Origin: Candidatus Omnitrophota bacterium
GTDB lineage: Bacteria > Hinthialibacterota > Hinthialibacteria > Hinthialibacterales > Hinthialibacteraceae
Assembly (NCBI GenBank): GCA_013177805.1
Contig: JABLXU010000014.1
Location: 1 to 64,000 of the forward strand
DNA length: 64,000 bases
Direction of reading: 5' to 3'
Shown here: positions 1 through 64,000 of the stretch, piece after piece
Position numbering within the stretch: the stretch's first letter is position 1
Layout: each line of letters starts with the position of its first letter
The notes under the pieces: generated by a model
Told to the model about the DNA's origin: nothing
Seen by the model: only the letters and a program-made list of their open reading frames with translations
Database searches by the model: none
Position numbers and translations under genes: made by a program

Positions 1-1611
1 GACTATCCGCCCCAGGCCGTACCGGTGCAAGACGCATAGCGGAACGGATTCATCAAAGAGAGTTTTACCTTGAAGAAGAACTTGTCCGCTATCGTAGGCC
101 GGCCTGGGCAAGAAATAATCGGTCAGAGGAGGCAATTCCAGGCCGTTATCGTTTAATACCGCAGGCCGGTATGGCGAATCCGGATTGGCATCCATATCCA
201 ACAAAATGGGTTGGGTATTCATTATGTATGTCCGGGATAGGGGGGCTGGCAATCCATCCCGGATTTCGGGGGAATGGGGAAGAGAACTATTCTTGCCAGG
301 CAGAATCACGAGACCTCCGCCATTGGTCACGAATTCGTTCAACTGGTTCACAAAAGGCCGAGTGTCTGCCTCGAAAATAAAATTATGCAATAGAACCACA
401 GACCAACGGGACAAGTTGGATTGAATCTCCGCGAGACTGGCCGGCGCCGGTTCTTCTTCTGGAGAAATAAGGTCTTGAACCGTTGCTGATTGGTGCTTCA
501 CCCATGGCCGGTCGCCCAGCGGAAACAGCCGGTGGTCCCGGTATAAGAACACCTCGGCTGTGATTGCTTCCTGGCTTTCCAGTACACGTTTTAAGAACTT
601 AAAATCCCAATCCGGTCCCGATGTCAACAACAGCGCCCGGTCGGTTATGTCCCGGACCTGAACACCACGCGTGAGGCGGTTGTTGGTTGTCAACCATTCG
701 CCTTTCTGAGGGATGGCCTCGATGGTGAATAGATATTGGCCTTTTTCCAGCGCGGATATTTCCAACGCTATGGATGCCTCCGGACGGGAATCGGAGAAAT
801 AAACTTCTTGCTCCTCGTAAAAGATTTGGGATCCATCTTCTTTCTGGCCGAGTATCTTAAGCGTCACGGGATTGGCGGGAAATGGTCCTCGGGCGGCCAG
901 ACCGATCTTAAGAGAAAAACTTTCACCAGTTCTCGCGATCTTGGGCGAGTTCACCGATTTGAGCACGATATCAAACAGGGTATGAGCGGTTCCGATTCCA
1001 AAGGAGTAAATCCGCGAGATGGCCGAATCTGCCTCCGTGGTTTGCTGCGAGATTGTAGAAAGCGGATTGGCTCCTTGGTTCCATTGCCCATCGGTGAATA
1101 AGAGGAGACATGAAGGCCGGTCCGTGTCCCGTTCTCGCTCGTACTGCGCGATGACCGCTGCCAAATTGGTACCGGAAGCGGAGGGTGTGGCTGATTTTGG
1201 AAATTGAGCCAGCCAGGGCAAGGATATGTCCGGAGAATGCCCGGATGCCGAAAACAGGTTATACCGGATTTCAAAGCCTTGCCTCTCCCAGACTGGGATC
1301 TTCCGGGATAAAAATTTCAGGACCTCGCCCCATCGGGACGATAAGGCTCGTCCAGACTTAACCTGTAATGGATCAGGCGGATAGGACATGCTTAGGGAAT
1401 CATCGATTGCGACATACAAAACCGGCGGCACAATGATCCGCCGAATTTCCCGCGTTTGAGGATTGGTCAGCAGCCATAGAACCAAGGCTATAAAAACAAA
1501 CCGGCATACCGTCAACGCATAGCGGATGCCGGAAGCGATCGGAGCATTGAGGCATCTCAAAGAATAAAGAAATAACACCAAACCTAAAGAAAAAATCGTC
1601 AAAAACAACAA
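1..1611 (-). CDS. Membrane VWA-domain protein with amidotransferase-like C-terminal region (partial, runs off left edge)
   Basis: The minus strand is open from base 1611 to base 1 (537 codons, C-terminus missing). Two hydrophobic segments lie near the N-terminus (about residues 1-18 and 38-50). A von Willebrand A domain follows with a complete metal-binding site: DDSLSMS (a DxSxS motif), a later TNL threonine and LLLFTDG. After a beta-rich stretch, the part containing VVLLHNF and GGGLVILPG resembles the amidotransferase-like fold found in many large membrane VWA proteins of Planctomycetes and relatives. No ATG precedes the VWA domain. TTG at 1611 is chosen because GGAAAGGG lies 10 bases upstream, and an in-frame TGA just before it rules out a longer start. 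The role is unknown; related proteins are often near MoxR ATPases and other VWA genes, which would lie to the left. Confidence 0.72.
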   Translation of the reverse strand, partial: MLFLTIFSLGLVLFLYSLRCLNAPIASGIRYALTVCRFVFIALVLWLLTNPQTREIRRIIVPPVLYVAIDDSLSMSYPPDPLQVKSGRALSSRWGEVLKFLSRKIPVWERQGFEIRYNLFSASGHSPDISLPWLAQFPKSATPSASGTNLAAVIAQYERERDTDRPSCLLLFTDGQWNQGANPLSTISQQTTEADSAISRIYSFGIGTAHTLFDIVLKSVNSPKIARTGESFSLKIGLAARGPFPANPVTLKILGQKEDGSQIFYEEQEVYFSDSRPEASIALEISALEKGQYLFTIEAIPQKGEWLTTNNRLTRGVQVRDITDRALLLTSGPDWDFKFLKRVLESQEAITAEVFLYRDHRLFPLGDRPWVKHQSATVQDLISPEEEPAPASLAEIQSNLSRWSVVLLHNFIFEADTRPFVNQLNEFVTNGGGLVILPGKNSSLPHSPEIRDGLPAPLSRTYIMNTQPILLDMDANPDSPYRPAVLNDNGLELPPLTDYFLPRPAYDSGQVLLQGKTLFDESVPLCVLHRYGLGRIV

Positions 1612-1849
1612 AAGTCACATACCCTTTCCAAGCAGCCCGCTTTTCAGACTCAGAAATCATCCAGAAAGTTGTTTATCTCAAAAAGATCTCCGCATTAAGA
1701 GAAAATCCAGACTATACTCCTTTTCCAACTTGTTTTTATACTAGCCCGGATACAGGGGAAAAAGGAGTGCCGAAAGATTCCGAAATTGGTTTTCCACTCA
1801 ATAAATCCATTATTGGGACGTTTTTATTAGAGGGATGGGATGAGCCGCC

Positions 1850-2443
1850 ATGGAGAATCAGGAACACGGGTCCTTGTTCATTCAGTACCGCGATCACGGA
1901 GACTTGTCCGCGTTCCAAATTTTGCTGGATTATTATAACAAGCCTCTTTTCAACTACTTATTGAGGCTTTTGCGAAGGACGGAAGAGGCCGAGGACGCCC
2001 TGCAGGAGGTGTGGCTCAAAGTGATCCGGCAAGCGCATACCTACAACGACCAAGGCCGGTTTACTTCTTGGATGTACCGCATTGCCCACAACCACTGCAT
2101 GGACCTATTCCGGCGGAACCATCGCATGCCCGTTGAGGAAGAAAATGGGGAACCGGAACGCGCCGATTCTATCCTGGACCGCCTCGAATCCGATGGCCCA
2201 TCCCCCCGCGACCTTTTGATGGAGCAAGAAACGTTCGACATGTTGGAAGCGGCAGTGGGACAGTTGCCGGAAGCGATCCGGGAAGTGTATATCCTGAGGG
2301 CCGTTCACGATGTTCCTTTTAAGGAAATCGCCGAGATTCAAAATGCGCCTTTGGGAACGGTATTGTCCCGCATGCATCAGGCGGTTCAGCGATTGAGGCA
2401 TATACTCGCGGATGAGGACGCTTCCTCTGCAGGTTCCGCGTAA
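1850..2443 (+). CDS. RNA polymerase ECF-family sigma factor
   Basis: A 197-residue alternative sigma factor that would direct RNA polymerase to a small regulon. Region 2 is clear: the LLDYYNKPLFNYLLRLLRR helix, then EEAEDALQEVWLKV and FTSWMYRIAHNHCMDLFRR. A charged linker follows (about residues 95-125). Region 4 (about 130-185) has the helix-turn-helix signature IREVYILRAVHDVPFKEIAEI followed by GTVLSRMHQAVQRLR. The length is normal for the group. It is the first gene of a tight three-gene operon with a single-helix membrane protein and an exported Gly-rich protein (gaps of 16 and 6 bases). That arrangement suggests a cell-surface signal released by its partner, but the inducing signal cannot be read from sequence. 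The ribosome site is weak (GGGATGGG). Confidence 0.93.
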   Translation: MENQEHGSLFIQYRDHGDLSAFQILLDYYNKPLFNYLLRLLRRTEEAEDALQEVWLKVIRQAHTYNDQGRFTSWMYRIAHNHCMDLFRRNHRMPVEEENGEPERADSILDRLESDGPSPRDLLMEQETFDMLEAAVGQLPEAIREVYILRAVHDVPFKEIAEIQNAPLGTVLSRMHQAVQRLRHILADEDASSAGSA

Positions 2444-2459
2444 CCGGGGATAAGTAACC

Positions 2460-2960
2460 ATGAAAATCCGACCTCTTTTCCAAATGAGCGAATTCAACCG
2501 GGAACCTTCCGATGAAGAAATGCTCCGGTTTTTGGATGAACCGGAGACCAGCGAGGACCGGCGGGCGTTTTTGAATCAATGTGTTTTGTTGGAAGGTGGC
2601 TTGGAACGGTGGAATGAGCTCCAACAAGTGGTTCGGGCAGGAAAGGATCTGACCCGGTTTGAACCCTCGCCGGAAATCCGCGTCCGGGTGATGGAGGCGG
2701 CATTCGCGTCCACGCGTAAACATCACACCCGGCGCGCGGAACCAGTCCGGCGGACGTCGTTTCGCCAATTGCCGGGCTGGCGGTTGGCCTGGGCCGCGCT
2801 GTTTCTGGCTTTGTCGTGGAGCGGTTATCTGCACTTTCAACCGCAGCAATCCTCTCTTATTTATAGTGAAGAATTCAACTATGAACTGTTGACATTGCAG
2901 GAAGACTTGGATGCCCTTCAGGCGGTGATTGCCTTGGATAACGATTATTATTCCGGATAG
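2460..2960 (+). CDS. Single-pass membrane protein in the anti-sigma position
   Basis: A 166-residue protein that starts 16 bases after the sigma factor stop. The N-terminal ~100 residues are charged and probably cytoplasmic (DEEMLRFLDEPETSEDRRAFL). One hydrophobic helix (WRLAWAALFLALSWSGYL) sits near residues 109-126, and a short outer tail rich in Leu and Glu follows. The topology and position are those of an anti-sigma factor, but the HxxxCxxC zinc motif of the common ZAS anti-sigma domain is absent and only one Cys is visible. The role is therefore inferred from gene order only. It could equally be an unrelated membrane partner of the exported protein that follows. Confidence 0.6.
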   Translation: MKIRPLFQMSEFNREPSDEEMLRFLDEPETSEDRRAFLNQCVLLEGGLERWNELQQVVRAGKDLTRFEPSPEIRVRVMEAAFASTRKHHTRRAEPVRRTSFRQLPGWRLAWAALFLALSWSGYLHFQPQQSSLIYSEEFNYELLTLQEDLDALQAVIALDNDYYSG

Positions 2961-2966
2961 GCAGGC

Positions 2967-3848
2967 ATGATGAAAGAACAAGTATTTATGAATAAATCAA
3001 AACGGGCTGTTCTGGCGGCTGGTTTGATGGTTGGGCTGATGGCAGGCGGAATAATGGTTTCGATTGGTTATCCCGCTGACGAAACTTCTGGTGAAGCCAA
3101 CACCGTGGAATCGGCCACACCCTCGGCCGGCGGAACGGTCGTCCCGGCGACAAGCGATGCCTCCAACCAGGACCAAATAGAACCGGCATTGTTGGGGGAA
3201 GATTTGTTTGCTCCCGAGCCGATACTCCGTGAGAATCCGGAACGAGGAGAAGGCGGCCGGCGCCGTCCGGGTTGGGGAGGGCCGATGGGCCGGGGCGGAC
3301 CATTGGAGAATGGCCCCGGCGGACATGGTCCAGGTGGACGTGGTCCCGGAGGAGGTGGTGCCGGAGGAGGTGGTCCCCGGTCACCGTTCGGACGGGGAGG
3401 TGAGGAACGAAGGCTACCATCCCCCATGAGAGAGAATCTGGATTCACCCGAGCGGCTGGCGCGTTTGCGGGTGGAAAATCCCCAGCTGGCGGATTTGATT
3501 GAAAATACCCGGCGCGTAACATACCAAATCGGACAATTGCTGGCCGAATATGGCCGCACAGAAGATACCGCCCGCAAGAATCAGATTCTCCAGAAACTAC
3601 GTCCTTTGCTGGAGAAAGAATTCGAAATGGAAATCCAGCGCCAGCATATGGAAATTCAAATGATGGAAAAACGGCTGGAACAATTGAAGAGCGCCCTAAA
3701 ACGCCGCGAAGAGAACCGGCAACGTCTTCTTCAATTCCGCCTGGAGAACTTACTGAAAGGACCCCGGGAGCCATTTCACCCTCCCGGTGGACCTGAAAAC
3801 GGGATGGAGGAACTGCCTGAAGCTTCATCCCGGCTGGAATACCACTAA
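2967..3848 (+). CDS. Exported Gly-rich protein with C-terminal coiled coil
   Basis: A 293-residue protein, last in the ECF operon, 6 bases after the preceding stop. A signal peptide or anchor is visible (KSKRAVLAAGLMVGLMAGGIMV). A low-complexity Gly/Pro/Arg segment follows at about residues 90-150 (repeats such as GPGGHGPGGRGPGG). Then comes a long amphipathic helical region (about 165-265) rich in Glu, Lys, Gln and Leu (MEIQRQHMEIQMMEKRLEQL), and a Pro-rich end. The helical part recalls small periplasmic stress sensors such as Spy/CpxP or ZraP in style, but I see none of their specific motifs. An internal ATG at 2988 would give a more compact signal peptide. It is not a collagen: the Gly spacing is not a steady G-x-y. 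Function unknown; envelope location is likely. Confidence 0.7.
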   Translation: MMKEQVFMNKSKRAVLAAGLMVGLMAGGIMVSIGYPADETSGEANTVESATPSAGGTVVPATSDASNQDQIEPALLGEDLFAPEPILRENPERGEGGRRRPGWGGPMGRGGPLENGPGGHGPGGRGPGGGGAGGGGPRSPFGRGGEERRLPSPMRENLDSPERLARLRVENPQLADLIENTRRVTYQIGQLLAEYGRTEDTARKNQILQKLRPLLEKEFEMEIQRQHMEIQMMEKRLEQLKSALKRREENRQRLLQFRLENLLKGPREPFHPPGGPENGMEELPEASSRLEYH

Positions 3849-3852
3849 GTAT

Positions 3853-3881
3853 GTAGTAAGATTAGGCCGCAATCTTGCTAC
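3853..3881. terminator. Hairpin between convergent genes, probable bidirectional terminator
   Basis: GTAGTAAGATT and AATCTTGCTAC form an 11-base-pair stem (one G-T pair) around a 7-base loop. It sits exactly in the 39-base gap between the ends of the sigma operon and the glycosyltransferase gene. There is no strong T run on either side, so the termination role rests on position. Confidence 0.55.
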
Positions 3882-3887
3882 TCTAAC

Positions 3888-5285
3888 CTAGAAGGATCTA
3901 TTCGCTTGCTTTTCTGATGTGGTCTTCTCCAGAATGAGCACGGCAAAGAAGATTCCGTATTCAACCCATGGCACCCATTCTGGAAACGACCGCCCGTAGT
4001 AGAACGTATAAGAGAGAAAAACCAAACCCGTGAGTAGAATCCAGGCCCGGCTGGGAAATACGCACAACAAGGGAACCATCCAAACGAAATACCAGGGATT
4101 GATCACCGGCGAGCATAGCAGCACGGTTCCCATCACCGCCATTAGGGCACGGAGGTAATCGACGGGATGGTGGTTTCCCGGCAGCCGGAAAGTATGCCAA
4201 GCGGTGGCAAATAAAATCACGCCGAATAGAAGGCTCCGGGTCATGGCCTCCGGTTGAATGCTCCGAAACAATGCCCAACGGCCTCCCAGATACTGAATAA
4301 ACCAGACGGTAAATTCAAAAATCCCCCCATTGAAACGCCATTCCCGGGAAAAGATCCAAAAACCCCGGAAGGGATTGATATCAAGTGATAGAAAAGGGAG
4401 ATACAAAATCACAAGCGTCGCCGCGTACAAACCATGCGCGGGCCATCGCCAGGCGCGGCGCAGAATGGGCCAGAACAGGAGACCGAAGAACTTGGTTAAG
4501 GTCATCCCCGCCATCGCCGCTCCACTGGCCAAATCCCGGTTTTTTACCAACAAAAACAAGGCTAGCGTCAAAAAAAACGCACAGACGGAATCAGCATGCC
4601 CAGAATTGGCTATTTCCTTGAGTACCAAGGGAGACCAGGCATAGATCAAACACCACTCGCGGGGACGGCGCAGGGCTTCCAAGAGCCGCATTATCAGGTA
4701 CAAAGTTCCTAGATCAAACAGGAGCAACACGAATTTCATCCCCAACATTTGGCCTGGGAATAAAAATTCGGAAAATAGAAAAACATATTGTAGAACAGGG
4801 GGATAGATAGTTGGTACGTAGCCATAATTGATCCGGTCCCAATACTCTGTTCGGTAAGGCTGGGTTTCATGATCCAAAGGAGCGTAGCGGTAGGGATTAA
4901 TACCCTGACGCGAGATATGTCCGTCCCAGTGGTACCTGTAAATGTCATTTTCCAGAATCAGGGGGGTGGGAAGCAACACCAAACGGAACAACAGACCGAA
5001 AGCCATCGCGATGGCGAACTGCCGTGAACTCAACCGCCAACCGTTGATGAGGCGCGTGGTCAAAATCCAATACCAGACATGCACATATGCCATGACGGTT
5101 AAAAACCGGGTGACCGCCCAGGCTTCGGGGGACCGCGGTCGAATGGCTTCCTCTGGCAGCCCGGTCAGACACACGTATCCTGCCAGGGTTAATAAACCCC
5201 ATTTCCAGATCAAACCCGCCCCGAGTTCCACTCCATACTGTACGTCTTGACGGTCGGCCGGTCGGTTTGTGATGGTACACATCAT
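3888..5285 (-). CDS. GT87-like polyprenyl-phosphate-dependent glycosyltransferase
   Basis: A 465-residue multi-pass membrane protein of the GT-C fold. The signature is ENDIYRYHWDGH followed by GINPYRYAP. This is typical of the GT87/DUF2029 mannosyltransferase group, where the acidic pair (Glu-Asn-Asp) just after the first helices is the catalytic site facing the outer side. About ten hydrophobic segments are visible. These enzymes take a sugar from a polyprenyl phosphate and transfer it to an envelope glycan or lipid; the acceptor here is unknown. It stands alone on the minus strand, with folK 112 bases upstream in the same direction. The first 25 residues are hydrophilic, so the real start may be slightly further in. 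Confidence 0.78.
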   Translation of the reverse strand: MMCTITNRPADRQDVQYGVELGAGLIWKWGLLTLAGYVCLTGLPEEAIRPRSPEAWAVTRFLTVMAYVHVWYWILTTRLINGWRLSSRQFAIAMAFGLLFRLVLLPTPLILENDIYRYHWDGHISRQGINPYRYAPLDHETQPYRTEYWDRINYGYVPTIYPPVLQYVFLFSEFLFPGQMLGMKFVLLLFDLGTLYLIMRLLEALRRPREWCLIYAWSPLVLKEIANSGHADSVCAFFLTLALFLLVKNRDLASGAAMAGMTLTKFFGLLFWPILRRAWRWPAHGLYAATLVILYLPFLSLDINPFRGFWIFSREWRFNGGIFEFTVWFIQYLGGRWALFRSIQPEAMTRSLLFGVILFATAWHTFRLPGNHHPVDYLRALMAVMGTVLLCSPVINPWYFVWMVPLLCVFPSRAWILLTGLVFLSYTFYYGRSFPEWVPWVEYGIFFAVLILEKTTSEKQANRSF

Positions 5286-5397
5286 GATGGTATGCCGTGA
5301 TCTGGATTTTGAATACGTTCAGGCTCTTCAGATTGGCCAGATGGATATCTCTAGTATTATGATGGATCTAGAATCTTTTTGATATTTCCTGGTCCTA

Positions 5398-5979
5398 TCA
5401 TGGAGGAAGAATCTCCGGGCAATTCTTATTCCCCCAAAGACCATTTCCCGGTATCGCCATCCAATCCACGCGTTGACCAATGATGGCCGAATGCGCATCC
5501 AATGCTTGAAGGGCTTCTGCTACGGTTAACCCCAATCCGGGAAGCGGCCGGGCGGGGCAAAGATCCGACAACGGTTTAAGTACAAACCACCGTAAATGCA
5601 GACGCGGGTGGGGAAGGATCAAATTCTGTTCGGAGATGATTTGATCACCGTATAATAAAAGATCCAGGTCGATGGAACGGGATTGGGGGCCGTTTTCTTC
5701 AGGAGATTGAGGCCGCCGGATCCGGCCTAACTGGCTTTCGATATGTAACAAACGATTCAACAGGTGTTGGGGGGTACATTCCACCGCCAATTCGGCCACG
5801 CCGTTCAAGAAGGGGGGCGCGGGTTTTTGGAATCCGGCCGCCGCGGTTTCATAGAAAGGGGAAACACGCTGAATCATCACGCCTTCCTCTTGGGAAAGAC
5901 GTTCCACAGCTTGCCGTATGTGGCTTTGCCGGTCGCCGAGGTTGGATCCTAATCCGATGTAGGCGGTTCTCATTTTCAT
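5398..5979 (-). CDS. folK: 2-amino-4-hydroxy-6-hydroxymethyldihydropteridine pyrophosphokinase
   Basis: FolK transfers pyrophosphate from ATP to 6-hydroxymethyl-7,8-dihydropterin, the step before dihydropteroate synthase in folate synthesis. Visible family marks are YIGLGSNLGDR at the N-terminus, VSPFYET, FLNGVAEL, and SRSIDLDLLLYGD followed by LPHPRLHLRWFVLKPL, which holds the catalytic Asp pair and the substrate-binding Arg and Trp. ATG at 5979 is chosen (ATG 5973 is equally possible). The open frame extends to 6042, but that extra N-terminus is hydrophobic and unlike the family. The C-terminus is about 25 residues longer than usual. No other folate gene is next to it. Confidence 0.93.
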   Translation of the reverse strand: MKMRTAYIGLGSNLGDRQSHIRQAVERLSQEEGVMIQRVSPFYETAAAGFQKPAPPFLNGVAELAVECTPQHLLNRLLHIESQLGRIRRPQSPEENGPQSRSIDLDLLLYGDQIISEQNLILPHPRLHLRWFVLKPLSDLCPARPLPGLGLTVAEALQALDAHSAIIGQRVDWMAIPGNGLWGNKNCPEILPP

Positions 5980-6084
5980 GAAAAAGCAGCCCGTAAGAAT
6001 ACCTGGATGTAAAATCATAGATAAGAAAGGTGAAAAAAACAAGTAGATTTTTCTCGTTTACACTAATCTTTTAGAATAATATTG

Positions 6085-6330
6085 GTTTGGCATGAGAAGG
6101 CAGTATCAAGCGTTTCGGAAGGGTACGGGAGACTGGGTGGTTATTGTCCACCGTTATCTCCTTGGAATAGCTGTCCCGTGGGATACTCACCCCCAACTGG
6201 CAGGAAGATGATGAGAAACTCATCCGGCTCCGGTGGCCGCAAGAGGAATGACGCGGTGTAGCAAGCAAGTCTCGGGGTGCTCGTCATAGGGGTACTCGAC
6301 TTATAAGAATCCTGTCCGGGATGGATTTTC
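6085..6330 (+). ncRNA. Candidate structured RNA between folK and nusA (unidentified)
   Basis: This is a GC-rich block flanked by AT-rich DNA between two divergent genes. Short perfect stems are visible: GGTGG/CCACC at 6136-6140/6148-6152, and GATGAG-AAA-CTCATC at 6210-6224. A GGGGTNCTCG motif occurs twice around 6274-6298. A T-tailed terminator lies 70 bases downstream, and because folK points away, only a transcript starting in this gap could use it. I compared the block by eye with 6S RNA, tmRNA, RNase P RNA, SRP RNA and the common riboswitch cores and recognised none. The only reading frame is a 60-codon one without similarity to anything I know. The boundaries and strand are guesses. Confidence 0.3.
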
Positions 6331-6355
6331 CAGGTGAACGAAATATCACCCCCTC

Positions 6356-6384
6356 TTGCATGTCGTGGAGAAGACCATTATAAT
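6356..6384 (+). promoter_or_regulatory. Strong sigma-70-type promoter for the nusA operon
   Basis: TTGCAT at 6356-6361 and a perfect TATAAT at 6379-6384 are separated by 17 bases. The expected transcription start is near 6391, about 127 bases before the nusA start codon. It is one of the two best housekeeping-type promoter matches I saw in the window. Confidence 0.65.
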
Positions 6385-6397
6385 TTTAACTTCAGAA

Positions 6398-6422
6398 GGT
6401 GGGGTCTGGCCCCGCCTTTTTT
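6398..6422 (+). terminator. Intrinsic terminator or attenuator directly behind the nusA promoter
   Basis: GGTGGGG (6398-6404) and CCCCGCC (6410-6416) pair over seven bases around a TCTGG loop, followed at once by six T residues. As drawn it is a textbook intrinsic terminator. It begins only about 7 bases after the predicted start of the promoter at 6356-6384. It could stop a transcript coming from the upstream gap or attenuate the nusA operon itself. Confidence 0.7.
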
Positions 6423-6517
6423 ACATCATTTCGTCCTCTTTATCCCTGACTCGTGCCAAGTGGTGATTGCGGGACGAAAGGAAATCCGCCCTCGCGCAGA
6501 GGGCCACGGGATGAATT

Positions 6518-7864
6518 ATGGGTAAGGAAGTCGTCGATATTCTAAATCGGATCAGTTTGGAGAAAAACATCCCGTTTAACACTCTCAAAGAGGCTCTGGA
6601 GGCTGCGCTCATTTCGGCTTCCAAGAAAATGCTACACCCCGACGTCAACGTGGTGGAAGCCGAGTTTGACGAGCAAACCGGCGAATTCCGTGTCTATGCC
6701 GACATGGAAGTCGTCGATGTGGTCGAGGATGAACACGTCGAGATTTCGCTCGAAGAGGCGCGCACCCATGTGCAGGATGTCCAGATCGGCGAGGAATTAT
6801 CCGTTGACGTGACGCCTCCTAATTTCGGCCGGATTGCCGCGCAAAGCGCCAAGCAGGTGATCACCCAGCGCATCCGGGAAGCGGAACGGGAAGTGATCTA
6901 CGACAAGTACAAGAACCGTGCGGGTGACTTGGTGGCGGGTACCGTGCTCCGCTACGAACGGGGCAACGTGATCATCGACTTGGGCAACGCGGAAGCGGTA
7001 CTACCATCCAAGGAACAACCTATGGGCGAACGCTACCGTTATGGCGAGCGGATCAAAGCGGTCATCGTGGATATCCAAAAAACCTCGAAGGACGCGCAAA
7101 TTGTCCTTTCCCGCACTACGCCCCTTCTGGTGGTGAAACTGTTCGAACAGGAAGTGGCGGAAATCCGCGACGGCATCGTTTCCATCCGGCTGGTGGCGCG
7201 GGAACCCGGGAAGCGCAGCAAGATTGCGGTTCTCTCCTCCGACAACGACGTGGATCCGGTGGGCGCTTGCGTGGGCATGAAAGGCTCCCGCGTGCAAATG
7301 GTGGTGCAGGAACTGCGGGGCGAACGCATCGATATCATCGAGTACAGTGACGACAAACGGCGGTTTGTGGCCAATTCTCTCAAACCAGCCAACATCGAAA
7401 GTGTGGAATACGACGAGAGCCGGAACCGGGCGCTGCTGGTAGTCCGGGACGAGGAATTGGCCCTGGCCATCGGCAAAAACGGCTTGAACGCCAAACTGGC
7501 CACGGAACTGACCGGAGTTCAGATCGATATCATTTCGGAATCCCAGCTTTCCGAACGGGTACGCAAGGCCAAACAGGAACTGACCCGGATTCCCTCCCTG
7601 CGGGAGGCGTGGATCGACTCCTTGCTGAGCCAGGGAATCATTAAGTTGGAGGACGTCATTGCCGCGGGGGTGGACGAATTGACGAAAGTAGAAGATTTAG
7701 ACGTGGAGGCCGCCCGTCGCATTCTGGAAGAAGCGCGACTTTTATTGGAAGGAAAGGAACTCCAAACCAGTCAGGCGGAAGACCAATCCCCGGAAGAAGC
7801 GGAAGCGGATGTTTTGCAACCCGCTGAGGCCACCAATCCCAGCGAGGAATCTCCGGCCATTTGA
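6518..7864 (+). CDS. nusA: Transcription termination/antitermination factor NusA
   Basis: NusA binds RNA polymerase and the nascent RNA and controls pausing, termination and antitermination. The 448-residue protein has the usual order. The N-terminal polymerase-binding domain runs to about residue 125. The S1 domain begins near residue 133 (AGDLVAGTVLRYERGNVIIDLG). KH1 contains PVGACVGMKGSRVQ (about 247). KH2 contains LALAIGKNGLNAKLA (about 315). A helix-hairpin-helix region follows at about 355-410 and a short acidic tail ends the protein. The start ATG at 6518 gives the standard MGKEVVDILN-type N-terminus. It opens the translation cluster, but rimP, normally directly upstream, is absent. 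A promoter and terminator-like hairpin precede it. Confidence 0.97.
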   Translation: MGKEVVDILNRISLEKNIPFNTLKEALEAALISASKKMLHPDVNVVEAEFDEQTGEFRVYADMEVVDVVEDEHVEISLEEARTHVQDVQIGEELSVDVTPPNFGRIAAQSAKQVITQRIREAEREVIYDKYKNRAGDLVAGTVLRYERGNVIIDLGNAEAVLPSKEQPMGERYRYGERIKAVIVDIQKTSKDAQIVLSRTTPLLVVKLFEQEVAEIRDGIVSIRLVAREPGKRSKIAVLSSDNDVDPVGACVGMKGSRVQMVVQELRGERIDIIEYSDDKRRFVANSLKPANIESVEYDESRNRALLVVRDEELALAIGKNGLNAKLATELTGVQIDIISESQLSERVRKAKQELTRIPSLREAWIDSLLSQGIIKLEDVIAAGVDELTKVEDLDVEAARRILEEARLLLEGKELQTSQAEDQSPEEAEADVLQPAEATNPSEESPAI

Positions 7865-8045
7865 TCTCCGGAACACTCCTGTTCTCTTTGAAATACGGGA
7901 TAAAATCCTATATAGGGAATAGCAACCGTGAAATCCGTCTGCAGAAAAGGAATTATAAAATCATAAAAAATATATAAAAAGAATAAAAACCACACCCCTT
8001 ACTTTAGTAACGCAGGCGCTTAGCCGCCAGGGAGTCAGGATTTAT

Positions 8046-10775
8046 ATGAGAATTAATCAAATCGCTCGGAAACACGGACTCGAAAACAAAGACATCCTGG
8101 ATTATCTCGAATCGATCGGGGTCCAGGGGAAGAGTCATAGTTCATCGCTGGACGATGGAACGACCGAGCTGCTTTTGCAACATTTTGGGAAACTGGAAAC
8201 CAAAGAACCTGAAACCTCTCCTCCGGCAAATTCCCGCTTTGCCAAGATTCGGCGTCCCAAGGGTTGGAAACCCCCAGAACCGGCTGAGAAGAAGGAGGCT
8301 CCTCCTCCGCTGCCTGAGGCGATACCCGTGGTCTCCACTTCGGTGGAGGAAATCACCGCTCCGTCAGCCGTGGCCGCCGTGCCTCCGGCTGAACCTCCGG
8401 AAATGATTGAACCTCCAGCGCCTCCGGTGATTGAAGTATCGGTGGAAGCTCCAGCCGTGGAGACGCCTCTTCCCGAGACCGTGCCCGCGGAGGAAGAAAC
8501 GGTTTCAGCCGAGGAAGCCATAAAGCGGGAAATCCGCAAACTCCGGAAAGAGAAAATCGCCGAACCGAAGGGTAAGAAAGAAAAGAAAACCGTTAAAAAA
8601 GAGGCCGTTAAAAAAGCGAAGCCCAAAACTATTTCCCTGGAAACCCTCAAAAAATCCAAGGGAGAAGCAGATATTATCATCGAGGCTCCCGAACTGGATT
8701 TGGAAAGCTTGCAAGAACACCAGCCGGCTATCGAGCCGATTTTCGAGGAACCGATTGAAAAAGAATTACCCCGGCGGCATGACGAAGACGAGGCCATCCG
8801 GCGTGAGATTCAAAAACTTAAAATCAAGCAAAGCCGGTCCGCGGCCGAAATCTCCAAGGTCAAGCCGGCCGATGAACCTACGGCCGCGATTCCCCGTCCT
8901 GCCGGCCCCCGGCGGCCCACGGTGGTCAAGACCAAAGGCAAACGGGCATGGAAACGCGAAAAGCGCGAACGGCGTGAAATGATGCAGGCGGCGGAAATGG
9001 AACGGCACGAACGCGAAAAAACCATTCTCAAGGTGCATGACGCCTCCACCGTGGCTGACGTGGCCAGCGGCTTGGGGATTCCCCCCAGCGAATTGATTCA
9101 AAAATTGATTTCGCTTGGTGTCATGGCCACTATCAATCAACCGATTGAATTCGAAACCATTCAGATTATTGCCGACGAGTACAACTTCGCGGTGGAAAAG
9201 ATCGATCTGAAGGACAGTGACGCTCTGGCGGAATTGTGGGAGGAAGACACCGACGAATCGCGCAAGGTGTTCCGCCCGCCGGTGGTCACGGTCATGGGCC
9301 ATGTGGATCATGGGAAAACCAAGCTGCTTGACGCCGTGCGCCAAGCCGATGTTGCCTCCCATGAGGCGGGCGGCATCACGCAGCACATCGGGGCTTATTA
9401 TGTCAACACCCCGGGCGGCGATATTGTCTTCCTCGATACACCGGGGCACGCCGCCTTCACTGCCATGCGCGCCCGCGGAGCCATGGTCACGGATATCGTG
9501 GTCCTGGTGGTCGCCGCCAGTGAGGGGGTCATGCCCCAGACCATTGAGGCGATCAACCACGCCAAGGCCGCGGGGGTGCCCATCATTGTGGCGCTTAACA
9601 AAATCGACCTGGAAGGCGCCAATCCCGACCGTGTCAAGCAACAATTGGCCGAACAAGGTTTGGTGCCCGAGGAATGGGGCGGCAAAACTGTCGTGGTTCC
9701 CATTTCCGCGTTGAAGAAAATCGGCATCGAGGATCTGCTCGAAAGCATTCTGCTGCAAGCGGAAATGCTTGAACTCAAGGCCGATCCCGCGTGCCGCGCC
9801 CGGGGAGTGATCATTGAGGGCCGCCTTGAACAAGGGCGCGGCCCCGTGGCCACCGCCTTGATTCAACAAGGAACCCTGCGCATCGGGGATCCATTTGTAG
9901 CCGGGATTTACGCCGGCCGGATCCGGGCCATGCTCAATGACAAAGGGGAGACGGTGGAGACTGCCGGACCTTCCATGCCCGTGGAAATTTTGGGAATCGA
10001 AAGCGTGCCCAGCGCTGGCGATCCCTTCATCGTGGCGAAAGACGACAATCAGGCGCGCCAGATCAGCGTCCGCCTGCAGCAGATCCAGCGGGAACGCGAA
10101 TTGAACCGCGCCCGCAATATCACGTTGGAAGATTTGTCCACCCAGGTTCAACAAGGCGCCATTAAGGAACTGCGCTTGATCGTCAAGGGGGACGTGCAAG
10201 GATCGGTTCAGGCCTTGTGTGACAGTCTCAAGAAAATCGAAAGCGATAAAGTCCGGATTGAAATTCTCCACAGCGCCGTGGGGGCGATCACCGAGTCAGA
10301 CGTCATGCTGGCCGCCGCTTCCAACGCGATCATTTTGGGATTCAATGTGCGCCCCTATCCGCATGTCATCGAATTGGCCAAGCAGGAACATGTGGATATC
10401 CGCACCTACCGGGTCATCTATGACGCTATCTCCGATGTCACCAAGGCGATGACCGGCATGCTGGAAAAAACCTACGAGGAGCGGATCCTCGGCCATGGCG
10501 AAGTGCGCGAAGTGTTCCGGGTCTCCCGCAGCATGAGCATTGCCGGTTTGTACATTCAGGACGGGCGCATCATCCGCAACGCGCCCATCCGCCTGCTGCG
10601 CGATTCCGTGGTTGTGCACGAAGGCCGCATGGCCTCTCTGAAACGTTTCAAGGACGATGTCCGCGAGGTGCAAAGCGGCTACGAATGCGGGATTGGTCTT
10701 GAAAACTTTAATGACATCAAACATGGCGATGTCGTAGAATGTTACATGCTGGAAGAGGTCGCGCCGACGCTGTAA
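8046..10775 (+). CDS. infB: Translation initiation factor IF-2
   Basis: This GTPase brings initiator tRNA to the 30S subunit and promotes subunit joining. The protein has 909 residues. The first ~45 are the IF2N-type domain ([23 protein letters not shown]). A long Pro/Glu/Lys-rich spacer follows (about 60-325), including Lys-rich runs. A second IF2N-like module ([20 protein letters not shown]) lies near 335. The G domain begins at [12 protein letters not shown] (about residue 418), with [16 protein letters not shown] and NKID following. Domains II, III and the fMet-tRNA-binding C-terminus complete it. It lies 181 AT-rich bases after nusA, a gap that lacks ylxR and the L7Ae-like gene often found there in Firmicutes. 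Confidence 0.98.
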
Positions 10776-10842
10776 TCCCTTACAGCGCCTTCCAGGGGGT
10801 GGACAGGTTGCACCGCTCCTGGTCCCGGGCGGGTGGGCTTCC

Positions 10843-11124
10843 ATGATTGTCGGAATACTCGAAGTGACCTTCCACATTCCGGGTTCGCAATCCCTGAAAG
10901 ACAAGCGCCAAGTGGTGCACAGTCTCAAGGACCGTATCCGCCGGCGGTTCAACGTTTCGCTGGCCGAAACCGATGGTCAGGATTCATGGCAAGATTGCAG
11001 CCTGGCCGTAGCCATGGTGGCCACTCAACGGATCGCGGTGGAACGGGAACTCAACCGCATCGTGGATTTAATCCATTCCGTACCCGCGGTGGGTTTGACC
11101 GATCATTGGATTGAATATTTCTGA
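10843..11124 (+). CDS. ylxP: YlxP-family (DUF503) small protein
   Basis: A 93-residue protein with the family pattern: MIVGILEVTFHIPGSQSLKDKR, VVHSLKDRIRRRFNVSLAE and a central LAVAMVATQ strand. YlxP/DUF503 is commonly found between infB and rbfA. It is linked to ribosome or rRNA handling through this conserved position, though its biochemical role is unsettled. It lies 67 bases after infB and 59 before the rbfA start chosen here. Confidence 0.88.
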   Translation: MIVGILEVTFHIPGSQSLKDKRQVVHSLKDRIRRRFNVSLAETDGQDSWQDCSLAVAMVATQRIAVERELNRIVDLIHSVPAVGLTDHWIEYF

Positions 11125-11183
11125 TATTTCTGACCGGCGTCTCCCCTCTCCGCGTAAGAATGACTGGGAACGCTTCTCTGATC

Positions 11184-11546
11184 ATGACTCAAAAAAAAAC
11201 CTACCGGATGGCTCAGGTCAACCGCTTGCTGCAGGAACAAATCGCAAGCATTTTTCTGACGGAATTGGAAGATCCCCGGCTGGCCGGTGTGACCGTGACT
11301 GAAGTGCGGACCACCCGGGATCTACACAACGCGGTGGTTTTCCTGGCGCTGCACAAGCAGGATAATCCCGCCGAATGCCTGGCGGGCGCTCAGCATTCCG
11401 CCGGGTATATCCGGAAATTGCTCTTCTCACGGCTGCATATCAAGCGTATTCCCGAACTGGAATTCCGCTACGATACCTCGTTGGACGAGGCCGAACGGAT
11501 CTTCCGGGCTTTGGAAGCGGCCGATTTGGGCCCGGAAGAACCGTGA
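11184..11546 (+). CDS. rbfA: 30S ribosome-binding factor A
   Basis: RbfA is a KH-like-fold factor that binds immature 30S subunits and helps process the 5' end of 16S rRNA. The sequence shows the usual MAQVNRLLQEQIASIFLTE start helix, then DPRLAGVTVTEVRTTRDL and the final strand/helix part (RLHIKRIPELEFRYDTSLDEAERI), which is well conserved in the family. ATG 11184 gives MTQKKTYRMAQ, the family-like N-terminus; ATG 11160 is in frame eight codons upstream and cannot be excluded. It sits between ylxP and truB, as in many bacteria. Confidence 0.92.
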   Translation: MTQKKTYRMAQVNRLLQEQIASIFLTELEDPRLAGVTVTEVRTTRDLHNAVVFLALHKQDNPAECLAGAQHSAGYIRKLLFSRLHIKRIPELEFRYDTSLDEAERIFRALEAADLGPEEP

Positions 11547-11587
11547 GGGTGAATTAAAATTTCTCATTTTTCTCATTCGAGGGTTGG

Positions 11588-12535
11588 ATGATAACGAAAT
11601 CTGAAATCAATGGCGTGCTGAACATCAACAAACCGGCGGGCATGACCTCGCATGATGTGGTGGATGTCATCCGCAAGGTAGCCCGCATGAAGCGGGTGGG
11701 GCATACGGGAACCCTGGACCCCATGGCCACCGGTGTGTTGCCGATCTGTCTCGGTAAAGCCACCAAAATTCAGCAGTTTCTTATCGCCCAGGATAAGGAA
11801 TACCTCGTCGATATGCGTTTGGGACTCATCACGGACACTCAAGACATTACCGGTACCGTCGTGGAAGAAGTTCCAGTTCCCCCTTTGAACGCCGAAATCA
11901 TTGAAGCCGCTTTTCAGCGGTTCCGGGGCGAACAGATGCAGATGCCCCCAATGGTCTCCGCCAAGCACCACAAGGGGCAGCGGTTGTATGAACTCGCCCG
12001 GCGGGGGGTGGAGGTTAAACGTGACCCTTGTAAGATTCATATCCACGAACTAGTATTGGAAGCCGTGGAGTTGCCGGTCATCCGGTTCCGGGTGACGTGC
12101 GGGAAAGGGACGTATATCCGCACGCTGTGTCACGATTTGGGCATCGCCCTGGGAAGCGGAGCGGCGATGTCGGGTCTGGTCCGCGTGCGATGCGGTGCCT
12201 TTCATATCGACCAGGCCGTGGCCTTGGACGTGCTCCATTCCCCCGATGACGTACTGCCGCGGATTGTCAGTTTGAACGAAGCGCTGTCCTCTCTCCCCTC
12301 CGTAATGGTGGGATCGGAGGGCAAGGCATCCATCCATTGCGGACGTTTTCTTTCGGGGGGAGCGATCACCCGGCGGAACGGTGATTTTTATACCGGATCT
12401 ATGGTGCGGGTGACGAGCCGGGATGGGACTCTCATCGGAGTCGGAGAAGCCCTGCTGAATTCAGACCAAATGGATGAATTGGCGGGAAATCTGCGGGTCA
12501 TCAAGCCCATCAAAGTGTTTCATCACGGCCTTTAA
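11588..12535 (+). CDS. truB: tRNA pseudouridine(55) synthase
   Basis: TruB makes pseudouridine 55 in the T loop of almost all elongator tRNAs. In this 315-residue protein the N-terminal NGVLNINKPAGMTSHDVV and the GHTGTLDPMATGVLP motif (catalytic Asp near residue 43) are diagnostic. They are followed by KEYLVDMRLGLITDTQD and the VTCGKGTYIRTLCHDLG segment. The last ~60 residues form a PUA-like end. It is 41 bases after rbfA and is followed by rpsO. Confidence 0.96.
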   Translation: MITKSEINGVLNINKPAGMTSHDVVDVIRKVARMKRVGHTGTLDPMATGVLPICLGKATKIQQFLIAQDKEYLVDMRLGLITDTQDITGTVVEEVPVPPLNAEIIEAAFQRFRGEQMQMPPMVSAKHHKGQRLYELARRGVEVKRDPCKIHIHELVLEAVELPVIRFRVTCGKGTYIRTLCHDLGIALGSGAAMSGLVRVRCGAFHIDQAVALDVLHSPDDVLPRIVSLNEALSSLPSVMVGSEGKASIHCGRFLSGGAITRRNGDFYTGSMVRVTSRDGTLIGVGEALLNSDQMDELAGNLRVIKPIKVFHHGL

Positions 12536-12621
12536 ACCACGAAGAAACGATGGGATAATTACTGAAACGAATGGTTCAGCATCTGGCCAGAATAAAAGAA
12601 TAACCGGAAGGAGGTTAAGCC

Positions 12622-12891
12622 TTGTCCATTACGAACCAACGGAAGAGAGAATTGATTGAAGAATTTAAGGTCCATGGAACGGACACCGGCTCACCGGAAG
12701 TGCAAATCGCCATCTTGTCCGAGAAAATCAAAAATTTGACCGAACATTTTAAGATTCATAAGAAAGACCACCACTCCCGCCGTGGCCTGCTCATGATGGT
12801 CAGTTTACGCCGGCGGCTGCTGGATTATCTCAAACGCAAGGAAGTGAACCGGTACCGCCAGATTATCCAAAAATTGGGGCTCCGCCGCTAA
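12622..12891 (+). CDS. rpsO: 30S ribosomal protein S15
   Basis: S15 is a primary 16S rRNA-binding protein of the platform. This 89-residue form has the standard length and motifs: [37 protein letters not shown] and LDYLKRK. The start codon is TTG at 12622, supported by the strong ribosome site GGAAGGAGG seven bases upstream. A rare start codon with a strong site fits a gene known in other bacteria to be autoregulated at translation, but no regulatory pseudoknot was verified here. Confidence 0.97.
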
Positions 12892-13210
12892 CCCGTCAGG
12901 GCCGCGGTATCCCGCCATTGCAAGGAAGTGGCGGTTCGGAAGTGCCGGGATTCTATCAACAGGACTCGCACCACCCCGATTAGGAGGCCGAAGGTTAAAC
13001 GCCAACCTCCGGCGTCCTAGTCAGGGTGATGCAGGAATCCCCAGGCCTGACGTCCCGCCATGGACAACGGGATGAGGTGAAGACTCGTATCTCGCCGAAT
13101 GCCCTCCTCCACGATTCGATCAAACGGTCGTTTCTTCCTTTCTGTCCGGAACCGCGGCTCCTGGGCTCCCAGTGGAGGCTGGCCGTGCCCTATGAAAGGA
13201 AGATGTACTC
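12892..13210 (+). promoter_or_regulatory. rpsO-pnp intergenic leader with large hairpins
   Basis: This 319-base gap carries no gene. Two strong foldbacks are visible. CCGCCATT (12912-12919) pairs with AGTGGCGG (12927-12934). AGGAGGCCGAAGGTT (12982-12996) pairs with AACCTCCGGCGTCCT (13004-13018), 15 positions with two mismatches. Neither is followed by a T run. In Escherichia coli the pnp leader holds an RNase III-cleaved hairpin used for PNPase autoregulation; by position these could do the same, which is inference. The pnp ribosome site is GGAAG, shortly before the start codon. Confidence 0.5.
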
Positions 13211-15577
13211 ATGAATGAAGAGGTAGTTGTCGTATCCAAAACAATTGGAGGCCGGATTCTTTCCCTGGAAACCGGACGCATCGGACGCCAAGCCAATGCC
13301 ACGGTGATCTGCCGTTATGGCGATACCATGGTTCTCTCGGCGGTCACCATGGCCTCCACACCCCGCGAAGGGGGCGATTTTTTCCCATTGACGGTCGATT
13401 ACCGGGAACCCCAATACGCCGCCGGAAAATTCCCCGGCGGTTTTTTTAAGCGGGAAGGCCGGCCATCGGAAAAGGAAATTCTCACCTCCCGCTGCATCGA
13501 CCGCCCCATGCGGCCGCTGTTCCCTGAAGGCTTCATGAATGAAGTGCAGGTGCAGCTCAAGGTTTTATCCTACGACCGGGAGAACGATCCAGACATCTGC
13601 GCCATGATCGCGGCGTTTGCCAGCCTGGAAATTTCGGATATCCCTTTCAATGGTCCGGTCGCCGCCGTCCGTATTGGCCGCAATGACGGCCAATTCGTCA
13701 TTAATCCCACCACCGCCCAAATGGAAACCGGCACCGTGAACCTCACGATCGCCGGTACCCGGGACGCCATCAACATGGTGGAGGGAGGCGCCAACGAAGA
13801 ACCGGAAGACGTGATCCTTCAAGCGCTCGATATCGCCCAGGAGGTCCTCCGCGAGGTGGCCGGCCTGATCGAAGAGTTGAAGCAGCGATGTGGTAAACCC
13901 AAGATCCAATTCGAACCGCCGGCCGTGGATGAAAAACTCCAGACCCGTGTCCGGGAATTGGCGTACGACCGGATCAAAACCGCTCACGTTATCCCCGAAA
14001 AATTGGAACGCCAAAGTGCCCTGGACGCCATTCTCGAGGATGTGAAACTCCAGGTGCTTACTGAATTGGAAACCGAATTTCAGGCAGCCATTGGCCGGGG
14101 TGAAATCGCCGCCGACGACCTGGAGGCCCGGGTGCAACACAAAAAACGGCTGGCCGAAAGCGAGAAGAAAATCGCGGGTGTGGTACACGACCTAGAGCGG
14201 GAAATTCTGCGCCGCCGTACCTTGGACGAAGGCCTGCGCAGCGATGGCCGCCGCACCACCGAGATCCGGCCTATTACCTGTGAGATCAACATCATTCCCC
14301 GCGCCCACGGATCGGCTCTCTTCACCCGGGGCCAGACTCAGGCTCTCTGCGCCACCACGCTGGGGACCATCTCCGACGAGCAAAAAATCGACGGCTTGCT
14401 GCCGGAATATTACAAAAAATTTCTACTCCATTATAACTTTCCCTCGTTCAGCGTAGGGGAAGTCCGTCCCATCCGGGGTCCCGGCCGCCGGGAAATCGGA
14501 CACGGAGCCTTGGCCGAACGCGCCCTGAAACCGGTGTTGCCCCATCCGGACGATTTCCCCTACACCATCCGCGTGGTTTCCGAAATTCTGGAATCCAACG
14601 GCTCCTCTTCCATGGCCTCGGTATGCGGCGGATCCCTCTCGCTCATGGATGCGGGCGTCCCCATCCGCGCGGCGGTGGCGGGCATCGCCATGGGTTTGAT
14701 TTCCGAAGACGGCCGCTATGCCATTCTTTCCGATATCCTGGGCGTCGAAGATCACCTGGGCGACATGGATTTTAAGGTCGCAGGAACCCGTCAAGGCATC
14801 ACCGCATTCCAGATGGACCTGAAAATCGGGGGCATCTCCCGCGATATTATGGCGCAGGCGCTCGAGCAAGCCCGGCAGGGCCGCCTGCACATCCTGGATA
14901 TCATGGAACAGGCTATGGCGGCGCCGCGTCCTGATATCAGCCCCTTCGCCCCCCGCATCCAGGTGATCAACATCCCAGTGGATAAGATTCGTGACGTCAT
15001 CGGACCCGGCGGCAAAATGATCCGGAAGATCATCAGCGAAACCGGGGCCAAAATCGACATCGATGACGAAGGCCGCGTGGTTATCGCCGCGACGGATTCC
15101 GAAAGCGGCCTTAAGGCGCGCCAATGGATCGAATACCTCTCCGAAGAAGTGGAAGTCGGCAAGATCTACAAGGGCAAGGTTACCCGTCTCGTCAATTTCG
15201 GGGCGTTCGTGGAAATCTTGCCCGGTCAGGAAGGGCTGGTGCACATTTCCGCCCTGGCTCCCCACCGGGTCAACAATGTCGAAGACGTGGTGAAAGAAGG
15301 CGATGAGATTGATGTGAAGGTCATTGAAATCGATGATTTCGGCCGAATCAATCTCAGCAAACGCGACGCCGATGTCGAACTGGGCCGCATCCCGGCTCGT
15401 TCCGCCGGTGAACATCCGGACCGGGCTGGCGACCGGGGCCGTGGAGGAGAATCCTCCCGCAGCGGAGACCGGGGCCGTGGGAATCGCGGTCATGGCGGCG
15501 GTAGTGGGGACCGGGGCCGCGGAGGCAGCCGGAGTGGCGGCGGATCTCACTCCCGGGGCGGCGGGGGACACCGCTGA
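13211..15577 (+). CDS. pnp: Polyribonucleotide nucleotidyltransferase (PNPase)
   Basis: This phosphorolytic 3'-to-5' exoribonuclease is a main RNA-decay enzyme, often in a degradosome. The 788-residue protein has two RNase PH-like cores: the N-terminal one with FFKREGRPSEKEILTSRCIDRP, and the second with SVGEVRPIRGPGRREIGHGALAERAL and the catalytic-site DILGVEDHLGDMDFKVAG. These are separated by the all-helical linker. A KH domain (VIGPGGKMIRKII, about residue 596) and an S1 domain (about 653-715) follow. The last ~65 residues form an Arg/Gly/Ser-rich tail (repeats of GDRGRGG) beyond the usual end. The gene is last in the cluster and converges on rplU, with a strong terminator between them. 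Confidence 0.97.
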   Translation: MNEEVVVVSKTIGGRILSLETGRIGRQANATVICRYGDTMVLSAVTMASTPREGGDFFPLTVDYREPQYAAGKFPGGFFKREGRPSEKEILTSRCIDRPMRPLFPEGFMNEVQVQLKVLSYDRENDPDICAMIAAFASLEISDIPFNGPVAAVRIGRNDGQFVINPTTAQMETGTVNLTIAGTRDAINMVEGGANEEPEDVILQALDIAQEVLREVAGLIEELKQRCGKPKIQFEPPAVDEKLQTRVRELAYDRIKTAHVIPEKLERQSALDAILEDVKLQVLTELETEFQAAIGRGEIAADDLEARVQHKKRLAESEKKIAGVVHDLEREILRRRTLDEGLRSDGRRTTEIRPITCEINIIPRAHGSALFTRGQTQALCATTLGTISDEQKIDGLLPEYYKKFLLHYNFPSFSVGEVRPIRGPGRREIGHGALAERALKPVLPHPDDFPYTIRVVSEILESNGSSSMASVCGGSLSLMDAGVPIRAAVAGIAMGLISEDGRYAILSDILGVEDHLGDMDFKVAGTRQGITAFQMDLKIGGISRDIMAQALEQARQGRLHILDIMEQAMAAPRPDISPFAPRIQVINIPVDKIRDVIGPGGKMIRKIISETGAKIDIDDEGRVVIAATDSESGLKARQWIEYLSEEVEVGKIYKGKVTRLVNFGAFVEILPGQEGLVHISALAPHRVNNVEDVVKEGDEIDVKVIEIDDFGRINLSKRDADVELGRIPARSAGEHPDRAGDRGRGGESSRSGDRGRGNRGHGGGSGDRGRGGSRSGGGSHSRGGGGHR

Positions 15578-15621
15578 GCGCCACCCGGATTATGGTAGGA
15601 TTGGTAAAGACAACCACAGAA

Positions 15622-15649
15622 AGAGCCGGATCTCACAAGATCCGGCTCT
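15622..15649. terminator. Perfect 12-bp hairpin, bidirectional terminator between pnp and rplU
   Basis: AGAGCCGGATCT and AGATCCGGCTCT pair perfectly around a CACA tetraloop. T-rich sequence follows on the plus strand (CACTTTGTCTTTC) and a shorter TTT on the minus strand. It lies between the convergent 3' ends of pnp and rplU. Confidence 0.82.
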
Positions 15650-15748
15650 CACTTTGTCTTTCGCAAGAAGGATCAAGTCTTTAAGAATCAAATCGTTTTC
15701 TTATACCGGATTCTCATTCCGGAAAAGGTATTTATATGGCGTCCGAAT

Positions 15749-16063
15749 TCAACCCCGAACAATCTCTTGGATTTGGATCCGTGTGAAATTCTGCCGGTGT
15801 CCCTTCGTGAGGCGGTAGCGTTTACGTCTCTTGAGTTTGAAAATAACGACCTTCTTGCCCCGGCCATGGTTCAATACCTTGGCCTTGACCGACGATGCTG
15901 GCACCAAGGGGGTCCCAATGTGGATCTGTTCATCATCCTTCACCACCAAGACCTCATCCAAGGAGATTTCCTCCCCCGGGGCGGCGGCCAGCGATTCCAC
16001 CTGGATGATGTCCCCCGGGGAAACCTGGTATTGCTTTCCACCTGTTCGAACAATCGCGTACAT
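15749..16063 (-). CDS. rplU: 50S ribosomal protein L21
   Basis: L21 binds 23S rRNA domain I in the large subunit. The 104-residue protein has the family features MYAIVRTGGKQYQVSPGD at the N-terminus, VLVVKDDEQIHIGTPLV in the middle and the basic end VVIFKLKRRKRYRLTKGHRQ. ATG 16063 is used because GGAGG lies seven bases upstream; the longer frame to 16141 adds residues foreign to L21. In most bacteria rpmA (L27) follows immediately, but here the transcript ends at the pnp terminator, so L27 must be encoded elsewhere. Confidence 0.96.
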   Translation of the reverse strand: MYAIVRTGGKQYQVSPGDIIQVESLAAAPGEEISLDEVLVVKDDEQIHIGTPLVPASSVKAKVLNHGRGKKVVIFKLKRRKRYRLTKGHRQNFTRIQIQEIVRG

Positions 16064-16331
16064 CAATATCCTCCAGCCGGTATAATATCCCTCGCATGAT
16101 TCACAAAACAGGTAGTATAAAGGAGATTGGCGAAATCTCAATCCGTACGTTCCTTCTCTTCCCTGTCTTTCTGGTAAAACGTTACGCTTTGTCCTGGCAC
16201 ATCCAGTACGTTTCCGGTCTCATCCTTGAAATAGAGATGGATCGTTTATAAAAAAGTACATATACTCACGAAAATTTCCGATACATAATAGGAGCCGGGA
16301 TGGACTTGAATTAATGTGGAAAGGCTGGACA

Positions 16332-17342
16332 ATGCCAGAATATTTGCCTCAATCCTTCCTGCTCCGCGAAGATTTCTCCCGGGCTTATGCAGTCTTCGAG
16401 CAGCTGCTTTCTACCCGCAAAGCCCGCGAATGCCTCAAAAACGCGGAAGAATCATTGGCGTTCGACATCGAACTCTTCATGCAGCCGGTGCGTGAAGACT
16501 TAGCGGAATGTTTTGAGGTGATTGCCGGCTTGATCCGGGAACGCGGCACCAGTGGGGACGAACTGCAAAAAAGGATTCCACCGGTTTCGTCTTGGCTCAG
16601 TCCTGCGGAAAAGCACGCCCGGGAAATCGCCCGGCTGGAAAAACAAATCGCCGAATTCAAACGCAACCATCCCGATTTCATCTTCGCCTTCAAATTACAA
16701 GTCCTGATCCGTAAATACGAAGAGCAACAGAAAGACGAAAATCTGGATGCCGTGGAATACGATCAATTGGTCCAAAAACTCGATCAGGCCAAGCGTACCC
16801 TAAGTCATCATATGCAGACCAAGGTCCGCATCGCCCAAAAAGCCTATGCCCCAGATTTACTGGAATTGGCCCAGTGGCAACTCAAGCAGGCGCTTCTGCA
16901 GGAAAAGGTTCTTCGTCTCAAGGAAGATCTCTTATTGGCCGCCCAGTCGCATGCCCAGAATACGCTCAACCAACTGGCCGCCATATTTGAGAATGTGGAA
17001 CCGGAACTGGCGGACGCCATTTTGGCGCAAACCCAATCTCTCACCACCTTGGGCACTGTGCCCGATATTCCCCCTGAATCCGCGGTCCCCCGCAATTTGG
17101 ATGAATTCCGCCAGGCGCTTAACGCCCAAAAAGCCCGGATCGAGGCTTACGAGGAGCGACTAAAAACCTGCCGGGCCGAACTGGAAAAACTGATCGAATT
17201 CGAAAACGCGATCTTTAACACATATGGCGAACAATTGCGGGCACGCGGTCTCCAGTTCCAAAAACCCATCAAGGTGACCAAAAGCGGCACCGGCAAAGGC
17301 CCGAAACCGAAAGAAGGCACCCGTATGGTCTTCCGGCGGTAA
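16332..17342 (+). CDS. Long coiled-coil protein of unknown function
   Basis: A 336-residue, largely helical and highly charged protein without signal peptide or membrane segment, so probably cytoplasmic. Coiled-coil-like stretches occur at about residues 95-190 (KHAREIARLEKQIAEFKRN; VQKLDQAKRTLSHHMQTKV), 190-230 and 255-310 (LNAQKARIEAYEERLKTCRA). The end is basic (KSGTGKGPKPKEGTRMVFRR). I recognise no domain. ATG 16332 is preferred to ATG 16314 because GGAAAGG sits seven bases before it. The gene stands alone: it diverges from rplU and converges on the pilZ-nlpD operon. A structural or scaffold role is possible but not supported by any motif. Confidence 0.72.
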   Translation: MPEYLPQSFLLREDFSRAYAVFEQLLSTRKARECLKNAEESLAFDIELFMQPVREDLAECFEVIAGLIRERGTSGDELQKRIPPVSSWLSPAEKHAREIARLEKQIAEFKRNHPDFIFAFKLQVLIRKYEEQQKDENLDAVEYDQLVQKLDQAKRTLSHHMQTKVRIAQKAYAPDLLELAQWQLKQALLQEKVLRLKEDLLLAAQSHAQNTLNQLAAIFENVEPELADAILAQTQSLTTLGTVPDIPPESAVPRNLDEFRQALNAQKARIEAYEERLKTCRAELEKLIEFENAIFNTYGEQLRARGLQFQKPIKVTKSGTGKGPKPKEGTRMVFRR

Positions 17343-17487
17343 CCACCATCTTCCGGTCTCGGAATCAAGAAGTTCTATTTCGCTTTTGGTGAATGAGGGA
17401 GGTACCGGTTGCCATGGCAGGGAGTCTCTCCCGATTTATCCACATTTATCCCCAAAAGACGGTTCGAACTCAACTGTGCTGAAGAAC

Positions 17488-17832
17488 TCAACTATGTACT
17501 TTAGCAAAACCCTGGAACTCCACCGCTACCTTATAGCCCCGGTTATGGGGACTCACGCGCAAGACCTTGCCCTTGTAAATCGGAAACGATTCAGACTCCT
17601 GGCTCCACGATTCCTTGAGCTGCAGATCCATGAATAGCGCGAGACGGATAGGGCGGCCTGGTTCGATCTTCCTTTCGGTATAGAAAGATATTCCCCCCAC
17701 CAAGACCGGGCCGATGTCGATGGTCTGGGCTTCGAACCACTCCCCTTCCAACATGGATACACCATCATCCAAGCTGTAGATGATGGAGATCGCGACGTTT
17801 TCCCGTTCAAAAATCCGCCGTTCCTTGTTCAT
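17488..17832 (-). CDS. PilZ-domain protein (probable c-di-GMP binding)
   Basis: A 114-residue stand-alone PilZ domain. The N-terminal Arg-rich loop ERRIFERENV matches the RxxxR motif that wraps cyclic di-GMP. The beta-barrel part has TIDIGPVLVGGISF at the position of the usual (D/N)xSxxG motif, here DxGxxxxGG, so nucleotide binding is likely but altered. It follows the NlpD-like gene by 60 bases on the same strand, suggesting that envelope cleavage control and a second-messenger receiver are co-transcribed. No diguanylate cyclase or phosphodiesterase for c-di-GMP is in the window. Confidence 0.78.
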   Translation of the reverse strand: MNKERRIFERENVAISIIYSLDDGVSMLEGEWFEAQTIDIGPVLVGGISFYTERKIEPGRPIRLALFMDLQLKESWSQESESFPIYKGKVLRVSPHNRGYKVAVEFQGFAKVHS

Positions 17833-17892
17833 ACATCAACGTCCTTTGGCCAGGGCCGCCTCTGGAACCTCTCCCGGGGGAAGCGACGCCGA

Positions 17893-19128
17893 TCATCGCA
17901 ACGGCGGCAAGACTTTCATCGGATCCAGGGGAGTAGTGACTTCGCGGATCTCAAAATGCAACACCCCTCCGCTGGAGGAGGCTGCCGGCCGGCCGGTGTT
18001 TCCGACTTTGGCAATGGGCTGACCGCGTTTAACTTTTTGATCGACCTGCACAAGATTTTGGCTGTTGTGGGCGTAAATGGTTCGCAAGCCGCCGCCTCCC
18101 TTTTCACCATGGTAGAGGATAATGTAGTTGCCCAGGCTGCTGCCCAATTCATCCGCCACACCGCCAACCCGTTGCACTTCGCCATCCGCTGCTGCGCAAA
18201 CTTCGGTCCCGATTTCCGCTCCCAAATCCACTCCTGGATTAAAATCCGGACTGCCCGGTGATTTGTTGAATCCCCGGACGATCGTGAATTTATCCTTAAT
18301 TGGCCATTGGAACTTCAGCGAGTTGTATTCCGTGACCTCACGGGGAAACTCCACCGGTGGTTTTTCCGCTTGGGCCGGTGAAGGCATGGCCGGGGTCTTG
18401 GAGACGGTTTGCGGAGTCTGGGCCGTGTGAGCGGCTTGCGGTTTAGGCTCCGCAGGAACAGAAGGAGCGCCCGACGCCACCTGGGTGGACTGCGTGACGG
18501 CTACCGGCTTGATTTCTTCATCGGTGGCTTTTCTCACGCCTTCTCTTGCCGTTTTAGGCGTGGGAGCGGAGGCCACTTTCACTTCCACCCGGGGATCGGG
18601 CGGCAGGTCTTTCAAGGGTTCAGACGCGACGATGGTCACCTTGTTATAGTTCACGTCCTCGACCTGCTGGGCGCGGGGAATCCATAACTGCTGGCCGGCA
18701 TAGATCTTCGAGGGGTCGGAGATATTATTGACCCGCTGGATCTCCTGGATGGAGACGTCATATTTTTTATATGCGTTGGCGATGCCGGTGAGCGTTTGCC
18801 CCGGCTCCACCCGGTGATACAATCCGTCCCGCGTTTCCCGGACTATCGGGGAAGTAAGCGCTGATCGTGGTTCCTTCGCGCCAGGTATGAACAACCGGGT
18901 TCCCGGGGCAAGGGGTTTCCCTTGCGTCAGATTGTTCTGCCGCATCAACACCTGGGGTGATATTTGGTAGGCTTCGGCGATTGATTCGACTGTTTCTCCC
19001 TTCGCCACCGTGTGCATTACTCCACTTACCATGGGCACATCGCCGCGCGTGACGCCACCCGGGTGGGAACATCCGGCCACGACCCAGACCGAAACGAGAC
19101 AAACCAACACTACGCTCAACCCTTTCAT
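17893..19128 (-). CDS. NlpD-like lipoprotein: two LysM domains plus degenerate M23 (LytM) domain
   Basis: A 411-residue outer-envelope lipoprotein. The signal peptide ends in a lipobox (VVAGC, Cys 20). Two LysM peptidoglycan-binding modules lie near residues 37-82 (HTVAKGETVESIAEAY) and 103-152 (HRVEPGQTLTGIANAY). A Pro/Thr-rich linker follows, then a C-terminal LytM domain with YAHNSQNLV and LHFEIR, closely resembling the end of NlpD. The zinc site is broken. The HxxxD motif reads NPGVD (His replaced by Asn) and HxH reads VLH (first His replaced by Val). By analogy with NlpD/EnvC it should activate a murein amidase rather than cut peptidoglycan itself. It is upstream of, and probably co-transcribed with, the PilZ gene. 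Confidence 0.87.
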   Translation of the reverse strand: MKGLSVVLVCLVSVWVVAGCSHPGGVTRGDVPMVSGVMHTVAKGETVESIAEAYQISPQVLMRQNNLTQGKPLAPGTRLFIPGAKEPRSALTSPIVRETRDGLYHRVEPGQTLTGIANAYKKYDVSIQEIQRVNNISDPSKIYAGQQLWIPRAQQVEDVNYNKVTIVASEPLKDLPPDPRVEVKVASAPTPKTAREGVRKATDEEIKPVAVTQSTQVASGAPSVPAEPKPQAAHTAQTPQTVSKTPAMPSPAQAEKPPVEFPREVTEYNSLKFQWPIKDKFTIVRGFNKSPGSPDFNPGVDLGAEIGTEVCAAADGEVQRVGGVADELGSSLGNYIILYHGEKGGGGLRTIYAHNSQNLVQVDQKVKRGQPIAKVGNTGRPAASSSGGVLHFEIREVTTPLDPMKVLPPLR

Positions 19129-19255
19129 GATTCAAATCACCTCAAATAATCAGTTTGAAAACATATTTATATCCAACCGTACGGTTCTGATTATTCATAC
19201 GGCCGGGGAAGGATAATGGCAACCGAAATCCTCCCCTGTTCCTCCGGCGTGACCT

Positions 19256-19966
19256 TCAGGATTTGCCGAACCGGACGACACGGAAATACTCGCCGCGGTC
19301 CTCGATTTCGATCGGTTCAAATCCAGCCTCCCGCCCGAAACACACCCATTCCTCTACCGTCAACCATTCCGGCGACAGGTCATCCTGGGCGGTCAGGAAA
19401 ACCGCCATGCCTCCTTCTTTCAAGAGGGGATACAGGCTTTGGATGACACGGCGCCGGTCATCCCTTTCCAAAATCACTAGCATAAAACTGGATACGATTT
19501 TGTCAAATTCCGCCCGCAACGGCAACATCCGGCAGTCCGCGGCGACAAAATCCAGATGGGGGCATTCCTTCATTTTACCGCGCGCTTGTTGAATCATCCC
19601 CCATGAAATATCGAGACCGACGAGGCGTCCGGCCCGGTTTTTTGCCAAATCCAATAACAATCCCGTTCCACATCCCAGGTCCAAAACAAAATCCCCGGGT
19701 TCGATGAACTTCTCCACCACGTATTCCGCGGCTTCCCGGTATCCTTGAATGGGTTTCGTGTAGATCCAATCATAAAACCGGCCGATAATGTTGTAAAATT
19801 TGCGCGAATGTGCGGTGCTTTTGGCGCACCAATTCCGCCCCGCATAGCGGAACACCATTTTTCCCCACCAGCGCCGGGGGCTTTCTAAAAATCGTAAGAC
19901 CATTTTATCAGGATTCCTGATGAAATTCCTGCCATTTTTTCTCTTTTCCCGAATCCCGGATCTCAT
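19256..19966 (-). CDS. Class I SAM-dependent methyltransferase
   Basis: A 236-residue protein with the Rossmann-type methyltransferase motif I VLDLGCGTGLLLDLA, then LVGLDISWGMIQQAR, DFVAADCRMLPL and FDKIVSSFMLV, as in the UbiE/Methyltransf_11 group. The ~80 residues before motif I are basic and include YNIIGRFYDWIYTKPIQGYREA. The substrate is unknown. ATG 19903 (MVLRFLESP) is an alternative start. The gene lies upstream of nlpD on the same strand with a 127-base gap, so it may or may not share that transcript. Confidence 0.85.
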   Translation of the reverse strand: MRSGIREKRKNGRNFIRNPDKMVLRFLESPRRWWGKMVFRYAGRNWCAKSTAHSRKFYNIIGRFYDWIYTKPIQGYREAAEYVVEKFIEPGDFVLDLGCGTGLLLDLAKNRAGRLVGLDISWGMIQQARGKMKECPHLDFVAADCRMLPLRAEFDKIVSSFMLVILERDDRRRVIQSLYPLLKEGGMAVFLTAQDDLSPEWLTVEEWVCFGREAGFEPIEIEDRGEYFRVVRFGKS

Positions 19967-20241
19967 TTCATTTATCTTTTTAAAAATATATTGTGAAAAT
20001 TTATAGTAAAAAATGAATTATTACGTTCTGGGTGTTGCATCCATCATCATTATAAGGGTGCTCGGGGAGCAGGGGGCAGCCCGTCAAATCAGCGTGGCGG
20101 TGTTTCACTTTACGGGTATACCGCCAGGGCAGACATGCCGGTCCGCCCTGGCCCTATCCCTCATCCGATCGTTTTCTTGGCATCCGTCTTACAAACCATA
20201 ACATTCACTCGGCCCCTTGGCGGAAAGCAACGGTTTGTTTA
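19967..20241. other. Intergenic region downstream of nagB with one hairpin
   Basis: No gene seen. GCCAGGGC (20123-20130) and GCCCTGGC (20145-20152) form a perfect 8-bp stem that could end the nagB transcript, but there is no T run. The part next to the methyltransferase start is AT-rich (about 19975-20020) and probably holds its promoter. Confidence 0.4.
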
Positions 20242-21018
20242 TCACGTGTGTCTGGGCTTGTTCTCGTACACCCACTTGTAATAGTCATTCCGCTCCAATT
20301 TGGAAGCCGCCGCCTCATCCAGGAGGAAAATCGTATTGGGATGCAACTGTAGAATCGAGGCGGTGACTTGCGCGGTGACCGGCCCTTCCACGGCTTTGGC
20401 GATGGTTTCCGCCTTGTTTGCGCCATTCGCCAGCAGAATGATCTCCTTGGCTTCGAAGATCGTGCCGACTCCCATGGTCACGGCATAGCGTGGAACCAGA
20501 TCTTTGCTCCCGAAAAAGCGGGCGTTGTCCTCGATCGTCTCTTGAGTCAGCGTCTTGATGCGGGTGCGCGATCCCAGGGACGATCCTGGTTCATTGAAGG
20601 CGATATGGCCGTCGCGTCCGATGCCCAGAATTTGTAAATCGATTCCGCCCAGCCGTTTGATTTCGTCTTCGTACCATTGGCAAAACGCTTTCACGTCCTC
20701 GGCGGTGCCGCTGGGGACGTGAATCCGTTCCGGCTGGACGTTGATATGCTGAAACAAGTTTTCCTGCATAAAGGTGTGATAGGACTGTTCATGGGAATGG
20801 GGAATGCCGTAATATTCATCGAGGTTAAAGGTGTACACCTTGGAGAAATCCAGGCCTTCTTCCCGGTGCATCCGGATCAGTTCCTTGTACAATCCCAGAG
20901 GGGTGCTGCCTGTGGCCAGGCCGAGGACGCAATTGGGCTTGTTTTGCACCAACCGCTTGACATAATTCGCGGCTTCCAAGGAGATCTCGTCGTAGTTCGC
21001 TTTGATGATGACTTCCAT
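20242..21018 (-). CDS. nagB: Glucosamine-6-phosphate deaminase
   Basis: NagB converts glucosamine-6-phosphate to fructose-6-phosphate and ammonia, feeding amino sugars into glycolysis. The sequence shows LGLATGSTPLGLYKELI (phosphate loop), FNLDEYYGIPHSHEQSYHTFM (catalytic Asp and ring-opening region), GIGRDGHIAFNEPGSSLGSRT and VTASILQLH. It is 258 residues from ATG 21018, which has GGAAAGGA about a dozen bases upstream; a TTG eight codons earlier is possible. It lies 87 bases after the rhamnose isomerase gene on the same strand. The nagA-type deacetylase for the previous step is 9 kb away on the other strand. Confidence 0.96.
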   Translation of the reverse strand: MEVIIKANYDEISLEAANYVKRLVQNKPNCVLGLATGSTPLGLYKELIRMHREEGLDFSKVYTFNLDEYYGIPHSHEQSYHTFMQENLFQHINVQPERIHVPSGTAEDVKAFCQWYEDEIKRLGGIDLQILGIGRDGHIAFNEPGSSLGSRTRIKTLTQETIEDNARFFGSKDLVPRYAVTMGVGTIFEAKEIILLANGANKAETIAKAVEGPVTAQVTASILQLHPNTIFLLDEAAASKLERNDYYKWVYENKPRHT

Positions 21019-21105
21019 TGCCGGGTACCAATCCTTTCCCAATCAAATGTTGGATGATCCTTGCGTCTCATCTCGAAAACACGTGATTCATGCCGGCCGG
21101 GGTGA

Positions 21106-22320
21106 TCAACCCAAGGTGGCGCCTCCCTGGATTTTGGCCCGCTCTTCGGCTTTTTGCCGCTCGTATCCGCTTTGACGGTAGGCCTGGAGCGGATCGGGTT
21201 CCAATCCCATTTCTTCCCGCACCAGGCGCAATAGCGGCTCCACGTCAGCCTCGTAGGCTTTGACCAGTTCTACTTCCGCCCCGATGATGTCTCCCGCGGC
21301 CTGAGCGTTACGGAGGGCGTTTCGGTTGACCAACAAGGCTTTGGCGTAGGCTTTCTGGCAGTTGATCACCGATTGCACCATTGCCTCCACTTTGGGCTTG
21401 AGGTTGTGGCTTTGGTCGATCATGAAGGCTACATCCATAGTGACGGCGGGATCGAGCTCGGCGTCCACCAGTTCGTTGAAGATTAGAAACAGTTCGTAAG
21501 GATTAATCGATCCGACGGTCAGGTCGTCATCCGCGGACTTGCGGTTGTTGAAATGGAAGCCGCCCAGTTTGCTTTCACTCAGCAAAAAGGCCACGATGTG
21601 CTCGATATTGACCGCGTGCGCATGGTGTCCCAGGTCCACCAGCACTTGCGCCCGGTCTCCCAAGTGGCCGCAGACCACGTACGCCATGCCCCAGTCGGCC
21701 AGATCGGTATGGTAGAATCCCGGCTCGAACAGCTTGTACTCCAGCAGCATCCGCATGGGAGAATCCATGGCTTGGTAGACTTCCTGCAGACACTCGGTCA
21801 TCCATTGCTTGCGGCGGCGGAAATGACCCTGTCCGGGGTAATTGGTCCCATCGGCAAACCACAAGCTGAGGATCTGCGATCCGGTCTGACGCATGATCTC
21901 CACGCATTCCAGCATGTGATCCACCGCCTTGCGCCGGATAGCCGCGTCTTCATTGGTAATGCTGCCTAGTTTGTATTCCTGGTCTTGAAACACATTGGGA
22001 TTGATGGCTCCGATCCGGATCCCCAGCGATTCCGCTTGCTGCCGCAAGGCGCTCCAGTCGTCCACTAGGTCCCAAGGGATATGCAAAGCCACGGAAGGGG
22101 CGATGCCGGTGTAGCGGTGCACCGTGGCGGCGTCCTCCAGTTTGTGGGCCAGTGTCTTAGCGGCGGCCGCCTGCTTGAAGACCCCGAAACGCGTGCCGGA
22201 ATCAGCGTATCCCCACGAGGGAGTCTCGATATGCTGTTTCTTTAATTTGGACTTGATTTTCTCCAGACTCAGTCCAGAACATTCGATGCGGCGCTGAAGA
22301 CGGTCGGGAAGCGAAGTCAT
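21106..22320 (-). CDS. rhaI: RhaI-type L-rhamnose isomerase
   Basis: A 404-residue sugar isomerase of the xylose isomerase-like TIM-barrel superfamily, expected to interconvert L-rhamnose and L-rhamnulose with two metal ions. The match to the RhaI group (Pseudomonas stutzeri and rhizobial type) is read from [63 protein letters not shown] and [11 protein letters not shown], which carry the metal-binding Glu, Asp and His residues. ATG 22320 is chosen because GGAGG lies eight bases upstream; the open frame continues to 22395. The kinase and aldolase of a rhamnose pathway are not in the window. This group accepts several rare sugars, so the true substrate is uncertain. Confidence 0.88.
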
Positions 22321-22661
22321 GCTTCTGTCCTCCAGAGATGAATTCCGGCCGGTTTCGGAAATCGAACCGGAAGGAACAATCCGGGGCCGGGACATTGCGA
22401 TGCGGGTATTGTGCCGTAAAGCGGAGCCCGGTTGAAGGTTGGGATGCGTTTGGGTGATCCTTGATTTTTAGGATAAGGGTGATTTAAATGCAATTTTGCT
22501 TTACACTTGGTTTTATACTCGCCTGATTCTTTGATTTCGCGCGGCTTCGTCGTCGTGGGTTGATTGAGGTTTTATTTCTTGTTGCCCTTTCCCTGAGGGG
22601 AAGAGTCTGGTCCTCAAGATAAGTCGAGACGCAGGCCTTTTTCAAGAGGCAGGGCCGGGGG
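22321..22661. other. Divergent intergenic region between rhaI and the frameshifted glycosyltransferase
   Basis: 341 bases with no gene I can support. The stretch around 22455-22520 is AT-rich and contains a possible -10 element (TATACT, 22514-22519) but no convincing -35. A small foldback CTTTCCCTGAGGGGAAG lies near 22590. Promoters for both flanking genes must be here, but I cannot place them. Confidence 0.4.
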
Positions 22662-24189
22662 ATGAAGAATAGCACTCCAGGTATTTTTGATGGCATGAAT
22701 AGTTCTGCCTGGTTCTATCGCGTTTTTGCGGACCGCTGGTTGTGGTGCATCCTCCTGTTCGGGCTGGCGCTCCGGCTTTATAAAATCGATTCCCCTATCC
22801 TGGATGGCGATTCGTTCCGCCAGGGCGCGACTGCGTCGATCGCCCGCAATTATTATGAAAACGGCTTCGAGTTGTTGAATCCCCGCATCACCGGGTGGGG
22901 AACTATTCACGAAGCCGGCCTGTGGCCCAACGAGTTTCCCCTCTATCCCTTCGTGGTGGCTTGTCTGTATGTTCCCCTCGGCGAACACGTGTGGATCGGC
23001 CGATTGTTGACCGCCCTGTTCTGCCTGGTGGGAGCGGCCGGGTTGTACGCGCTGATCAAGCGGCTGGAGCATCCTCTCACCGCCCGTTTCGCTGCCCTGT
23101 GGTATTTGATCGCGCCTCAGGCAGTCTACCATGGGCGATGTTTTCACCGCCATCCCGTGGCCATTGGCCTGATGCTTGTGGCTCTCGCCGCATTCGCCAA
23201 ATGGGTAGAAGAAAAAAAGCCTGCCCCCTGGCTTGGCATGACCGTATGCGCCGCGCTGGCCCTGCTGATGATGCCGCCGCTGGTGTTTTACTTGATCCCC
23301 GCGTATGTCATCTACCGGCAGCTCGCGGATCGATCGTGGTGGAAAAACGGATGGATTTGGCTGGCCGGCGGATTGATGTTTTTACCGGCGCTGCTCTGGT
23401 ATTCCTGGGCGTATCAGCAATACGCCAGTTACAGCCTGAGCTCGCACGGGCGGGAGGATTTCCGCAATTGGACCAGCGCCCATTATTATCTGCTCTGGTG
23501 GAAGCATGGCCTGTTTTATCAAGTTTGGCGGACATTTTGGGATTACACGCTCGGTCCCCTTGGTGCCACGTTCGCCGCGGCGTGCTTTGTTTCTCATCCG
23601 GCCCCGGGCTGGATTTCTGCCCCAGTTCTGGACCTTAACCGTTCTTACATATTATGTTTTGGACGTGTATCCCGTGGCCGTAGTGCCCCATTATGTGTAT
23701 TACCTGATCCTTCTGCCCGCTCTTGCCTGGTCCGCCGCGCGGTTCACCACCCTGATCTGGGAACATTTGACGGAATCCACCATCCTGGCGCAAGTCCAGT
23801 TGCGCCAGGCATTCATCGGGATCGTGATCCTGGCGACCTTCTTTCAGTTTCACACAGTCATCCGCCCTTGGTATCATCTCAAGCAGAACTGGCTGCGGGC
23901 CGCGCAGGCCATTAAGGATTACACACCACCCCATGCCCGGGTGATTGTCGACAATTTCGACCCTTCCGTCATTTACCAGAGCCGCCGCATGGGACTGGCC
24001 GTGAATCCCCCCGACTTGACACTGGAGTTACTCCAACAACAAGAACAAGCCGGGGCCACTCATCTGGCCATCACCCAGCCGGAACCATTTTTTCAAAATG
24101 AACCAGTCCGGATTTATCTGAAAGAGACAGCCCGTAATGTGTTGATCCTCGATTACATCCGGCTTTATGAATTGGGGAAAAAACAATAA
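22662..24189 (+). pseudogene. GT39/ArnT-like membrane glycosyltransferase broken by a frameshift near 23580
   Basis: Two overlapping frames together encode one multi-pass GT-C protein. The first frame (from ATG 22662) reads sensibly through DGDSFRQGATASIARNYY, the catalytic acidic loop of the PMT/ArnT group, and about eight membrane segments up to FWDYTLGPLGATFAAA. It then turns into low-quality sequence until a stop at 23915. The second frame, one base later, becomes membrane-like from about 23580 (ALFLIRPRAGFLPQFW) and continues to a natural C-terminus at 24189. Restoring one frame needs removal of one base, or addition of two, in roughly 23570-23600, a G/C-rich stretch (GCCGCGGCG). It may be a sequencing or assembly error or a real recent mutation. 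A related intact gene follows 67 bases downstream. Confidence 0.75.
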
Positions 24190-24256
24190 TCTCACAAGGT
24201 CCTAGCGGCATACCTGGTCATCACAATAAAAAAAGACCCACAATAAGGACCCACGT

Positions 24257-25936
24257 ATGAAATTTCCGCTTTTCAACGCCCGGGGAGAGTTCCGCCTGAT
24301 ATTTCTCTATATCCCCGCGGTGCTGGTTTATGGCATTCTCGCCAACCTCTACACCCCGATTCTCGAGGTGGTATGGGACATGGTGTTTTACAAGAGCCTG
24401 GCTTTCGGCCTGCACCATCCCAGTACCTTTCATCTCAAGAATCATTTCCCCATGCCCCCGCTGTATCCATTGATCCTCTCGTTCGGCTGCTTTGCCCCAA
24501 CCTATCTGTGGATCGAAGTGGTACAATCGTGGATTAATCCTCTGCTCTATTTCCTGGGCATCTATCCGCTTTACCGCCTGTCACGGATCTGGCTGGATCC
24601 CCGACGGAGTACCCTGGCCTGCGTTTTGTATACCTTGTATCCCTCGGCCATCTATACGCAATGGACGATGAGCGAAAATCTGGCCGCGCCTTTGGTCCTT
24701 TGGGTGGCGGCGTTGTCCACACAAATCCTTACAGACAAGCATTCCAGCACGGTCACCGGTGCGTGGCTGGGTGTGGCCGCCGCCGCTCTGGCGTTGACCC
24801 GCATCCAAGTGATCGTCATTGGTGCCGCCGCCCTGGTCTGGCTGGCGTACCGGACTTTGAAGCGCCGCCGCGATCCCGCTCCCATCTTGATGGCCATCAG
24901 CCTTTCCCTGACTCTGGTGATCACGGTGTGGTGGCAAATGGGGTATTTGACCCATCCTTATAGTTCTCCCGTGTATGCCCATTTTAACCAGCAGAATCAC
25001 GCATCCCCGGTCCGTCTGCTCATCACCCTCTTTTCTGCGCATTGGACCGGCCTATGGCTGGAAGGAGGAGTTTGGATTACCTCGTTGTTTCTCGTTCAGT
25101 ATCTGGTTTCCCTCATCCGGCCTTCCTGGTTGACACCGGCTCAGAAAGAAACGTTCCGGATGCTGTTTTTTCTCGGTGTGACGCTGATTGGTTCCGTAGC
25201 GGTGTATTACATCCGGCGGACTGGATATGAAGACTGGTCGATTTCCCTGCGGTATGTGTTTTACCTCAACCTCCTGGCCATGCCGGTTAGCCTGTCGACT
25301 CTTGGGATCTGGAAAGAGTCGAACCTGACCCGGCGGCTGGTTTATTTAATCTTGACTGTTTTTTCTGCCTCGTTGTTCGCCGCCGGATTTTTACTTCCGG
25401 ATGTCTGGATGGGATTTGCGAAAGTCCGGGATTTTTTCACCAACGCCCCCTCGATGGATTTCATGGAGCAGATCATCCAGGAAGGGCCTTGGCGCACCGG
25501 GGTGTTCTTTCTGGGATTGTCAATCGGGGCGGGAATTTGCGCCTTCACGAACCGGTATCTCGGGGCTGCTGTGTTGTTTGGATTGTTGACATATGTGCAG
25601 CTGACCACGATCGATTTCACGTTGGAAATCCGTCAACGGGCCATCCGCGATCTCTGGATGAACGAAATTCACGACTTTTGTGAGCAATTGGACAAAGGAA
25701 AATGGACTGACATTCCCATCTACTGCGAGGAAGACACGCCGCACCTGGTTCCTAACCTGAAATATTGGGTCAACCGGAATTCCGCCCTGCTGCCGCCCGG
25801 TTCGCCTCAGCCCCGGGAAGAACATTTGTTATTGACGGTCAAACGCCATGACGATGGAGTGTTAGTGTTCCGTTCCGGCGAGCTGCGGGCTTACCTTTTT
25901 CCGGTGGCAGGGGAGATTTTGTCAGAATCAAAATGA
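24257..25936 (+). CDS. GT-C fold membrane glycosyltransferase-like protein
   Basis: A 559-residue protein with about ten to twelve hydrophobic segments and a soluble C-terminal part (about 460-559). The N-terminal outer loop VVWDMVFYKSLAFGLHH followed by PPLYPLILS resembles the first loop of GT39/GT83-like enzymes, in which Asp or Glu is catalytic. Here one Asp (VWDMV) is the candidate. A LYPSAIYTQWTMSENLAAPL segment is shared with many uncharacterised dolichyl-phosphate-mannose-type transferases. The ribosome site AAGGA is seven bases before ATG. It probably forms an operon with the frameshifted gene before it. Donor, acceptor and product are unknown; surface glycan or protein glycosylation is likely. 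Confidence 0.7.
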   Translation: MKFPLFNARGEFRLIFLYIPAVLVYGILANLYTPILEVVWDMVFYKSLAFGLHHPSTFHLKNHFPMPPLYPLILSFGCFAPTYLWIEVVQSWINPLLYFLGIYPLYRLSRIWLDPRRSTLACVLYTLYPSAIYTQWTMSENLAAPLVLWVAALSTQILTDKHSSTVTGAWLGVAAAALALTRIQVIVIGAAALVWLAYRTLKRRRDPAPILMAISLSLTLVITVWWQMGYLTHPYSSPVYAHFNQQNHASPVRLLITLFSAHWTGLWLEGGVWITSLFLVQYLVSLIRPSWLTPAQKETFRMLFFLGVTLIGSVAVYYIRRTGYEDWSISLRYVFYLNLLAMPVSLSTLGIWKESNLTRRLVYLILTVFSASLFAAGFLLPDVWMGFAKVRDFFTNAPSMDFMEQIIQEGPWRTGVFFLGLSIGAGICAFTNRYLGAAVLFGLLTYVQLTTIDFTLEIRQRAIRDLWMNEIHDFCEQLDKGKWTDIPIYCEEDTPHLVPNLKYWVNRNSALLPPGSPQPREEHLLLTVKRHDDGVLVFRSGELRAYLFPVAGEILSESK

Positions 25937-26135
25937 AGGTTTTGAAAATTTAACAAATTTAAAAATATCTTCTTGTTTTAATTCATGGCATTTATACGGA
26001 TGGGGTCGCGAAACGATTCCCTCTCTCGTGAATAGAATGAGGGTGACCTTCAAAGGGCATTAGGCATGCTTTCTCTGCGATCGGGTACACAGGTACTGAG
26101 GAAAAAAACACATTGAAAAAACAAGGTGATGTAAA

Positions 26136-26151
26136 ATTTGCATATGCAAAT
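26136..26151. repeat. 16-bp perfect palindrome downstream of sdhB
   Basis: ATTTGCATATGCAAAT reads identically on both strands. It lies 18 bases past the end of sdhB in an AT-rich gap (25937-26169) that otherwise holds no gene. It could be part of a transcription end or a dimeric regulator site; nothing in the sequence decides between these. Confidence 0.5.
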
Positions 26152-26169
26152 CTTGTGGTTTGGCCCGGT

Positions 26170-26916
26170 TTACTTGTCAAACAACGACCGGAACGCCTGA
26201 GCCAGGGTTTCCCGGTTGACTTTGGCAATGGCGGTGGTCAAAGGAATCCCCCTGGGGCATACCCGGACGCAATTCTGTGAATTGCCGCATTCATGAATGC
26301 CTCCCTCCCCCATGAGGATTTCCAGCCGCTCTTCCCGGATGAACCGGGCGGTAGGATTTTGATTGAACAGGTAAACTTGCCCGATGGCCGCCGGTCCCAC
26401 GAAAGGATTTTCGGAGTTATACTGCGGACAGGCATCAACACAGCAGCCGCATGTCATACACCGGGAAAAAATATACATCTGCTCTTGAAAATTGGGGGAA
26501 ACGCGGGGGCCGGATCCCAACTCGTGGGTGCCGTCGATATCGATCCACGCGTGGATTTTCTGCAATTCCTTAAACATACGGCCCCGGTTGACCACCAGAT
26601 CCCGTATGACGGGGAACTTGCGCATGGGCTCCAGGATGATCGGTTGTTCCAGTTGATCCACCAGCGCGGTGCAGGATTGGCGGACCTGCCCGTTGATCAC
26701 CATGGTACAGGCTCCGCATACCTCCTCCAAGCAACTGCAATCCCATGACACCGGCGTAGTTTTATGCCCTACGGCATTGACCGGATTGCGCCGGATTTCG
26801 TTCAGGAGGACGATGACATTCATATTGGGCTGATAGGGAAGGCGGAAATCTTCCCAGTAGGGTTCCGAGAAACGGTCTTTTTGACGTTTGATTCGGAGTT
26901 CAACCATTTTTACCAT
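26170..26916 (-). CDS. sdhB: Succinate dehydrogenase/fumarate reductase iron-sulfur subunit
   Basis: This subunit passes electrons from the flavin of SdhA to quinone through three iron-sulfur centres. In the 248-residue protein the 2Fe-2S ligands are CSCLEEVCGAC plus the later C in RQSCTAL. The 4Fe-4S motif is CMTCGCCVDACP and the 3Fe-4S part is CGNSQNCVRVCPRGIP. The general look, including NVIVLLNEIRRNPV, is of the Bacillus/epsilonproteobacterial type. ATG 26916 has GAGGT nine bases upstream. It is third in sdhC-sdhA-sdhB, 75 bases after sdhA. Confidence 0.96.
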   Translation of the reverse strand: MVKMVELRIKRQKDRFSEPYWEDFRLPYQPNMNVIVLLNEIRRNPVNAVGHKTTPVSWDCSCLEEVCGACTMVINGQVRQSCTALVDQLEQPIILEPMRKFPVIRDLVVNRGRMFKELQKIHAWIDIDGTHELGSGPRVSPNFQEQMYIFSRCMTCGCCVDACPQYNSENPFVGPAAIGQVYLFNQNPTARFIREERLEILMGEGGIHECGNSQNCVRVCPRGIPLTTAIAKVNRETLAQAFRSLFDK

Positions 26917-26991
26917 AATCCGTTAACCTCATTGCCGATAGTCCTTGGGGCAGGGCACAAGTGACGATTCTTTGACTCCGGTTGGCATGGC

Positions 26992-28863
26992 TCAATCATA
27001 ACGGCGTGGAACCGGCTCGATCAGGCTGGTATCCACCGGCTCGTACGTGATTTGCGGGCCGTCTTCCGTCCATTGGGCGATAGTCGTTTTCAACCATTTT
27101 CGGTTGTTTTCTTTCCACTTCGCCAAGAATTGCTGGTATTCCGGCGACTTGATATCCTTCGGTTGTTCGAGATGAAAATCAGGTTTGTAATGGCTGCCGC
27201 GGCACTCATCCCGCAATAAGGCCCCTTTGACGATCACTTTGGCTAATTCGATCATGTTCCATAACTGGTTGATGAACAAAACCGACTGATTGCGGGTGCG
27301 TGAGAGGTCGAGTGAATGGCAATTTCTCCACCGTTCGGTCATGCCGTTCAGTTGTTCCAAGGTCTGCTTGAGATCGGCATTGTTCCGGACAATACTGCAG
27401 TTCCGGATCATCAATTCCCCCAGCTCGTGATGCAATTCAAAAGGATTGACCGTTCCTTCCATCGCCCGGATCGCGTCGAAGCGCTCCCGCCATTTGGTTT
27501 CTTCTTCTTCGTAAATCCGGCTAGACACATCAGCCGAGGAGCGTTTCATGGATTGGGTAAATTGTATGGCGGCCGGTCCGGTGATCGTGCCGGCAAACAA
27601 GCAGGAAAGGAGCGCGTTGGCGCCCAAGCGGTTGGCGCCGTGATACTGGTATTCGCACTCGCCAGCCGCATACAGGCCGGGGATGTTGGTCATGTGATTG
27701 CGCGGGCTGCTCCGGTCCAGGAGGCCGTCCGCGGTGCGCTCATAATCCACCCACAAACCGCCCATGCTGTAATGCACAGCGGGGAAAATTTTCATGGGCA
27801 CGTCGCGCGGATCTTCACCCTGGAACTTTTCGTAGATCTCCATGATCCCTGCCAGCTTGCGGTTGAGCTCTTCCCGCGGAATGTGGGTCAGATCCAGATA
27901 GACCATATTCCCGCCGCCGACTCCGTAGCCTTGGTTTATGCAAATGTCGTAGATTTCCTGCGCGGCGATATCCCGCGGTACCAGGTTCCCGTATAAAGGA
28001 TGTTTTTCCTCCAGAAAGTACCAGCGTTCGTTTTCAGGGATATCCCGCGGATCCCGCGGATCATTCTTCTGGCGGGGCACCCAGATGCGTCCCCCCTCGC
28101 CCCGGGCCGATTCCGACATGAGCCGGAGTTTGTCGTATCCGGGAATGGCGGTGGGGTGGATTTGAATGAACTCCCCGTTCGCGTATTTCACCCCCTGTTG
28201 GTAGGCTGAAGAAGCGGCCGATCCCGTGTTGATCACCGAGTTGGTGGAACGGCCGTAAATCATACCCGGCCCGCCCGTGGCCAACACCACGGCGTCGGCG
28301 CGGAAGGCTCGGATTTCCAGAGTATCCTGATCCACGGCGACGATGCCCCGGCAAACGCCGTCACCATCCTTGACCATGCCCAGGTACTCCCATGTTTCAT
28401 ATTTGTGGACCAGCCCTTGCACTTCCCGCCGCCGGACTTGTTCATCCAGGGCGTAGAGCAGCTGTTGGCCGGTGGTGGCCCCCGCGTAAGCCGTGCGATG
28501 ATAAAGGGTTCCACCGAAACGCCGGAAATCGATCAACCCTTCCGTCGTGCGGTTGAAGGTCACGCCCATGCGGTCCATGAGGTAGATAATCGCGGGCGCA
28601 TTATAGCACATATCCTTACACAACGGCTGATGGGCCAGGAAATCCCCCCCTTTCACCGTGTCGTAAAAATGAATGTCCGGCGAATCCCCTTCGCCCTTGG
28701 TGTTGACCGCGCCGTTGATTCCCCCCTGGGCGCACACGGAATGGGAACGTTTGACGGGAACCACCGAAAACAAATCCACGTGATGCCCCGCTTCCGCCAT
28801 CTTGATCACGGTCATCAATCCCGCCAGCCCCCCGCCGACTACGATAAATCGAATTTTCGCCAT
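26992..28863 (-). CDS. sdhA: Succinate dehydrogenase/fumarate reductase flavoprotein subunit
   Basis: This catalytic subunit oxidises succinate to fumarate (or the reverse) with covalently bound FAD. The 623-residue protein starts with the FAD-binding motif VVGGGLAGLMTVIKMAEAG. HSVCAQGGINGAVN carries the His expected to hold the flavin. HRTAYAGATTGQQLLYAL, IHPTAIPG and HYSMGGLWVDY form the active-site region, and AAGECEYQYHGANRLGANALLSCLFAG is the conserved FAD-contact loop. It lies 33 bases after sdhC with GAGGT as ribosome site. Confidence 0.97.
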   Translation of the reverse strand: MAKIRFIVVGGGLAGLMTVIKMAEAGHHVDLFSVVPVKRSHSVCAQGGINGAVNTKGEGDSPDIHFYDTVKGGDFLAHQPLCKDMCYNAPAIIYLMDRMGVTFNRTTEGLIDFRRFGGTLYHRTAYAGATTGQQLLYALDEQVRRREVQGLVHKYETWEYLGMVKDGDGVCRGIVAVDQDTLEIRAFRADAVVLATGGPGMIYGRSTNSVINTGSAASSAYQQGVKYANGEFIQIHPTAIPGYDKLRLMSESARGEGGRIWVPRQKNDPRDPRDIPENERWYFLEEKHPLYGNLVPRDIAAQEIYDICINQGYGVGGGNMVYLDLTHIPREELNRKLAGIMEIYEKFQGEDPRDVPMKIFPAVHYSMGGLWVDYERTADGLLDRSSPRNHMTNIPGLYAAGECEYQYHGANRLGANALLSCLFAGTITGPAAIQFTQSMKRSSADVSSRIYEEEETKWRERFDAIRAMEGTVNPFELHHELGELMIRNCSIVRNNADLKQTLEQLNGMTERWRNCHSLDLSRTRNQSVLFINQLWNMIELAKVIVKGALLRDECRGSHYKPDFHLEQPKDIKSPEYQQFLAKWKENNRKWLKTTIAQWTEDGPQITYEPVDTSLIEPVPRRYD

Positions 28864-28896
28864 GTTGACCTCTTTCTGGAATCGATGGGTTCCGCC

Positions 28897-29541
28897 TTAC
28901 CGGGTGAACGCGTAGAGGGACGTGATGAAAAAGACATACACACCCAGGCCAATAAGCGCGCAGATATATCCGGAATATTTCTGGGCCCGTTCCCCGACGG
29001 TGATCCCCCACTTGATCAGAAAATTCCATATCCCATTGGCAAAGTGGAACGTCGCGGCGGATACGCCCACAAAATAAAACAGCACATGCCATGTCTCCCG
29101 GAAATATTCCCGGATATAGCCGGTCGTGATATGCTCCAGATCCGTCTTGAACGTCCATTCAATCCGTAATTTGTAAACATGGTATAGAATGAAAATAATC
29201 GCGACGATCCCTGACCACCGCTGCAATGAATAGAGCCAATTCCGCAAGTATCCGTAATGCTGGACATTGCTTAAGCCAAAAATCCAGATATAGATTCCAA
29301 TCACCGCGTGCAAAAGAATCGGAACGCCGATGAAGAAGATTTCGATAAAGAGCAAGAAGGGAATCGTGCCTAAAAATTCGACATGTTCGTCGAAACGCTC
29401 TGGACCGTAAAAATAGACCAATCCGTTGTTAAAGGCATGTTGAACAAAAAAAACTCCGATGGGAATGATCCCTAGCAAAGATTGCAGTCTCCGCAACAGA
29501 AATGGGGTTTCCTGCGACAACGAAATTTTTTCTTCACTCAT
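28897..29541 (-). CDS. sdhC: Succinate dehydrogenase cytochrome b558-type membrane subunit
   Basis: A single large membrane anchor (214 residues, five hydrophobic segments) as in Bacillus subtilis SdhC and Wolinella FrdC. It binds two hemes and reduces menaquinone. Candidate heme ligands are the His residues in VQHAFNN, LLHAVIGIYI, IFILYHVYKL and ATFHFANGIWNF. The first gene of the operon (CAB order), it has a GGGGG-containing ribosome site. The single-anchor form predicts menaquinone rather than ubiquinone; direction (succinate oxidation or fumarate reduction) cannot be told from sequence. Confidence 0.92.
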   Translation of the reverse strand: MSEEKISLSQETPFLLRRLQSLLGIIPIGVFFVQHAFNNGLVYFYGPERFDEHVEFLGTIPFLLFIEIFFIGVPILLHAVIGIYIWIFGLSNVQHYGYLRNWLYSLQRWSGIVAIIFILYHVYKLRIEWTFKTDLEHITTGYIREYFRETWHVLFYFVGVSAATFHFANGIWNFLIKWGITVGERAQKYSGYICALIGLGVYVFFITSLYAFTR

Positions 29542-29716
29542 GCTGTGCCCCCGGATTCTTCGTTGGGTTGGAATGGGTGATAATCACTCGATGGTTGTTG
29601 AATAAAATTTTCATTTTTTCCATTCTAAATGGTTAAAACGGGATCGATTAGTATACTCAGGAAATCAATTTAATAAAGATTCTTCTTCTATATGCCCATG
29701 GGCAAGGGAATAACTG

Positions 29717-31039
29717 ATGGAACCTATTTTTTTTCAAGGCCATATCGTCACCCCTGGGACGGTTCTCCATAATCATTCAATTACAATTCAAGATGGGAAA
29801 ATTAAAGCAATTTCCCCTGCCGGTGATGTCACCTGGCGGAATGATCTCCCCTACATTCTTCCTGGTTTCCGTGATCAACACGTGCACGACCTGATCGGAC
29901 AAGAAAAAGCCCGCTCCCATGCCCCCGAAGCGCTGGTGGACTGCTTCCGCGAGGCCACGGCGGCGCTCGGACGGCATGGTGTGACCCGGGTTTGGATCGC
30001 CACCTTTGGCGATTCACTCGCCACCTTGGAACGCTACGGCCAAGGCGCCCGGCTATGGATGGATCATCCCGCCAACGGGCAGGCCGGAGCCCAGTTGGAA
30101 GGCATCCACATCGAGGGAACATTTCTCAATGAGGAATGCCGTGGCGCTCAACCCGCCGAACATATCCTGATCCCGACACGGGACGATTGCCGGACGGCAC
30201 TTAACAAACTGAAGAATACCGGCTCGGTCAAGTTAGTCAACATCGTTCCCGATTATGGCGAGGAATCCCTCCAGGTGATCCGTTACGCCCGTCACCTGGG
30301 ACTAACCGTAGGCGCCGGACACTTAAATTCTTCAGCAGCCTTACTGCGCCGGGCATATGAGGAGAGCGGCCTGCAGTTCATGATCCATTTCACCAATGGA
30401 CCCACGGGGCAATCATTCAAGCCATTCGGCGGGGGAGGAGCCTTCGAAGGGGCGCTGCAACTCCCGATATATAAGGAACTGATCCTTGACCTCATCCATG
30501 TCGACGAGCGCTATATTTTGGATATTATCAAACAAACCGAAGACCGGTGGGGGGTGGATAAGATCGTCGCGGTGACCGATGCCCTCTACGCCAATCTGGA
30601 CAATTTGCCCCGGGGAAAATTTACCATCGGTTCGACTCTTGCCGGCGTGGATCCCACCGGCCGGTATCTGCAGACCCTGGCCTACCGGCGGCCTGATGGA
30701 ACCGAGATCCCCGCGCCGCCCAACACCCTCTGCGGCAGCATTCTTACGATGGACAAAGCCTTCACCAACTTGGTGAATCTGTTTACCCGTCCCTGCGAGG
30801 GACACTGGTACCGGCACGAACCGCTTTCTCTGGACGATGCGCTGGTCAAAGCCGCCCGTCTTTGCGCCACCAATCAAGCCATACTGGTGGGGGACGATTT
30901 GCGCGCGGGGAGTATTCAGGAAGGTCTGGCGGCGGATCTTGTCATCGGTACCATTGAGCGCCGCGAGCATGAATATGCCTTGCAGATCGGCCAAGTCATG
31001 GTGGAAGGCCATGTGATTTGGGGAAGTATGAACCACTGA
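29717..31039 (+). CDS. NagA-like N-acetylglucosamine-6-phosphate deacetylase family amidohydrolase
   Basis: A 440-residue metal-dependent amidohydrolase. The marks are LPGFRDQHVHDLIG (HxH site), LEGIHIEGTFLNEECRGAQ (metal-binding Glu of the NagA group), VGAGHLNSSAALLRRAYE, MIHFTNGPTG, VTDALYANLDNLPRGKF (catalytic Asp) and the closing DDLRAGSIQEGLAADLV. NagA removes acetate from GlcNAc-6-phosphate to give the NagB substrate, so it probably works with the nagB gene nine kilobases away. It differs from classic NagA in HIEGTFL instead of HLEGPFL and in a region around residues 315-345 with GTEIPAPPNT, so a related acetyl-sugar substrate is possible. AAGGGA lies eight bases before ATG. Confidence 0.83.
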   Translation: MEPIFFQGHIVTPGTVLHNHSITIQDGKIKAISPAGDVTWRNDLPYILPGFRDQHVHDLIGQEKARSHAPEALVDCFREATAALGRHGVTRVWIATFGDSLATLERYGQGARLWMDHPANGQAGAQLEGIHIEGTFLNEECRGAQPAEHILIPTRDDCRTALNKLKNTGSVKLVNIVPDYGEESLQVIRYARHLGLTVGAGHLNSSAALLRRAYEESGLQFMIHFTNGPTGQSFKPFGGGGAFEGALQLPIYKELILDLIHVDERYILDIIKQTEDRWGVDKIVAVTDALYANLDNLPRGKFTIGSTLAGVDPTGRYLQTLAYRRPDGTEIPAPPNTLCGSILTMDKAFTNLVNLFTRPCEGHWYRHEPLSLDDALVKAARLCATNQAILVGDDLRAGSIQEGLAADLVIGTIERREHEYALQIGQVMVEGHVIWGSMNH

Positions 31040-31110
31040 TAAAATCCCCCGGCGTGCGATCATGCGATTTCGCCAAGGTACTTAACTTTTTCCGATTGGC
31101 GGATTGGCCT

Positions 31111-31147
31111 ATCCTGAATGTATCCTTATTTAGTCAACATTCAGGAT
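31111..31147 (+). promoter_or_regulatory. Perfect 11-bp inverted repeat upstream of the Cys-repeat gene (candidate operator)
   Basis: ATCCTGAATGT (31111-31121) and ACATTCAGGAT (31137-31147) are exact inverted copies separated by 15 bases. The second arm ends 32 bases before the start codon of the exported Cys-repeat protein. The arms and spacing could bind a dimeric regulator, or form a stem in the leader RNA. No T run follows, so it is not an obvious terminator of the nagA-like gene. Confidence 0.6.
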
Positions 31148-31179
31148 TTCATTCTCATATCCAGAAGGAGACATAGGCC

Positions 31180-31863
31180 ATGAAGAAATTATGGTTATCC
31201 TCATTGTTAGTTGTATGCAGTCTTGGTATTGCATTGCCCGTGATTTCCTCGGAAACTATCGCCCCATCAGGGAATAGCCTGAACGAGGCGGTGAAAGCCG
31301 AACTCCAGCAAGCCAAAGAACGTCAACCGCAAGCCGTTTGTCCCATCAGCGGAAAGCCGGTGTCCGGGAAAGACAGCACTACCTATTTGGGGTATGAAAT
31401 CAAGACCTGCTGTCCGAACTGCATCGACACAGTGAAGAAAGATCCCTTGGCCGCCATTCAAGCCCTCCGCAAGAAAGGCCAAGAACCAGCCTTGGCAGAC
31501 AACATGAAACTCCAGACAGTCTGCCCTATCTCCGGCAAGCCGGTCACGACGGAACTATATGCCATCAAGAATAACATCCTGGTGCAATTCTGCTGCCCTA
31601 ATTGCCCAGCCGCCTTCCAAAAAGATCCCAAGGGAACTGTGGAAAAGATGTTGGGTCAAGGCATTGCCCCAATTTTGCTGACCTTCGAGCAGAAAGAATG
31701 CCCAGTATCCCATGAACCTGTTTCCGGCAACAGCTCGGTGGTGCATGAGGGCAAAGTCATCGAACTGTGCTGCGACGCTTGCAAGGCGCAGGTCCTCGAG
31801 AATCCCGAAAAAGTGATCCAGGATCTGGCGGATCAAGGCATCGTTCTGGCGCGGGAGAAATAG
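31180..31863 (+). CDS. Exported protein with three C-x22-CC-x2-C repeats (YHS/TRASH-like)
   Basis: A 227-residue protein with a Sec signal peptide (KKLWLSSLLVVCSLGIALPV). After it come three copies of a ~60-residue module. Each starts with CP(I/V)SxxPV and, exactly 22 residues later, has CCxxC. The first Cys are at residues 54, 115 and 174, and the paired Cys at 77-78, 138-139 and 197-198. The Cys pattern resembles YHS and TRASH metal-binding modules, which handle copper, iron or zinc. Metal binding here is inference. A helix with (K/E)(D/N)P follows each CCxxC. AGAAGGAGA is the ribosome site. The gene is monocistronic: an inverted repeat precedes it and a strong terminator follows. It could also be a redox or thiol protein. 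Confidence 0.8.
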   Translation: MKKLWLSSLLVVCSLGIALPVISSETIAPSGNSLNEAVKAELQQAKERQPQAVCPISGKPVSGKDSTTYLGYEIKTCCPNCIDTVKKDPLAAIQALRKKGQEPALADNMKLQTVCPISGKPVTTELYAIKNNILVQFCCPNCPAAFQKDPKGTVEKMLGQGIAPILLTFEQKECPVSHEPVSGNSSVVHEGKVIELCCDACKAQVLENPEKVIQDLADQGIVLAREK

Positions 31864-31921
31864 CCGCGAGCGTTCGATGACCTATTGCGGCTGTAAATCT
31901 TTGTCATTCCGAACCGTTTAT

Positions 31922-31964
31922 AAAGGAGGCAGGGGTATTCCACTTGCCTCCTTTTCATTTTTTT
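31922..31964. terminator. Strong intrinsic terminator, bidirectional
   Basis: AAAGGAGGCA (31922-31931) and TGCCTCCTTT (31945-31954) pair perfectly over ten bases, followed by TCATTTTTTT on the plus strand. The A run of the left arm gives a T run for the minus strand. It separates the convergent Cys-repeat gene and the aminotransferase gene. Confidence 0.88.
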
Positions 31965-31976
31965 GAGAACGTCCCC

Positions 31977-33080
31977 TCAATCCCCTGCCATTTTTTTGAG
32001 GATTTCAATCCCCTTGTCGATGGTTTCGTCACTGGCGGCGTAGGAGATGCGGAAATGCGTGTTGCGCTCGGAAAACGAATTGCCTGGGACGATCAGCAAG
32101 TTGTTCTGGATCGCCCGTTTGACGAAGGCTTCGCCATCACCGCCGGGAGCCTCGGGGAAGATATAAAATGCGCCGCTGGGCTTCACCACGTTGTAGAAGG
32201 GCTTGAGCCCCTGGTAGATGCGGTCCCGCTTTTGGCGGTACTCCGCCCGGTGTGCGCTCATGTCGTAATCGAGGGCCGCCAGGCCGGCGTATTGGGCGAA
32301 ACTGGGCGCACAGACGAACGAATACATCTGGATGTTGATCATCGCCGCGATGATCTCCCGGGGGCCGTACGCGTACCCCAGCCGCCAGCCGGTCATGGCT
32401 GAGGATTTGGAGAAACCCGAAAGAATCATGCAATAGGGATAATATTCGGCCGGCGAATGATGTTCTCCCTCGTAGAGAAAACTCTCGTAGATTTCGTCGG
32501 TGATGATCAGCAGGCCGTGCTTATCGGCCACCGCCGCCACCGCCTGTAAGGTCTCGGCCGGATACACTTGGCCCGTGGGATTACACGGACTGTTGATCAG
32601 GATGGCCTTAGTGCGCGGGGTGACGAGGCGGGCGATCTTCTCCGGATCAAGTTGGAAATCCGGGTAGGTATCCACGTACACCGGCTTCGCGTGAATGAAA
32701 TTGCAGAGATGCTTATACATGACGAAATAAGGATCGGGGATGATGATCTCGTCTCCCTCGTCGAGAATGGCCAGAAAAGTGAGTAAGATCCCGCCGGAGA
32801 CGCCGGAGGTGACCATCACGTCGCCCTCCATGTTTAACCCCTTGTTCCAGTACAGTTGTTTGATTTTTTCCCGCAGTTCGGTGAGACCGGCAGTCTGCGT
32901 GTAGGTGTTCTTGCCCGTGCGGATAGCCTCGATCGCGGCCTCTTTGATCTCACCGGGAATGTCGAAATGCGGCTGGCCGATGGAGAGGTTGACTGGATTC
33001 TTTAAATCCGCCGCCAGGGCGAAAACCTTGCGGATGCCGGAAGAATCGATGCGGGTAGTGCGTTGCGCGAGTGGAATCAT
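31977..33080 (-). CDS. Class I/II PLP-dependent aminotransferase (aspartate aminotransferase-like)
   Basis: A 367-residue fold-type I aminotransferase. Visible are LSIGQPHFDIP, YTQTAGLTELREKI, the NSPCNPTGQVYP motif, ITDEIYESFLYEG, the PLP-lysine motif SGFSKSSAMTGWRLGYAYG and the carboxylate-binding Arg in NTHFRISYA. The group interconverts aspartate, glutamate or aromatic amino acids and their keto acids; the exact substrate is not readable. GAGG lies seven bases before ATG. It follows trpS by 167 bases on the same strand. Confidence 0.9.
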   Translation of the reverse strand: MIPLAQRTTRIDSSGIRKVFALAADLKNPVNLSIGQPHFDIPGEIKEAAIEAIRTGKNTYTQTAGLTELREKIKQLYWNKGLNMEGDVMVTSGVSGGILLTFLAILDEGDEIIIPDPYFVMYKHLCNFIHAKPVYVDTYPDFQLDPEKIARLVTPRTKAILINSPCNPTGQVYPAETLQAVAAVADKHGLLIITDEIYESFLYEGEHHSPAEYYPYCMILSGFSKSSAMTGWRLGYAYGPREIIAAMINIQMYSFVCAPSFAQYAGLAALDYDMSAHRAEYRQKRDRIYQGLKPFYNVVKPSGAFYIFPEAPGGDGEAFVKRAIQNNLLIVPGNSFSERNTHFRISYAASDETIDKGIEILKKMAGD

Positions 33081-33247
33081 GAAACGCCTCGTGGCCTAAG
33101 TTAAAAATTTCGGGTGGATTCGATAAACGTATATTTTTTACCAATAGGATGTGGCGTTTAGAAGGAAACCATCGTAACAATTCTTTGTACCGCCTGCTTC
33201 ATCGGCGCCTTGATCCCTATCTGGTGCATTATCCTGATGAACTGGAT

Positions 33248-34279
33248 TTAATTTGATTTTGCGAACATCCTGCTCTGATGCGGGGCTGAGGATGGGATTT
33301 TTTTGATGCCCAGCCGTTCACGCACGCCCTCCATTGTCTCTTGCGCGATGGGGCGGCAACGGTGTGCGCCTTGATCGGCGATGCCGTAAACCACATCCGG
33401 ATCGTTCTGCAGTTCCTGGTATTTGTCCCGTAGCGGGGCGATGAACGGCTCCATATGGCTCAACAGAATTTTCTTGCAATCCACGCAACCGATCCCCGCC
33501 ACGCGGCATTCGCGGCCAATCATGGCCACTTCCTCCGGTGTGGAGAAGATCTTGTGCAGAGAAAAGATGTTGCAGACATCCGGATTGCCTGGATCGGACC
33601 GCCGCTTGCGGTTCTCATCGGTCACGGCGGTCATGATTTTTTGTTGGAGTGTGTCCGACGGTTCGAACAACGAAATGTGGTTGTTCAGGGTTTTGCTCAT
33701 CTTGCTCTTGCCGTCGAGGCCCATGATCCGGGGTGTCTCGGTCAACAAGGCTTCCGGTTCGGGGAAAAATTCGCCATAGGCGTTGTTGAACTTGCGGGCC
33801 AGGTCGCGGGTCAATTCTAGATGCTGCACCTGATCCTCGCCCACGGGAACCGCTTCCGCCCGGTAAATCAGGATATCGGCGGCCATCAAGGCCGGATATG
33901 ACAACAGACCCAGATTAATATTTTCGGGTGACTGCTGGGATTTATCCTTGAATTGCGTCATGCGCTCCATTTGTCCCAATGGCGCCAAACACGAGAGAAT
34001 CCATGCCAGTTCCGTATGCTCCTGGATGTCGGACTGAAAGATGAGGGTGCAACGCCCCGGATCGAGTCCTGCCGCCAGCAGGGCGGCCATCATGTCGAAG
34101 CGCAATTGGGGCATGGTGTCGGGATCGAAGGGGGTGGTCAGTGCGTGATAATCGACCACGCCATACACGCAATCATACGAATTTTGCAATTCGATCCAAT
34201 TGCGTAACGCGCCGAAATAATTGCCGATATGGATTCCGCCCGACGGCCGGATGCCGGAAAAAATACGTGGTTGGCTCAT
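33248..34279 (-). CDS. trpS: Tryptophanyl-tRNA synthetase
   Basis: TrpS charges tRNA-Trp. The 343-residue class Ic enzyme shows FSGIRPSGGIHIGNYFGALRNW (HIGH-type motif), YALTTP-like YHALTTPFDP, LTRDLARKFNNAYG, and GLDGKSKMSKTLNN (KMSKS-type loop). A Cys cluster (GRECRVAGIGCVDCKK, about residues 245-260) is the kind seen in many bacterial TrpRS. The short C-terminal tail is variable. It leads a small minus-strand group with the aminotransferase gene. Confidence 0.96.
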   Translation of the reverse strand: MSQPRIFSGIRPSGGIHIGNYFGALRNWIELQNSYDCVYGVVDYHALTTPFDPDTMPQLRFDMMAALLAAGLDPGRCTLIFQSDIQEHTELAWILSCLAPLGQMERMTQFKDKSQQSPENINLGLLSYPALMAADILIYRAEAVPVGEDQVQHLELTRDLARKFNNAYGEFFPEPEALLTETPRIMGLDGKSKMSKTLNNHISLFEPSDTLQQKIMTAVTDENRKRRSDPGNPDVCNIFSLHKIFSTPEEVAMIGRECRVAGIGCVDCKKILLSHMEPFIAPLRDKYQELQNDPDVVYGIADQGAHRCRPIAQETMEGVRERLGIKKIPSSAPHQSRMFAKSN

Positions 34280-34432
34280 GGATCGTCTCTCAAGGTGAAA
34301 AAATGAATCTCGTGAAAGACTATAACCCCTCGGCTGCTTCTGTCCAGACGCATGACCGGCGAGTCAAAAGAGGAACGCATCTGAAAGAAAGAGCCGGCGG
34401 CAAAAGGGATTCCATCTTTCCTCGGCCCGGCG

Positions 34433-34597
34433 TTATTCCCGGCTTTTCAACATTTCATAAATCTGATCGAGTTTACGCTCCAAAGACTGAATCGTGGTGT
34501 GAAGTTTGAAAACCGTAAAAAGGAGTATCAGGGGGATCGCCACCGCCGCCAGGCCCAGACCCGATACCAAGATCAATTCGAAGAATCCGAATCCCAT
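34433..34597 (-). CDS. Small single-pass membrane protein with coiled-coil tail
   Basis: A 54-residue protein. One hydrophobic helix covers most of residues 5-30 (ELILVSGLGLAAVAIPLILLF), followed by a short amphipathic tail (LERKLDQIYEMLKS). ATG 34597 has GGAAGGAG eight bases upstream, strong support that it is translated; the longer frame to 34651 lacks one. No family recognised. It lies 153 bases upstream of trpS on the same strand, so it may share its transcript. Confidence 0.62.
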   Translation of the reverse strand: MGFGFFELILVSGLGLAAVAIPLILLFTVFKLHTTIQSLERKLDQIYEMLKSRE

Positions 34598-34798
34598 GGG
34601 AAGCAACTCCTTCCGGAGATGATGGAGGATTAAAAAAACTACCTGGAACAATTACGACCTTCCGGACATGAATATTTCAGTGGACGCGGTGTCAGAGTTC
34701 CCGCAAAGTCTCTGGCCTCAATTCCATTGAACCGCTTTTTCTCTATAATTGGTAGATCGATTCTTTTTATGGATTCCTGGCCCAAGGGGATTTTCATC

Positions 34799-36289
34799 AT
34801 GCTTGACAGTTTGGATCTATCGCAACAATTGCCGAAGGGGAAATACAAGGAATATCTGGCACCTCTCAAAAATGAACTACGCGATTTGCAACGGGAGGTT
34901 ATCAATGCCCGGCGGCCAGTGATCATCCTTTTCGAGGGATTGGAGGCTTCGGGCAAGGGGGACAGCATTCGAAAAGTGGTGGAACCCTTGGACCCCCGGG
35001 GATTTAATGTGGAATTGACCCCGCTGGAACTAACGCCGGAGGATGCACTGCGTCCCCCCCTGCGCCGCTTCTGGTTACGAATTCCGGCCCAAGGAGAAAT
35101 CGGGATTTTCGACCGCTCGTGGTATATGCCGGCCTTGGCTGCCCGCGTGAATGGCGCCACAAAAGACCCGGAATGGAGCGAACGCAAGGAGGAAATCAAG
35201 CAGTTCGAACGGCAATTGGTGGAAGACGGAACCATCCTCATCAAGTTCTGGTTGCATATTTCAAAAAGGGAACAAAAAAGGCGGTTCAAGAAAATTGAAA
35301 AAAGCCGCTATGGGGGATGGCGGATTTCCAAGAGTGACTGGAAAGAACACAAGCGATACAGTCAGTATAACACCGTTGCGGATGAACTGCTGGTGGAGAC
35401 GGATACCCCTTACGCGCCTTGGACCATTGTTCCCGCCAATGACCGCTATTACCGGCGGATTCATGTTCTCCGGACGATCACCGAAACCTTGAAGCGCTGC
35501 GTGCGCCAAGTGCCTGGCGCGAATGACGTGATCGTTTCACTACCCACCTCCAGCGAACGCCATCCTCCGGAAACCGGCTCGATTCTGGACCGCGTGGATC
35601 TGACCAAATCGTTGAGCCGTGAAGAATATGAGGCGGAATTGAAAAAAGGCCAGAATCGGCTGCGGGAATTAGAATATGCCTGCTATGAGCGGCGTATCCC
35701 GGTGATCATCGTCTATATGGGTTGGGATGCGGCGGGAAAAGGCGGGAATATCAAGCGCTTGACCCAGGAATTGGACCCCCGGGGATACACTGTGTATCCT
35801 ATTGCCGCCCCCCAGGGCGACGAAGCGACGCATCATTATTTATGGCGGTTTTGGAAGCGTCTTCCCAAGGCGGGGCATTTCGCGATCTTCGACCGGTCCT
35901 GGTACGAACGGGTGCTGGTGGAACGGATCGAGGGGTTTTGCACCGAAGCGGAATGGAAGCGGGCCTATTACGAGATCAACGAATTCGAGCGGCACTTGGC
36001 TCATTTTGGCACGGTCATCACCAAATTTTGGCTTCATATTGATAAAGAGGAACAATGGCGGCGGTTCGAGGACCGGAAAAACACACCGGCCAAGCAGCAC
36101 AAAATTAACGAGGAAGATTACCGTAACCGCGAGAAATGGGACTTGTACGCCGTGGCGGTCAATGAGATGATCGAAAGGACAAGCACGAATTATGCCCCTT
36201 GGACAATTGTAGAAGGGAATTGTAAACTTTGGGCGAGAATCAAAACCTTAAAAACCATCATTGCGGCCCTGGAGAGCCGGATCGGATGA
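34799..36289 (+). CDS. pap: Two-domain PPK2: polyphosphate:AMP phosphotransferase
   Basis: A 496-residue protein made of two fused PPK2 domains, the layout of class II PPK2/PAP enzymes that phosphorylate AMP to ADP using polyphosphate. Domain 1 (about residues 10-235) has FEGLEASGKGDSIRK (Walker A) and IGIFDRSWY (Walker B). Domain 2 (about 265-490) has MGWDAAGKGGNIKRL and FAIFDRSWYERVLVERIEG. Both keep an intact P loop, and both have TxYAPWTIV near the end. ATG 34799 with AAGGGG upstream is preferred to the longer frame from 34727. No polyphosphate kinase 1 or exopolyphosphatase is nearby. Confidence 0.93.
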   Translation: MLDSLDLSQQLPKGKYKEYLAPLKNELRDLQREVINARRPVIILFEGLEASGKGDSIRKVVEPLDPRGFNVELTPLELTPEDALRPPLRRFWLRIPAQGEIGIFDRSWYMPALAARVNGATKDPEWSERKEEIKQFERQLVEDGTILIKFWLHISKREQKRRFKKIEKSRYGGWRISKSDWKEHKRYSQYNTVADELLVETDTPYAPWTIVPANDRYYRRIHVLRTITETLKRCVRQVPGANDVIVSLPTSSERHPPETGSILDRVDLTKSLSREEYEAELKKGQNRLRELEYACYERRIPVIIVYMGWDAAGKGGNIKRLTQELDPRGYTVYPIAAPQGDEATHHYLWRFWKRLPKAGHFAIFDRSWYERVLVERIEGFCTEAEWKRAYYEINEFERHLAHFGTVITKFWLHIDKEEQWRRFEDRKNTPAKQHKINEEDYRNREKWDLYAVAVNEMIERTSTNYAPWTIVEGNCKLWARIKTLKTIIAALESRIG

Positions 36290-36684
36290 GAATCGCTCCC
36301 GGGTGCCGGTAGGCGAATAGAAATTGACAGGGTTTCCTGAAATGAGTAGACTTCATTAATGATGCAGAAAGACGTCAATACAGACGAATTCCCTCCCCGG
36401 GATCGAAACGGGGAAAAGATGCCAAGCCCTCAAGTGACGCGCGCAGGATTCCACCAGTCTTGCGCGGGGGAGATGTTTTTGATTCATTTCGTGTTTTCCG
36501 GCCCAAGCGAACGGTTTCCTGGGTCCGTGTCTGCTGGAAACGGCCCAGGGGATTTTCACTCCCCTCCCTCGTGTGCCGTTTTCGAATCCTATCCTATTCC
36601 TTCCGGTTGCCGCCGTACCGTATTCAAATCCCGTTCTGGACCCGGAATCCCGGTTCAGGAGGTTTAAGTCAAAGAAACTAAACA
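36290..36684 (+). other. 395-bp non-coding leader upstream of phoH with several hairpins
   Basis: No gene is supported here. Four short perfect stems line up on the plus strand: TCCCCG/CGGGGA (36393-36413), CGCGCA/TGCGCG (36439-36465), GTTTCC/GGAAAC (36514-36541) and AGGGGA/TCCCCT (36547-36565). None has a T run. An AGGAGG at about 36656-36661 lies too far from the phoH ATG (about 20 bases) to be its usual ribosome site. It may be an unrecognised RNA or a regulated leader. The first stem superficially resembles a tRNA T arm but does not fit one. Confidence 0.4.
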
Positions 36685-37713
36685 ATGCAAGCACCTGTAA
36701 CCCCTCAAGAAATTCAACAGACGATCCAGTTATTCGGTGTCGAAGAGAGCCAGAATCTTTTCGGAATCCGGGATGAGAATCTGCGTCTATTGCGGGAGCG
36801 TTACAACGTCCGTATCGTGGCCCGGGGCGATACTATTCTGATCTCCGGGCCGGCCGGAGAAGTGGCGGAGGTGGTCTCCTCGTTTGAGGAAATGCTCAAG
36901 ATTCTCCGGAACGGCGAACCGGTTTCCCGCCGTGATGTGGAATACATTCTTTCCTACTCCCGACAGGCTCCGGTTTCCCCCGTGGAGGAAGAATACACCC
37001 CGATCACCACACCCTTGCGGGGACGAAAGGGTGTGATCAAGCCCCGGACCATGGGGCAGAGAAAATACATCAACGCCATCGCGCAGCATGACGTGGTGTT
37101 CGGAATTGGACCGGCGGGGACGGGCAAGACCTACTTAGCGGTGGCCTTGGCGGTTTCCGCCCTGATGCGCAAGCAGGTCCGGCGCATCATCCTTGCCCGT
37201 CCGGCGGTAGAAGCCGGAGAATCGCTGGGATACCTGCCCGGGGATTTGCAGGCTAAAGTGGATCCGTTTCTACGACCCTTGTACGATGCCCTGCATGACA
37301 TGTTGAGTCCGGATCTGGTGCAGAAATACATCGAACAGCGGATCGTGGAAATCGCGCCCCTGGCTTATATGCGTGGCCGCACGCTGAATGGGTCATTCAT
37401 CATTCTTGACGAGGCGCAAAACACCACCCCGGAACAAATGAAAATGTTCTTAACCCGGCTGGGTTTCGACAGCAAGGCGGTCATCACCGGGGATATTACG
37501 CAGATCGACCTGCCCAATGGCAAAAAAAGCGGCCTGGTGGAAGTCATCGATCTCTTACGCCGGGTGGAAGGGATTGCGTTTGTCCATTTAACCAAGCATG
37601 ATATCGTCCGTCACCCCTTGGTCCAAAAGATCGTGGCCGCTTACGAGGAACAGGGAATGGACATGAAGAATGGACAAAAGAATGAACCGCCCGCGGCCTC
37701 TCCGGTTCCCTAA
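36685..37713 (+). CDS. PhoH-family ATPase (YbeZ/PhoL type)
   Basis: A 342-residue P-loop ATPase. An N-terminal KH-like RNA-binding region (about residues 1-95, with RERYNVRIVARGDTILISG) precedes the PhoH core. In the core are GQRKYINAI, the Walker A motif GIGPAGTGKTYLAVALAV (near 140), RPAVEAGESLGYLPGDLQAK, Walker B FIILDEAQNTTPEQMKMFLTR and TGDITQIDLP. YbeZ-type PhoH proteins pair with the ribonuclease YbeY in 16S rRNA maturation and RNA handling. Here ybeY is two genes downstream in the conserved order phoH-pgpH-ybeY. A long structured leader precedes it. Confidence 0.94.
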   Translation: MQAPVTPQEIQQTIQLFGVEESQNLFGIRDENLRLLRERYNVRIVARGDTILISGPAGEVAEVVSSFEEMLKILRNGEPVSRRDVEYILSYSRQAPVSPVEEEYTPITTPLRGRKGVIKPRTMGQRKYINAIAQHDVVFGIGPAGTGKTYLAVALAVSALMRKQVRRIILARPAVEAGESLGYLPGDLQAKVDPFLRPLYDALHDMLSPDLVQKYIEQRIVEIAPLAYMRGRTLNGSFIILDEAQNTTPEQMKMFLTRLGFDSKAVITGDITQIDLPNGKKSGLVEVIDLLRRVEGIAFVHLTKHDIVRHPLVQKIVAAYEEQGMDMKNGQKNEPPAASPVP

Positions 37714-37739
37714 GAGACGCCTGCCGCGTCTCTCCAACC

Positions 37740-40286
37740 ATGAACACGAACGCGCGCAATGACGAGAAAAAACGGGGCAAGCAATCCCGGTCCAAGCATC
37801 GTACGCTTCGTCAACGTCTGGCCGGCTTCGGTGGACAATATCAAGACCAGATCCTCTTTTATGGGATCCTGGCGTTCACCACTATAATTATCTATCTAAT
37901 GATCCGCCCCTTGGCGGTCATCGATTTGAGCGGATTTCACCTCCATCAGCCCTCCCCCCGGATGGTGTCCGCCCCTTTTGAATTCGACTACGTCGATCAG
38001 ATCACAACCACAGCCCGGAAACAGGAAGAAGTGGCGCGGGTCTCGCCTGTTTATACCGCGCATCCTGATAATTTGGCGCTCCTCATCCAAAAAATCCAGG
38101 CCGTGGCGGACGCTGCGAGATCCATCCCCAGGCCGGAGCAAGGAGATGACCAGGCGTGGGTGGAAACAGTCCTGCAAAAGGCGGGCTTATCCCTTGCCGA
38201 TCGTTCATATGATCCTCCCGGGGATGAATCCAACGGTATTCCGCGCTCGACGTATGCCAGCCTGGCTTTCTACAGGGAATACGAATCCCTATGGAGATCC
38301 ATTCTTGCCCGCGTGACCGCTGCCGCGGGACGGGGAATCGCCGATGACAAGTCGCCGCTCATGATGGAGACCGGTGGCCGGGAGGACCAGCCCGAAACCA
38401 CCCGCCTGGCAGTGCTGGTGACCCTGGTCAATCCGGATGGCAGCCGGATTGCCGTTCCGCCTCAGGAAATCCGGACGGCGGCCGAGTTTTTCCAGCGGTT
38501 CCAGGAGATGATCGCCCTCGATTTTTCCGATCCCGTGAAAGATTACGCCGCGCGGGAACTGGCCATGGATCTGGTCCGCGCCGCGTACGCAGGTCCCACG
38601 TTGATTTACCAAAAACAATTGACCGAAGAACGGCGTCAAGCAGCCCGGGATAGCGTGGAACCGATTATCGTCTCCGTAAAAAAAGAGGATACGCTGATCG
38701 GAAAGAATGAAATTGTAACCGATTTGACCCTGCAAAAACTTCAGGCCTTGGCCAACCGGATGCGGATCTCTCTTTTCGCGGAAGCGGGATATTTCCTGCT
38801 GGCGTTATTGTTCGTCGGCACGCTTCTGCAATACATGCAATTCTTTGATGGGGATATTGTAAAAGATCCCCGGAAGATCGCGGTGATTTTTCTGGGCGTC
38901 ATCATGATTTTCAGTATGGCCCGGATTGCTGTGCATGCATCGCTGCTGGATTTAGGGAGTCAGCGGTTGACGTTCGTGGGATATGCCGTGCCCCTGGGGG
39001 CTTTGGGAGTGATCATGACCTTGTTGATTGACTCCCGTCTGGCACTCTTTTGTTGTGGCATTTCGTCCATCTACCTCGGCATTATCCTCAGCGGAGGAAC
39101 GGACCAGCCGACTGTGAATTATATCCTGGTCTCTTTTGTCACCTCCTTTGCCGCAATTTACGCGGTCACCCGCATCCGCCAACGCAGCGATTTATACCGG
39201 GCAGGGGGGATCACCATCATTCTCGCCTCCATGATGATCGTTGCGTTGGCTCTCGTCAATTGCAAAAGTTACGAGTATTTGCTTCAGCAAGCGGATGAAT
39301 TGAAATGGGCATTGATTTGGGGCGCGGTCAACGGCGGCCTGGTGTCCATCCTCTCCATGGCGTTGTTGCCCATCTTCGAGGATTTTTACGGCGTAGTCAC
39401 CGATATGAAATTGCTGGAGCTCAGCCAAAAAAACGAACTGCTCCAGCGGCTCGAACAGGAGGCGCCCGGATCGTACCAGCACACCATGCGCGTGGCCACC
39501 ATGGCCGAATCGGCGGCGGAGGCCATCGGTGCCAACGCCTTGTTGACCCGCGTGGGATGCTATTATCATGACATCGGAAAGATCGTTTCCTCTCAGTACT
39601 TTGTCGAAAACCAGCAATCCAGCGCCGATAAAGCCAAACATTCCAAAATCTCTATCAACATGAGTTGCCTCATCATCCGGAGCCATGTCAAGCATGGGAT
39701 CGAATTGGCGCAAAAATACAAATTGCCCCAAGTGATCATCAACTTTATTCCAGAACACCATGGCACCACTTTAATGAGCTATTTTTATCATCAGGCTTTG
39801 GAGGCTCAGGGAGCGGATGGATCCGTCCGGGAAGATGATTTCCGCTATCCGGGGCCCAAGCCTCAATCCAAGGAAACCGCTATCGCCATGCTGGCCGACG
39901 CTCTGGAAGCCGCTTCCCGCACCTTGGAAAACGCCACCGAGCGGGAGGTCATGCTCCTGGTCCGCAAAATCGTCAACGAGCGGTTCATGGACGAACAGTT
40001 CGATGAATGCAACCTGACCTTGAAAGACTTGCATCTGTTAACCTTGAATTTTGCGGAAACGATTCTGCACATGTTGCATCAACGGATCGCCTATCCCGCG
40101 CTCCCCAAGGACAAGGAGGCGGAGGGAGAGAAAGCGCCGGTTCTGGCAGGGGCGGCCGAGACAAAAAAACGGGAGCTGTCCAGCAAACCGGGAAAATCAC
40201 AGGAGGCCGGGGCCGCTGAAAAACCGTCGGGTTTTTCTACCGCGACTAAGACCAAAGAAGTGACACCGGGAAAACCGCCTCAATGA
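37740..40286 (+). CDS. pgpH: 7TM-HD phosphohydrolase, PgpH-type c-di-AMP phosphodiesterase
   Basis: An 848-residue membrane enzyme. One helix near the N-terminus (about residues 40-62) is followed by a large outer 7TMR-HDED domain (to about 335). Seven membrane segments lie between about 340 and 535. A cytoplasmic HD domain follows with SYQHTMRVATMAESAAEAIG, GCYYHDIGKI (HD pair near 611), IIRSHVKHGIELA and IPEHHGTTLMSYF. PgpH hydrolyses cyclic di-AMP to pApA. The last ~60 residues are a Lys/Glu/Gly-rich tail. The gene is 26 bases after phoH. No diadenylate cyclase is in the window. Confidence 0.94.
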   Translation: MNTNARNDEKKRGKQSRSKHRTLRQRLAGFGGQYQDQILFYGILAFTTIIIYLMIRPLAVIDLSGFHLHQPSPRMVSAPFEFDYVDQITTTARKQEEVARVSPVYTAHPDNLALLIQKIQAVADAARSIPRPEQGDDQAWVETVLQKAGLSLADRSYDPPGDESNGIPRSTYASLAFYREYESLWRSILARVTAAAGRGIADDKSPLMMETGGREDQPETTRLAVLVTLVNPDGSRIAVPPQEIRTAAEFFQRFQEMIALDFSDPVKDYAARELAMDLVRAAYAGPTLIYQKQLTEERRQAARDSVEPIIVSVKKEDTLIGKNEIVTDLTLQKLQALANRMRISLFAEAGYFLLALLFVGTLLQYMQFFDGDIVKDPRKIAVIFLGVIMIFSMARIAVHASLLDLGSQRLTFVGYAVPLGALGVIMTLLIDSRLALFCCGISSIYLGIILSGGTDQPTVNYILVSFVTSFAAIYAVTRIRQRSDLYRAGGITIILASMMIVALALVNCKSYEYLLQQADELKWALIWGAVNGGLVSILSMALLPIFEDFYGVVTDMKLLELSQKNELLQRLEQEAPGSYQHTMRVATMAESAAEAIGANALLTRVGCYYHDIGKIVSSQYFVENQQSSADKAKHSKISINMSCLIIRSHVKHGIELAQKYKLPQVIINFIPEHHGTTLMSYFYHQALEAQGADGSVREDDFRYPGPKPQSKETAIAMLADALEAASRTLENATEREVMLLVRKIVNERFMDEQFDECNLTLKDLHLLTLNFAETILHMLHQRIAYPALPKDKEAEGEKAPVLAGAAETKKRELSSKPGKSQEAGAAEKPSGFSTATKTKEVTPGKPPQ

Positions 40287-40401
40287 AGCAACCGGGAGGT
40301 ATGGAGACGTTACGGGGAGAAGGAATTCCGGGATGGATGGTTCCTTCCTGGTCCAGGGCCGGTTCCGGCTCTGGACGCCCCTCCGGAAAGGGGTTCGATT
40401 C

Positions 40402-40902
40402 GTGAACATATTGGTGGATATGCCCGGCGAGGCGTCGGATCTTTCGGCCGCGCGGATCGAACAGTTCGCCCGGCAATTGTTGGAAGCCGCCGGGGAATGG
40501 GAGGCCGAACTCAGCATTTCCCTGGTGGACGATGCCACCATCCGGCGGTTAAACCGGGATTACCGGGGGATCGATGCCCCGACAGACGTGCTTTCGTTTT
40601 CCCTGCGGGAAGGAGAACCGGTAGGGCAGGCCTATCCCCTGGGAGATCTCGTGATCTCGGTGGATACCGTCCGGCGGCAAGCGGCAGCGTACGGTCACTC
40701 GGTGGCGGACGAGGTAGAGGAACTGATTTTCCACGGATTCCTGCATCTGTTGGGGTATGATCACGACCATGACGATCCCTCGCTATGGCGCCGGGCCGAG
40801 CAGGAATTGATCGAAACGTTGAAACAACGGGACTTGTCCTTTATCCCAAAAGGACTAATAAATACATCCCATGACTCCAAGCGAGAGAAGAAGGGAGGAT
40901 GA
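40402..40902 (+). CDS. ybeY: Endoribonuclease YbeY (rRNA maturation factor)
   Basis: YbeY is a zinc-dependent metalloprotein needed for 16S rRNA 3'-end maturation and ribosome quality control. The UPF0054 signature HGFLHLLGYDHDHDD (three His ligands) is near residues 111-125, preceded by LNRDYRGIDAPTDVLSFSL and GDLVISVDTVRRQA. The start is GTG at 40402: GGAAAGGGG lies eight bases upstream and the protein then begins with the family-like VNILVDMPGE. The open frame runs 23 codons further upstream. The tail after the zinc site extends about 40 residues. It lies in the phoH-pgpH-ybeY-CNNM order and ends 6 bases before the next gene's start. Confidence 0.94.
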   Translation: MNILVDMPGEASDLSAARIEQFARQLLEAAGEWEAELSISLVDDATIRRLNRDYRGIDAPTDVLSFSLREGEPVGQAYPLGDLVISVDTVRRQAAAYGHSVADEVEELIFHGFLHLLGYDHDHDDPSLWRRAEQELIETLKQRDLSFIPKGLINTSHDSKREKKGG

Positions 40903-40908
40903 CCTGGC

Positions 40909-42354
40909 GTGCCGCCGGGCGCGGCAGGGACCACCATGAATCAAGACGGCTTAGACAGTGCCTCTCAGATCGTGACAAGCGCCACGGCGATGTGGATGGC
41001 AGGTTCGGAAGAGGCGCTTGTTTCCAGCAGTTTTTTCGAATTGTTGCTGCTTAGCCTTGTTTTCTTGGCGTGTTTGGGCATGTCCGCTTTTTTTTCCAGC
41101 ACGGAAACGGCGTTGACCTCGATGTCCAAAATCCGGGTGAAACGGCTTTTCGTGGAAGGAGAAGAACAATATAAAAAATTGGAACCTTGGTTAAAGGATC
41201 CCAACCGGTTCCTGGTCACCATCCTGGTTGGAAACAATTTTGTCAACGTGGTGGCGTCGGTCATCGCCGCCAACATTTGTGAACGGATTTTGGTGGACTA
41301 TTTTAGCGTCAGTAACACCGTGGCCTTGGGTTCCGCTTTGGCCGTGGCGGGTACCACCTTTGTTCTGCTGGTGTTCGGTGAAATTGTCCCCAAAACCTAC
41401 GCGCGGGAACATGCGTCCCGGCTTTCCCTCCTGGCCGTGGAGCCGCTGGAATGGATGTACCGGTTCCTTCGCCCGTTCATCGGTCTGTTTCTCGTCCTCT
41501 CCAGCTCCATCATCCGGATGCTGGGAGGACAGGCCATCAAGGAAGTACCGCTCTTGACCGAGGAAGACATCCGCACCTTGATCGAGGTCAGCGAAAAGGA
41601 AGGCGTCCTCGAGGAAGAAGAGCGGGAAATGATCCACAGCATCATCGAATTCGGCGACACACTGGTGAAAGAGATCATGACTCCCCGGGTGGATGTCCAG
41701 GCCATCCCTGCCGATGTGACCCTCGATGAAGCGCGGGAAGAAGCGATCCGGGGCGGGCATTCGCGCATCCCCGTCTATGAAAACAACATTGACCGCATTG
41801 TGGGGATCCTCTATGTCAAGGACCTGCTGCGCGTGATGAACGGCGAGCACCCCTTTAACCTCCGGGAAATCGTGCGCCCCGCCCTTTTCGTCCCCAAGAC
41901 CAAGCGGGTCAGCGATCTGCTCGAAACCTTCAAGAAGAAGAAAAACCACATTGCCATGGTGGTGGACGAGTACGGCTTGACCGCGGGGCTGGTTACCATT
42001 GAGGATGTCCTGGAGGAAATCGTGGGGGATATCCAGGACGAATATGACCAGGAACCGCCGGAATACGAAACCCAGCCGGATGGGACCATCATCGCCGACG
42101 CGAAGATTGATCTCGATACCTTATCCGACGTTCTGGATATCGAATTCCCCGATGAAGATGTCGAAACCCTGGGGGGGTTTCTTTCCAGCCAGAAGGGGGA
42201 TGTCCCTGGTGTGGGCGACGAAATTTTGTTCCAAAATCATCGATTCACGGTTTTAGATGCCAACGAATTGCGCATCAACCGTGTGAAAATCGCCCGTATC
42301 GAGCCGGAAAGCGGCGAATCCTCCCCGGATCATCCGGTTGAAATGAAGTGTTGA
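40909..42354 (+). CDS. CNNM/CorC (hemolysin-like) transporter-associated protein
   Basis: A 481-residue protein. A DUF21/CNNM membrane domain runs over about residues 40-215 (FFSSTETALTSMSKIRVKRL, VTILVGNNFVNVVASVIAANI, VFGEIVPKTYARE). A CBS pair follows (about 235-355, with IMTPRVDVQAIPADVTLDEA, GHSRIPVYENNIDRIVGILYVKDLL and KKNHIAMVVDEYGLTAGLVTIEDVLEEIVGDI). The CorC_HlyC domain forms the C-terminus. The family is tied to magnesium or cobalt transport. Placement right after ybeY is common. Start is GTG 40909 with GGGAGG about ten bases upstream; ATG 40936 is a reasonable alternative. Confidence 0.92.
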   Translation: MPPGAAGTTMNQDGLDSASQIVTSATAMWMAGSEEALVSSSFFELLLLSLVFLACLGMSAFFSSTETALTSMSKIRVKRLFVEGEEQYKKLEPWLKDPNRFLVTILVGNNFVNVVASVIAANICERILVDYFSVSNTVALGSALAVAGTTFVLLVFGEIVPKTYAREHASRLSLLAVEPLEWMYRFLRPFIGLFLVLSSSIIRMLGGQAIKEVPLLTEEDIRTLIEVSEKEGVLEEEEREMIHSIIEFGDTLVKEIMTPRVDVQAIPADVTLDEAREEAIRGGHSRIPVYENNIDRIVGILYVKDLLRVMNGEHPFNLREIVRPALFVPKTKRVSDLLETFKKKKNHIAMVVDEYGLTAGLVTIEDVLEEIVGDIQDEYDQEPPEYETQPDGTIIADAKIDLDTLSDVLDIEFPDEDVETLGGFLSSQKGDVPGVGDEILFQNHRFTVLDANELRINRVKIARIEPESGESSPDHPVEMKC

Positions 42355-42574
42355 CACGTCTCTTATGGGAATTCATTGGGAAATCAGACGTTTCTGGAAA
42401 TGAATACCGGCAGCCGGTTTTATGTGTTTCCGGCCAATCGCGTTTCCCGTGAAAGCGGCCTGTTGGCGGGTCCCCCTTTCGCGCCCTTCCCAGGGAGAAA
42501 GAAAAACCCCGCGCCGTGTTCAAACGTTGAGGGAAGATGCCCTTTACCTGAAACTGTTTGGACTGTGAACGATT
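42355..42574 (+). other. 220-bp gap before the DUF502 gene
   Basis: No supportable gene. A frame crosses it from 42376 and runs into the DUF502 gene in another register, but it has no recognisable protein character. No clear promoter or terminator is seen. Confidence 0.4.
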
Positions 42575-43225
42575 ATGATCTTCCGGAAAACCCGCAATTA
42601 TTTTCTCGCCGGTTTGTTAGTGACGGTCCCCATTGGGATTACCGTGTGGATCGTGTGGAGTATTTTCAATCTGCTGGACGGCTGGTACCGCTACTTGGTG
42701 AGAGCGTACGGAATCCGGGACTATCTTACGTCGCGGAATTACACCTTGCCTGAATACGGGATCGGTTTTTTCGTAACGCTCGCGCTGATCACCCTGATCG
42801 GTTTCGTGACGCAGTTGTATGTTGGACGCAAACTGTTCGATTTGATTGAGCAGATCTTTCTCCGCCTGCCGGTCATTTCCAACCTGTACAACGGCATCAA
42901 ACAGATCACGGCCACCCTCATGGGCCGGCACAAGAATATCTTCGAACGCGTGGTGTTGGTGGAGTACCCGCGCAAGGGGCTTTATTCTCTCGGTTTCGTC
43001 ACGGGGCGGGACCGGATTATCCGCAAGCCGGACTGCGGCGGGGAATTCTTTTATGTCTATATTCCGAAAACCCCGAATGCCGCCACGGGGGTTTTCCTCA
43101 TCGTTCCGGACACAGAAACAGTTCCGATGAACATCAGTGTGGAAGAGGCTATCAAAATGATCGTGTCCGGCGGCATGGTGTCTCCCAATCCGGTTCCAGA
43201 TGTTTCCTTGGATGTGTGGCCCTAG
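42575..43225 (+). CDS. DUF502-family membrane protein
   Basis: A 216-residue protein. Two transmembrane helices (about residues 10-32 and 60-82) precede the conserved DUF502 soluble part: LPVISNLYNGIKQITATLMG, FERVVLVEYPRKGLYSLGFVTG and FFYVYIPKTPNAATGVFLIVPDTETVPMNISVEEAIKMIVSGG. The family is widespread and uncharacterised; plant relatives are LIKE-COV proteins linked to membrane trafficking. No neighbour clearly explains its job here. The ribosome site is weak. Confidence 0.9.
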   Translation: MIFRKTRNYFLAGLLVTVPIGITVWIVWSIFNLLDGWYRYLVRAYGIRDYLTSRNYTLPEYGIGFFVTLALITLIGFVTQLYVGRKLFDLIEQIFLRLPVISNLYNGIKQITATLMGRHKNIFERVVLVEYPRKGLYSLGFVTGRDRIIRKPDCGGEFFYVYIPKTPNAATGVFLIVPDTETVPMNISVEEAIKMIVSGGMVSPNPVPDVSLDVWP

Positions 43226-43295
43226 AAAGGGCCGATTCTTCGATGGGTGAGGATTGTTTCCGGTATGCCGTCCGGACTGGGCCACGGATGAGATC

Positions 43296-44813
43296 ATGAA
43301 TGACCGCGCGATAATATTCGTTGGCCTGTTCCTGCTGGGGCTGTTGATCCTCAATTCCATCATGACCCCTCTGGCGGAAGACCAACGCATCAACATTGCG
43401 TTCGCTCAACAGGCGGATGATTTTTACGGCGGTTTTCCGGGCAATGTGATTCAGGCCTGGACTTTGCGCGGCATTGGGTACAAATTCCTCACTTTTTTCC
43501 TTTACAAGGCGGCCCGGCTTTTTGTGAATTATGATGACAAAATGCGGTTTGAGGTGATATGCAAAACTCTCTACGCCGCGGGGGTGATGATTGTCCTGAC
43601 TGGAAGCATCTGGATCGCCCGGCCGGGACTGAAGAAACTAGGGGTGGATGGATTCTATGCTCTGTTCATCTCGGGAACAGCGTTTTTTTCTCTCTCCTAT
43701 GAATGTGCCTTCCAGGCCGAAGATGTTGCCGCCCTGCTGATGCTGGCGGGCATGGCGTTGGCTTTGTCTGAATCGCGTTTTTTATGCGGAATGGCGGGGA
43801 TGGTGTTGTCGCTCCTGCTCACACTCAAAGGCATCACGTGGTTGTTGGGTCTGGTGCCGTTGTTGTGTCTATTGCTGTTTTACGAGAAATTCTGGAAGCC
43901 CCTGGTTTGGACGGCCGTGTCGTTTATTCTCTCTACCGGGGTATTGGCCGTCTTGATACTTCTCCTGGCTCCCATGGAATTCCGTGACCTGCTGGACGCC
44001 AGCCGGTTTCAGTCCTCGTTCCGGGGGCTTGGCCGCTCGTTCGCGGGCGAAATCTTCCAGCGGATTCAAATCCTTTACCAGTTTTATCTGCAGTACTTTT
44101 TCCATATTTCCTTCCTGATCCCCGGCGGCCTCGCCGGCTTTCTCATTTCACTCTATTGGTTTGAAAAAGATCTGAAACGGTTGGCGGTTTATCTCTTGCT
44201 TTGGCTGATTCCTGGAGGAGTGATCGTCTTGCAAGGCAAAGGATTCTTGTACCATTTCGCGGTACTGTTGCCTGTCGCGGCAGGTTCCATCCTGGCCTTG
44301 ACGGTGGCCGTCCGCCGATTCGCGCTCCGTCCCCGCTGGCTCGGGCTGATTCTGGGATTCCCCTGCCTGTTGGCTTGTCTCTGCGTTGGGCCGGTTTCCT
44401 TGTTTCCGGTGGTCTCTTCGGTATCCCATTTCCGGGAAAGCCGGGAGGAATTGCGATTTTATGAGGATCTGGTGGCCCGGTTCCAATTAGATCAACAACC
44501 CGTATTGTTATATCTGACCGACGGCCGGGCGGCGTATTATTTCAAAAGCCGGAGTCACTCCCGGTATTTTTATCCCTTGCCAGTCAAACGTTCCCTGGCC
44601 AATCCGGATTTGCTGGAAACCGCTTTGTACCAGGAAGAACTTCGGCGGATTTTGAATTACCGTGGGGAAAAAATCATCGTGCAAGATTCCTGGTTCAATC
44701 TGGATGATTTTCCCGCCATCCGGGACAAAATTCAGAAGGAGTATCGTCCCGTGTTCCACGGCGAGGCAGGCCGGCACACGTTTACTCTCTATGAACGCGC
44801 CAGTTCCGGCTGA
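43296..44813 (+). CDS. Multi-pass membrane protein, GT-C glycosyltransferase-like
   Basis: A 505-residue protein with about ten hydrophobic segments and a soluble C-terminal part (about 395-505). The first outer loop (EDQRINIAFAQQADDFYGGFP) holds acidic residues where GT-C enzymes keep their catalytic Asp or Glu, but the family signature is weak and I cannot name a CAZy group. ATG 43296 (MNDRAIIFVGLFL) is chosen over 43254 because it starts directly at the first membrane helix. It lies 106 bases before a GT2 gene likely to make a polyprenyl-phosphate sugar, so the pair may act together on a surface glycan. Confidence 0.65.
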   Translation: MNDRAIIFVGLFLLGLLILNSIMTPLAEDQRINIAFAQQADDFYGGFPGNVIQAWTLRGIGYKFLTFFLYKAARLFVNYDDKMRFEVICKTLYAAGVMIVLTGSIWIARPGLKKLGVDGFYALFISGTAFFSLSYECAFQAEDVAALLMLAGMALALSESRFLCGMAGMVLSLLLTLKGITWLLGLVPLLCLLLFYEKFWKPLVWTAVSFILSTGVLAVLILLLAPMEFRDLLDASRFQSSFRGLGRSFAGEIFQRIQILYQFYLQYFFHISFLIPGGLAGFLISLYWFEKDLKRLAVYLLLWLIPGGVIVLQGKGFLYHFAVLLPVAAGSILALTVAVRRFALRPRWLGLILGFPCLLACLCVGPVSLFPVVSSVSHFRESREELRFYEDLVARFQLDQQPVLLYLTDGRAAYYFKSRSHSRYFYPLPVKRSLANPDLLETALYQEELRRILNYRGEKIIVQDSWFNLDDFPAIRDKIQKEYRPVFHGEAGRHTFTLYERASSG

Positions 44814-44934
44814 TCTTCTTCTGAAAACGCCGCTGCCTGCTTCCCGAAGGCAAGCGGAACCATTACAATCTGCTACGGATTTTCCAGTAATCATTGTAAA
44901 AAAGCATAACTGATCCAGAATGGGCAAGGTATCC

Positions 44935-45636
44935 ATGGCCAGGTTTCCGGTGACCGTCTCCGCGTTCTTCCCCGCGCATAACGAAGTGGACAACATCGGC
45001 CCTCTGACAGAAAAAACCGTCCAGGTCCTGTCAGAAGCCGTGGAGGATTACGAAGTCTTAATCATTGATGACGGCAGCACCGACGGGACCCGGGAACGGG
45101 CGGACGAGCTGGCTCGCGCACTTCCGAAGGTCCGTGTGATCCATCACGAGGTGAACCGGGGGTACGGCGGGGCGCTGAAATCGGGTATTGCGGCCTGCAG
45201 CAAGGATTGGATTTTTTTCACCGACGGTGACGGCCAATTCGATGTGGGTGAACTGCCTTTGTTCCTGGCCTGCACGGATCAATACGACGCCATCGTCGGC
45301 TACCGCATGGACCGCAGCGATCCTGTCCACCGCAAACTGTTCGCGTTCGGCTGGGGCACGCTGATCCGGATACTGTTCGGATTTCGCGTCAAGGACCTGG
45401 ATTGCGCCTTCAAATTGATCAAGCGGAAATACCTGGAGGGTGAGACCCTCCAGGCGGAAGGGGCCGTGATTTCCGTCGAACTCTTTTCCATCTTGAAACG
45501 AAAAAACGCGCGAATCCGCCAAATAGGCGTGCATCACTATCCCCGCAAGGCTGGAATCCAATCGGGAGGCAGTCCCAAAGTCATCTTGCGGGCCTTTAAG
45601 GAATTGATTTTGTTCTACCGGCAACTGAAAGGATGA
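44935..45636 (+). CDS. GT2-family glycosyltransferase (polyprenyl-phosphate sugar synthase-like)
   Basis: A 233-residue GT-A enzyme. VSAFFPAHNEVDNIGPL, YEVLIIDDGSTDGT, the nucleotide-sugar-metal loop FFTDGDGQFDVGELP and the acceptor region GYRMDRSDPVHRKLFAFGWGTLIRILFGFRVKDLDCAFKLIKR match the DPM1-like group that loads a sugar on a polyprenyl phosphate. It has no C-terminal membrane helices of its own, so it probably binds the membrane peripherally. It would supply donors for GT-C transferases such as the upstream gene. ATG 44935 has AAGG five bases upstream; ATG 44920 is the longer choice. Confidence 0.87.
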   Translation: MARFPVTVSAFFPAHNEVDNIGPLTEKTVQVLSEAVEDYEVLIIDDGSTDGTRERADELARALPKVRVIHHEVNRGYGGALKSGIAACSKDWIFFTDGDGQFDVGELPLFLACTDQYDAIVGYRMDRSDPVHRKLFAFGWGTLIRILFGFRVKDLDCAFKLIKRKYLEGETLQAEGAVISVELFSILKRKNARIRQIGVHHYPRKAGIQSGGSPKVILRAFKELILFYRQLKG

Positions 45637-45721
45637 GGTGGAAGCAGAACGGTGTCTATACTCCAATCATCCAAACCACATACCGCCCTAATCCGTGACA
45701 AGTGGAGGACATGAGATCAAT

Positions 45722-47086
45722 ATGAAACAAACTATGAACCGTTTCTGCGCAACCTTGCTTATCCTGGCTCTCCATGTCAGTGCCGGTCTCGCCGATACCC
45801 CGGTGCGGCCGGCGGTCCAGGTGGAAGAGGATATTGTGAGAGTGGAACCTCCCAACAACGGTGCCGGACCGCTTTGGTGTTACGGGGCGCCGTTGCTGGT
45901 CCGGAGCGGGGAATGGATATTCGCCAGCATCGTGGAGACTAGCCAAGATGTTCCGCCTCTCTGCAATACCCGCTGGCGTCTTTGGGAACGAACCGAAAAG
46001 GGCTGGATGGTTTTGCATCAGGATGAACGGTTCCGGAACCGGGAGCCGTGCCCCCTGGTTTTGCTGGGAGAGGAGACGTTATTGCTTTCAGCTAACTCTT
46101 CGACGCAGCCGCCGGGAACGCAGTACGGCCCTTGCGAACCAAACGTATTCCGCTTTGGCCTTGCCAAGCGATCCTTTCCTCCGGTTTTGGAATTGCCGCG
46201 TTGGGAAGGAACTCCCCGCTTCACGGACCATTCGTACCGGGGAATCGGGGTGGATGGCGAAGCACGCGAAACTTTGCTGTTCCATATCGACGCGGAGAAT
46301 GGACGGCAGTACGTCAGTGTGAGAAGCAAGGACGGGGAGTGGTCCTCCCACGGTTTTATCGAATTTCCCATCCGTTCGTGCTATCCCCAGGCCGCGCTGA
46401 AGAACGGGGCCGGTCACATCCTGGCCATCGGCGATATCGTGGAGCCTACAGGAGAATGGCGGACATTCAAGAAGGAGAAAACCGGCCGGGATTGGGATTA
46501 TGTTTTCCGCCGCTTGTTTTACGCGTGGAGCCCCGATGTTCACACCCAGCTGTTCCACGCCCCCATTGAAATTGACTCGGTGGATGCCACGGCAGGACAT
46601 ATTACCAATCTGGATTTATGGTTGGACGAAGACGGCCGCGCTTTTCTTCTCTATCTCAAACAACCGGTGCAAAACGCCCTCATGCGGGACCGCTTTTTCC
46701 CGGACTTGAAACTCATCCGGTCCTTGGAATGCGTAGTCGTGAATCATGGTCAGGTGGAAAAACGAATGACCTTGATGACCGGCGGCGAAAGCCTCCCCGG
46801 GCCGGATCCCCATTACGCCCGCTTTCATGCCATGCCGGATGGCTCACTGTACGTGGTCTTTACGGCCACATTCTTCAGCCCGGATATGCTTGATAAAGTG
46901 GAAACCCGGATCCAACGGATCGTTCCCCATATAAGCGATTCCGTGACCATTCCCTTGCATCAGCCTTTCCGGGTCTTTTTCACGGCAGCCGAACGGGGCG
47001 GTTCAAAGCCCTCCCGCCTGCTCGATTTGTTCGGAATCGGAGAGGACGGCGACACCCTGCGCTATGCATGTGTCCAACTTGAATAA
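45722..47086 (+). CDS. Secreted protein, possible sialidase-like beta-propeller
   Basis: A 454-residue protein with a signal peptide (CATLLILALHVSAGLADTP). The rest is beta-rich with repeated strand patterns such as GEWIFASIVET, RWRLWERTEKGW, ETLLLSANSST, QYVSVRSKDGEWSSHGF, GHILAIGDIVEP and GRAFLLYLKQP, which look like blades of a BNR/sialidase-like propeller. Asp-box motifs are not clear, so the fold is a guess. It overlaps the following MFS gene by 23 bases, suggesting co-translation. ATG 45722 has GGAGG upstream at long spacing; the frame is open from a GTG at 45695. Confidence 0.6.
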   Translation: MKQTMNRFCATLLILALHVSAGLADTPVRPAVQVEEDIVRVEPPNNGAGPLWCYGAPLLVRSGEWIFASIVETSQDVPPLCNTRWRLWERTEKGWMVLHQDERFRNREPCPLVLLGEETLLLSANSSTQPPGTQYGPCEPNVFRFGLAKRSFPPVLELPRWEGTPRFTDHSYRGIGVDGEARETLLFHIDAENGRQYVSVRSKDGEWSSHGFIEFPIRSCYPQAALKNGAGHILAIGDIVEPTGEWRTFKKEKTGRDWDYVFRRLFYAWSPDVHTQLFHAPIEIDSVDATAGHITNLDLWLDEDGRAFLLYLKQPVQNALMRDRFFPDLKLIRSLECVVVNHGQVEKRMTLMTGGESLPGPDPHYARFHAMPDGSLYVVFTATFFSPDMLDKVETRIQRIVPHISDSVTIPLHQPFRVFFTAAERGGSKPSRLLDLFGIGEDGDTLRYACVQLE

Positions 47087-48350
47087 CCCCGCGCCCCCTG
47101 GGATATCCATTGCCGTCCCCGAGGAAATCGACTCGATTTTCACCGGGGATGCCGCCCGGGACCGGACCGGATGGCAGGTCGTCCTTTCCACTTGGTTTTT
47201 GTATTTAGGCCAGTCCCTGGTGTATCCCCATTTCACCCGCTACTACGATCTCGATCTCCACTTGCCGGATTGGCAGATCGGATTGTTGATGGCCGTTCCC
47301 GCCGTGGGCGCATTGTGCCTGCAACCGGTCTGGGGATATATATCAGACCGGATTCTGGGGCGGACCATGGCGTTTCGGGTAGTAGTGGTTCTCACAGGGT
47401 TGATTCTCGCCTTGTACGCTTTCTCCTATCAATGGGGTGGATTTCCACTCCTGATGTTTGCGGGATTTCTTTTCTGGAGCTGCTATGGATCGGGATTGCC
47501 TTTAAACGCCGCCATTATCCTTTCCTACCTGGGCCGGCCGCGGCGGCATCTCTTTGGCCGGATCCGCGTGGCCGGCAGCATCAGTTTCACGTTGGGCATG
47601 TTCATGTTGGCACCCCTGTTGGTCTCCATATCTCAAACCCTCGGCCTGTATGGGCGGACTATGGTCTTTCTGGGGGGGAGTTGCATGTATTTTCTGACTG
47701 TTCTATTCACCCGTTGGGATGAAAACTTTTTTGAACGCCACTCCCCGCCAGTGTTCCGCTCGTTTGTCGGAATCCTGCGCAACCGGAGTTTGATAGCTTT
47801 GTTTGTCTCCATTTTTTTGCTTTCCGCCGGTGCGTCCGCGGGAGCGCAATACATCGGTCCGTATATTGGTCATCGGGGATTACCGGAGTTTTTTTTCGCC
47901 ACCTTCTGGTTTGTGGGCGTAGCGGTAGAGATTGGATTGACATACAACCTTCAAAAAGTGGTCCGCTTTTGGGGATTGCGGCAAACGATTTTAATCGCAT
48001 TCGCCTCGGAATATCTCCGCTGGCTGGGGATGTCGATCCTCTCGGCCCCCGTGTGGATTCTCCTCCTCAACATCTTGCAAGGACCGGCGGTGATCGGCGT
48101 GTTTTTCGCTTCGGCAATGTACTTGGACGCGGAATGTGAGGAAAGTGTGCGGGCTTCGGCTCAGGCCATGATTTATTTCTCCTTCATGACCGGCCAAGTA
48201 ACCGGATTTCTCCTCTCCAGTGCCATGGTGGATTTTTATTCCTATCTCCCCCGGGCCCAGGCGATCCAGAGCGCCTTTTTCTGGTCGAGTTTTTCCATCC
48301 TGACCGCCCTGGTAATCGGGACTGCGTTTATGAAACGGGAAACCGCTTGA
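47064..48350 (+). CDS. MFS transporter
   Basis: A 428-residue major facilitator with about twelve hydrophobic segments. The N-terminal ~35 residues are soluble. The loop between helices 2 and 3 reads PVWGYISDRILGRTMAFR, matching the family's GxxxDRxGRR-type signature. GFLFWSCYGSGLPLNAAIIL and FGRIRVAGSISFTLG recall the oligosaccharide/nucleoside:proton symporter branch (LacY/NupG-like). The substrate is unknown; a sugar is plausible because it overlaps by 23 bases a secreted beta-rich protein. Confidence 0.87.
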   Translation: MHVSNLNNPAPPGISIAVPEEIDSIFTGDAARDRTGWQVVLSTWFLYLGQSLVYPHFTRYYDLDLHLPDWQIGLLMAVPAVGALCLQPVWGYISDRILGRTMAFRVVVVLTGLILALYAFSYQWGGFPLLMFAGFLFWSCYGSGLPLNAAIILSYLGRPRRHLFGRIRVAGSISFTLGMFMLAPLLVSISQTLGLYGRTMVFLGGSCMYFLTVLFTRWDENFFERHSPPVFRSFVGILRNRSLIALFVSIFLLSAGASAGAQYIGPYIGHRGLPEFFFATFWFVGVAVEIGLTYNLQKVVRFWGLRQTILIAFASEYLRWLGMSILSAPVWILLLNILQGPAVIGVFFASAMYLDAECEESVRASAQAMIYFSFMTGQVTGFLLSSAMVDFYSYLPRAQAIQSAFFWSSFSILTALVIGTAFMKRETA

Positions 48351-48481
48351 TCCTTTAATTCAATAAAATCAATCCTGTAGCACATCTCCAGCAGGATACG
48401 GACATCTTGGTTTGATTATTTATAAAATCTTATTATAATTGAGATGTTATGAAAAAAAATGGGAAAAAGCGCCGGAATGTC

Positions 48482-48511
48482 TTGACAGCATGTAGGCTAG
48501 TTTCTTATAGT
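48482..48511 (+). promoter_or_regulatory. Sigma-70-type promoter of the dockerin-like gene
   Basis: TTGACA (48482-48487) and TATAGT (48506-48511) are 18 bases apart. The expected start near 48518 leaves a leader of about 67 bases to the ATG, with the ribosome site AAAGGAG nine bases before it. The upstream gap (48351-48480) is AT-rich and has no gene. Confidence 0.6.
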
Positions 48512-48584
48512 TATGACAAAATGACCGGTTCTCTTATCTTTGGTTTGTGTGGCTCTCTGTGGTTCCTGAAAGGAGAATAATAGA

Positions 48585-49193
48585 ATGCTTAGGCATGTGC
48601 CCGCCATTCTTCTGAGTTTATGTCTATTCATCCTGGCTGGAGCGTGGTTCGTTCCGGCCGCTACGGCCCAAGTGGTTGAGACTCCCACGGAGACTCCCAC
48701 CGAAACCCCGACCGCCACGCCGGTACCCGCGGAACCCACACCGACGGAATCCCCTGTCTTGACTCCTACGGAAACCCCGACCGCTACTCCTGTGCCGGTC
48801 GAACCTACACCGACGGAAACCGCCGTGGCCACTCCGACTGAAACGCCGGTAGCGACACCCACGGCTACCTTTACGCCGGTCCCCACGCCTACAGAAACAG
48901 TAGTGGCCACCCCGACAGAAACTCCCGTGGCGACTCCCACCGAGACACCGACCGAGGTGCCTACACCGACCTCCACCCCCACAGTAACCCCAACGCCGGT
49001 GGAGATCCAAGTAGGCGATGTGAACGAAGACGGCCAGTTGAATAACGCGGATATTCAGGAAATTCTCAGGATCTATCTGAGGGGTGAGGAACTGCCCGCC
49101 GATAAGTTGCGCATCGCCGATGTGAACGGCGACGGACGAGTCACTCCGCAAGACGCGCAGGATCTGTATCTCCTGATCCAAGCCGGAGGATGA
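48585..49193 (+). CDS. Exported protein: Thr-Pro repeat linker plus C-terminal dockerin-like domain
   Basis: A 202-residue protein with three parts. The signal peptide ends near residue 28 (WFVPAATAQ). A Thr/Pro/Glu/Ala-rich repeat follows over about residues 32-138 (units such as TPTETPTATPVP). Residues 143-202 form a dockerin type I-like pair: VGDVNEDGQLNNADIQEIL and IADVNGDGRVTPQDAQDLYLL. Each has the calcium loop DxNxDG and the following helix. No catalytic or binding domain is present, so by itself it is an adaptor or tether. Dockerin-like pairs also occur outside cellulosomes as calcium-binding ends of secreted proteins. Monocistronic, with promoter and terminator. Confidence 0.88.
   Translation: MLRHVPAILLSLCLFILAGAWFVPAATAQVVETPTETPTETPTATPVPAEPTPTESPVLTPTETPTATPVPVEPTPTETAVATPTETPVATPTATFTPVPTPTETVVATPTETPVATPTETPTEVPTPTSTPTVTPTPVEIQVGDVNEDGQLNNADIQEILRIYLRGEELPADKLRIADVNGDGRVTPQDAQDLYLLIQAGG
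48681..48998 (+). repeat. Degenerate TPTET-type tandem repeat (coding)
   Basis: The DNA encoding the linker is built of imperfect ACN-CCN-ACN-GAA units, giving a low-complexity stretch that is likely to vary in length between strains. Third codon positions differ between units, so it is an older repeat under protein-level selection rather than a recent expansion. Confidence 0.8.
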
Positions 49194-49230
49194 TCCGCGG
49201 TATTTATCCGCGTATCGAGTAATCCACCTG

Positions 49231-49264
49231 ACAGCCGGGGGGCATATCCCCCGGCTGTTTGATT
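49231..49264 (+). terminator. Intrinsic terminator after the dockerin-like gene
   Basis: ACAGCCGGGGG (49231-49241) and CCCCCGGCTGT (49248-49258) form a perfect 11-bp GC-rich stem with a six-base loop, followed by TTGATTTG. It lies 38 bases after the stop codon. Confidence 0.82.
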
Positions 49265-49341
49265 TGCTCTCGAAAAGTGAATTGATCTGTCCTCGAGTGG
49301 TGGTGGAGGCACACGATTTTGGCTTGCTGAGAGGTGGTATT

Positions 49342-50442
49342 ATGACGGCTCACGACCTTCTCTCAACTTACATCGCTGAACGGGATCTCGATTTTTTGTT
49401 TCTGGAAGAATTTAATTGTAAGGAAGAATTTAATTGTAACGCGCCATTCCAAAAGTGGTTTTGGCGGAAAACCCATCCGGATCTTGATTCTTCCTTTCCC
49501 CTCGATTGTTTTATCTTAAATGTGAAGGCTATTCGTAGTATTTCAGAAAGCGGGGAGGCCTATGGAGAAACGGATATTTTAGTGGATTATTTCGTGAAAG
49601 AACCGGCCGTCCGCCCGGTCCGGTTTTTGGTGGAGAATAAAATCATCGCGCCTTTCGGTGACCGGCAAATCGAACGGTACCGGGACCGGAGCCAAAAATA
49701 TGTAGATAAGGGAAAATGCGAAAAATGCTTCACAGTTTTGCTGGCACCCGCGTGTTACTATCAGAACGCGCCCTTTTTCAAAAAAGAACAAAAAGAAGTT
49801 TTCGATTTCATTATAGCCTATGATGAAATCCTGGGATTTTTAGCAGGTCTGGCGTCTAATGAGTATGATCTTGAACTGACGAACCGGTACATTCACAAAA
49901 CCCGCTTACTCACCCAGGCGATTGAAAAAAGCCGCCGGGGTTATGTGCCTGTAAATGATCCCGTGACTCAAGAATTCAATGTGAAATATTATCAATATGT
50001 TATCGATCAACCGTTTGGCATAAGAGTGCGAAATCCTAGCCATCAGAGTGTTCCCGCAGGGGACTCGTGGTTCTATCTCCATCACCCCAATCTAAAAAAA
50101 GACCGTGATTTGTTGAAATTGAAACTCGTTCACAAAATCTTGCCCAAACCGGACCGCCTGGATCTTCAATTCACGGGTTGGGGAAAATACGATGCCATCG
50201 TCCGCCCTAAGTTGGAACCCTTATTGGAATACAGAATGCGGTATGTCCTCACCAAGAATAAGCATACGGTGATGATATCGATTCCTCTCATTCCGATCGA
50301 TATGAAAAAATCTTTCGAGGAAGAATCGCCCAAGATCCATGCGGCTCTTGGAGAAGCGAATCGTATCATCACCTGGCTGGACCGGAATCACCCGCATCTC
50401 CTAGCCATTGCCAAGGAGATTAAAAATCAGGAGAAGGAATAG
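49342..50442 (+). CDS. PD-(D/E)XK nuclease superfamily protein
   Basis: A 366-residue protein. The core motif is GETDILVDY (Asp near residue 77) followed by VRFLVENKI (the ExK pair near 98-100), with GDRQIERYRDRSQKYVDKG after it. This is the PD-(D/E)XK layout of stand-alone nuclease-like proteins (PDDEXK_4 type). Cys-rich FTVLLAPACYYQNAP follows. The C-terminal half (about 180-366) is unassigned. ATG 49342 starts MTAHDLLSTY; the open frame from 49264 overlaps the preceding terminator. The coding sequence is visibly more AT-rich (AAT, AAA, TTT codons) than its neighbours, and an 18-base tandem duplication sits near its start. Horizontal acquisition and a defence or repair role are possible; there is no partner gene. 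Confidence 0.75.
   Translation: MTAHDLLSTYIAERDLDFLFLEEFNCKEEFNCNAPFQKWFWRKTHPDLDSSFPLDCFILNVKAIRSISESGEAYGETDILVDYFVKEPAVRPVRFLVENKIIAPFGDRQIERYRDRSQKYVDKGKCEKCFTVLLAPACYYQNAPFFKKEQKEVFDFIIAYDEILGFLAGLASNEYDLELTNRYIHKTRLLTQAIEKSRRGYVPVNDPVTQEFNVKYYQYVIDQPFGIRVRNPSHQSVPAGDSWFYLHHPNLKKDRDLLKLKLVHKILPKPDRLDLQFTGWGKYDAIVRPKLEPLLEYRMRYVLTKNKHTVMISIPLIPIDMKKSFEEESPKIHAALGEANRIITWLDRNHPHLLAIAKEIKNQEKE
49405..49440 (+). repeat. 18-bp tandem duplication inside the nuclease-like gene
   Basis: GAAGAATTTAATTGTAAG is followed directly by GAAGAATTTAATTGTAAC: 17 of 18 bases identical and in frame, duplicating EEFNC(K/N). It looks like a recent slippage or duplication event. Confidence 0.85.
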
Positions 50443-50481
50443 ATTCGAATCCTGTTAATCGCTTTCAAACGCCGCACAGGC

Positions 50482-51516
50482 TCACCGGCCGGGAAAGGAG
50501 GGCCGGGCGAGCCCGGATTCAGCAGCCTCTTCCTCGGGATTCGTAGCGGCCCACTCCTGCAAAGTCTCGATAACGCCGGACAAGGTTTCAAGCCGGTTGA
50601 TCTGATCGCGCAAAGGCCGGACGTTGCGATATCCCTTGATATACCAGCCTATCTGTTTGCGCATCTCCAGAATCCCCCTTTGTTCGCCTTTCCACTCCAC
50701 GGCCAAGCGCAGATGCCGGATGAGGGTGGAGAGGCGTTCCTCCAGAGTAGGGGGAGGCGGGATGATCCCCGTATCCAGGTATTCCAGTATCTCCCGGAAG
50801 ATCCAAGGATTGCCATACGCGCCGCGGGCGATCATGACGCCGTCACATCCGGTTTGCTCGAACATCCGGCGGGCGGAAAGCGCGTCTACCACATCCCCGT
50901 TCCCGATGACTGGAATATCCAGATATTCCTTGAGGTCCTGAATCCACTCCCATTGGGCCTCGCCGCCGAAGCCCATCAGGCGGGTCCGGGCGTGAAAGAT
51001 GACCGCGTCGCAGCCCTCACCCTGGGCGATATCACCGATCATCTTGTAATTCAAGGATTTATGATTGACTCCGGCGCGGATTTTGACCGACAAGTGACAT
51101 TCCGTGGCCTTCCGCATGGCGCGCAGGACATAGACCAACTCGGTGGGAAAGACGGTCAGACCGCAACCGGATTTGTTTTTGAAAACTTTCTTAACCGGGC
51201 ACCCCAGATTGAGGTTGATTCCTTCCACCCCCTGATCAGATACTAGGCGGGTAGCCTCCGAAATGCTCTCCGGCTCATGGCCAAAGATCTGTACGACCAA
51301 AGGGTGTTCACCTTGGCATTCGCGCAGCATCCGCCAGGTTCCGCCGTTCGCTTCCCGCAAGCCGCGCGCGCTGATCAGTTCGGAAAAGGTAAGAGGGCAT
51401 CCATGAGAGCGGGCGATTTCCCGCGTGGCGCGGTCTGTCACACCTGCCACGGGTGCAAGCATGACCCGGGGGAATTGGAAATCACTTTTACGCGGACGGG
51501 GCGGCTTGACGGCCAT
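50482..51516 (-). CDS. dusB: tRNA-dihydrouridine synthase
   Basis: An FMN- and NADPH-dependent enzyme that reduces uridines in the tRNA D loop. The 344-residue protein has VMLAPVAGVTDRATREIARSHG, VVQIFGHEPESISEA, INLNLGCPVKKVFKNKSGC with the catalytic Cys in GCP, LSVKIRAGV, FHARTR, IPVIGNGDVVDA and CDGVMIARGAYGNPWIF, followed by the helical C-terminal domain. The bacterial DusB type is likely. ATG 51516 is used; a TTG six codons upstream is in frame. It ends 40 bases past the stop of the convergent nuclease-like gene. Confidence 0.94.
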   Translation of the reverse strand: MAVKPPRPRKSDFQFPRVMLAPVAGVTDRATREIARSHGCPLTFSELISARGLREANGGTWRMLRECQGEHPLVVQIFGHEPESISEATRLVSDQGVEGINLNLGCPVKKVFKNKSGCGLTVFPTELVYVLRAMRKATECHLSVKIRAGVNHKSLNYKMIGDIAQGEGCDAVIFHARTRLMGFGGEAQWEWIQDLKEYLDIPVIGNGDVVDALSARRMFEQTGCDGVMIARGAYGNPWIFREILEYLDTGIIPPPPTLEERLSTLIRHLRLAVEWKGEQRGILEMRKQIGWYIKGYRNVRPLRDQINRLETLSGVIETLQEWAATNPEEEAAESGLARPSFPGR

Positions 51517-51648
51517 AGTCTTCTCGGTGTTCAAAGAGGATATCTCGGAATAGATTTCCTGATGAACATGTTAGATACAATTTTCTCGACTCCAACTTTC
51601 TTAGCGCATTATCCGTGTTGTGAGTATGGCTGGGAACGCGAAACCATT

Positions 51649-51676
51649 CCATCTCCCTCTGGTAGAGGGCCAGATG
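51649..51676. repeat. Imperfect nested hairpin (REP-like)
   Basis: CCCTCT-GGT-AGAGGG (51655-51669) is nested inside CATCT/AGATG (51650-51654 and 51672-51676), and GAGGG follows. The style resembles REP-type elements of other bacteria. Only one copy is obvious in this window, so it could equally be the terminator or leader hairpin of the flanking minus-strand genes. Confidence 0.4.
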
Positions 51677-51741
51677 AGGGAAGCCCTGATAAGGGGGAAA
51701 AAATTCCTTTCTCTGCAATCGAGTAAACCGTTTCGTATCAT

Positions 51742-52743
51742 TTATTTTAAATACTTTTCGAACCAGGTCAGGGTTTCGGACCACATTTCCGGGGTGTATC
51801 GATGGGCCAGCCCGGGGATGACTACTCCTTTGAAATCCCCAGGACGCCCATGCATCTTATACAATTCCTGGACGAAATTATTGATGATCAAGACGCCATC
51901 CACGGGGGAGCCTTCGTCCTGGTCGCCGGTCATTGTCAAGAGGGGGCGGGGCGCGATCATCCCCACGACGATTTCCATGTCGATACCGTCCCGCAATATA
52001 CCGGGCACGTAATAATAAATCCCATGCCGGTTGTTCAGCCCATGCAGGATCAGATTTTGATAGCGGGTCAGGCAGGATACGCAGACAGCCGCCTTGATTC
52101 GGTCGTCCAAAGCCGCCAGCCACCAAGTGCGGGTGCTGCCCATGCTGAAACCAGTCGCCCCCACCCGGCCGGCGTCCACTTCTGGCCTCGAGAGCAAATA
52201 TTGGAGAGCCAGCTGATCGTCACGGACCATCATTCCCCAGAGGGTTTTCCCTTGCCATAGAAACATCTTGAATAAGGATTCTTCAGTGGCGCGTCCCTGT
52301 TCTTTTTCCCCGGCTGGGCCTTGCATCTGGCGCTCGCCGAAACCATAGGCGTCTATCGCCATGACGCAGTATCCCGCTTGTGTGAAAGCCACGGCGGGTG
52401 GAGTCGAGGTGGGCCAGGTGTTCAAAAGTTCCTCTTTCCCGATCCCATATTCACCCGCGTGTTGGTGGTGGTACAGAATGGCCGGGGCTCTGCCCTGCAA
52501 TCCGTGAGGAATCGCGAAATATCCGTGCACCAGATGCCCCAGCCCGTTATCGAATTGAAATTTTTCGCATAAGTAACCGTTCCGGCTTTCCCGGCGTAAA
52601 ATAGTAACTTGGGGAGTGAAAAGCGGCGGACGGTCACCCAGGCGTTGGAACAATTTGGCTTGGACGGCTTCTTTCATTCGGTTCCAATAGGCTATGGATT
52701 CAGGTGGAGCATGTTGGAAGGATTCAAATTGTCCCGGCAGCAT
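51742..52743 (-). CDS. Alpha/beta-hydrolase, acetyl xylan esterase/dienelactone hydrolase-like
   Basis: A 333-residue cytoplasmic-looking esterase. It shows the hydrolase core PAILYHHQHAGEYGIGKEELL, the nucleophile elbow GATGFSMGSTRTWWLAAL, the acid in TGDQDEGSPVDG and the His in PGLAHRYTPEMW, which complete a Ser-Asp-His triad. The layout (large insertion, GFGERQ, DDRIKAAVCVSCLTRY) is that of the family often annotated as acetyl xylan esterase in Planctomycetes and Bacteroidetes. The ester it cuts is unknown. ATG 52743 has GGGAG nine bases upstream; the frame continues to 52827. Confidence 0.84.
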   Translation of the reverse strand: MLPGQFESFQHAPPESIAYWNRMKEAVQAKLFQRLGDRPPLFTPQVTILRRESRNGYLCEKFQFDNGLGHLVHGYFAIPHGLQGRAPAILYHHQHAGEYGIGKEELLNTWPTSTPPAVAFTQAGYCVMAIDAYGFGERQMQGPAGEKEQGRATEESLFKMFLWQGKTLWGMMVRDDQLALQYLLSRPEVDAGRVGATGFSMGSTRTWWLAALDDRIKAAVCVSCLTRYQNLILHGLNNRHGIYYYVPGILRDGIDMEIVVGMIAPRPLLTMTGDQDEGSPVDGVLIINNFVQELYKMHGRPGDFKGVVIPGLAHRYTPEMWSETLTWFEKYLK

Positions 52744-52985
52744 AAGCGGATTCTCCCTGAAGTCAGCGTGCGATATCAGCCCAAAAAGACATCTGGGCCG
52801 ATCAAACAAGTATCTTGATGGATTCATTTGGATAATTCAACGAGCGCTTTCATATTCCGCCGGAAGAAGATTTGATAGGATGTATCGGACAGAAAACAAT
52901 GGTTTTGTTATGGTTAGGGATTGATTTCTGCCGCTGGGATTCACTGACTTCATCCAAATTCCATTGCGCCACGCAAAAGGTTTCC

Positions 52986-55900
52986 ATGAAACGTCTATCT
53001 TCTCATTCTCTTTGGATCGCATGGCTTGTTGCCGTTTGGGGCCCGGTTCTTCCGGTTCCAGGGGCGGTGGTGATCAATGAAATTCATTACTTGCCGTCCA
53101 GTTTGACGGTGGCTGAGGAGTTCGTGGAGCTGTTCAATACCGGACCGGACGCGGTGGATCTCACCGGCTGGCGATTTGTGGATGGCATTTACTACACATT
53201 CCCCCCAGAAACGGGATTGGAGGCAGGAGGCTATCTGATTGTCGCCGCCCGGCCGGAATCATACACCCGGTTGGATCCTTCCATTCTGGTGCTGGGACCC
53301 TATGGGGGGATTCTCAGCAACGATGGAGAAAATGTCGCCTTGGCGGCACCGGATGGGGCTTGGGTGGATCATGTGGCGTATCAGGACGAGGAAGGCTGGC
53401 CGCCCGAAGCGGATGGCCAGGGGGCATCCCTGGAGCGGTTGCACCCGGAGATGCCCAGTTCGCATCCCGCGAGTTGGACAGCAGGTCCGCCTGGCGGTAC
53501 CCCCGGCCGGAAAAACCAGAATGCCATCCCATCGCCACTTCCGGTGGTGACGGATGTCCGGCATGATCCCGTAACGCCTGCTTCCTATCAATCCGTTTGG
53601 ATTCGCGGCCGGGTGATTCACAACCGCCCGTTACAAGCGGTTTATTTGTTTTACAAAGAAGAAGATATGGCTGCCTATGTCCAAGTGGAAATGTTCGATG
53701 ACGGCTTGCGGGGCGATGAACAAGCCGGGGACGGAATCTACGGAGGGGAGATTCCAGGCTTTCGAAACGGTCAGATTATTGAATTCTTTATCCGTGCGGT
53801 GGATGAGGCAGGCCAGGAGGGTTTATTTCCTTTGGAAAGAGCAGGGAAACCCGCCATCTATTTGGTGGACGACTCGGTGTATGCGACTTCCTTGCCTTTA
53901 TACCGGATCGTCATGCGCGCGAAGGACGAACGGACACTTCGAACCCGTAGCGTGACTAGCAACGAACAACTCCCGGCCACATTCATTTCGGGAACGGATG
54001 TATTCTACAACGTGGGGGTGCGCTTCCGGGGCAAGGGATCCCGGTACGCGGAACCGAAATCGTACCGGGTGGATTTTACCGCGTCCCGGCATTTCGGAAC
54101 TGTCCGGAAAATGAATCTGAATGCGGTCAATCCTCACCGGCAATTCGTGGGGCTGGAATGTTTCCGGATCTTGCGGATGCCCGCGCCGGTCATGAATTTT
54201 GTCTCCTTGGCATTCAACCAGACTTTGGTTCCCAATTACATCCAGGTGGAGCGCACCGACCGGTATGCCATGGAACGGTTATTCGGCAACGGGGATGGCA
54301 ATCTGTACCGGGGAATCGAGCAGGCCAATTTGGATTACCGGGGGGAGGATCAAGCTCCCTACCGTCCGCATTACATGAAAATCACCAATGAATTGCAAAA
54401 CGATTACACGGATATCGTGGATCTATGCCGCGCCTTTTCGGCCACCAGCGATACAGAATTCGTGGAAGCCCTTTCCCGCGAGATCAACGTCCGCCAATGG
54501 ATCCGTTGGTTTGCCCTCAAGGAAATCCTGAACGACCGGGAAGGCGGCTTGTCGCTCGAACGGGGCGACGATTATTACATATATAAAAATCCAGGCGATG
54601 ACCTGTTTTATCTGCTGCCATGGGATCTCGACACCGTGATCGTCCGGCCGTTCGAAGCCGTGCATCACCATGGAACGCCGGCTGTGCAACGGCTGTTAAG
54701 GCATCCGGAATTGGCCCGCTTTTACTATGGAGAAATCCTCAACATCCTCGATCATGAACTGACACCTGAGGTCATGGATTCGATCATTGACCGGACCGCG
54801 CCGGTGGCCACTCCCAATCAACGCGCGGAAATGAAGCAGATTTTCCGGGAAATGAGGGAGTTTCTGTATGCCAGCATCCCCCGCGCGCTGACCGTTCAGG
54901 TAGACAATACCAGCAATGTCACGTTGGTTCAGGAAGGGGATACTTGGCGGTTTTTCCGGGGCCTCTCCGCTCCACCGGCGGATTGGAAACAAAACGGCTT
55001 CGATGATTCCGCCTGGGAAAGCGGCCCGGGCGGATTCGGTTACGGTGACAATGATGACCGCACGGTGTTGCAAGACATGCAGAACAATTACACCACCGTT
55101 TTCATTCGCCGAACCTTTCCCGTGTCCTCTCCCGATGCCTATAAGCGTTTGATTTTGAATGTTTTGGTAGACGACGGCTTTGTGGCCTATCTCAACGGCC
55201 GGGAAGTGGCCCGCCTCAACGTCAATGGTGAGCCCACCTACCGCAGTACTGCTTCCCAGTCGTTGGAAGCGAATCAGGTACAACAATTTTTTGTCAGCAA
55301 TCCCTCGGAAATTCTGGTCGCCGGTGAAAACACCCTGGCAGTAGTGGGAGTGAATGTAAACCTGACCAGCTCGGATTTATCCTTGGCGGTGCGCTTGGAA
55401 GGCGAGTCGTATCTAAGCGGTTTTCTCCGCCTGCGTGGCCGGGTGGATGCTTCCCTCACAACCGGTGTTCAGGTCAACGGTGCCGCCGTGGACTATGTTC
55501 CCTGGAAGGCGGAATGGGAATACGCCACCGGTTTGGCGGATGGACGGAACGTGTTTCGGATCGAGGCGTTGAACGCGGAAGGACAGGTGCTCGACGCCAC
55601 CCGCGTGGCGATCTACCACAACGTGCCGCCTCCCAGTGACGGTATTGAAATCCTGGGAGATGAAATGTGGACGGCGGAGCAAAGTCCTGTGCGGGTGGAA
55701 CAAAATCTTTTTGTGCCGCCTGCCGATACACTCACGATCGGAGCGGGAGTTACGGTGCGGATGGCCTCCGGCGCAGCCATTATCGTCCAAGGTACGATGA
55801 CCGTGATGGGCACGGAAGACAATCCGGTGCGGTTTGTTCCACAGGATGAGGGAATCCGGTGGGGCGGCATTGTGGTGGACCGGGCGCGGGGCATTGCGGA

Positions 55901-56810
55901 ATTCCACCATGCGCAATTCAGCGGCACCCGGGAATTTTTTTTCCGGAACGTGAACTATCCCGCTGCGGTGAACGTGCGGGCCAGCACGGCCATTGTGGAA
56001 AACAGCTTTTTTACGGCCATGGACGGATTGGGAATCCAGGCCCGGGATTCGCGGCTCATTGTGACCGGGAATCATTTCTGGGATATGGGAGAGATGTTAC
56101 ATTGCGCGCGGAGTTATGCCTGGGTGGTGGGAAACCGGTTTGAACAAGTCCGGGGCTACAGCGACGCCATCGATTTCGATGAAGGCATGGACCCCGCCTC
56201 CCTCATCCGGGGCAACACCATCCTGGGATCGGAAGACGATGGCATCGACTTGTTCCAGTGTTCAATCCGGGTCGAAAACAACTGGATCGCTCATTGCCGG
56301 GACAAAGGAATTTCCCTGGAAGGGGAAAGCACTCCCGTTTTAATCAACAATGTGATCCTAGACTCCAATATTGGTGTGGCTGTCAAGGATGCTTGCCAGG
56401 CCAAACTGATCCATTCGACCATCGTATCTTGCGTCACCGGCGTCGCTCTCTATGAGAAAAATCCAGGCCAGGATAGCGGCCGGGCGGAAATTCTCAACAC
56501 GGTCATTTGGAACACGGACCGAAGCCTGCTTTGGGATGAACAATCCTACCTCCTATTAACCCACTCCTTGCTGATGCAGCTGCCGGAATTGCTCCAGGAG
56601 AACAACTGGTCGTTGGATCCCCTTTTTGAAGATCCAGCCAATGGACGGTTGATGCCTCGCCCAGACTCCCCCCTGATCGATCACGGCGTCCCGGCGGGAG
56701 TAGAGACCGATATTGCCGGGCGGGCGCGTCCCCAGGGGGCGGAACCGGATATCGGCGCGTACGAATTTTTTATAGAAAATGCTGTCAAAACGTGGGACCT
56801 CCATTACTAA
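52986..56810 (+). CDS. Large secreted LTD - CotH kinase-like - beta-helix protein
   Basis: A 1274-residue exported protein. A signal peptide (WIAWLVAVWGPVLPVPGA) is followed by a lamin-tail domain (about residues 25-165: VVINEIHYLPSS, EEFVELFNTG, DLTGWRF). A CotH kinase-like domain lies at about 303-630, with VRFRGKGSRYAEPKSYRVDF, KMNLNAVN, GDDYYIYKNPGDDLFYLLPWDLDT. CotH proteins are secreted protein kinases first known from spore coats. A galactose-binding-like beta-sandwich follows (about 650-810) with WRFFRGLSAPP, FDDSAWESG, FIRRTFPV. The last part (about 885-1230) is a right-handed beta-helix with repeated N-x-I/V patterns, ending in IGAYEFF. ATG 52986 is preferred because it begins the signal peptide and has AAAGG close by. 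No sorting signal is obvious. A surface or matrix role is likely. Confidence 0.87.
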   Translation: MKRLSSHSLWIAWLVAVWGPVLPVPGAVVINEIHYLPSSLTVAEEFVELFNTGPDAVDLTGWRFVDGIYYTFPPETGLEAGGYLIVAARPESYTRLDPSILVLGPYGGILSNDGENVALAAPDGAWVDHVAYQDEEGWPPEADGQGASLERLHPEMPSSHPASWTAGPPGGTPGRKNQNAIPSPLPVVTDVRHDPVTPASYQSVWIRGRVIHNRPLQAVYLFYKEEDMAAYVQVEMFDDGLRGDEQAGDGIYGGEIPGFRNGQIIEFFIRAVDEAGQEGLFPLERAGKPAIYLVDDSVYATSLPLYRIVMRAKDERTLRTRSVTSNEQLPATFISGTDVFYNVGVRFRGKGSRYAEPKSYRVDFTASRHFGTVRKMNLNAVNPHRQFVGLECFRILRMPAPVMNFVSLAFNQTLVPNYIQVERTDRYAMERLFGNGDGNLYRGIEQANLDYRGEDQAPYRPHYMKITNELQNDYTDIVDLCRAFSATSDTEFVEALSREINVRQWIRWFALKEILNDREGGLSLERGDDYYIYKNPGDDLFYLLPWDLDTVIVRPFEAVHHHGTPAVQRLLRHPELARFYYGEILNILDHELTPEVMDSIIDRTAPVATPNQRAEMKQIFREMREFLYASIPRALTVQVDNTSNVTLVQEGDTWRFFRGLSAPPADWKQNGFDDSAWESGPGGFGYGDNDDRTVLQDMQNNYTTVFIRRTFPVSSPDAYKRLILNVLVDDGFVAYLNGREVARLNVNGEPTYRSTASQSLEANQVQQFFVSNPSEILVAGENTLAVVGVNVNLTSSDLSLAVRLEGESYLSGFLRLRGRVDASLTTGVQVNGAAVDYVPWKAEWEYATGLADGRNVFRIEALNAEGQVLDATRVAIYHNVPPPSDGIEILGDEMWTAEQSPVRVEQNLFVPPADTLTIGAGVTVRMASGAAIIVQGTMTVMGTEDNPVRFVPQDEGIRWGGIVVDRARGIAEFHHAQFSGTREFFFRNVNYPAAVNVRASTAIVENSFFTAMDGLGIQARDSRLIVTGNHFWDMGEMLHCARSYAWVVGNRFEQVRGYSDAIDFDEGMDPASLIRGNTILGSEDDGIDLFQCSIRVENNWIAHCRDKGISLEGESTPVLINNVILDSNIGVAVKDACQAKLIHSTIVSCVTGVALYEKNPGQDSGRAEILNTVIWNTDRSLLWDEQSYLLLTHSLLMQLPELLQENNWSLDPLFEDPANGRLMPRPDSPLIDHGVPAGVETDIAGRARPQGAEPDIGAYEFFIENAVKTWDLHY

Positions 56811-57006
56811 ATCGACGAATTCGAATATTATAGTATCCATGCTTTACCCTGACTTTACTTCGAATGTGAAAATATTACAATTAAAGTACTCTTCGGGTGA
56901 AGACCGGATCAATACACGCGTTTGCCGGCCTGGGTAAGACAGGCCACTTGGAGAAAGTAAGTCAGGTATCTTGTTCCCCTAGGATTGAGGAGAGAGGTAA
57001 CCTTTC

Positions 57007-58089
57007 GTGATTATCCAAATGAATCCCAACGCAACCCGGGAACACATCGCAAATGTGGAGGCCATTATCGAGGAAGCGGGCTACACCGTGCATCCGATTT
57101 ATGGCACCCACCTGACGGTGCTGGCCGCGGTGGGGGACGAACGGGGCAAGGAGGGATTGTACGAACGGTTGCTCAGCCAACCGATGGTGGACAAGGTCGA
57201 ATTCATCCTGCCTCCCTACAAGTTGGTCTGCCGGGAAGTGCAAAAAGGCATTAGCCGGCCCGATTCGGTCATTCAGTTCGAATTCGAATGGAAGCAAGGG
57301 AAGAAGCAAGTAACGATCGGCGGCCCGGAATTCGTCATGATGGCCGGTCCGTGTTCGGTGGAAGGCCGCGACCAACTTATGGAGTGCGCGCGCATCGTGA
57401 AAAAGTACGGCGCGGTTTGTCTCCGTGGCGGAGCGTTCAAACCCCGCACATCTCCTTATAGCTTTCAAGGCCTGGAAGAAGAAGGATTGAAACTGCTGGC
57501 CGAGGCCCGGTATGAATACGGCCTCGCGGTGGTGACCGAATTGATGGACGCGCATCATTTGGATTTGGTGGAACAATATGCGGATGTGATTCAAATCGGC
57601 GCCCGCAACATGCAGAACTTCATGCTGTTGAAGGCGTTGGGAGCGACAAAACGTCCCATTCTATTGAAACGTGGAATGTCTTCCACGATTGTTGAATGGC
57701 TCATGTCGGCGGAATATATCACCTCGCGCGGGAATCCCCGCGTGATCCTGTGCGAGCGGGGAATCCGGACGTTCGAAACCCAATACCGGAATACGTTGGA
57801 TCTGAACGCCGTGCCGGTGTTGAAGAAATTGACGCACCTGCCGGTGTTCGTGGATCCCAGCCACGCCACCGGACGTTCGGACATCGTGGTGCCCATGAGC
57901 CTGGCCGCGGCGGCGGCCGGATGCCACGGTTTGATCGTGGAAATGCATCCCAACCCCGCCAAGGCCCTTTCGGATGGAGCCCAGTCCCTCAATGAGGAGG
58001 GATTTCAAATCTTAATGGAGCGGCTACCGGCCGTCATCCGCGCGGTGGGTAAGATTGCCCCGTGGGAGCCGGCGGCGGTGCCGGTGTGA
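57007..58089 (+). CDS. aroF: 3-deoxy-7-phosphoheptulonate synthase (type Ibeta DAHP synthase)
   Basis: The first enzyme of the shikimate pathway, joining phosphoenolpyruvate and erythrose-4-phosphate. In this 360-residue protein the N-terminal ferredoxin/ACT-like regulatory domain covers residues 1-80 (MIIQMNPNATREHIANVEAI, HLTVLAAVGD), as in Thermotoga maritima, implying feedback control by an aromatic amino acid. The barrel has VMMAGPCSVEGRDQLMECA, CLRGGAFKPRTSPYSFQGL, ILLKRGMSSTIVEWLMSAEYI, ERGIRTFETQYRNTLDLNAVP and VFVDPSHATGR, with KDPS-like signature residues. The start is GTG at 57007. It ends 4 bases before the cysteine desulfurase ATG. Confidence 0.96.
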   Translation: MIIQMNPNATREHIANVEAIIEEAGYTVHPIYGTHLTVLAAVGDERGKEGLYERLLSQPMVDKVEFILPPYKLVCREVQKGISRPDSVIQFEFEWKQGKKQVTIGGPEFVMMAGPCSVEGRDQLMECARIVKKYGAVCLRGGAFKPRTSPYSFQGLEEEGLKLLAEARYEYGLAVVTELMDAHHLDLVEQYADVIQIGARNMQNFMLLKALGATKRPILLKRGMSSTIVEWLMSAEYITSRGNPRVILCERGIRTFETQYRNTLDLNAVPVLKKLTHLPVFVDPSHATGRSDIVVPMSLAAAAAGCHGLIVEMHPNPAKALSDGAQSLNEEGFQILMERLPAVIRAVGKIAPWEPAAVPV

Positions 58090-58093
58090 AAAA

Positions 58094-59257
58094 ATGGAAC
58101 AGTATTGTCGAATCTACCTGGATTTCAACGCAACAACGCCGGTGCGGCCCGAAGTGATCGATGCCATGCGGCCGTATTGGAGGGACAACTTCGCGAACAC
58201 GGCCAGCCGTCATTCCGCGGGCCAGGAAGCCTGGAACGCGGTGGAGACGGCACGGGAACAAGTCGCGGCCTTGGTGGGCTGCCATCCGGATGATGTTATT
58301 TTCACCAGCGGAGCCACCGAGGCCAATTATTTGGCCTTGCTGGGGCGCTTCGAAGCGATGGCCCGGAAAAGTAAAAAATCCGCCTCGTTCCGGGTGGCGG
58401 TCAGCGCGATTGAACATCCCTGCGTCCGCGCATGCGCGGACGAAATGGCCCGCCGGGGCGCGGTCGTGCAAACCATTCCCGTAACCTCCGAGGGCTTGGT
58501 CGATTACACATTCTTTGATAAAAATAACAAATGGGACATTGTCTCGGTCATGACCGCCAACCATGAAACCGGAGCGATTCAGCCCTTAGCAGAAATCGCT
58601 GCCCGCTTGGACCGCCGCACCACCTTTTTCCACACCGATGCCGCGCAATGGGCCGGACGCTGCAGTGGCGACATGATGGAGTGGGGCGTGACGGCGGTTT
58701 CCCTGTCCGCGCACAAGATGTATGGACCTAAGGGAGTGGGAGCGTTGATTCTCAACCGCTCCGTGCCCATCATCCCGATGTTCGCGGGCCCGCAAGAGGG
58801 CGGTTACCGCGGTGGGACGTCCAACCTCCCGGGCATCGTGGGTTTCGGCGCGGCTGCCGAATTGGCCAAGCAGGAAATGAACAAGGAATTCAACCGGCTT
58901 TCGGATCTGCGGGAACGGTTGTGGAACCACCTCATGGACACGGGAATTGACGTGGTCCGCACGATCCCGCCCGATCATTGCCTTCCCAACACCCTGCATG
59001 TGCGGTTCCCCGGCCTGAAAGGAGAACGGGTGGTCGACGCCCTGAACCGCCTGGGCATCTGTTGCGCGTCCGGCCCCGCTTGCACCTCCGGCGCATCCGA
59101 ACCTTCGCCGGTGCTCATGGCCATGGGATTGAGCGAGGAAGAGGCCTGGGAAGGTGTGCGTTTCAGCCTGGGCAAAGATAATATCCCCATTGAAATCAAC
59201 GAAGCCGGCTACCGTATTAACCGCTGGGTACGGGAAAACGCCTCACGCGTCGCTTGA
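58094..59257 (+). CDS. Cysteine desulfurase (NifS/IscS family)
   Basis: A PLP enzyme that removes sulfur from L-cysteine for iron-sulfur clusters or tRNA thiolation. The 388-residue protein has YLDFNATTPVRPEV, FTSGATEANYLAL, TANHETGAIQP, FHTDAAQWAG, the PLP lysine in LSAHKMYGPKGVGAL and a C-terminal active-Cys loop CCASGPACTSGASEPSPVL. The loop is longer than in SufS, so it is closer to IscS/NifS. ATG 58094 follows aroF by four bases; the longer frame from 58055 would overlap aroF. No IscU, SufB or MnmA gene is adjacent, so the acceptor is unclear. Confidence 0.93.
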   Translation: MEQYCRIYLDFNATTPVRPEVIDAMRPYWRDNFANTASRHSAGQEAWNAVETAREQVAALVGCHPDDVIFTSGATEANYLALLGRFEAMARKSKKSASFRVAVSAIEHPCVRACADEMARRGAVVQTIPVTSEGLVDYTFFDKNNKWDIVSVMTANHETGAIQPLAEIAARLDRRTTFFHTDAAQWAGRCSGDMMEWGVTAVSLSAHKMYGPKGVGALILNRSVPIIPMFAGPQEGGYRGGTSNLPGIVGFGAAAELAKQEMNKEFNRLSDLRERLWNHLMDTGIDVVRTIPPDHCLPNTLHVRFPGLKGERVVDALNRLGICCASGPACTSGASEPSPVLMAMGLSEEEAWEGVRFSLGKDNIPIEINEAGYRINRWVRENASRVA

Positions 59258-59325
59258 TCAATACGCCTTCCGCTACTACCCTTAGCAGGGGGATGGGACT
59301 GTACCGGCGCCAAGGGTGGATGCAC

Positions 59326-59916
59326 ATGCGTGTAATCGCCGGGGAATTGAAAAACCGGATTATTTTAAAACCTCGTGATAAAGGAATCATCCCCACCTCC
59401 GCAATGGTGCGGGAGGCGCTTTTTAACATCCTGGGCGCTGATGTCGTGGATTGCCGCTTTGCGGATTTGTTTTGCGGCAGCGGCAGCGTGGGATTGGAAG
59501 CGTTAAGCCGGGGCGCGCGGCGTGTCACCTTTGTCGAAAAAAAACGCTCCGCCGCCGAATGGCTCAAACAGACATTGGCCCTTCACGGTATCGATGGCCA
59601 GCGGGCCCGCGTGTGGCTCAACGATGTCTTCCAAATCCAAGAAAATCCAAGCGAATGGGCCCAATGGGACATTGCGTTCCTTGATCCGCCCGGCAAGGTC
59701 AGGGATAATTTCTTGGATATCCTGGCCGCGCGAGGTATTCTCGTTCCGGGAACCTTGATTGCCGTTCAACGTCCGGTTGATTCTCCTCCGGTGGTACGGT
59801 CCGGGAAACTTCACCTTCTCGATCAGAGACAATACGGACGGACATCCTTGTATTTCTATTCTTGTTCAAGAAACGATTCCACGCCGAAGGACGCTCATTC
59901 ATGGCTTGGACGATAG
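59326..59916 (+). CDS. rsmD: 16S rRNA (guanine(966)-N(2))-methyltransferase
   Basis: RsmD methylates G966 of 16S rRNA. The 197-residue protein begins MRVIAGELKNRIIL, as the family does (ATG 59326; ATG 59320 is equally possible). Motifs are RPTSAMVREALFNIL-like IIPTSAMVREALFNIL, FADLFCGSGSVGLEALSRGA (SAM binding) and AFLDPPGKV (the catalytic DPPY motif is here DPPG). It ends 16 bases inside coaD, the usual partner gene in many bacteria. The changed DPPG residue is unusual but leaves the core DPP. Confidence 0.9.
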   Translation: MRVIAGELKNRIILKPRDKGIIPTSAMVREALFNILGADVVDCRFADLFCGSGSVGLEALSRGARRVTFVEKKRSAAEWLKQTLALHGIDGQRARVWLNDVFQIQENPSEWAQWDIAFLDPPGKVRDNFLDILAARGILVPGTLIAVQRPVDSPPVVRSGKLHLLDQRQYGRTSLYFYSCSRNDSTPKDAHSWLGR

Positions 59917-60416
59917 CGGTATATCCGGGAACCTTCGATCCGGTGACTAACGGCCATCTGGATATCATTGAACGCGGTTTGCATTTATTCGACCAGTTGA
60001 TCGTGGCGGTGGTGGCCCAGCCCAGTAAAAACACCTTCTTCTCGCTGGAAGAAAGGATGGATATGTTGCGCGTGGCGCTGCAGGGCCTGGATGTCCGGAA
60101 AACGAATTCCAAATTGCACTTGGAATCGTTTGAAAATTTGTTGATCGATTACGTCCGTCAAAAAAAAGCGCATGTCATCCTGCGCGGGCTTCGCGCCTTG
60201 TCGGACTTTGAATACGAGTTTGAATTGGCTTTAACCAACCGCCGCATGGCGGCCGATATCGAAACTGTCTTTCTGGCGCCGAGCCAGGAATATGTTTTTC
60301 TACGCGCCACGTTAGTTAAAGAAGTCGCCCGGCACGGGGGCAATGTCAGTCCCTTCGTTCCCGATTACGTGAACCGTTGCCTGATGGAAAAAATTCAATC
60401 CCTGGCGGTACGGTAA
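59901..60416 (+). CDS. coaD: Phosphopantetheine adenylyltransferase
   Basis: This enzyme makes dephospho-CoA from phosphopantetheine and ATP, the penultimate step of coenzyme A synthesis. The 171-residue protein has AVYPGTFDPVTNGHLDIIERG (nucleotidyl-transfer HxGH-type site TNGH), VILRGLRALSDFEYEFELALTNRRM, and LVKEVARHGGNVSPFVP. The usual ISS(S/T) before LVKE reads LRAT here, a variation in the conserved C-terminal signature. ATG 59901 has GAAGGA nine bases upstream and overlaps rsmD by 16 bases. Confidence 0.94.
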   Translation: MAWTIAVYPGTFDPVTNGHLDIIERGLHLFDQLIVAVVAQPSKNTFFSLEERMDMLRVALQGLDVRKTNSKLHLESFENLLIDYVRQKKAHVILRGLRALSDFEYEFELALTNRRMAADIETVFLAPSQEYVFLRATLVKEVARHGGNVSPFVPDYVNRCLMEKIQSLAVR

Positions 60417-60477
60417 CCGGGCATCCGCTGGACGGGGTTCGCCAGGGGACGGCCGGGAGAAACCGAAGTTGGATTAA

Positions 60478-60520
60478 GCCAGATAGGCCGGATTCCATTC
60501 GGCCGGTCTGTGTGTCTGGC
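60478..60520 (+). promoter_or_regulatory. Hairpin in the coaD-rpmF gap
   Basis: GCCAGA (60478-60483) pairs with TCTGGC (60515-60520), enclosing GGCCG (60486-60490) and CGGCC (60500-60504). No T run follows. It may end the coaD transcript or act as a leader element of the rpmF operon. Confidence 0.5.
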
Positions 60521-60564
60521 GAGTCAACCGCCGGGTAAACATTGATTAGAAAAAAGAGGTAATC

Positions 60565-60741
60565 ATGGCTCATCCCAAACATCGAAAATCCCATTCTAAA
60601 ACCCGGATGGGGCGTTCGCATCATGCGGTGAAGATCCGTTCCTTGTCGGAATGCCCGAACTGCCGGGAAATGAAATTGTCCCACCGGGTTTGCCCGAAAT
60701 GCGGCTTTTACAAAGGGGCAATCGTCAGAACCGAGTCCTAA
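60565..60741 (+). CDS. rpmF: 50S ribosomal protein L32
   Basis: A 58-residue protein with the L32 N-terminus MAHPKHRKSHSKTRMGRSHH and a zinc ribbon of four Cys as two CxxC pairs (CPNC and CPKC). It ends in CGFYKGAIV. The ribosome site AAGAGGT is five bases before ATG. It opens the conserved rpmF-plsX-fabHDG operon; the next gene starts 15 bases after its stop. In many bacteria this ties ribosome synthesis to fatty-acid synthesis. Confidence 0.96.
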   Translation: MAHPKHRKSHSKTRMGRSHHAVKIRSLSECPNCREMKLSHRVCPKCGFYKGAIVRTES

Positions 60742-60755
60742 AGGATGGCACGACC

Positions 60756-61745
60756 ATGAGGATTGCGATTGACGCCATGGGAGGCGACCGGGCGCCGAAC
60801 GATGTCATTGCCGGCGTGCGGCTCTTCCTGGCCGAGAAACCCGACGCGGAAATTCTGTTGGTCGGCCAGCGCGAAAAACTGGAGGATTCCTGCGCGGATC
60901 TTCCCGTCCAACTGGTGGATGCGCCCAGCGTTGTGGGGATGAACGAATCCCCCTCCAGCGCGGTCAAGTATTTGCGGGATTCCTCGATTGCCGTAGCCAC
61001 CCAATTGGTGAAAGAGAAAAAGGCGGACGCCCTGCTCTCCATGGGGAATTCGGGAGCGGCCGTCGCCTTCGCTTTGTTCACCCTGGGGCGGATGCCGCAT
61101 ATCACCAAGCCCGCCATTGTCGCGCCCATGCCCACCCTGGAAGGGTACACCCTCTTGTTGGATGTGGGCGCGACCGTCGATTGCCGGCCGGTCCATCTCC
61201 TGAATTTCGCGATCATGGGCTCGCTTTACAGCCAGTTGGCTTTCAATGTCACTCATCCCAAGGTCGGACTGCTTTCCATCGGTGAAGAAAAGAGCAAAGG
61301 CAATGAATTGACCCAGGAAACCTGGAAACTCTTGGAAAAGGCTCCGCTCAATTTCATTGGCAACGTGGAAGGCGTCGATATCATGCGCGGCTCGGCGGAC
61401 GTCATCGTCTGCGATGGCTTCGTGGGAAACGTAATCCTCAAGTTCGGCGAAGGGCTGGTGGAGATGTTTTCCCGCGCCTTGAAACTGGAGACCGATCACG
61501 TGCTAGGGGCGGACTTCGATTCCGCCCACCGCATCCAGTTCTTCCGTGAAACGATGAAACGGGTAGACTATACCGCTTACGGAGGAGCGTTGCTGCTCGG
61601 GGTGAATGGGCATTGCTTGATCGGCCATGGCCGTTCCGGTCCCCAGGCGATTGCCAATGGCATCCGCGCCGCTCAAACCGCCGCGGCCAAATGTCCCGTG
61701 GATGCTATCCGGCAAGCGATCGAAGCCAGCTGCGTGCTTGCATAA
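60756..61745 (+). CDS. plsX: Phosphate acyltransferase PlsX
   Basis: PlsX converts acyl-ACP to acyl-phosphate, the acyl donor for PlsY in phospholipid synthesis. The 329-residue protein begins MRIAIDAMGGDRAPNDVIAG and has KKADALLSMGNSGAAVAFALF, LLDVGATVDCRP, GLLSIGEEKSKGNELTQET and VIVCDGFVGNVILK, all family marks. ATG 60756 is chosen; the open frame extends back into rpmF. The next gene, fabH, begins 21 bases after its stop. Confidence 0.96.
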   Translation: MRIAIDAMGGDRAPNDVIAGVRLFLAEKPDAEILLVGQREKLEDSCADLPVQLVDAPSVVGMNESPSSAVKYLRDSSIAVATQLVKEKKADALLSMGNSGAAVAFALFTLGRMPHITKPAIVAPMPTLEGYTLLLDVGATVDCRPVHLLNFAIMGSLYSQLAFNVTHPKVGLLSIGEEKSKGNELTQETWKLLEKAPLNFIGNVEGVDIMRGSADVIVCDGFVGNVILKFGEGLVEMFSRALKLETDHVLGADFDSAHRIQFFRETMKRVDYTAYGGALLLGVNGHCLIGHGRSGPQAIANGIRAAQTAAAKCPVDAIRQAIEASCVLA

Positions 61746-61765
61746 TGACAACGTGAGGTAATTGG

Positions 61766-62743
61766 GTGGTTCGAGCTTATATTGTCTCCACCGGCATGGC
61801 GGTTCCGGATCGCGTGTTGACCAATCACGATCTGGAAAAAATAGTGGACACGTCTGACGCCTGGATCCGGGAGCGCACCGGCATGGCCGAACGCCATGTC
61901 TCCGATGAAAACACTGCCGCATCGGATCTGGCCCTGCCTGCTTCGAGGGATGCCTTGCGGGCAGCCGGAATTTCCCCGGACGATTTGGACGCCATCCTGG
62001 TCGCGACCATCTCCGGCGATTACGTGTTTCCCGCCACCGCGTGTGTGCTGCAGCACAAATTGGGCGCGTCCCATGCCATGGCGTTCGACCTCTCCGCGGC
62101 CTGCACGGGGTACATTTATGGTCTTTCCGTGGCCCAGGCCTATATCGAATCCGGCCGGTACAAGAACATCCTCCTGGTCGGCGTGGATATGCTCACCAAA
62201 GTCGTGGATTGGACCGACCGCAACACGTGCGTGCTTTTCGGAGACGGGGCCGGCGCCACCGTGATCCAACCCCGCGAGCGGGGTGGCGTCCTCGATACAG
62301 TCCTGGGATCGGACGGATCCGCCGCCGAATTGTTGTATCAGCCGTGCGGGGGGACGCGCGTTCCCATCAGCCATGAGGCCATCGACCGGAAAAAACACTT
62401 CCTCTACATGAATGGACGGGAAATTTACAAATACGCCGTGCGGGAAATGGTGCAAAGTTGCCACGAGGTCCTCAAACGGTGCGGTAAGACCATCGAGGAT
62501 GTCCGGTTAATTATTCCCCACCAAGCCAACAACCGCATTTTGGAAGCGGTGGCTCAACGGCTGGGTGTGTCCATGGACCGCCTGTTCATCAATATTGAAA
62601 AATACGCCAACACTTCCGCCGCCACCGTGCCCATCGCTTTGCACGAAGCCTTGCAGCAGGGCCGGTTGCATGAAGGCGATCTGGCTCTATTGGTTTCGTT
62701 CGGGGGCGGCTTGACCTGGGGCGCCAGCCTGGTCCAATTTTAA
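61766..62743 (+). CDS. fabH: 3-oxoacyl-ACP synthase III
   Basis: FabH starts fatty-acid synthesis by condensing an acyl-CoA with malonyl-ACP. The 325-residue thiolase-fold protein has TSDAWIRERTGMAERH, DLSAACTGYIYGLSVA with catalytic Cys 113, IIPHQANNRI (His near 251) and EKYANTSAATVPIAL (Asn near 282), completing the Cys-His-Asn triad. The start codon is GTG at 61766 with GAGGT about seven bases upstream. It is in the rpmF-plsX-fabHDG operon, 123 bases before the fabD start. Confidence 0.96.
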   Translation: MVRAYIVSTGMAVPDRVLTNHDLEKIVDTSDAWIRERTGMAERHVSDENTAASDLALPASRDALRAAGISPDDLDAILVATISGDYVFPATACVLQHKLGASHAMAFDLSAACTGYIYGLSVAQAYIESGRYKNILLVGVDMLTKVVDWTDRNTCVLFGDGAGATVIQPRERGGVLDTVLGSDGSAAELLYQPCGGTRVPISHEAIDRKKHFLYMNGREIYKYAVREMVQSCHEVLKRCGKTIEDVRLIIPHQANNRILEAVAQRLGVSMDRLFINIEKYANTSAATVPIALHEALQQGRLHEGDLALLVSFGGGLTWGASLVQF

Positions 62744-62865
62744 GAAAGGAAGAATTGGTCATCCCGTGTCCGGCGTTCCGGTGGGATTTCGAGACGCATC
62801 GGTACCTCCGGACAGACCCAGCAATTATCTACGGGATCACAACTCGGAAACCGAGCATCACGCGC

Positions 62866-63801
62866 ATGAACAAGAAAATCGCCTTTTTGTTCCCCGGTCA
62901 GGGATCGCAACACGAAGGGATGGGATTGGATTTCGTAGAAGCCTCGGCGGCGGCACGCGAGCGTTACGGCCAGGCGGAGGAGATCCTAGGACGGCCGCTT
63001 CTCGATCTCTCCCGGCCGGAACGGAATCAAGAACTAAACCTGACCCTGCACACCCAGCCAGCCTTGTACACGCTGAGTTGCGTCATCGCGGAATTCTTAC
63101 AAATGGCGGGGATCGAACCGGCCGCCACGGCCGGTCATAGCGCGGGCGAGTTCGCGGCGCTGACAACCGCGGGCGCTTGGACGTTTGAAACCGGCTTACG
63201 GGTGATCGCTGTCCGGGCGCGGTTAATGCACGAGGAATCTACGGCCGGCACGATGGCCGCGGTTCCAGGCCTGGATCCCGGACGGATCGCTGAACTCTGC
63301 GAATCTTGGACCCATGGCTTGGTCCGGGTGGCCAACTACAATTCGCCCAAGCAGACGGTGATCACCGGCGAAGTGGAAGCCGTCCAGGCGTTTTCGGCTA
63401 TGTTGAAAGACCACGGCGCGCGCCGGGTGATTCCGCTCAACGTGAGTGGCGCGTTTCATTCGCCCTTGATGAAAAAGGCGCAAGAGAAGTTCGCCGCGTT
63501 CATGGAAAACATCGAGATTCACCCGCCCCGGATTCCCTGGATATCCAACCATACAGGAGATCCGGTGTTCGAGGCGGATGAAATCCGGCGGCACTTGGTA
63601 GCTCAACTCTGCGGGCCGGTGTATTGGACCCAGACCATGGATTGGATTGCCGCCCATTGCGACGCGGCCATCGAGGCCGGCCCGGGCAAAGTCCTCAAAG
63701 GCCTGGCGAAAGCGTGTCACGAGGAGTTGCCTTGTTTCAACGCCGGCACTGTGGAAATCCTGAAGGAATCCATCGCGCAAACCTTGCCTGCGTGTGTGTG
63801 A
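62866..63801 (+). CDS. fabD: Malonyl-CoA:ACP transacylase
   Basis: FabD loads malonyl groups onto acyl carrier protein. The 311-residue protein has AFLFPGQGSQHEGMG at the N-terminus, the nucleophile motif GHSAGEFAALTTAGA (Ser 91), the His of NVSGAFHSPLM and VANYNSPKQTVITGE. ATG 62866 (MNKKIAFLFPGQGSQ) is clearly the family start; the open frame reaches back to 62755, almost to the end of fabH. The ribosome site is weak, which may mean translational coupling or a missed signal. Confidence 0.95.
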   Translation: MNKKIAFLFPGQGSQHEGMGLDFVEASAAARERYGQAEEILGRPLLDLSRPERNQELNLTLHTQPALYTLSCVIAEFLQMAGIEPAATAGHSAGEFAALTTAGAWTFETGLRVIAVRARLMHEESTAGTMAAVPGLDPGRIAELCESWTHGLVRVANYNSPKQTVITGEVEAVQAFSAMLKDHGARRVIPLNVSGAFHSPLMKKAQEKFAAFMENIEIHPPRIPWISNHTGDPVFEADEIRRHLVAQLCGPVYWTQTMDWIAAHCDAAIEAGPGKVLKGLAKACHEELPCFNAGTVEILKESIAQTLPACV

Positions 63802-63835
63802 ATCCGTTGGAAACCGGGAGGGAAGAGGAGGCAAC

Positions 63836-64000
63836 ATGGCATTTGAATTGACTGATCAAGTCGCGTTGATCACCGGCGGATCCCGGGGAATAGGCTTCTC
63901 TACGGCCGAATTTCTGGGATCGCGGGGCGCGAAATTGTTTTTAGTCGACGTGGATGAGGAGGGACTGCGGCAAGCGGCCAACGTTTTAAACGGGCGGAAT
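63836..64000 (+). CDS. fabG: 3-oxoacyl-ACP reductase (partial, runs off right edge)
   Basis: The first 55 codons of a short-chain dehydrogenase/reductase, cut by the window end. MAFELTDQVALITGGSRGIGFSTAEFLGSRGAKLF carries the NADPH-binding TGxxxGxG motif, and LVDVDEEGL follows. The fatty-acid reductase identity rests on the operon order fabH-fabD-fabG. GGAGG lies five bases before ATG. Confidence 0.88.
   Translation, partial: MAFELTDQVALITGGSRGIGFSTAEFLGSRGAKLFLVDVDEEGLRQAANVLNGRN

Follow-up and report, generated by a model that had tools for sequence, protein, structure and literature searches.

The stretch of DNA analysed here (64,000 nucleotides, referred to below as the window) contains a gene for a protein built of three YHS/TRASH-like modules. 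The following features were found at and around this gene.

31180..31863, forward strand: ORF of 227 aa, three-module YHS/TRASH-like protein of exported type (export likely)
31180..31251, forward strand: likely Sec signal segment, about residues 1–24 (from sequence and hydrophobicity; low pLDDT)
31339..31422, forward strand: putative ligand span of module 1, C54...C77 C78...C81 (Cys positions)
31522..31605, forward strand: putative ligand span of module 2, C115...C138 C139...C142 (Cys positions)
31699..31782, forward strand: putative ligand span of module 3, C174...C197 C198...C201 (Cys positions)
31111..31147, no strand: perfect 11-bp inverted repeat, arms 31111–31121 and 31137–31147, spacer 15, one copy in the genome
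about 31922..31954, forward strand: terminator-like hairpin followed by a T-rich run, −22.0 kcal/mol
29717..31039, forward strand: NagA-like amidohydrolase gene, between sdhC and the module gene (best match TIGR00221, below cut-off)
28897..29541, reverse strand: sdhC, succinate dehydrogenase cytochrome b subunit (an sdh operon lies beside orthologues too)
26992..28863, reverse strand: sdhA, Bacillus-type flavoprotein (TIGR01811 over cut-off)
26170..26916, reverse strand: sdhB, iron-sulphur subunit

The first Cys and the CC pair of the three modules lie at 54/77, 115/138 and 174/197, which leaves 22 residues between them in each case; the three C-x22-CC-x2-C modules of the original prediction are confirmed by these positions. 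Twelve of the 13 Cys residues are inside the modules, and the remaining one (C13) belongs to the likely signal segment. Two lysines at the N-terminus precede the hydrophobicity maximum of the protein: the highest-scoring 15 residues start at residue 9 with a mean Kyte–Doolittle value of 2.5, compared with at most 1.03 for stretches starting after residue 30. Such an N-terminus fits a Sec signal, as had been proposed, and the protein is likely exported by this route. The structure model is confident (mean pLDDT 89.6) and predicts a hairpin plus helices for each module. A sequence search of solved structures gave no match to the protein. The fold matches were modest and mainly concerned module 3; among those listed was toluene monooxygenase, in a part taken as its YHS domain.

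The window modules resemble YHS domains (PF04945) in the predicted hairpin–helix layout and in the CxxxC closing the hairpin, a YHS/TRASH feature present in all three (CCPNC, CCPNC and CCDAC). However, they start with CPISGKP, CPISGKP and CPVSHEP, and the YHS motif DPxCG is absent before the hairpin, its first Asp being replaced by Cys and its next Cys by Ser. Judged by these residues, the putative ligand set differs from that of a textbook YHS domain, the family motif being C-P-x-S-G-K ... C-C-x-x-C. The window's genome also has the textbook form, D-P-V-C-G-M ... C-C-x-x-C, in a heavy-metal P-type ATPase (L050, genome G000, contig C18, 5739–8102) with an N-terminal standard YHS domain, which scores over the PF04945 cut-off, and an HMBD. 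The first Cys and the CxxxC are shared with TRASH domains (PF24273, PF08394), which are the top-scoring Pfam families for the window protein. In PMC4626032, TRASH-type domains are mentioned for L24e and for pumps or enzymes, whereas the window protein consists of three tandem modules behind a likely signal segment, with no other domain.

The window protein itself stays under the gathering cut-offs, with 12.2 bits for YHS PF04945 (cut-off 30.3) and 24.2 bits for TRASH PF24273 (cut-off 27), but most of its relatives match: at E ≤ 0.001, PF04945 was found in 30 of 36 family members and PF24273 in 33 of 36. The YHS/TRASH-like character of the modules is supported by homologues and perhaps, more weakly, by the predicted fold. 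In 126 modules of 45 homologues, the fourth place of the motif is held by Ser in 103, Met in 15, Cys in one and other residues in seven, and the second Cys of the CC pair is kept in 122; this count required the first Cys and is biased against modules retaining Asp. A second motif rule gave 125 modules for the same 45 proteins.

A signal peptide with three modules and nothing else had been regarded as a form not previously known, and this view is not supported. By the motif rule, 33 of the 45 homologues have three modules, and most of the 25 inspected by eye have a signal-like start; a form unique to the window is rejected. The window protein fits the family as defined here (a segment judged signal-like from its sequence and three modules, each with a first Cys, 21–31 residues and CCxxC). 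It is of a known YHS/TRASH kind with an altered ligand set and is not unique. Among the titles and abstract openings of the matches listed in a literature search, no paper describing an exported tandem YHS/TRASH family was found.

The identical x22 spacing, which had seemed unusual for separate copies, is the commonest one in the family (64 of 125 modules). A recent triplication was also considered and rejected. The three modules share on average 58, 58 and 45% identity with the same-numbered modules of six relatives, compared with 24–40% between modules within one protein, so the triplication predates these genera. Across the family, hardly any variation is seen in the Cys set, while the rest of the sequence is variable (25% mean column identity).

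In a set of 98 genomes from the window's kin and their surroundings, 16 (its own genome counted) gave matches at E ≤ 0.001; within its phylum, some match is present in 9 of 14 genomes, again with its own counted. The phylum is probably Candidatus Hinthialibacterota, since the nearest named match of the neighbouring SdhC (72%) is a protein of Candidatus Hinthialibacter, a genus belonging to it. The closest homologue is P0002 (82% identity), and close orthologues occur in the genomes G001, G004 and G005 (42–49%). A second three-module clade with His-rich C-terminal tails is present in the window's family (L043, 4443–5327; L044, 7496–8341; L045, 1885–2700), and in G004 MFP and RND genes lie 4–6 kb from its gene of this clade. 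Another genome of this phylum, G012, encodes a protein of 2120 aa (L042, 3834–10196, forward strand) that combines HEAT repeats and a pair of CxxCH haem-like motifs with nine YHS/TRASH-like modules at its C-terminus, arranged as three repeated triplets.

With a planctomycete query set and one genome per species (84,980 species), 377 related stretches were found, and the neighbourhood counts given below cover the best 80 of them. Central ORFs were picked by length, which in GC-rich loci sometimes gave an antisense ORF; the chosen ORF had no module in 27 of the 80 loci, and no ORF was chosen in six. CusC/B/A-like heavy-metal efflux genes were present in the fetched stretch at 15 of the 80 loci, and the RND pump itself at 12. 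Locus L135 is excluded from the 15, the match there being the module protein's own ORF. One representative of each efflux component was confirmed by Pfam (OEP, HlyD_D23 with HMBD, and ACR_tran). At 13 of these 15 loci, the nearest efflux gene starts 0.1–1.3 kb downstream and shares the strand of the module gene; the module gene of L158 sits between the OEP and MFP genes, and in L151 the efflux genes are more than 3 kb off on the opposite strand. The hosts are Phycisphaerae and other Planctomycetota, one Nitrospira and one Gemmatimonadales record. No pump gene was found at the other 65 loci, some of whose contigs are perhaps too short. In L162, an ORF for a YHS domain fused to a DUF2231 membrane domain (10714–11523) stands between those of the module protein and the efflux components, and similar ORFs cluster among the neighbours in five loci.

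Among 18 further loci, the RND pump was found at three from the window's phylum: downstream of the module gene in L048, upstream in L052, and about 5 kb off on the opposite strand in L049. Only OEP was present at L043 and only MFP at L044. G009 has a relative with two modules and a start resembling a signal (L039, 4141–6052, reverse strand), 97 bp upstream of a gene with DsbD_TM and thioredoxin-like domains on the same strand and near a Prismane-family (hybrid-cluster) gene. A DsbD-like neighbour as a general trait was rejected, the DsbD of G009 giving three weak matches among 726 neighbour ORFs.

In a tree of 50 proteins, the window protein belongs to a clade of eight rows (97/98), apart from a clade of 17 rows (100/96, the sister clade below) that contains all nine pump-linked proteins entered, out of the 15 pump-linked loci. 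No OEP, MFP or RND match was found among the 51 window ORFs of at least 100 aa, and no pump part at the three located orthologue loci (L035, L036 and L037). The close CusA type (at least 55% identical to the pump of L165) was not seen in the window's genome, where the best match reached 43%.

Based on the above results, we suggest that the window gene encodes a likely exported protein whose three YHS/TRASH-like modules would each hold one soft metal ion, acting as an extracytoplasmic trap or carrier; we give this reading a probability of about 0.6. What is observed is the reading frame, the three near-invariant Cys sets, the confident model, and the pump neighbours of the sister clade and sdhCAB neighbours of the window's own clade; from these we infer export, metal binding, the identity of the metal and its hand-over to a partner. 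Metal handling, already suspected from the sequence, is the best reading since some relatives lie beside metal-efflux genes. Each C...CC..C set would bind one ion; copper(I) is the most likely candidate, and zinc or some other thiophilic metal is possible. Copper is favoured because the sister clade accompanies Cus-type pumps and because a YHS domain rendered an adenylyl cyclase copper-responsive, as stated in PMC4626032. In the sister clade, the metal would be handed to the efflux pump as partner. In the window's clade, with no pump gene found around it, the protein would probably be a buffer or carrier expressed alongside respiration, which may keep loose copper off other sites or pass it on.

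CusF, the periplasmic copper chaperone of CusCFBA, has a small beta-barrel fold and uses Met/His/Trp ligands. The sister-clade protein may work in a similar way, being likewise small, likely exported and adjacent to a CusCBA-like pump. In contrast, the window protein is predicted as a hairpin plus helices, and its clade is not pump-linked.

Another explanation, though an unlikely one, is that each module is a structural zinc knuckle; the protein would then be a scaffold or redox buffer outside the cytoplasm and take no part in metal traffic. Treble-clef-like folds often hold structural zinc, and among the fold matches listed are INO80 and SWR1 chains, which we take to be zinc-finger subunits of these complexes. 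The position of the sister clade beside heavy-metal efflux genes argues against this explanation, as does a Cys set that stays nearly invariant in so variable a sequence.

The neighbourhood of the window's clade is of another kind. In all four genomes where its gene was located, representing four genera of one family, the gene adjoins sdhCAB and is read away from it (the clade members P0002–P0005, not placed on contigs, are left out of this count); in the window the NagA-like gene intervenes. Within 14.6 kb around the gene in G004 and 19.9 kb in G001, only the module gene, sdhC, sdhA and sdhB match window ORFs (at least 100 aa, E ≤ 1e-8). G005 has another type of succinate dehydrogenase (SdhA 36–39% identical, SdhC unmatched), yet in the same place beside the module gene. 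These data would suit a protein that assists succinate dehydrogenase, or the nearby respiratory chain, by bringing metal or protecting iron-sulphur or haem sites. We nevertheless consider such a role quite improbable. In G002 and G003, sdhC is near a NagA-like gene without the protein of the window's clade, so the linkage may partly be an old local gene order, and G002, G006, G007 and G008 have the same dehydrogenase type without any match to the module protein. Moreover, the catalytic and iron-sulphur subunits of succinate dehydrogenase face the cytoplasm, and an exported protein would not. Among the best 80 of the 377 loci, some on short contigs, sdh was within 6 kb only at L160, apparently G004's own contig (the searches used an sdhA reference of one type, sdhA_a, and B and C references of both types), and sdh linkage among wider planctomycete relatives is rejected. 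Given the gene order in G002 and G003 and the same dehydrogenase type without the protein in G002 and G006–G008, the sdh linkage is a lead and not a proof.

Tracking of the module protein by cytochrome oxidase subunit II (PF00116) was rejected as well: 9 of 14 genomes carry PF00116, which is absent from G005, a genome with the module protein, and present in G002 and G003, which are without the protein of the window's clade. Three genomes (window, 26170–31039; L083; L084) have the NagA-like gene by the sdh operon, on its sdhC side, with one ORF between them in G003. The latter genome nevertheless has another dehydrogenase type, as though one operon had replaced the other at this site.

A more far-reaching version of the metal-carrier reading, which we put forward only as a speculation of low probability, is that the protein is a three-site thiol metal carrier of the same descent as the efflux-pump helpers. 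It would have been rewired to the respiratory chain, standing back to back with succinate dehydrogenase; from the outer side of the membrane, it would guard or supply the metals that aerobic respiration uses.

The perfect 11-bp inverted repeat is present where it had been predicted, as is the terminator behind the gene. When the 140-nt upstream region was shuffled by dinucleotides, 3 of 3000 shuffles gave arms of at least 11 with a loop of 3–40; the window as a whole has three such repeats, barely above chance (0, 1, 1, 2, 1 and 1 in six shuffles). Allowing up to three mismatches, the motif was found in one of six family genomes, the window's own, and there only at 31111–31147. In front of the three orthologues that were located, no repeat exceeded 7-bp arms or there was none, which is the outcome named beforehand as refuting the idea, and the repeat as a conserved control element is rejected; that it was not found in the five other genomes of the family likewise leaves a conserved regulatory role unsupported. 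A control role confined to the window's genus is conceivable, but that the repeat is an operator or mRNA hairpin making the gene metal-responsive is, in spite of its perfect arms and single copy, highly improbable given this distribution.

The claim that the gene stands alone holds only in part. Upstream, 140 nt separate it from the end of the NagA-like gene, which has the same orientation, and a scan of 30900–32100 found no terminator on this strand and no sigma-70-like promoter in the gap; with no terminator found between them, the two genes may share a transcript. Rfam gave no match over the window at gathering scores, and PADLOC gave none.

YHS and TRASH modules are tied by name to metal traffic, although few have been tested according to PMC4626032. 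A widespread, likely exported family that consists purely of three modules with an altered ligand set, and has one branch beside heavy-metal efflux genes, would offer a clean object for testing what such modules do. The sdh-linked branch raises a separate question, namely why a putative metal protein outside the membrane stays beside succinate dehydrogenase.
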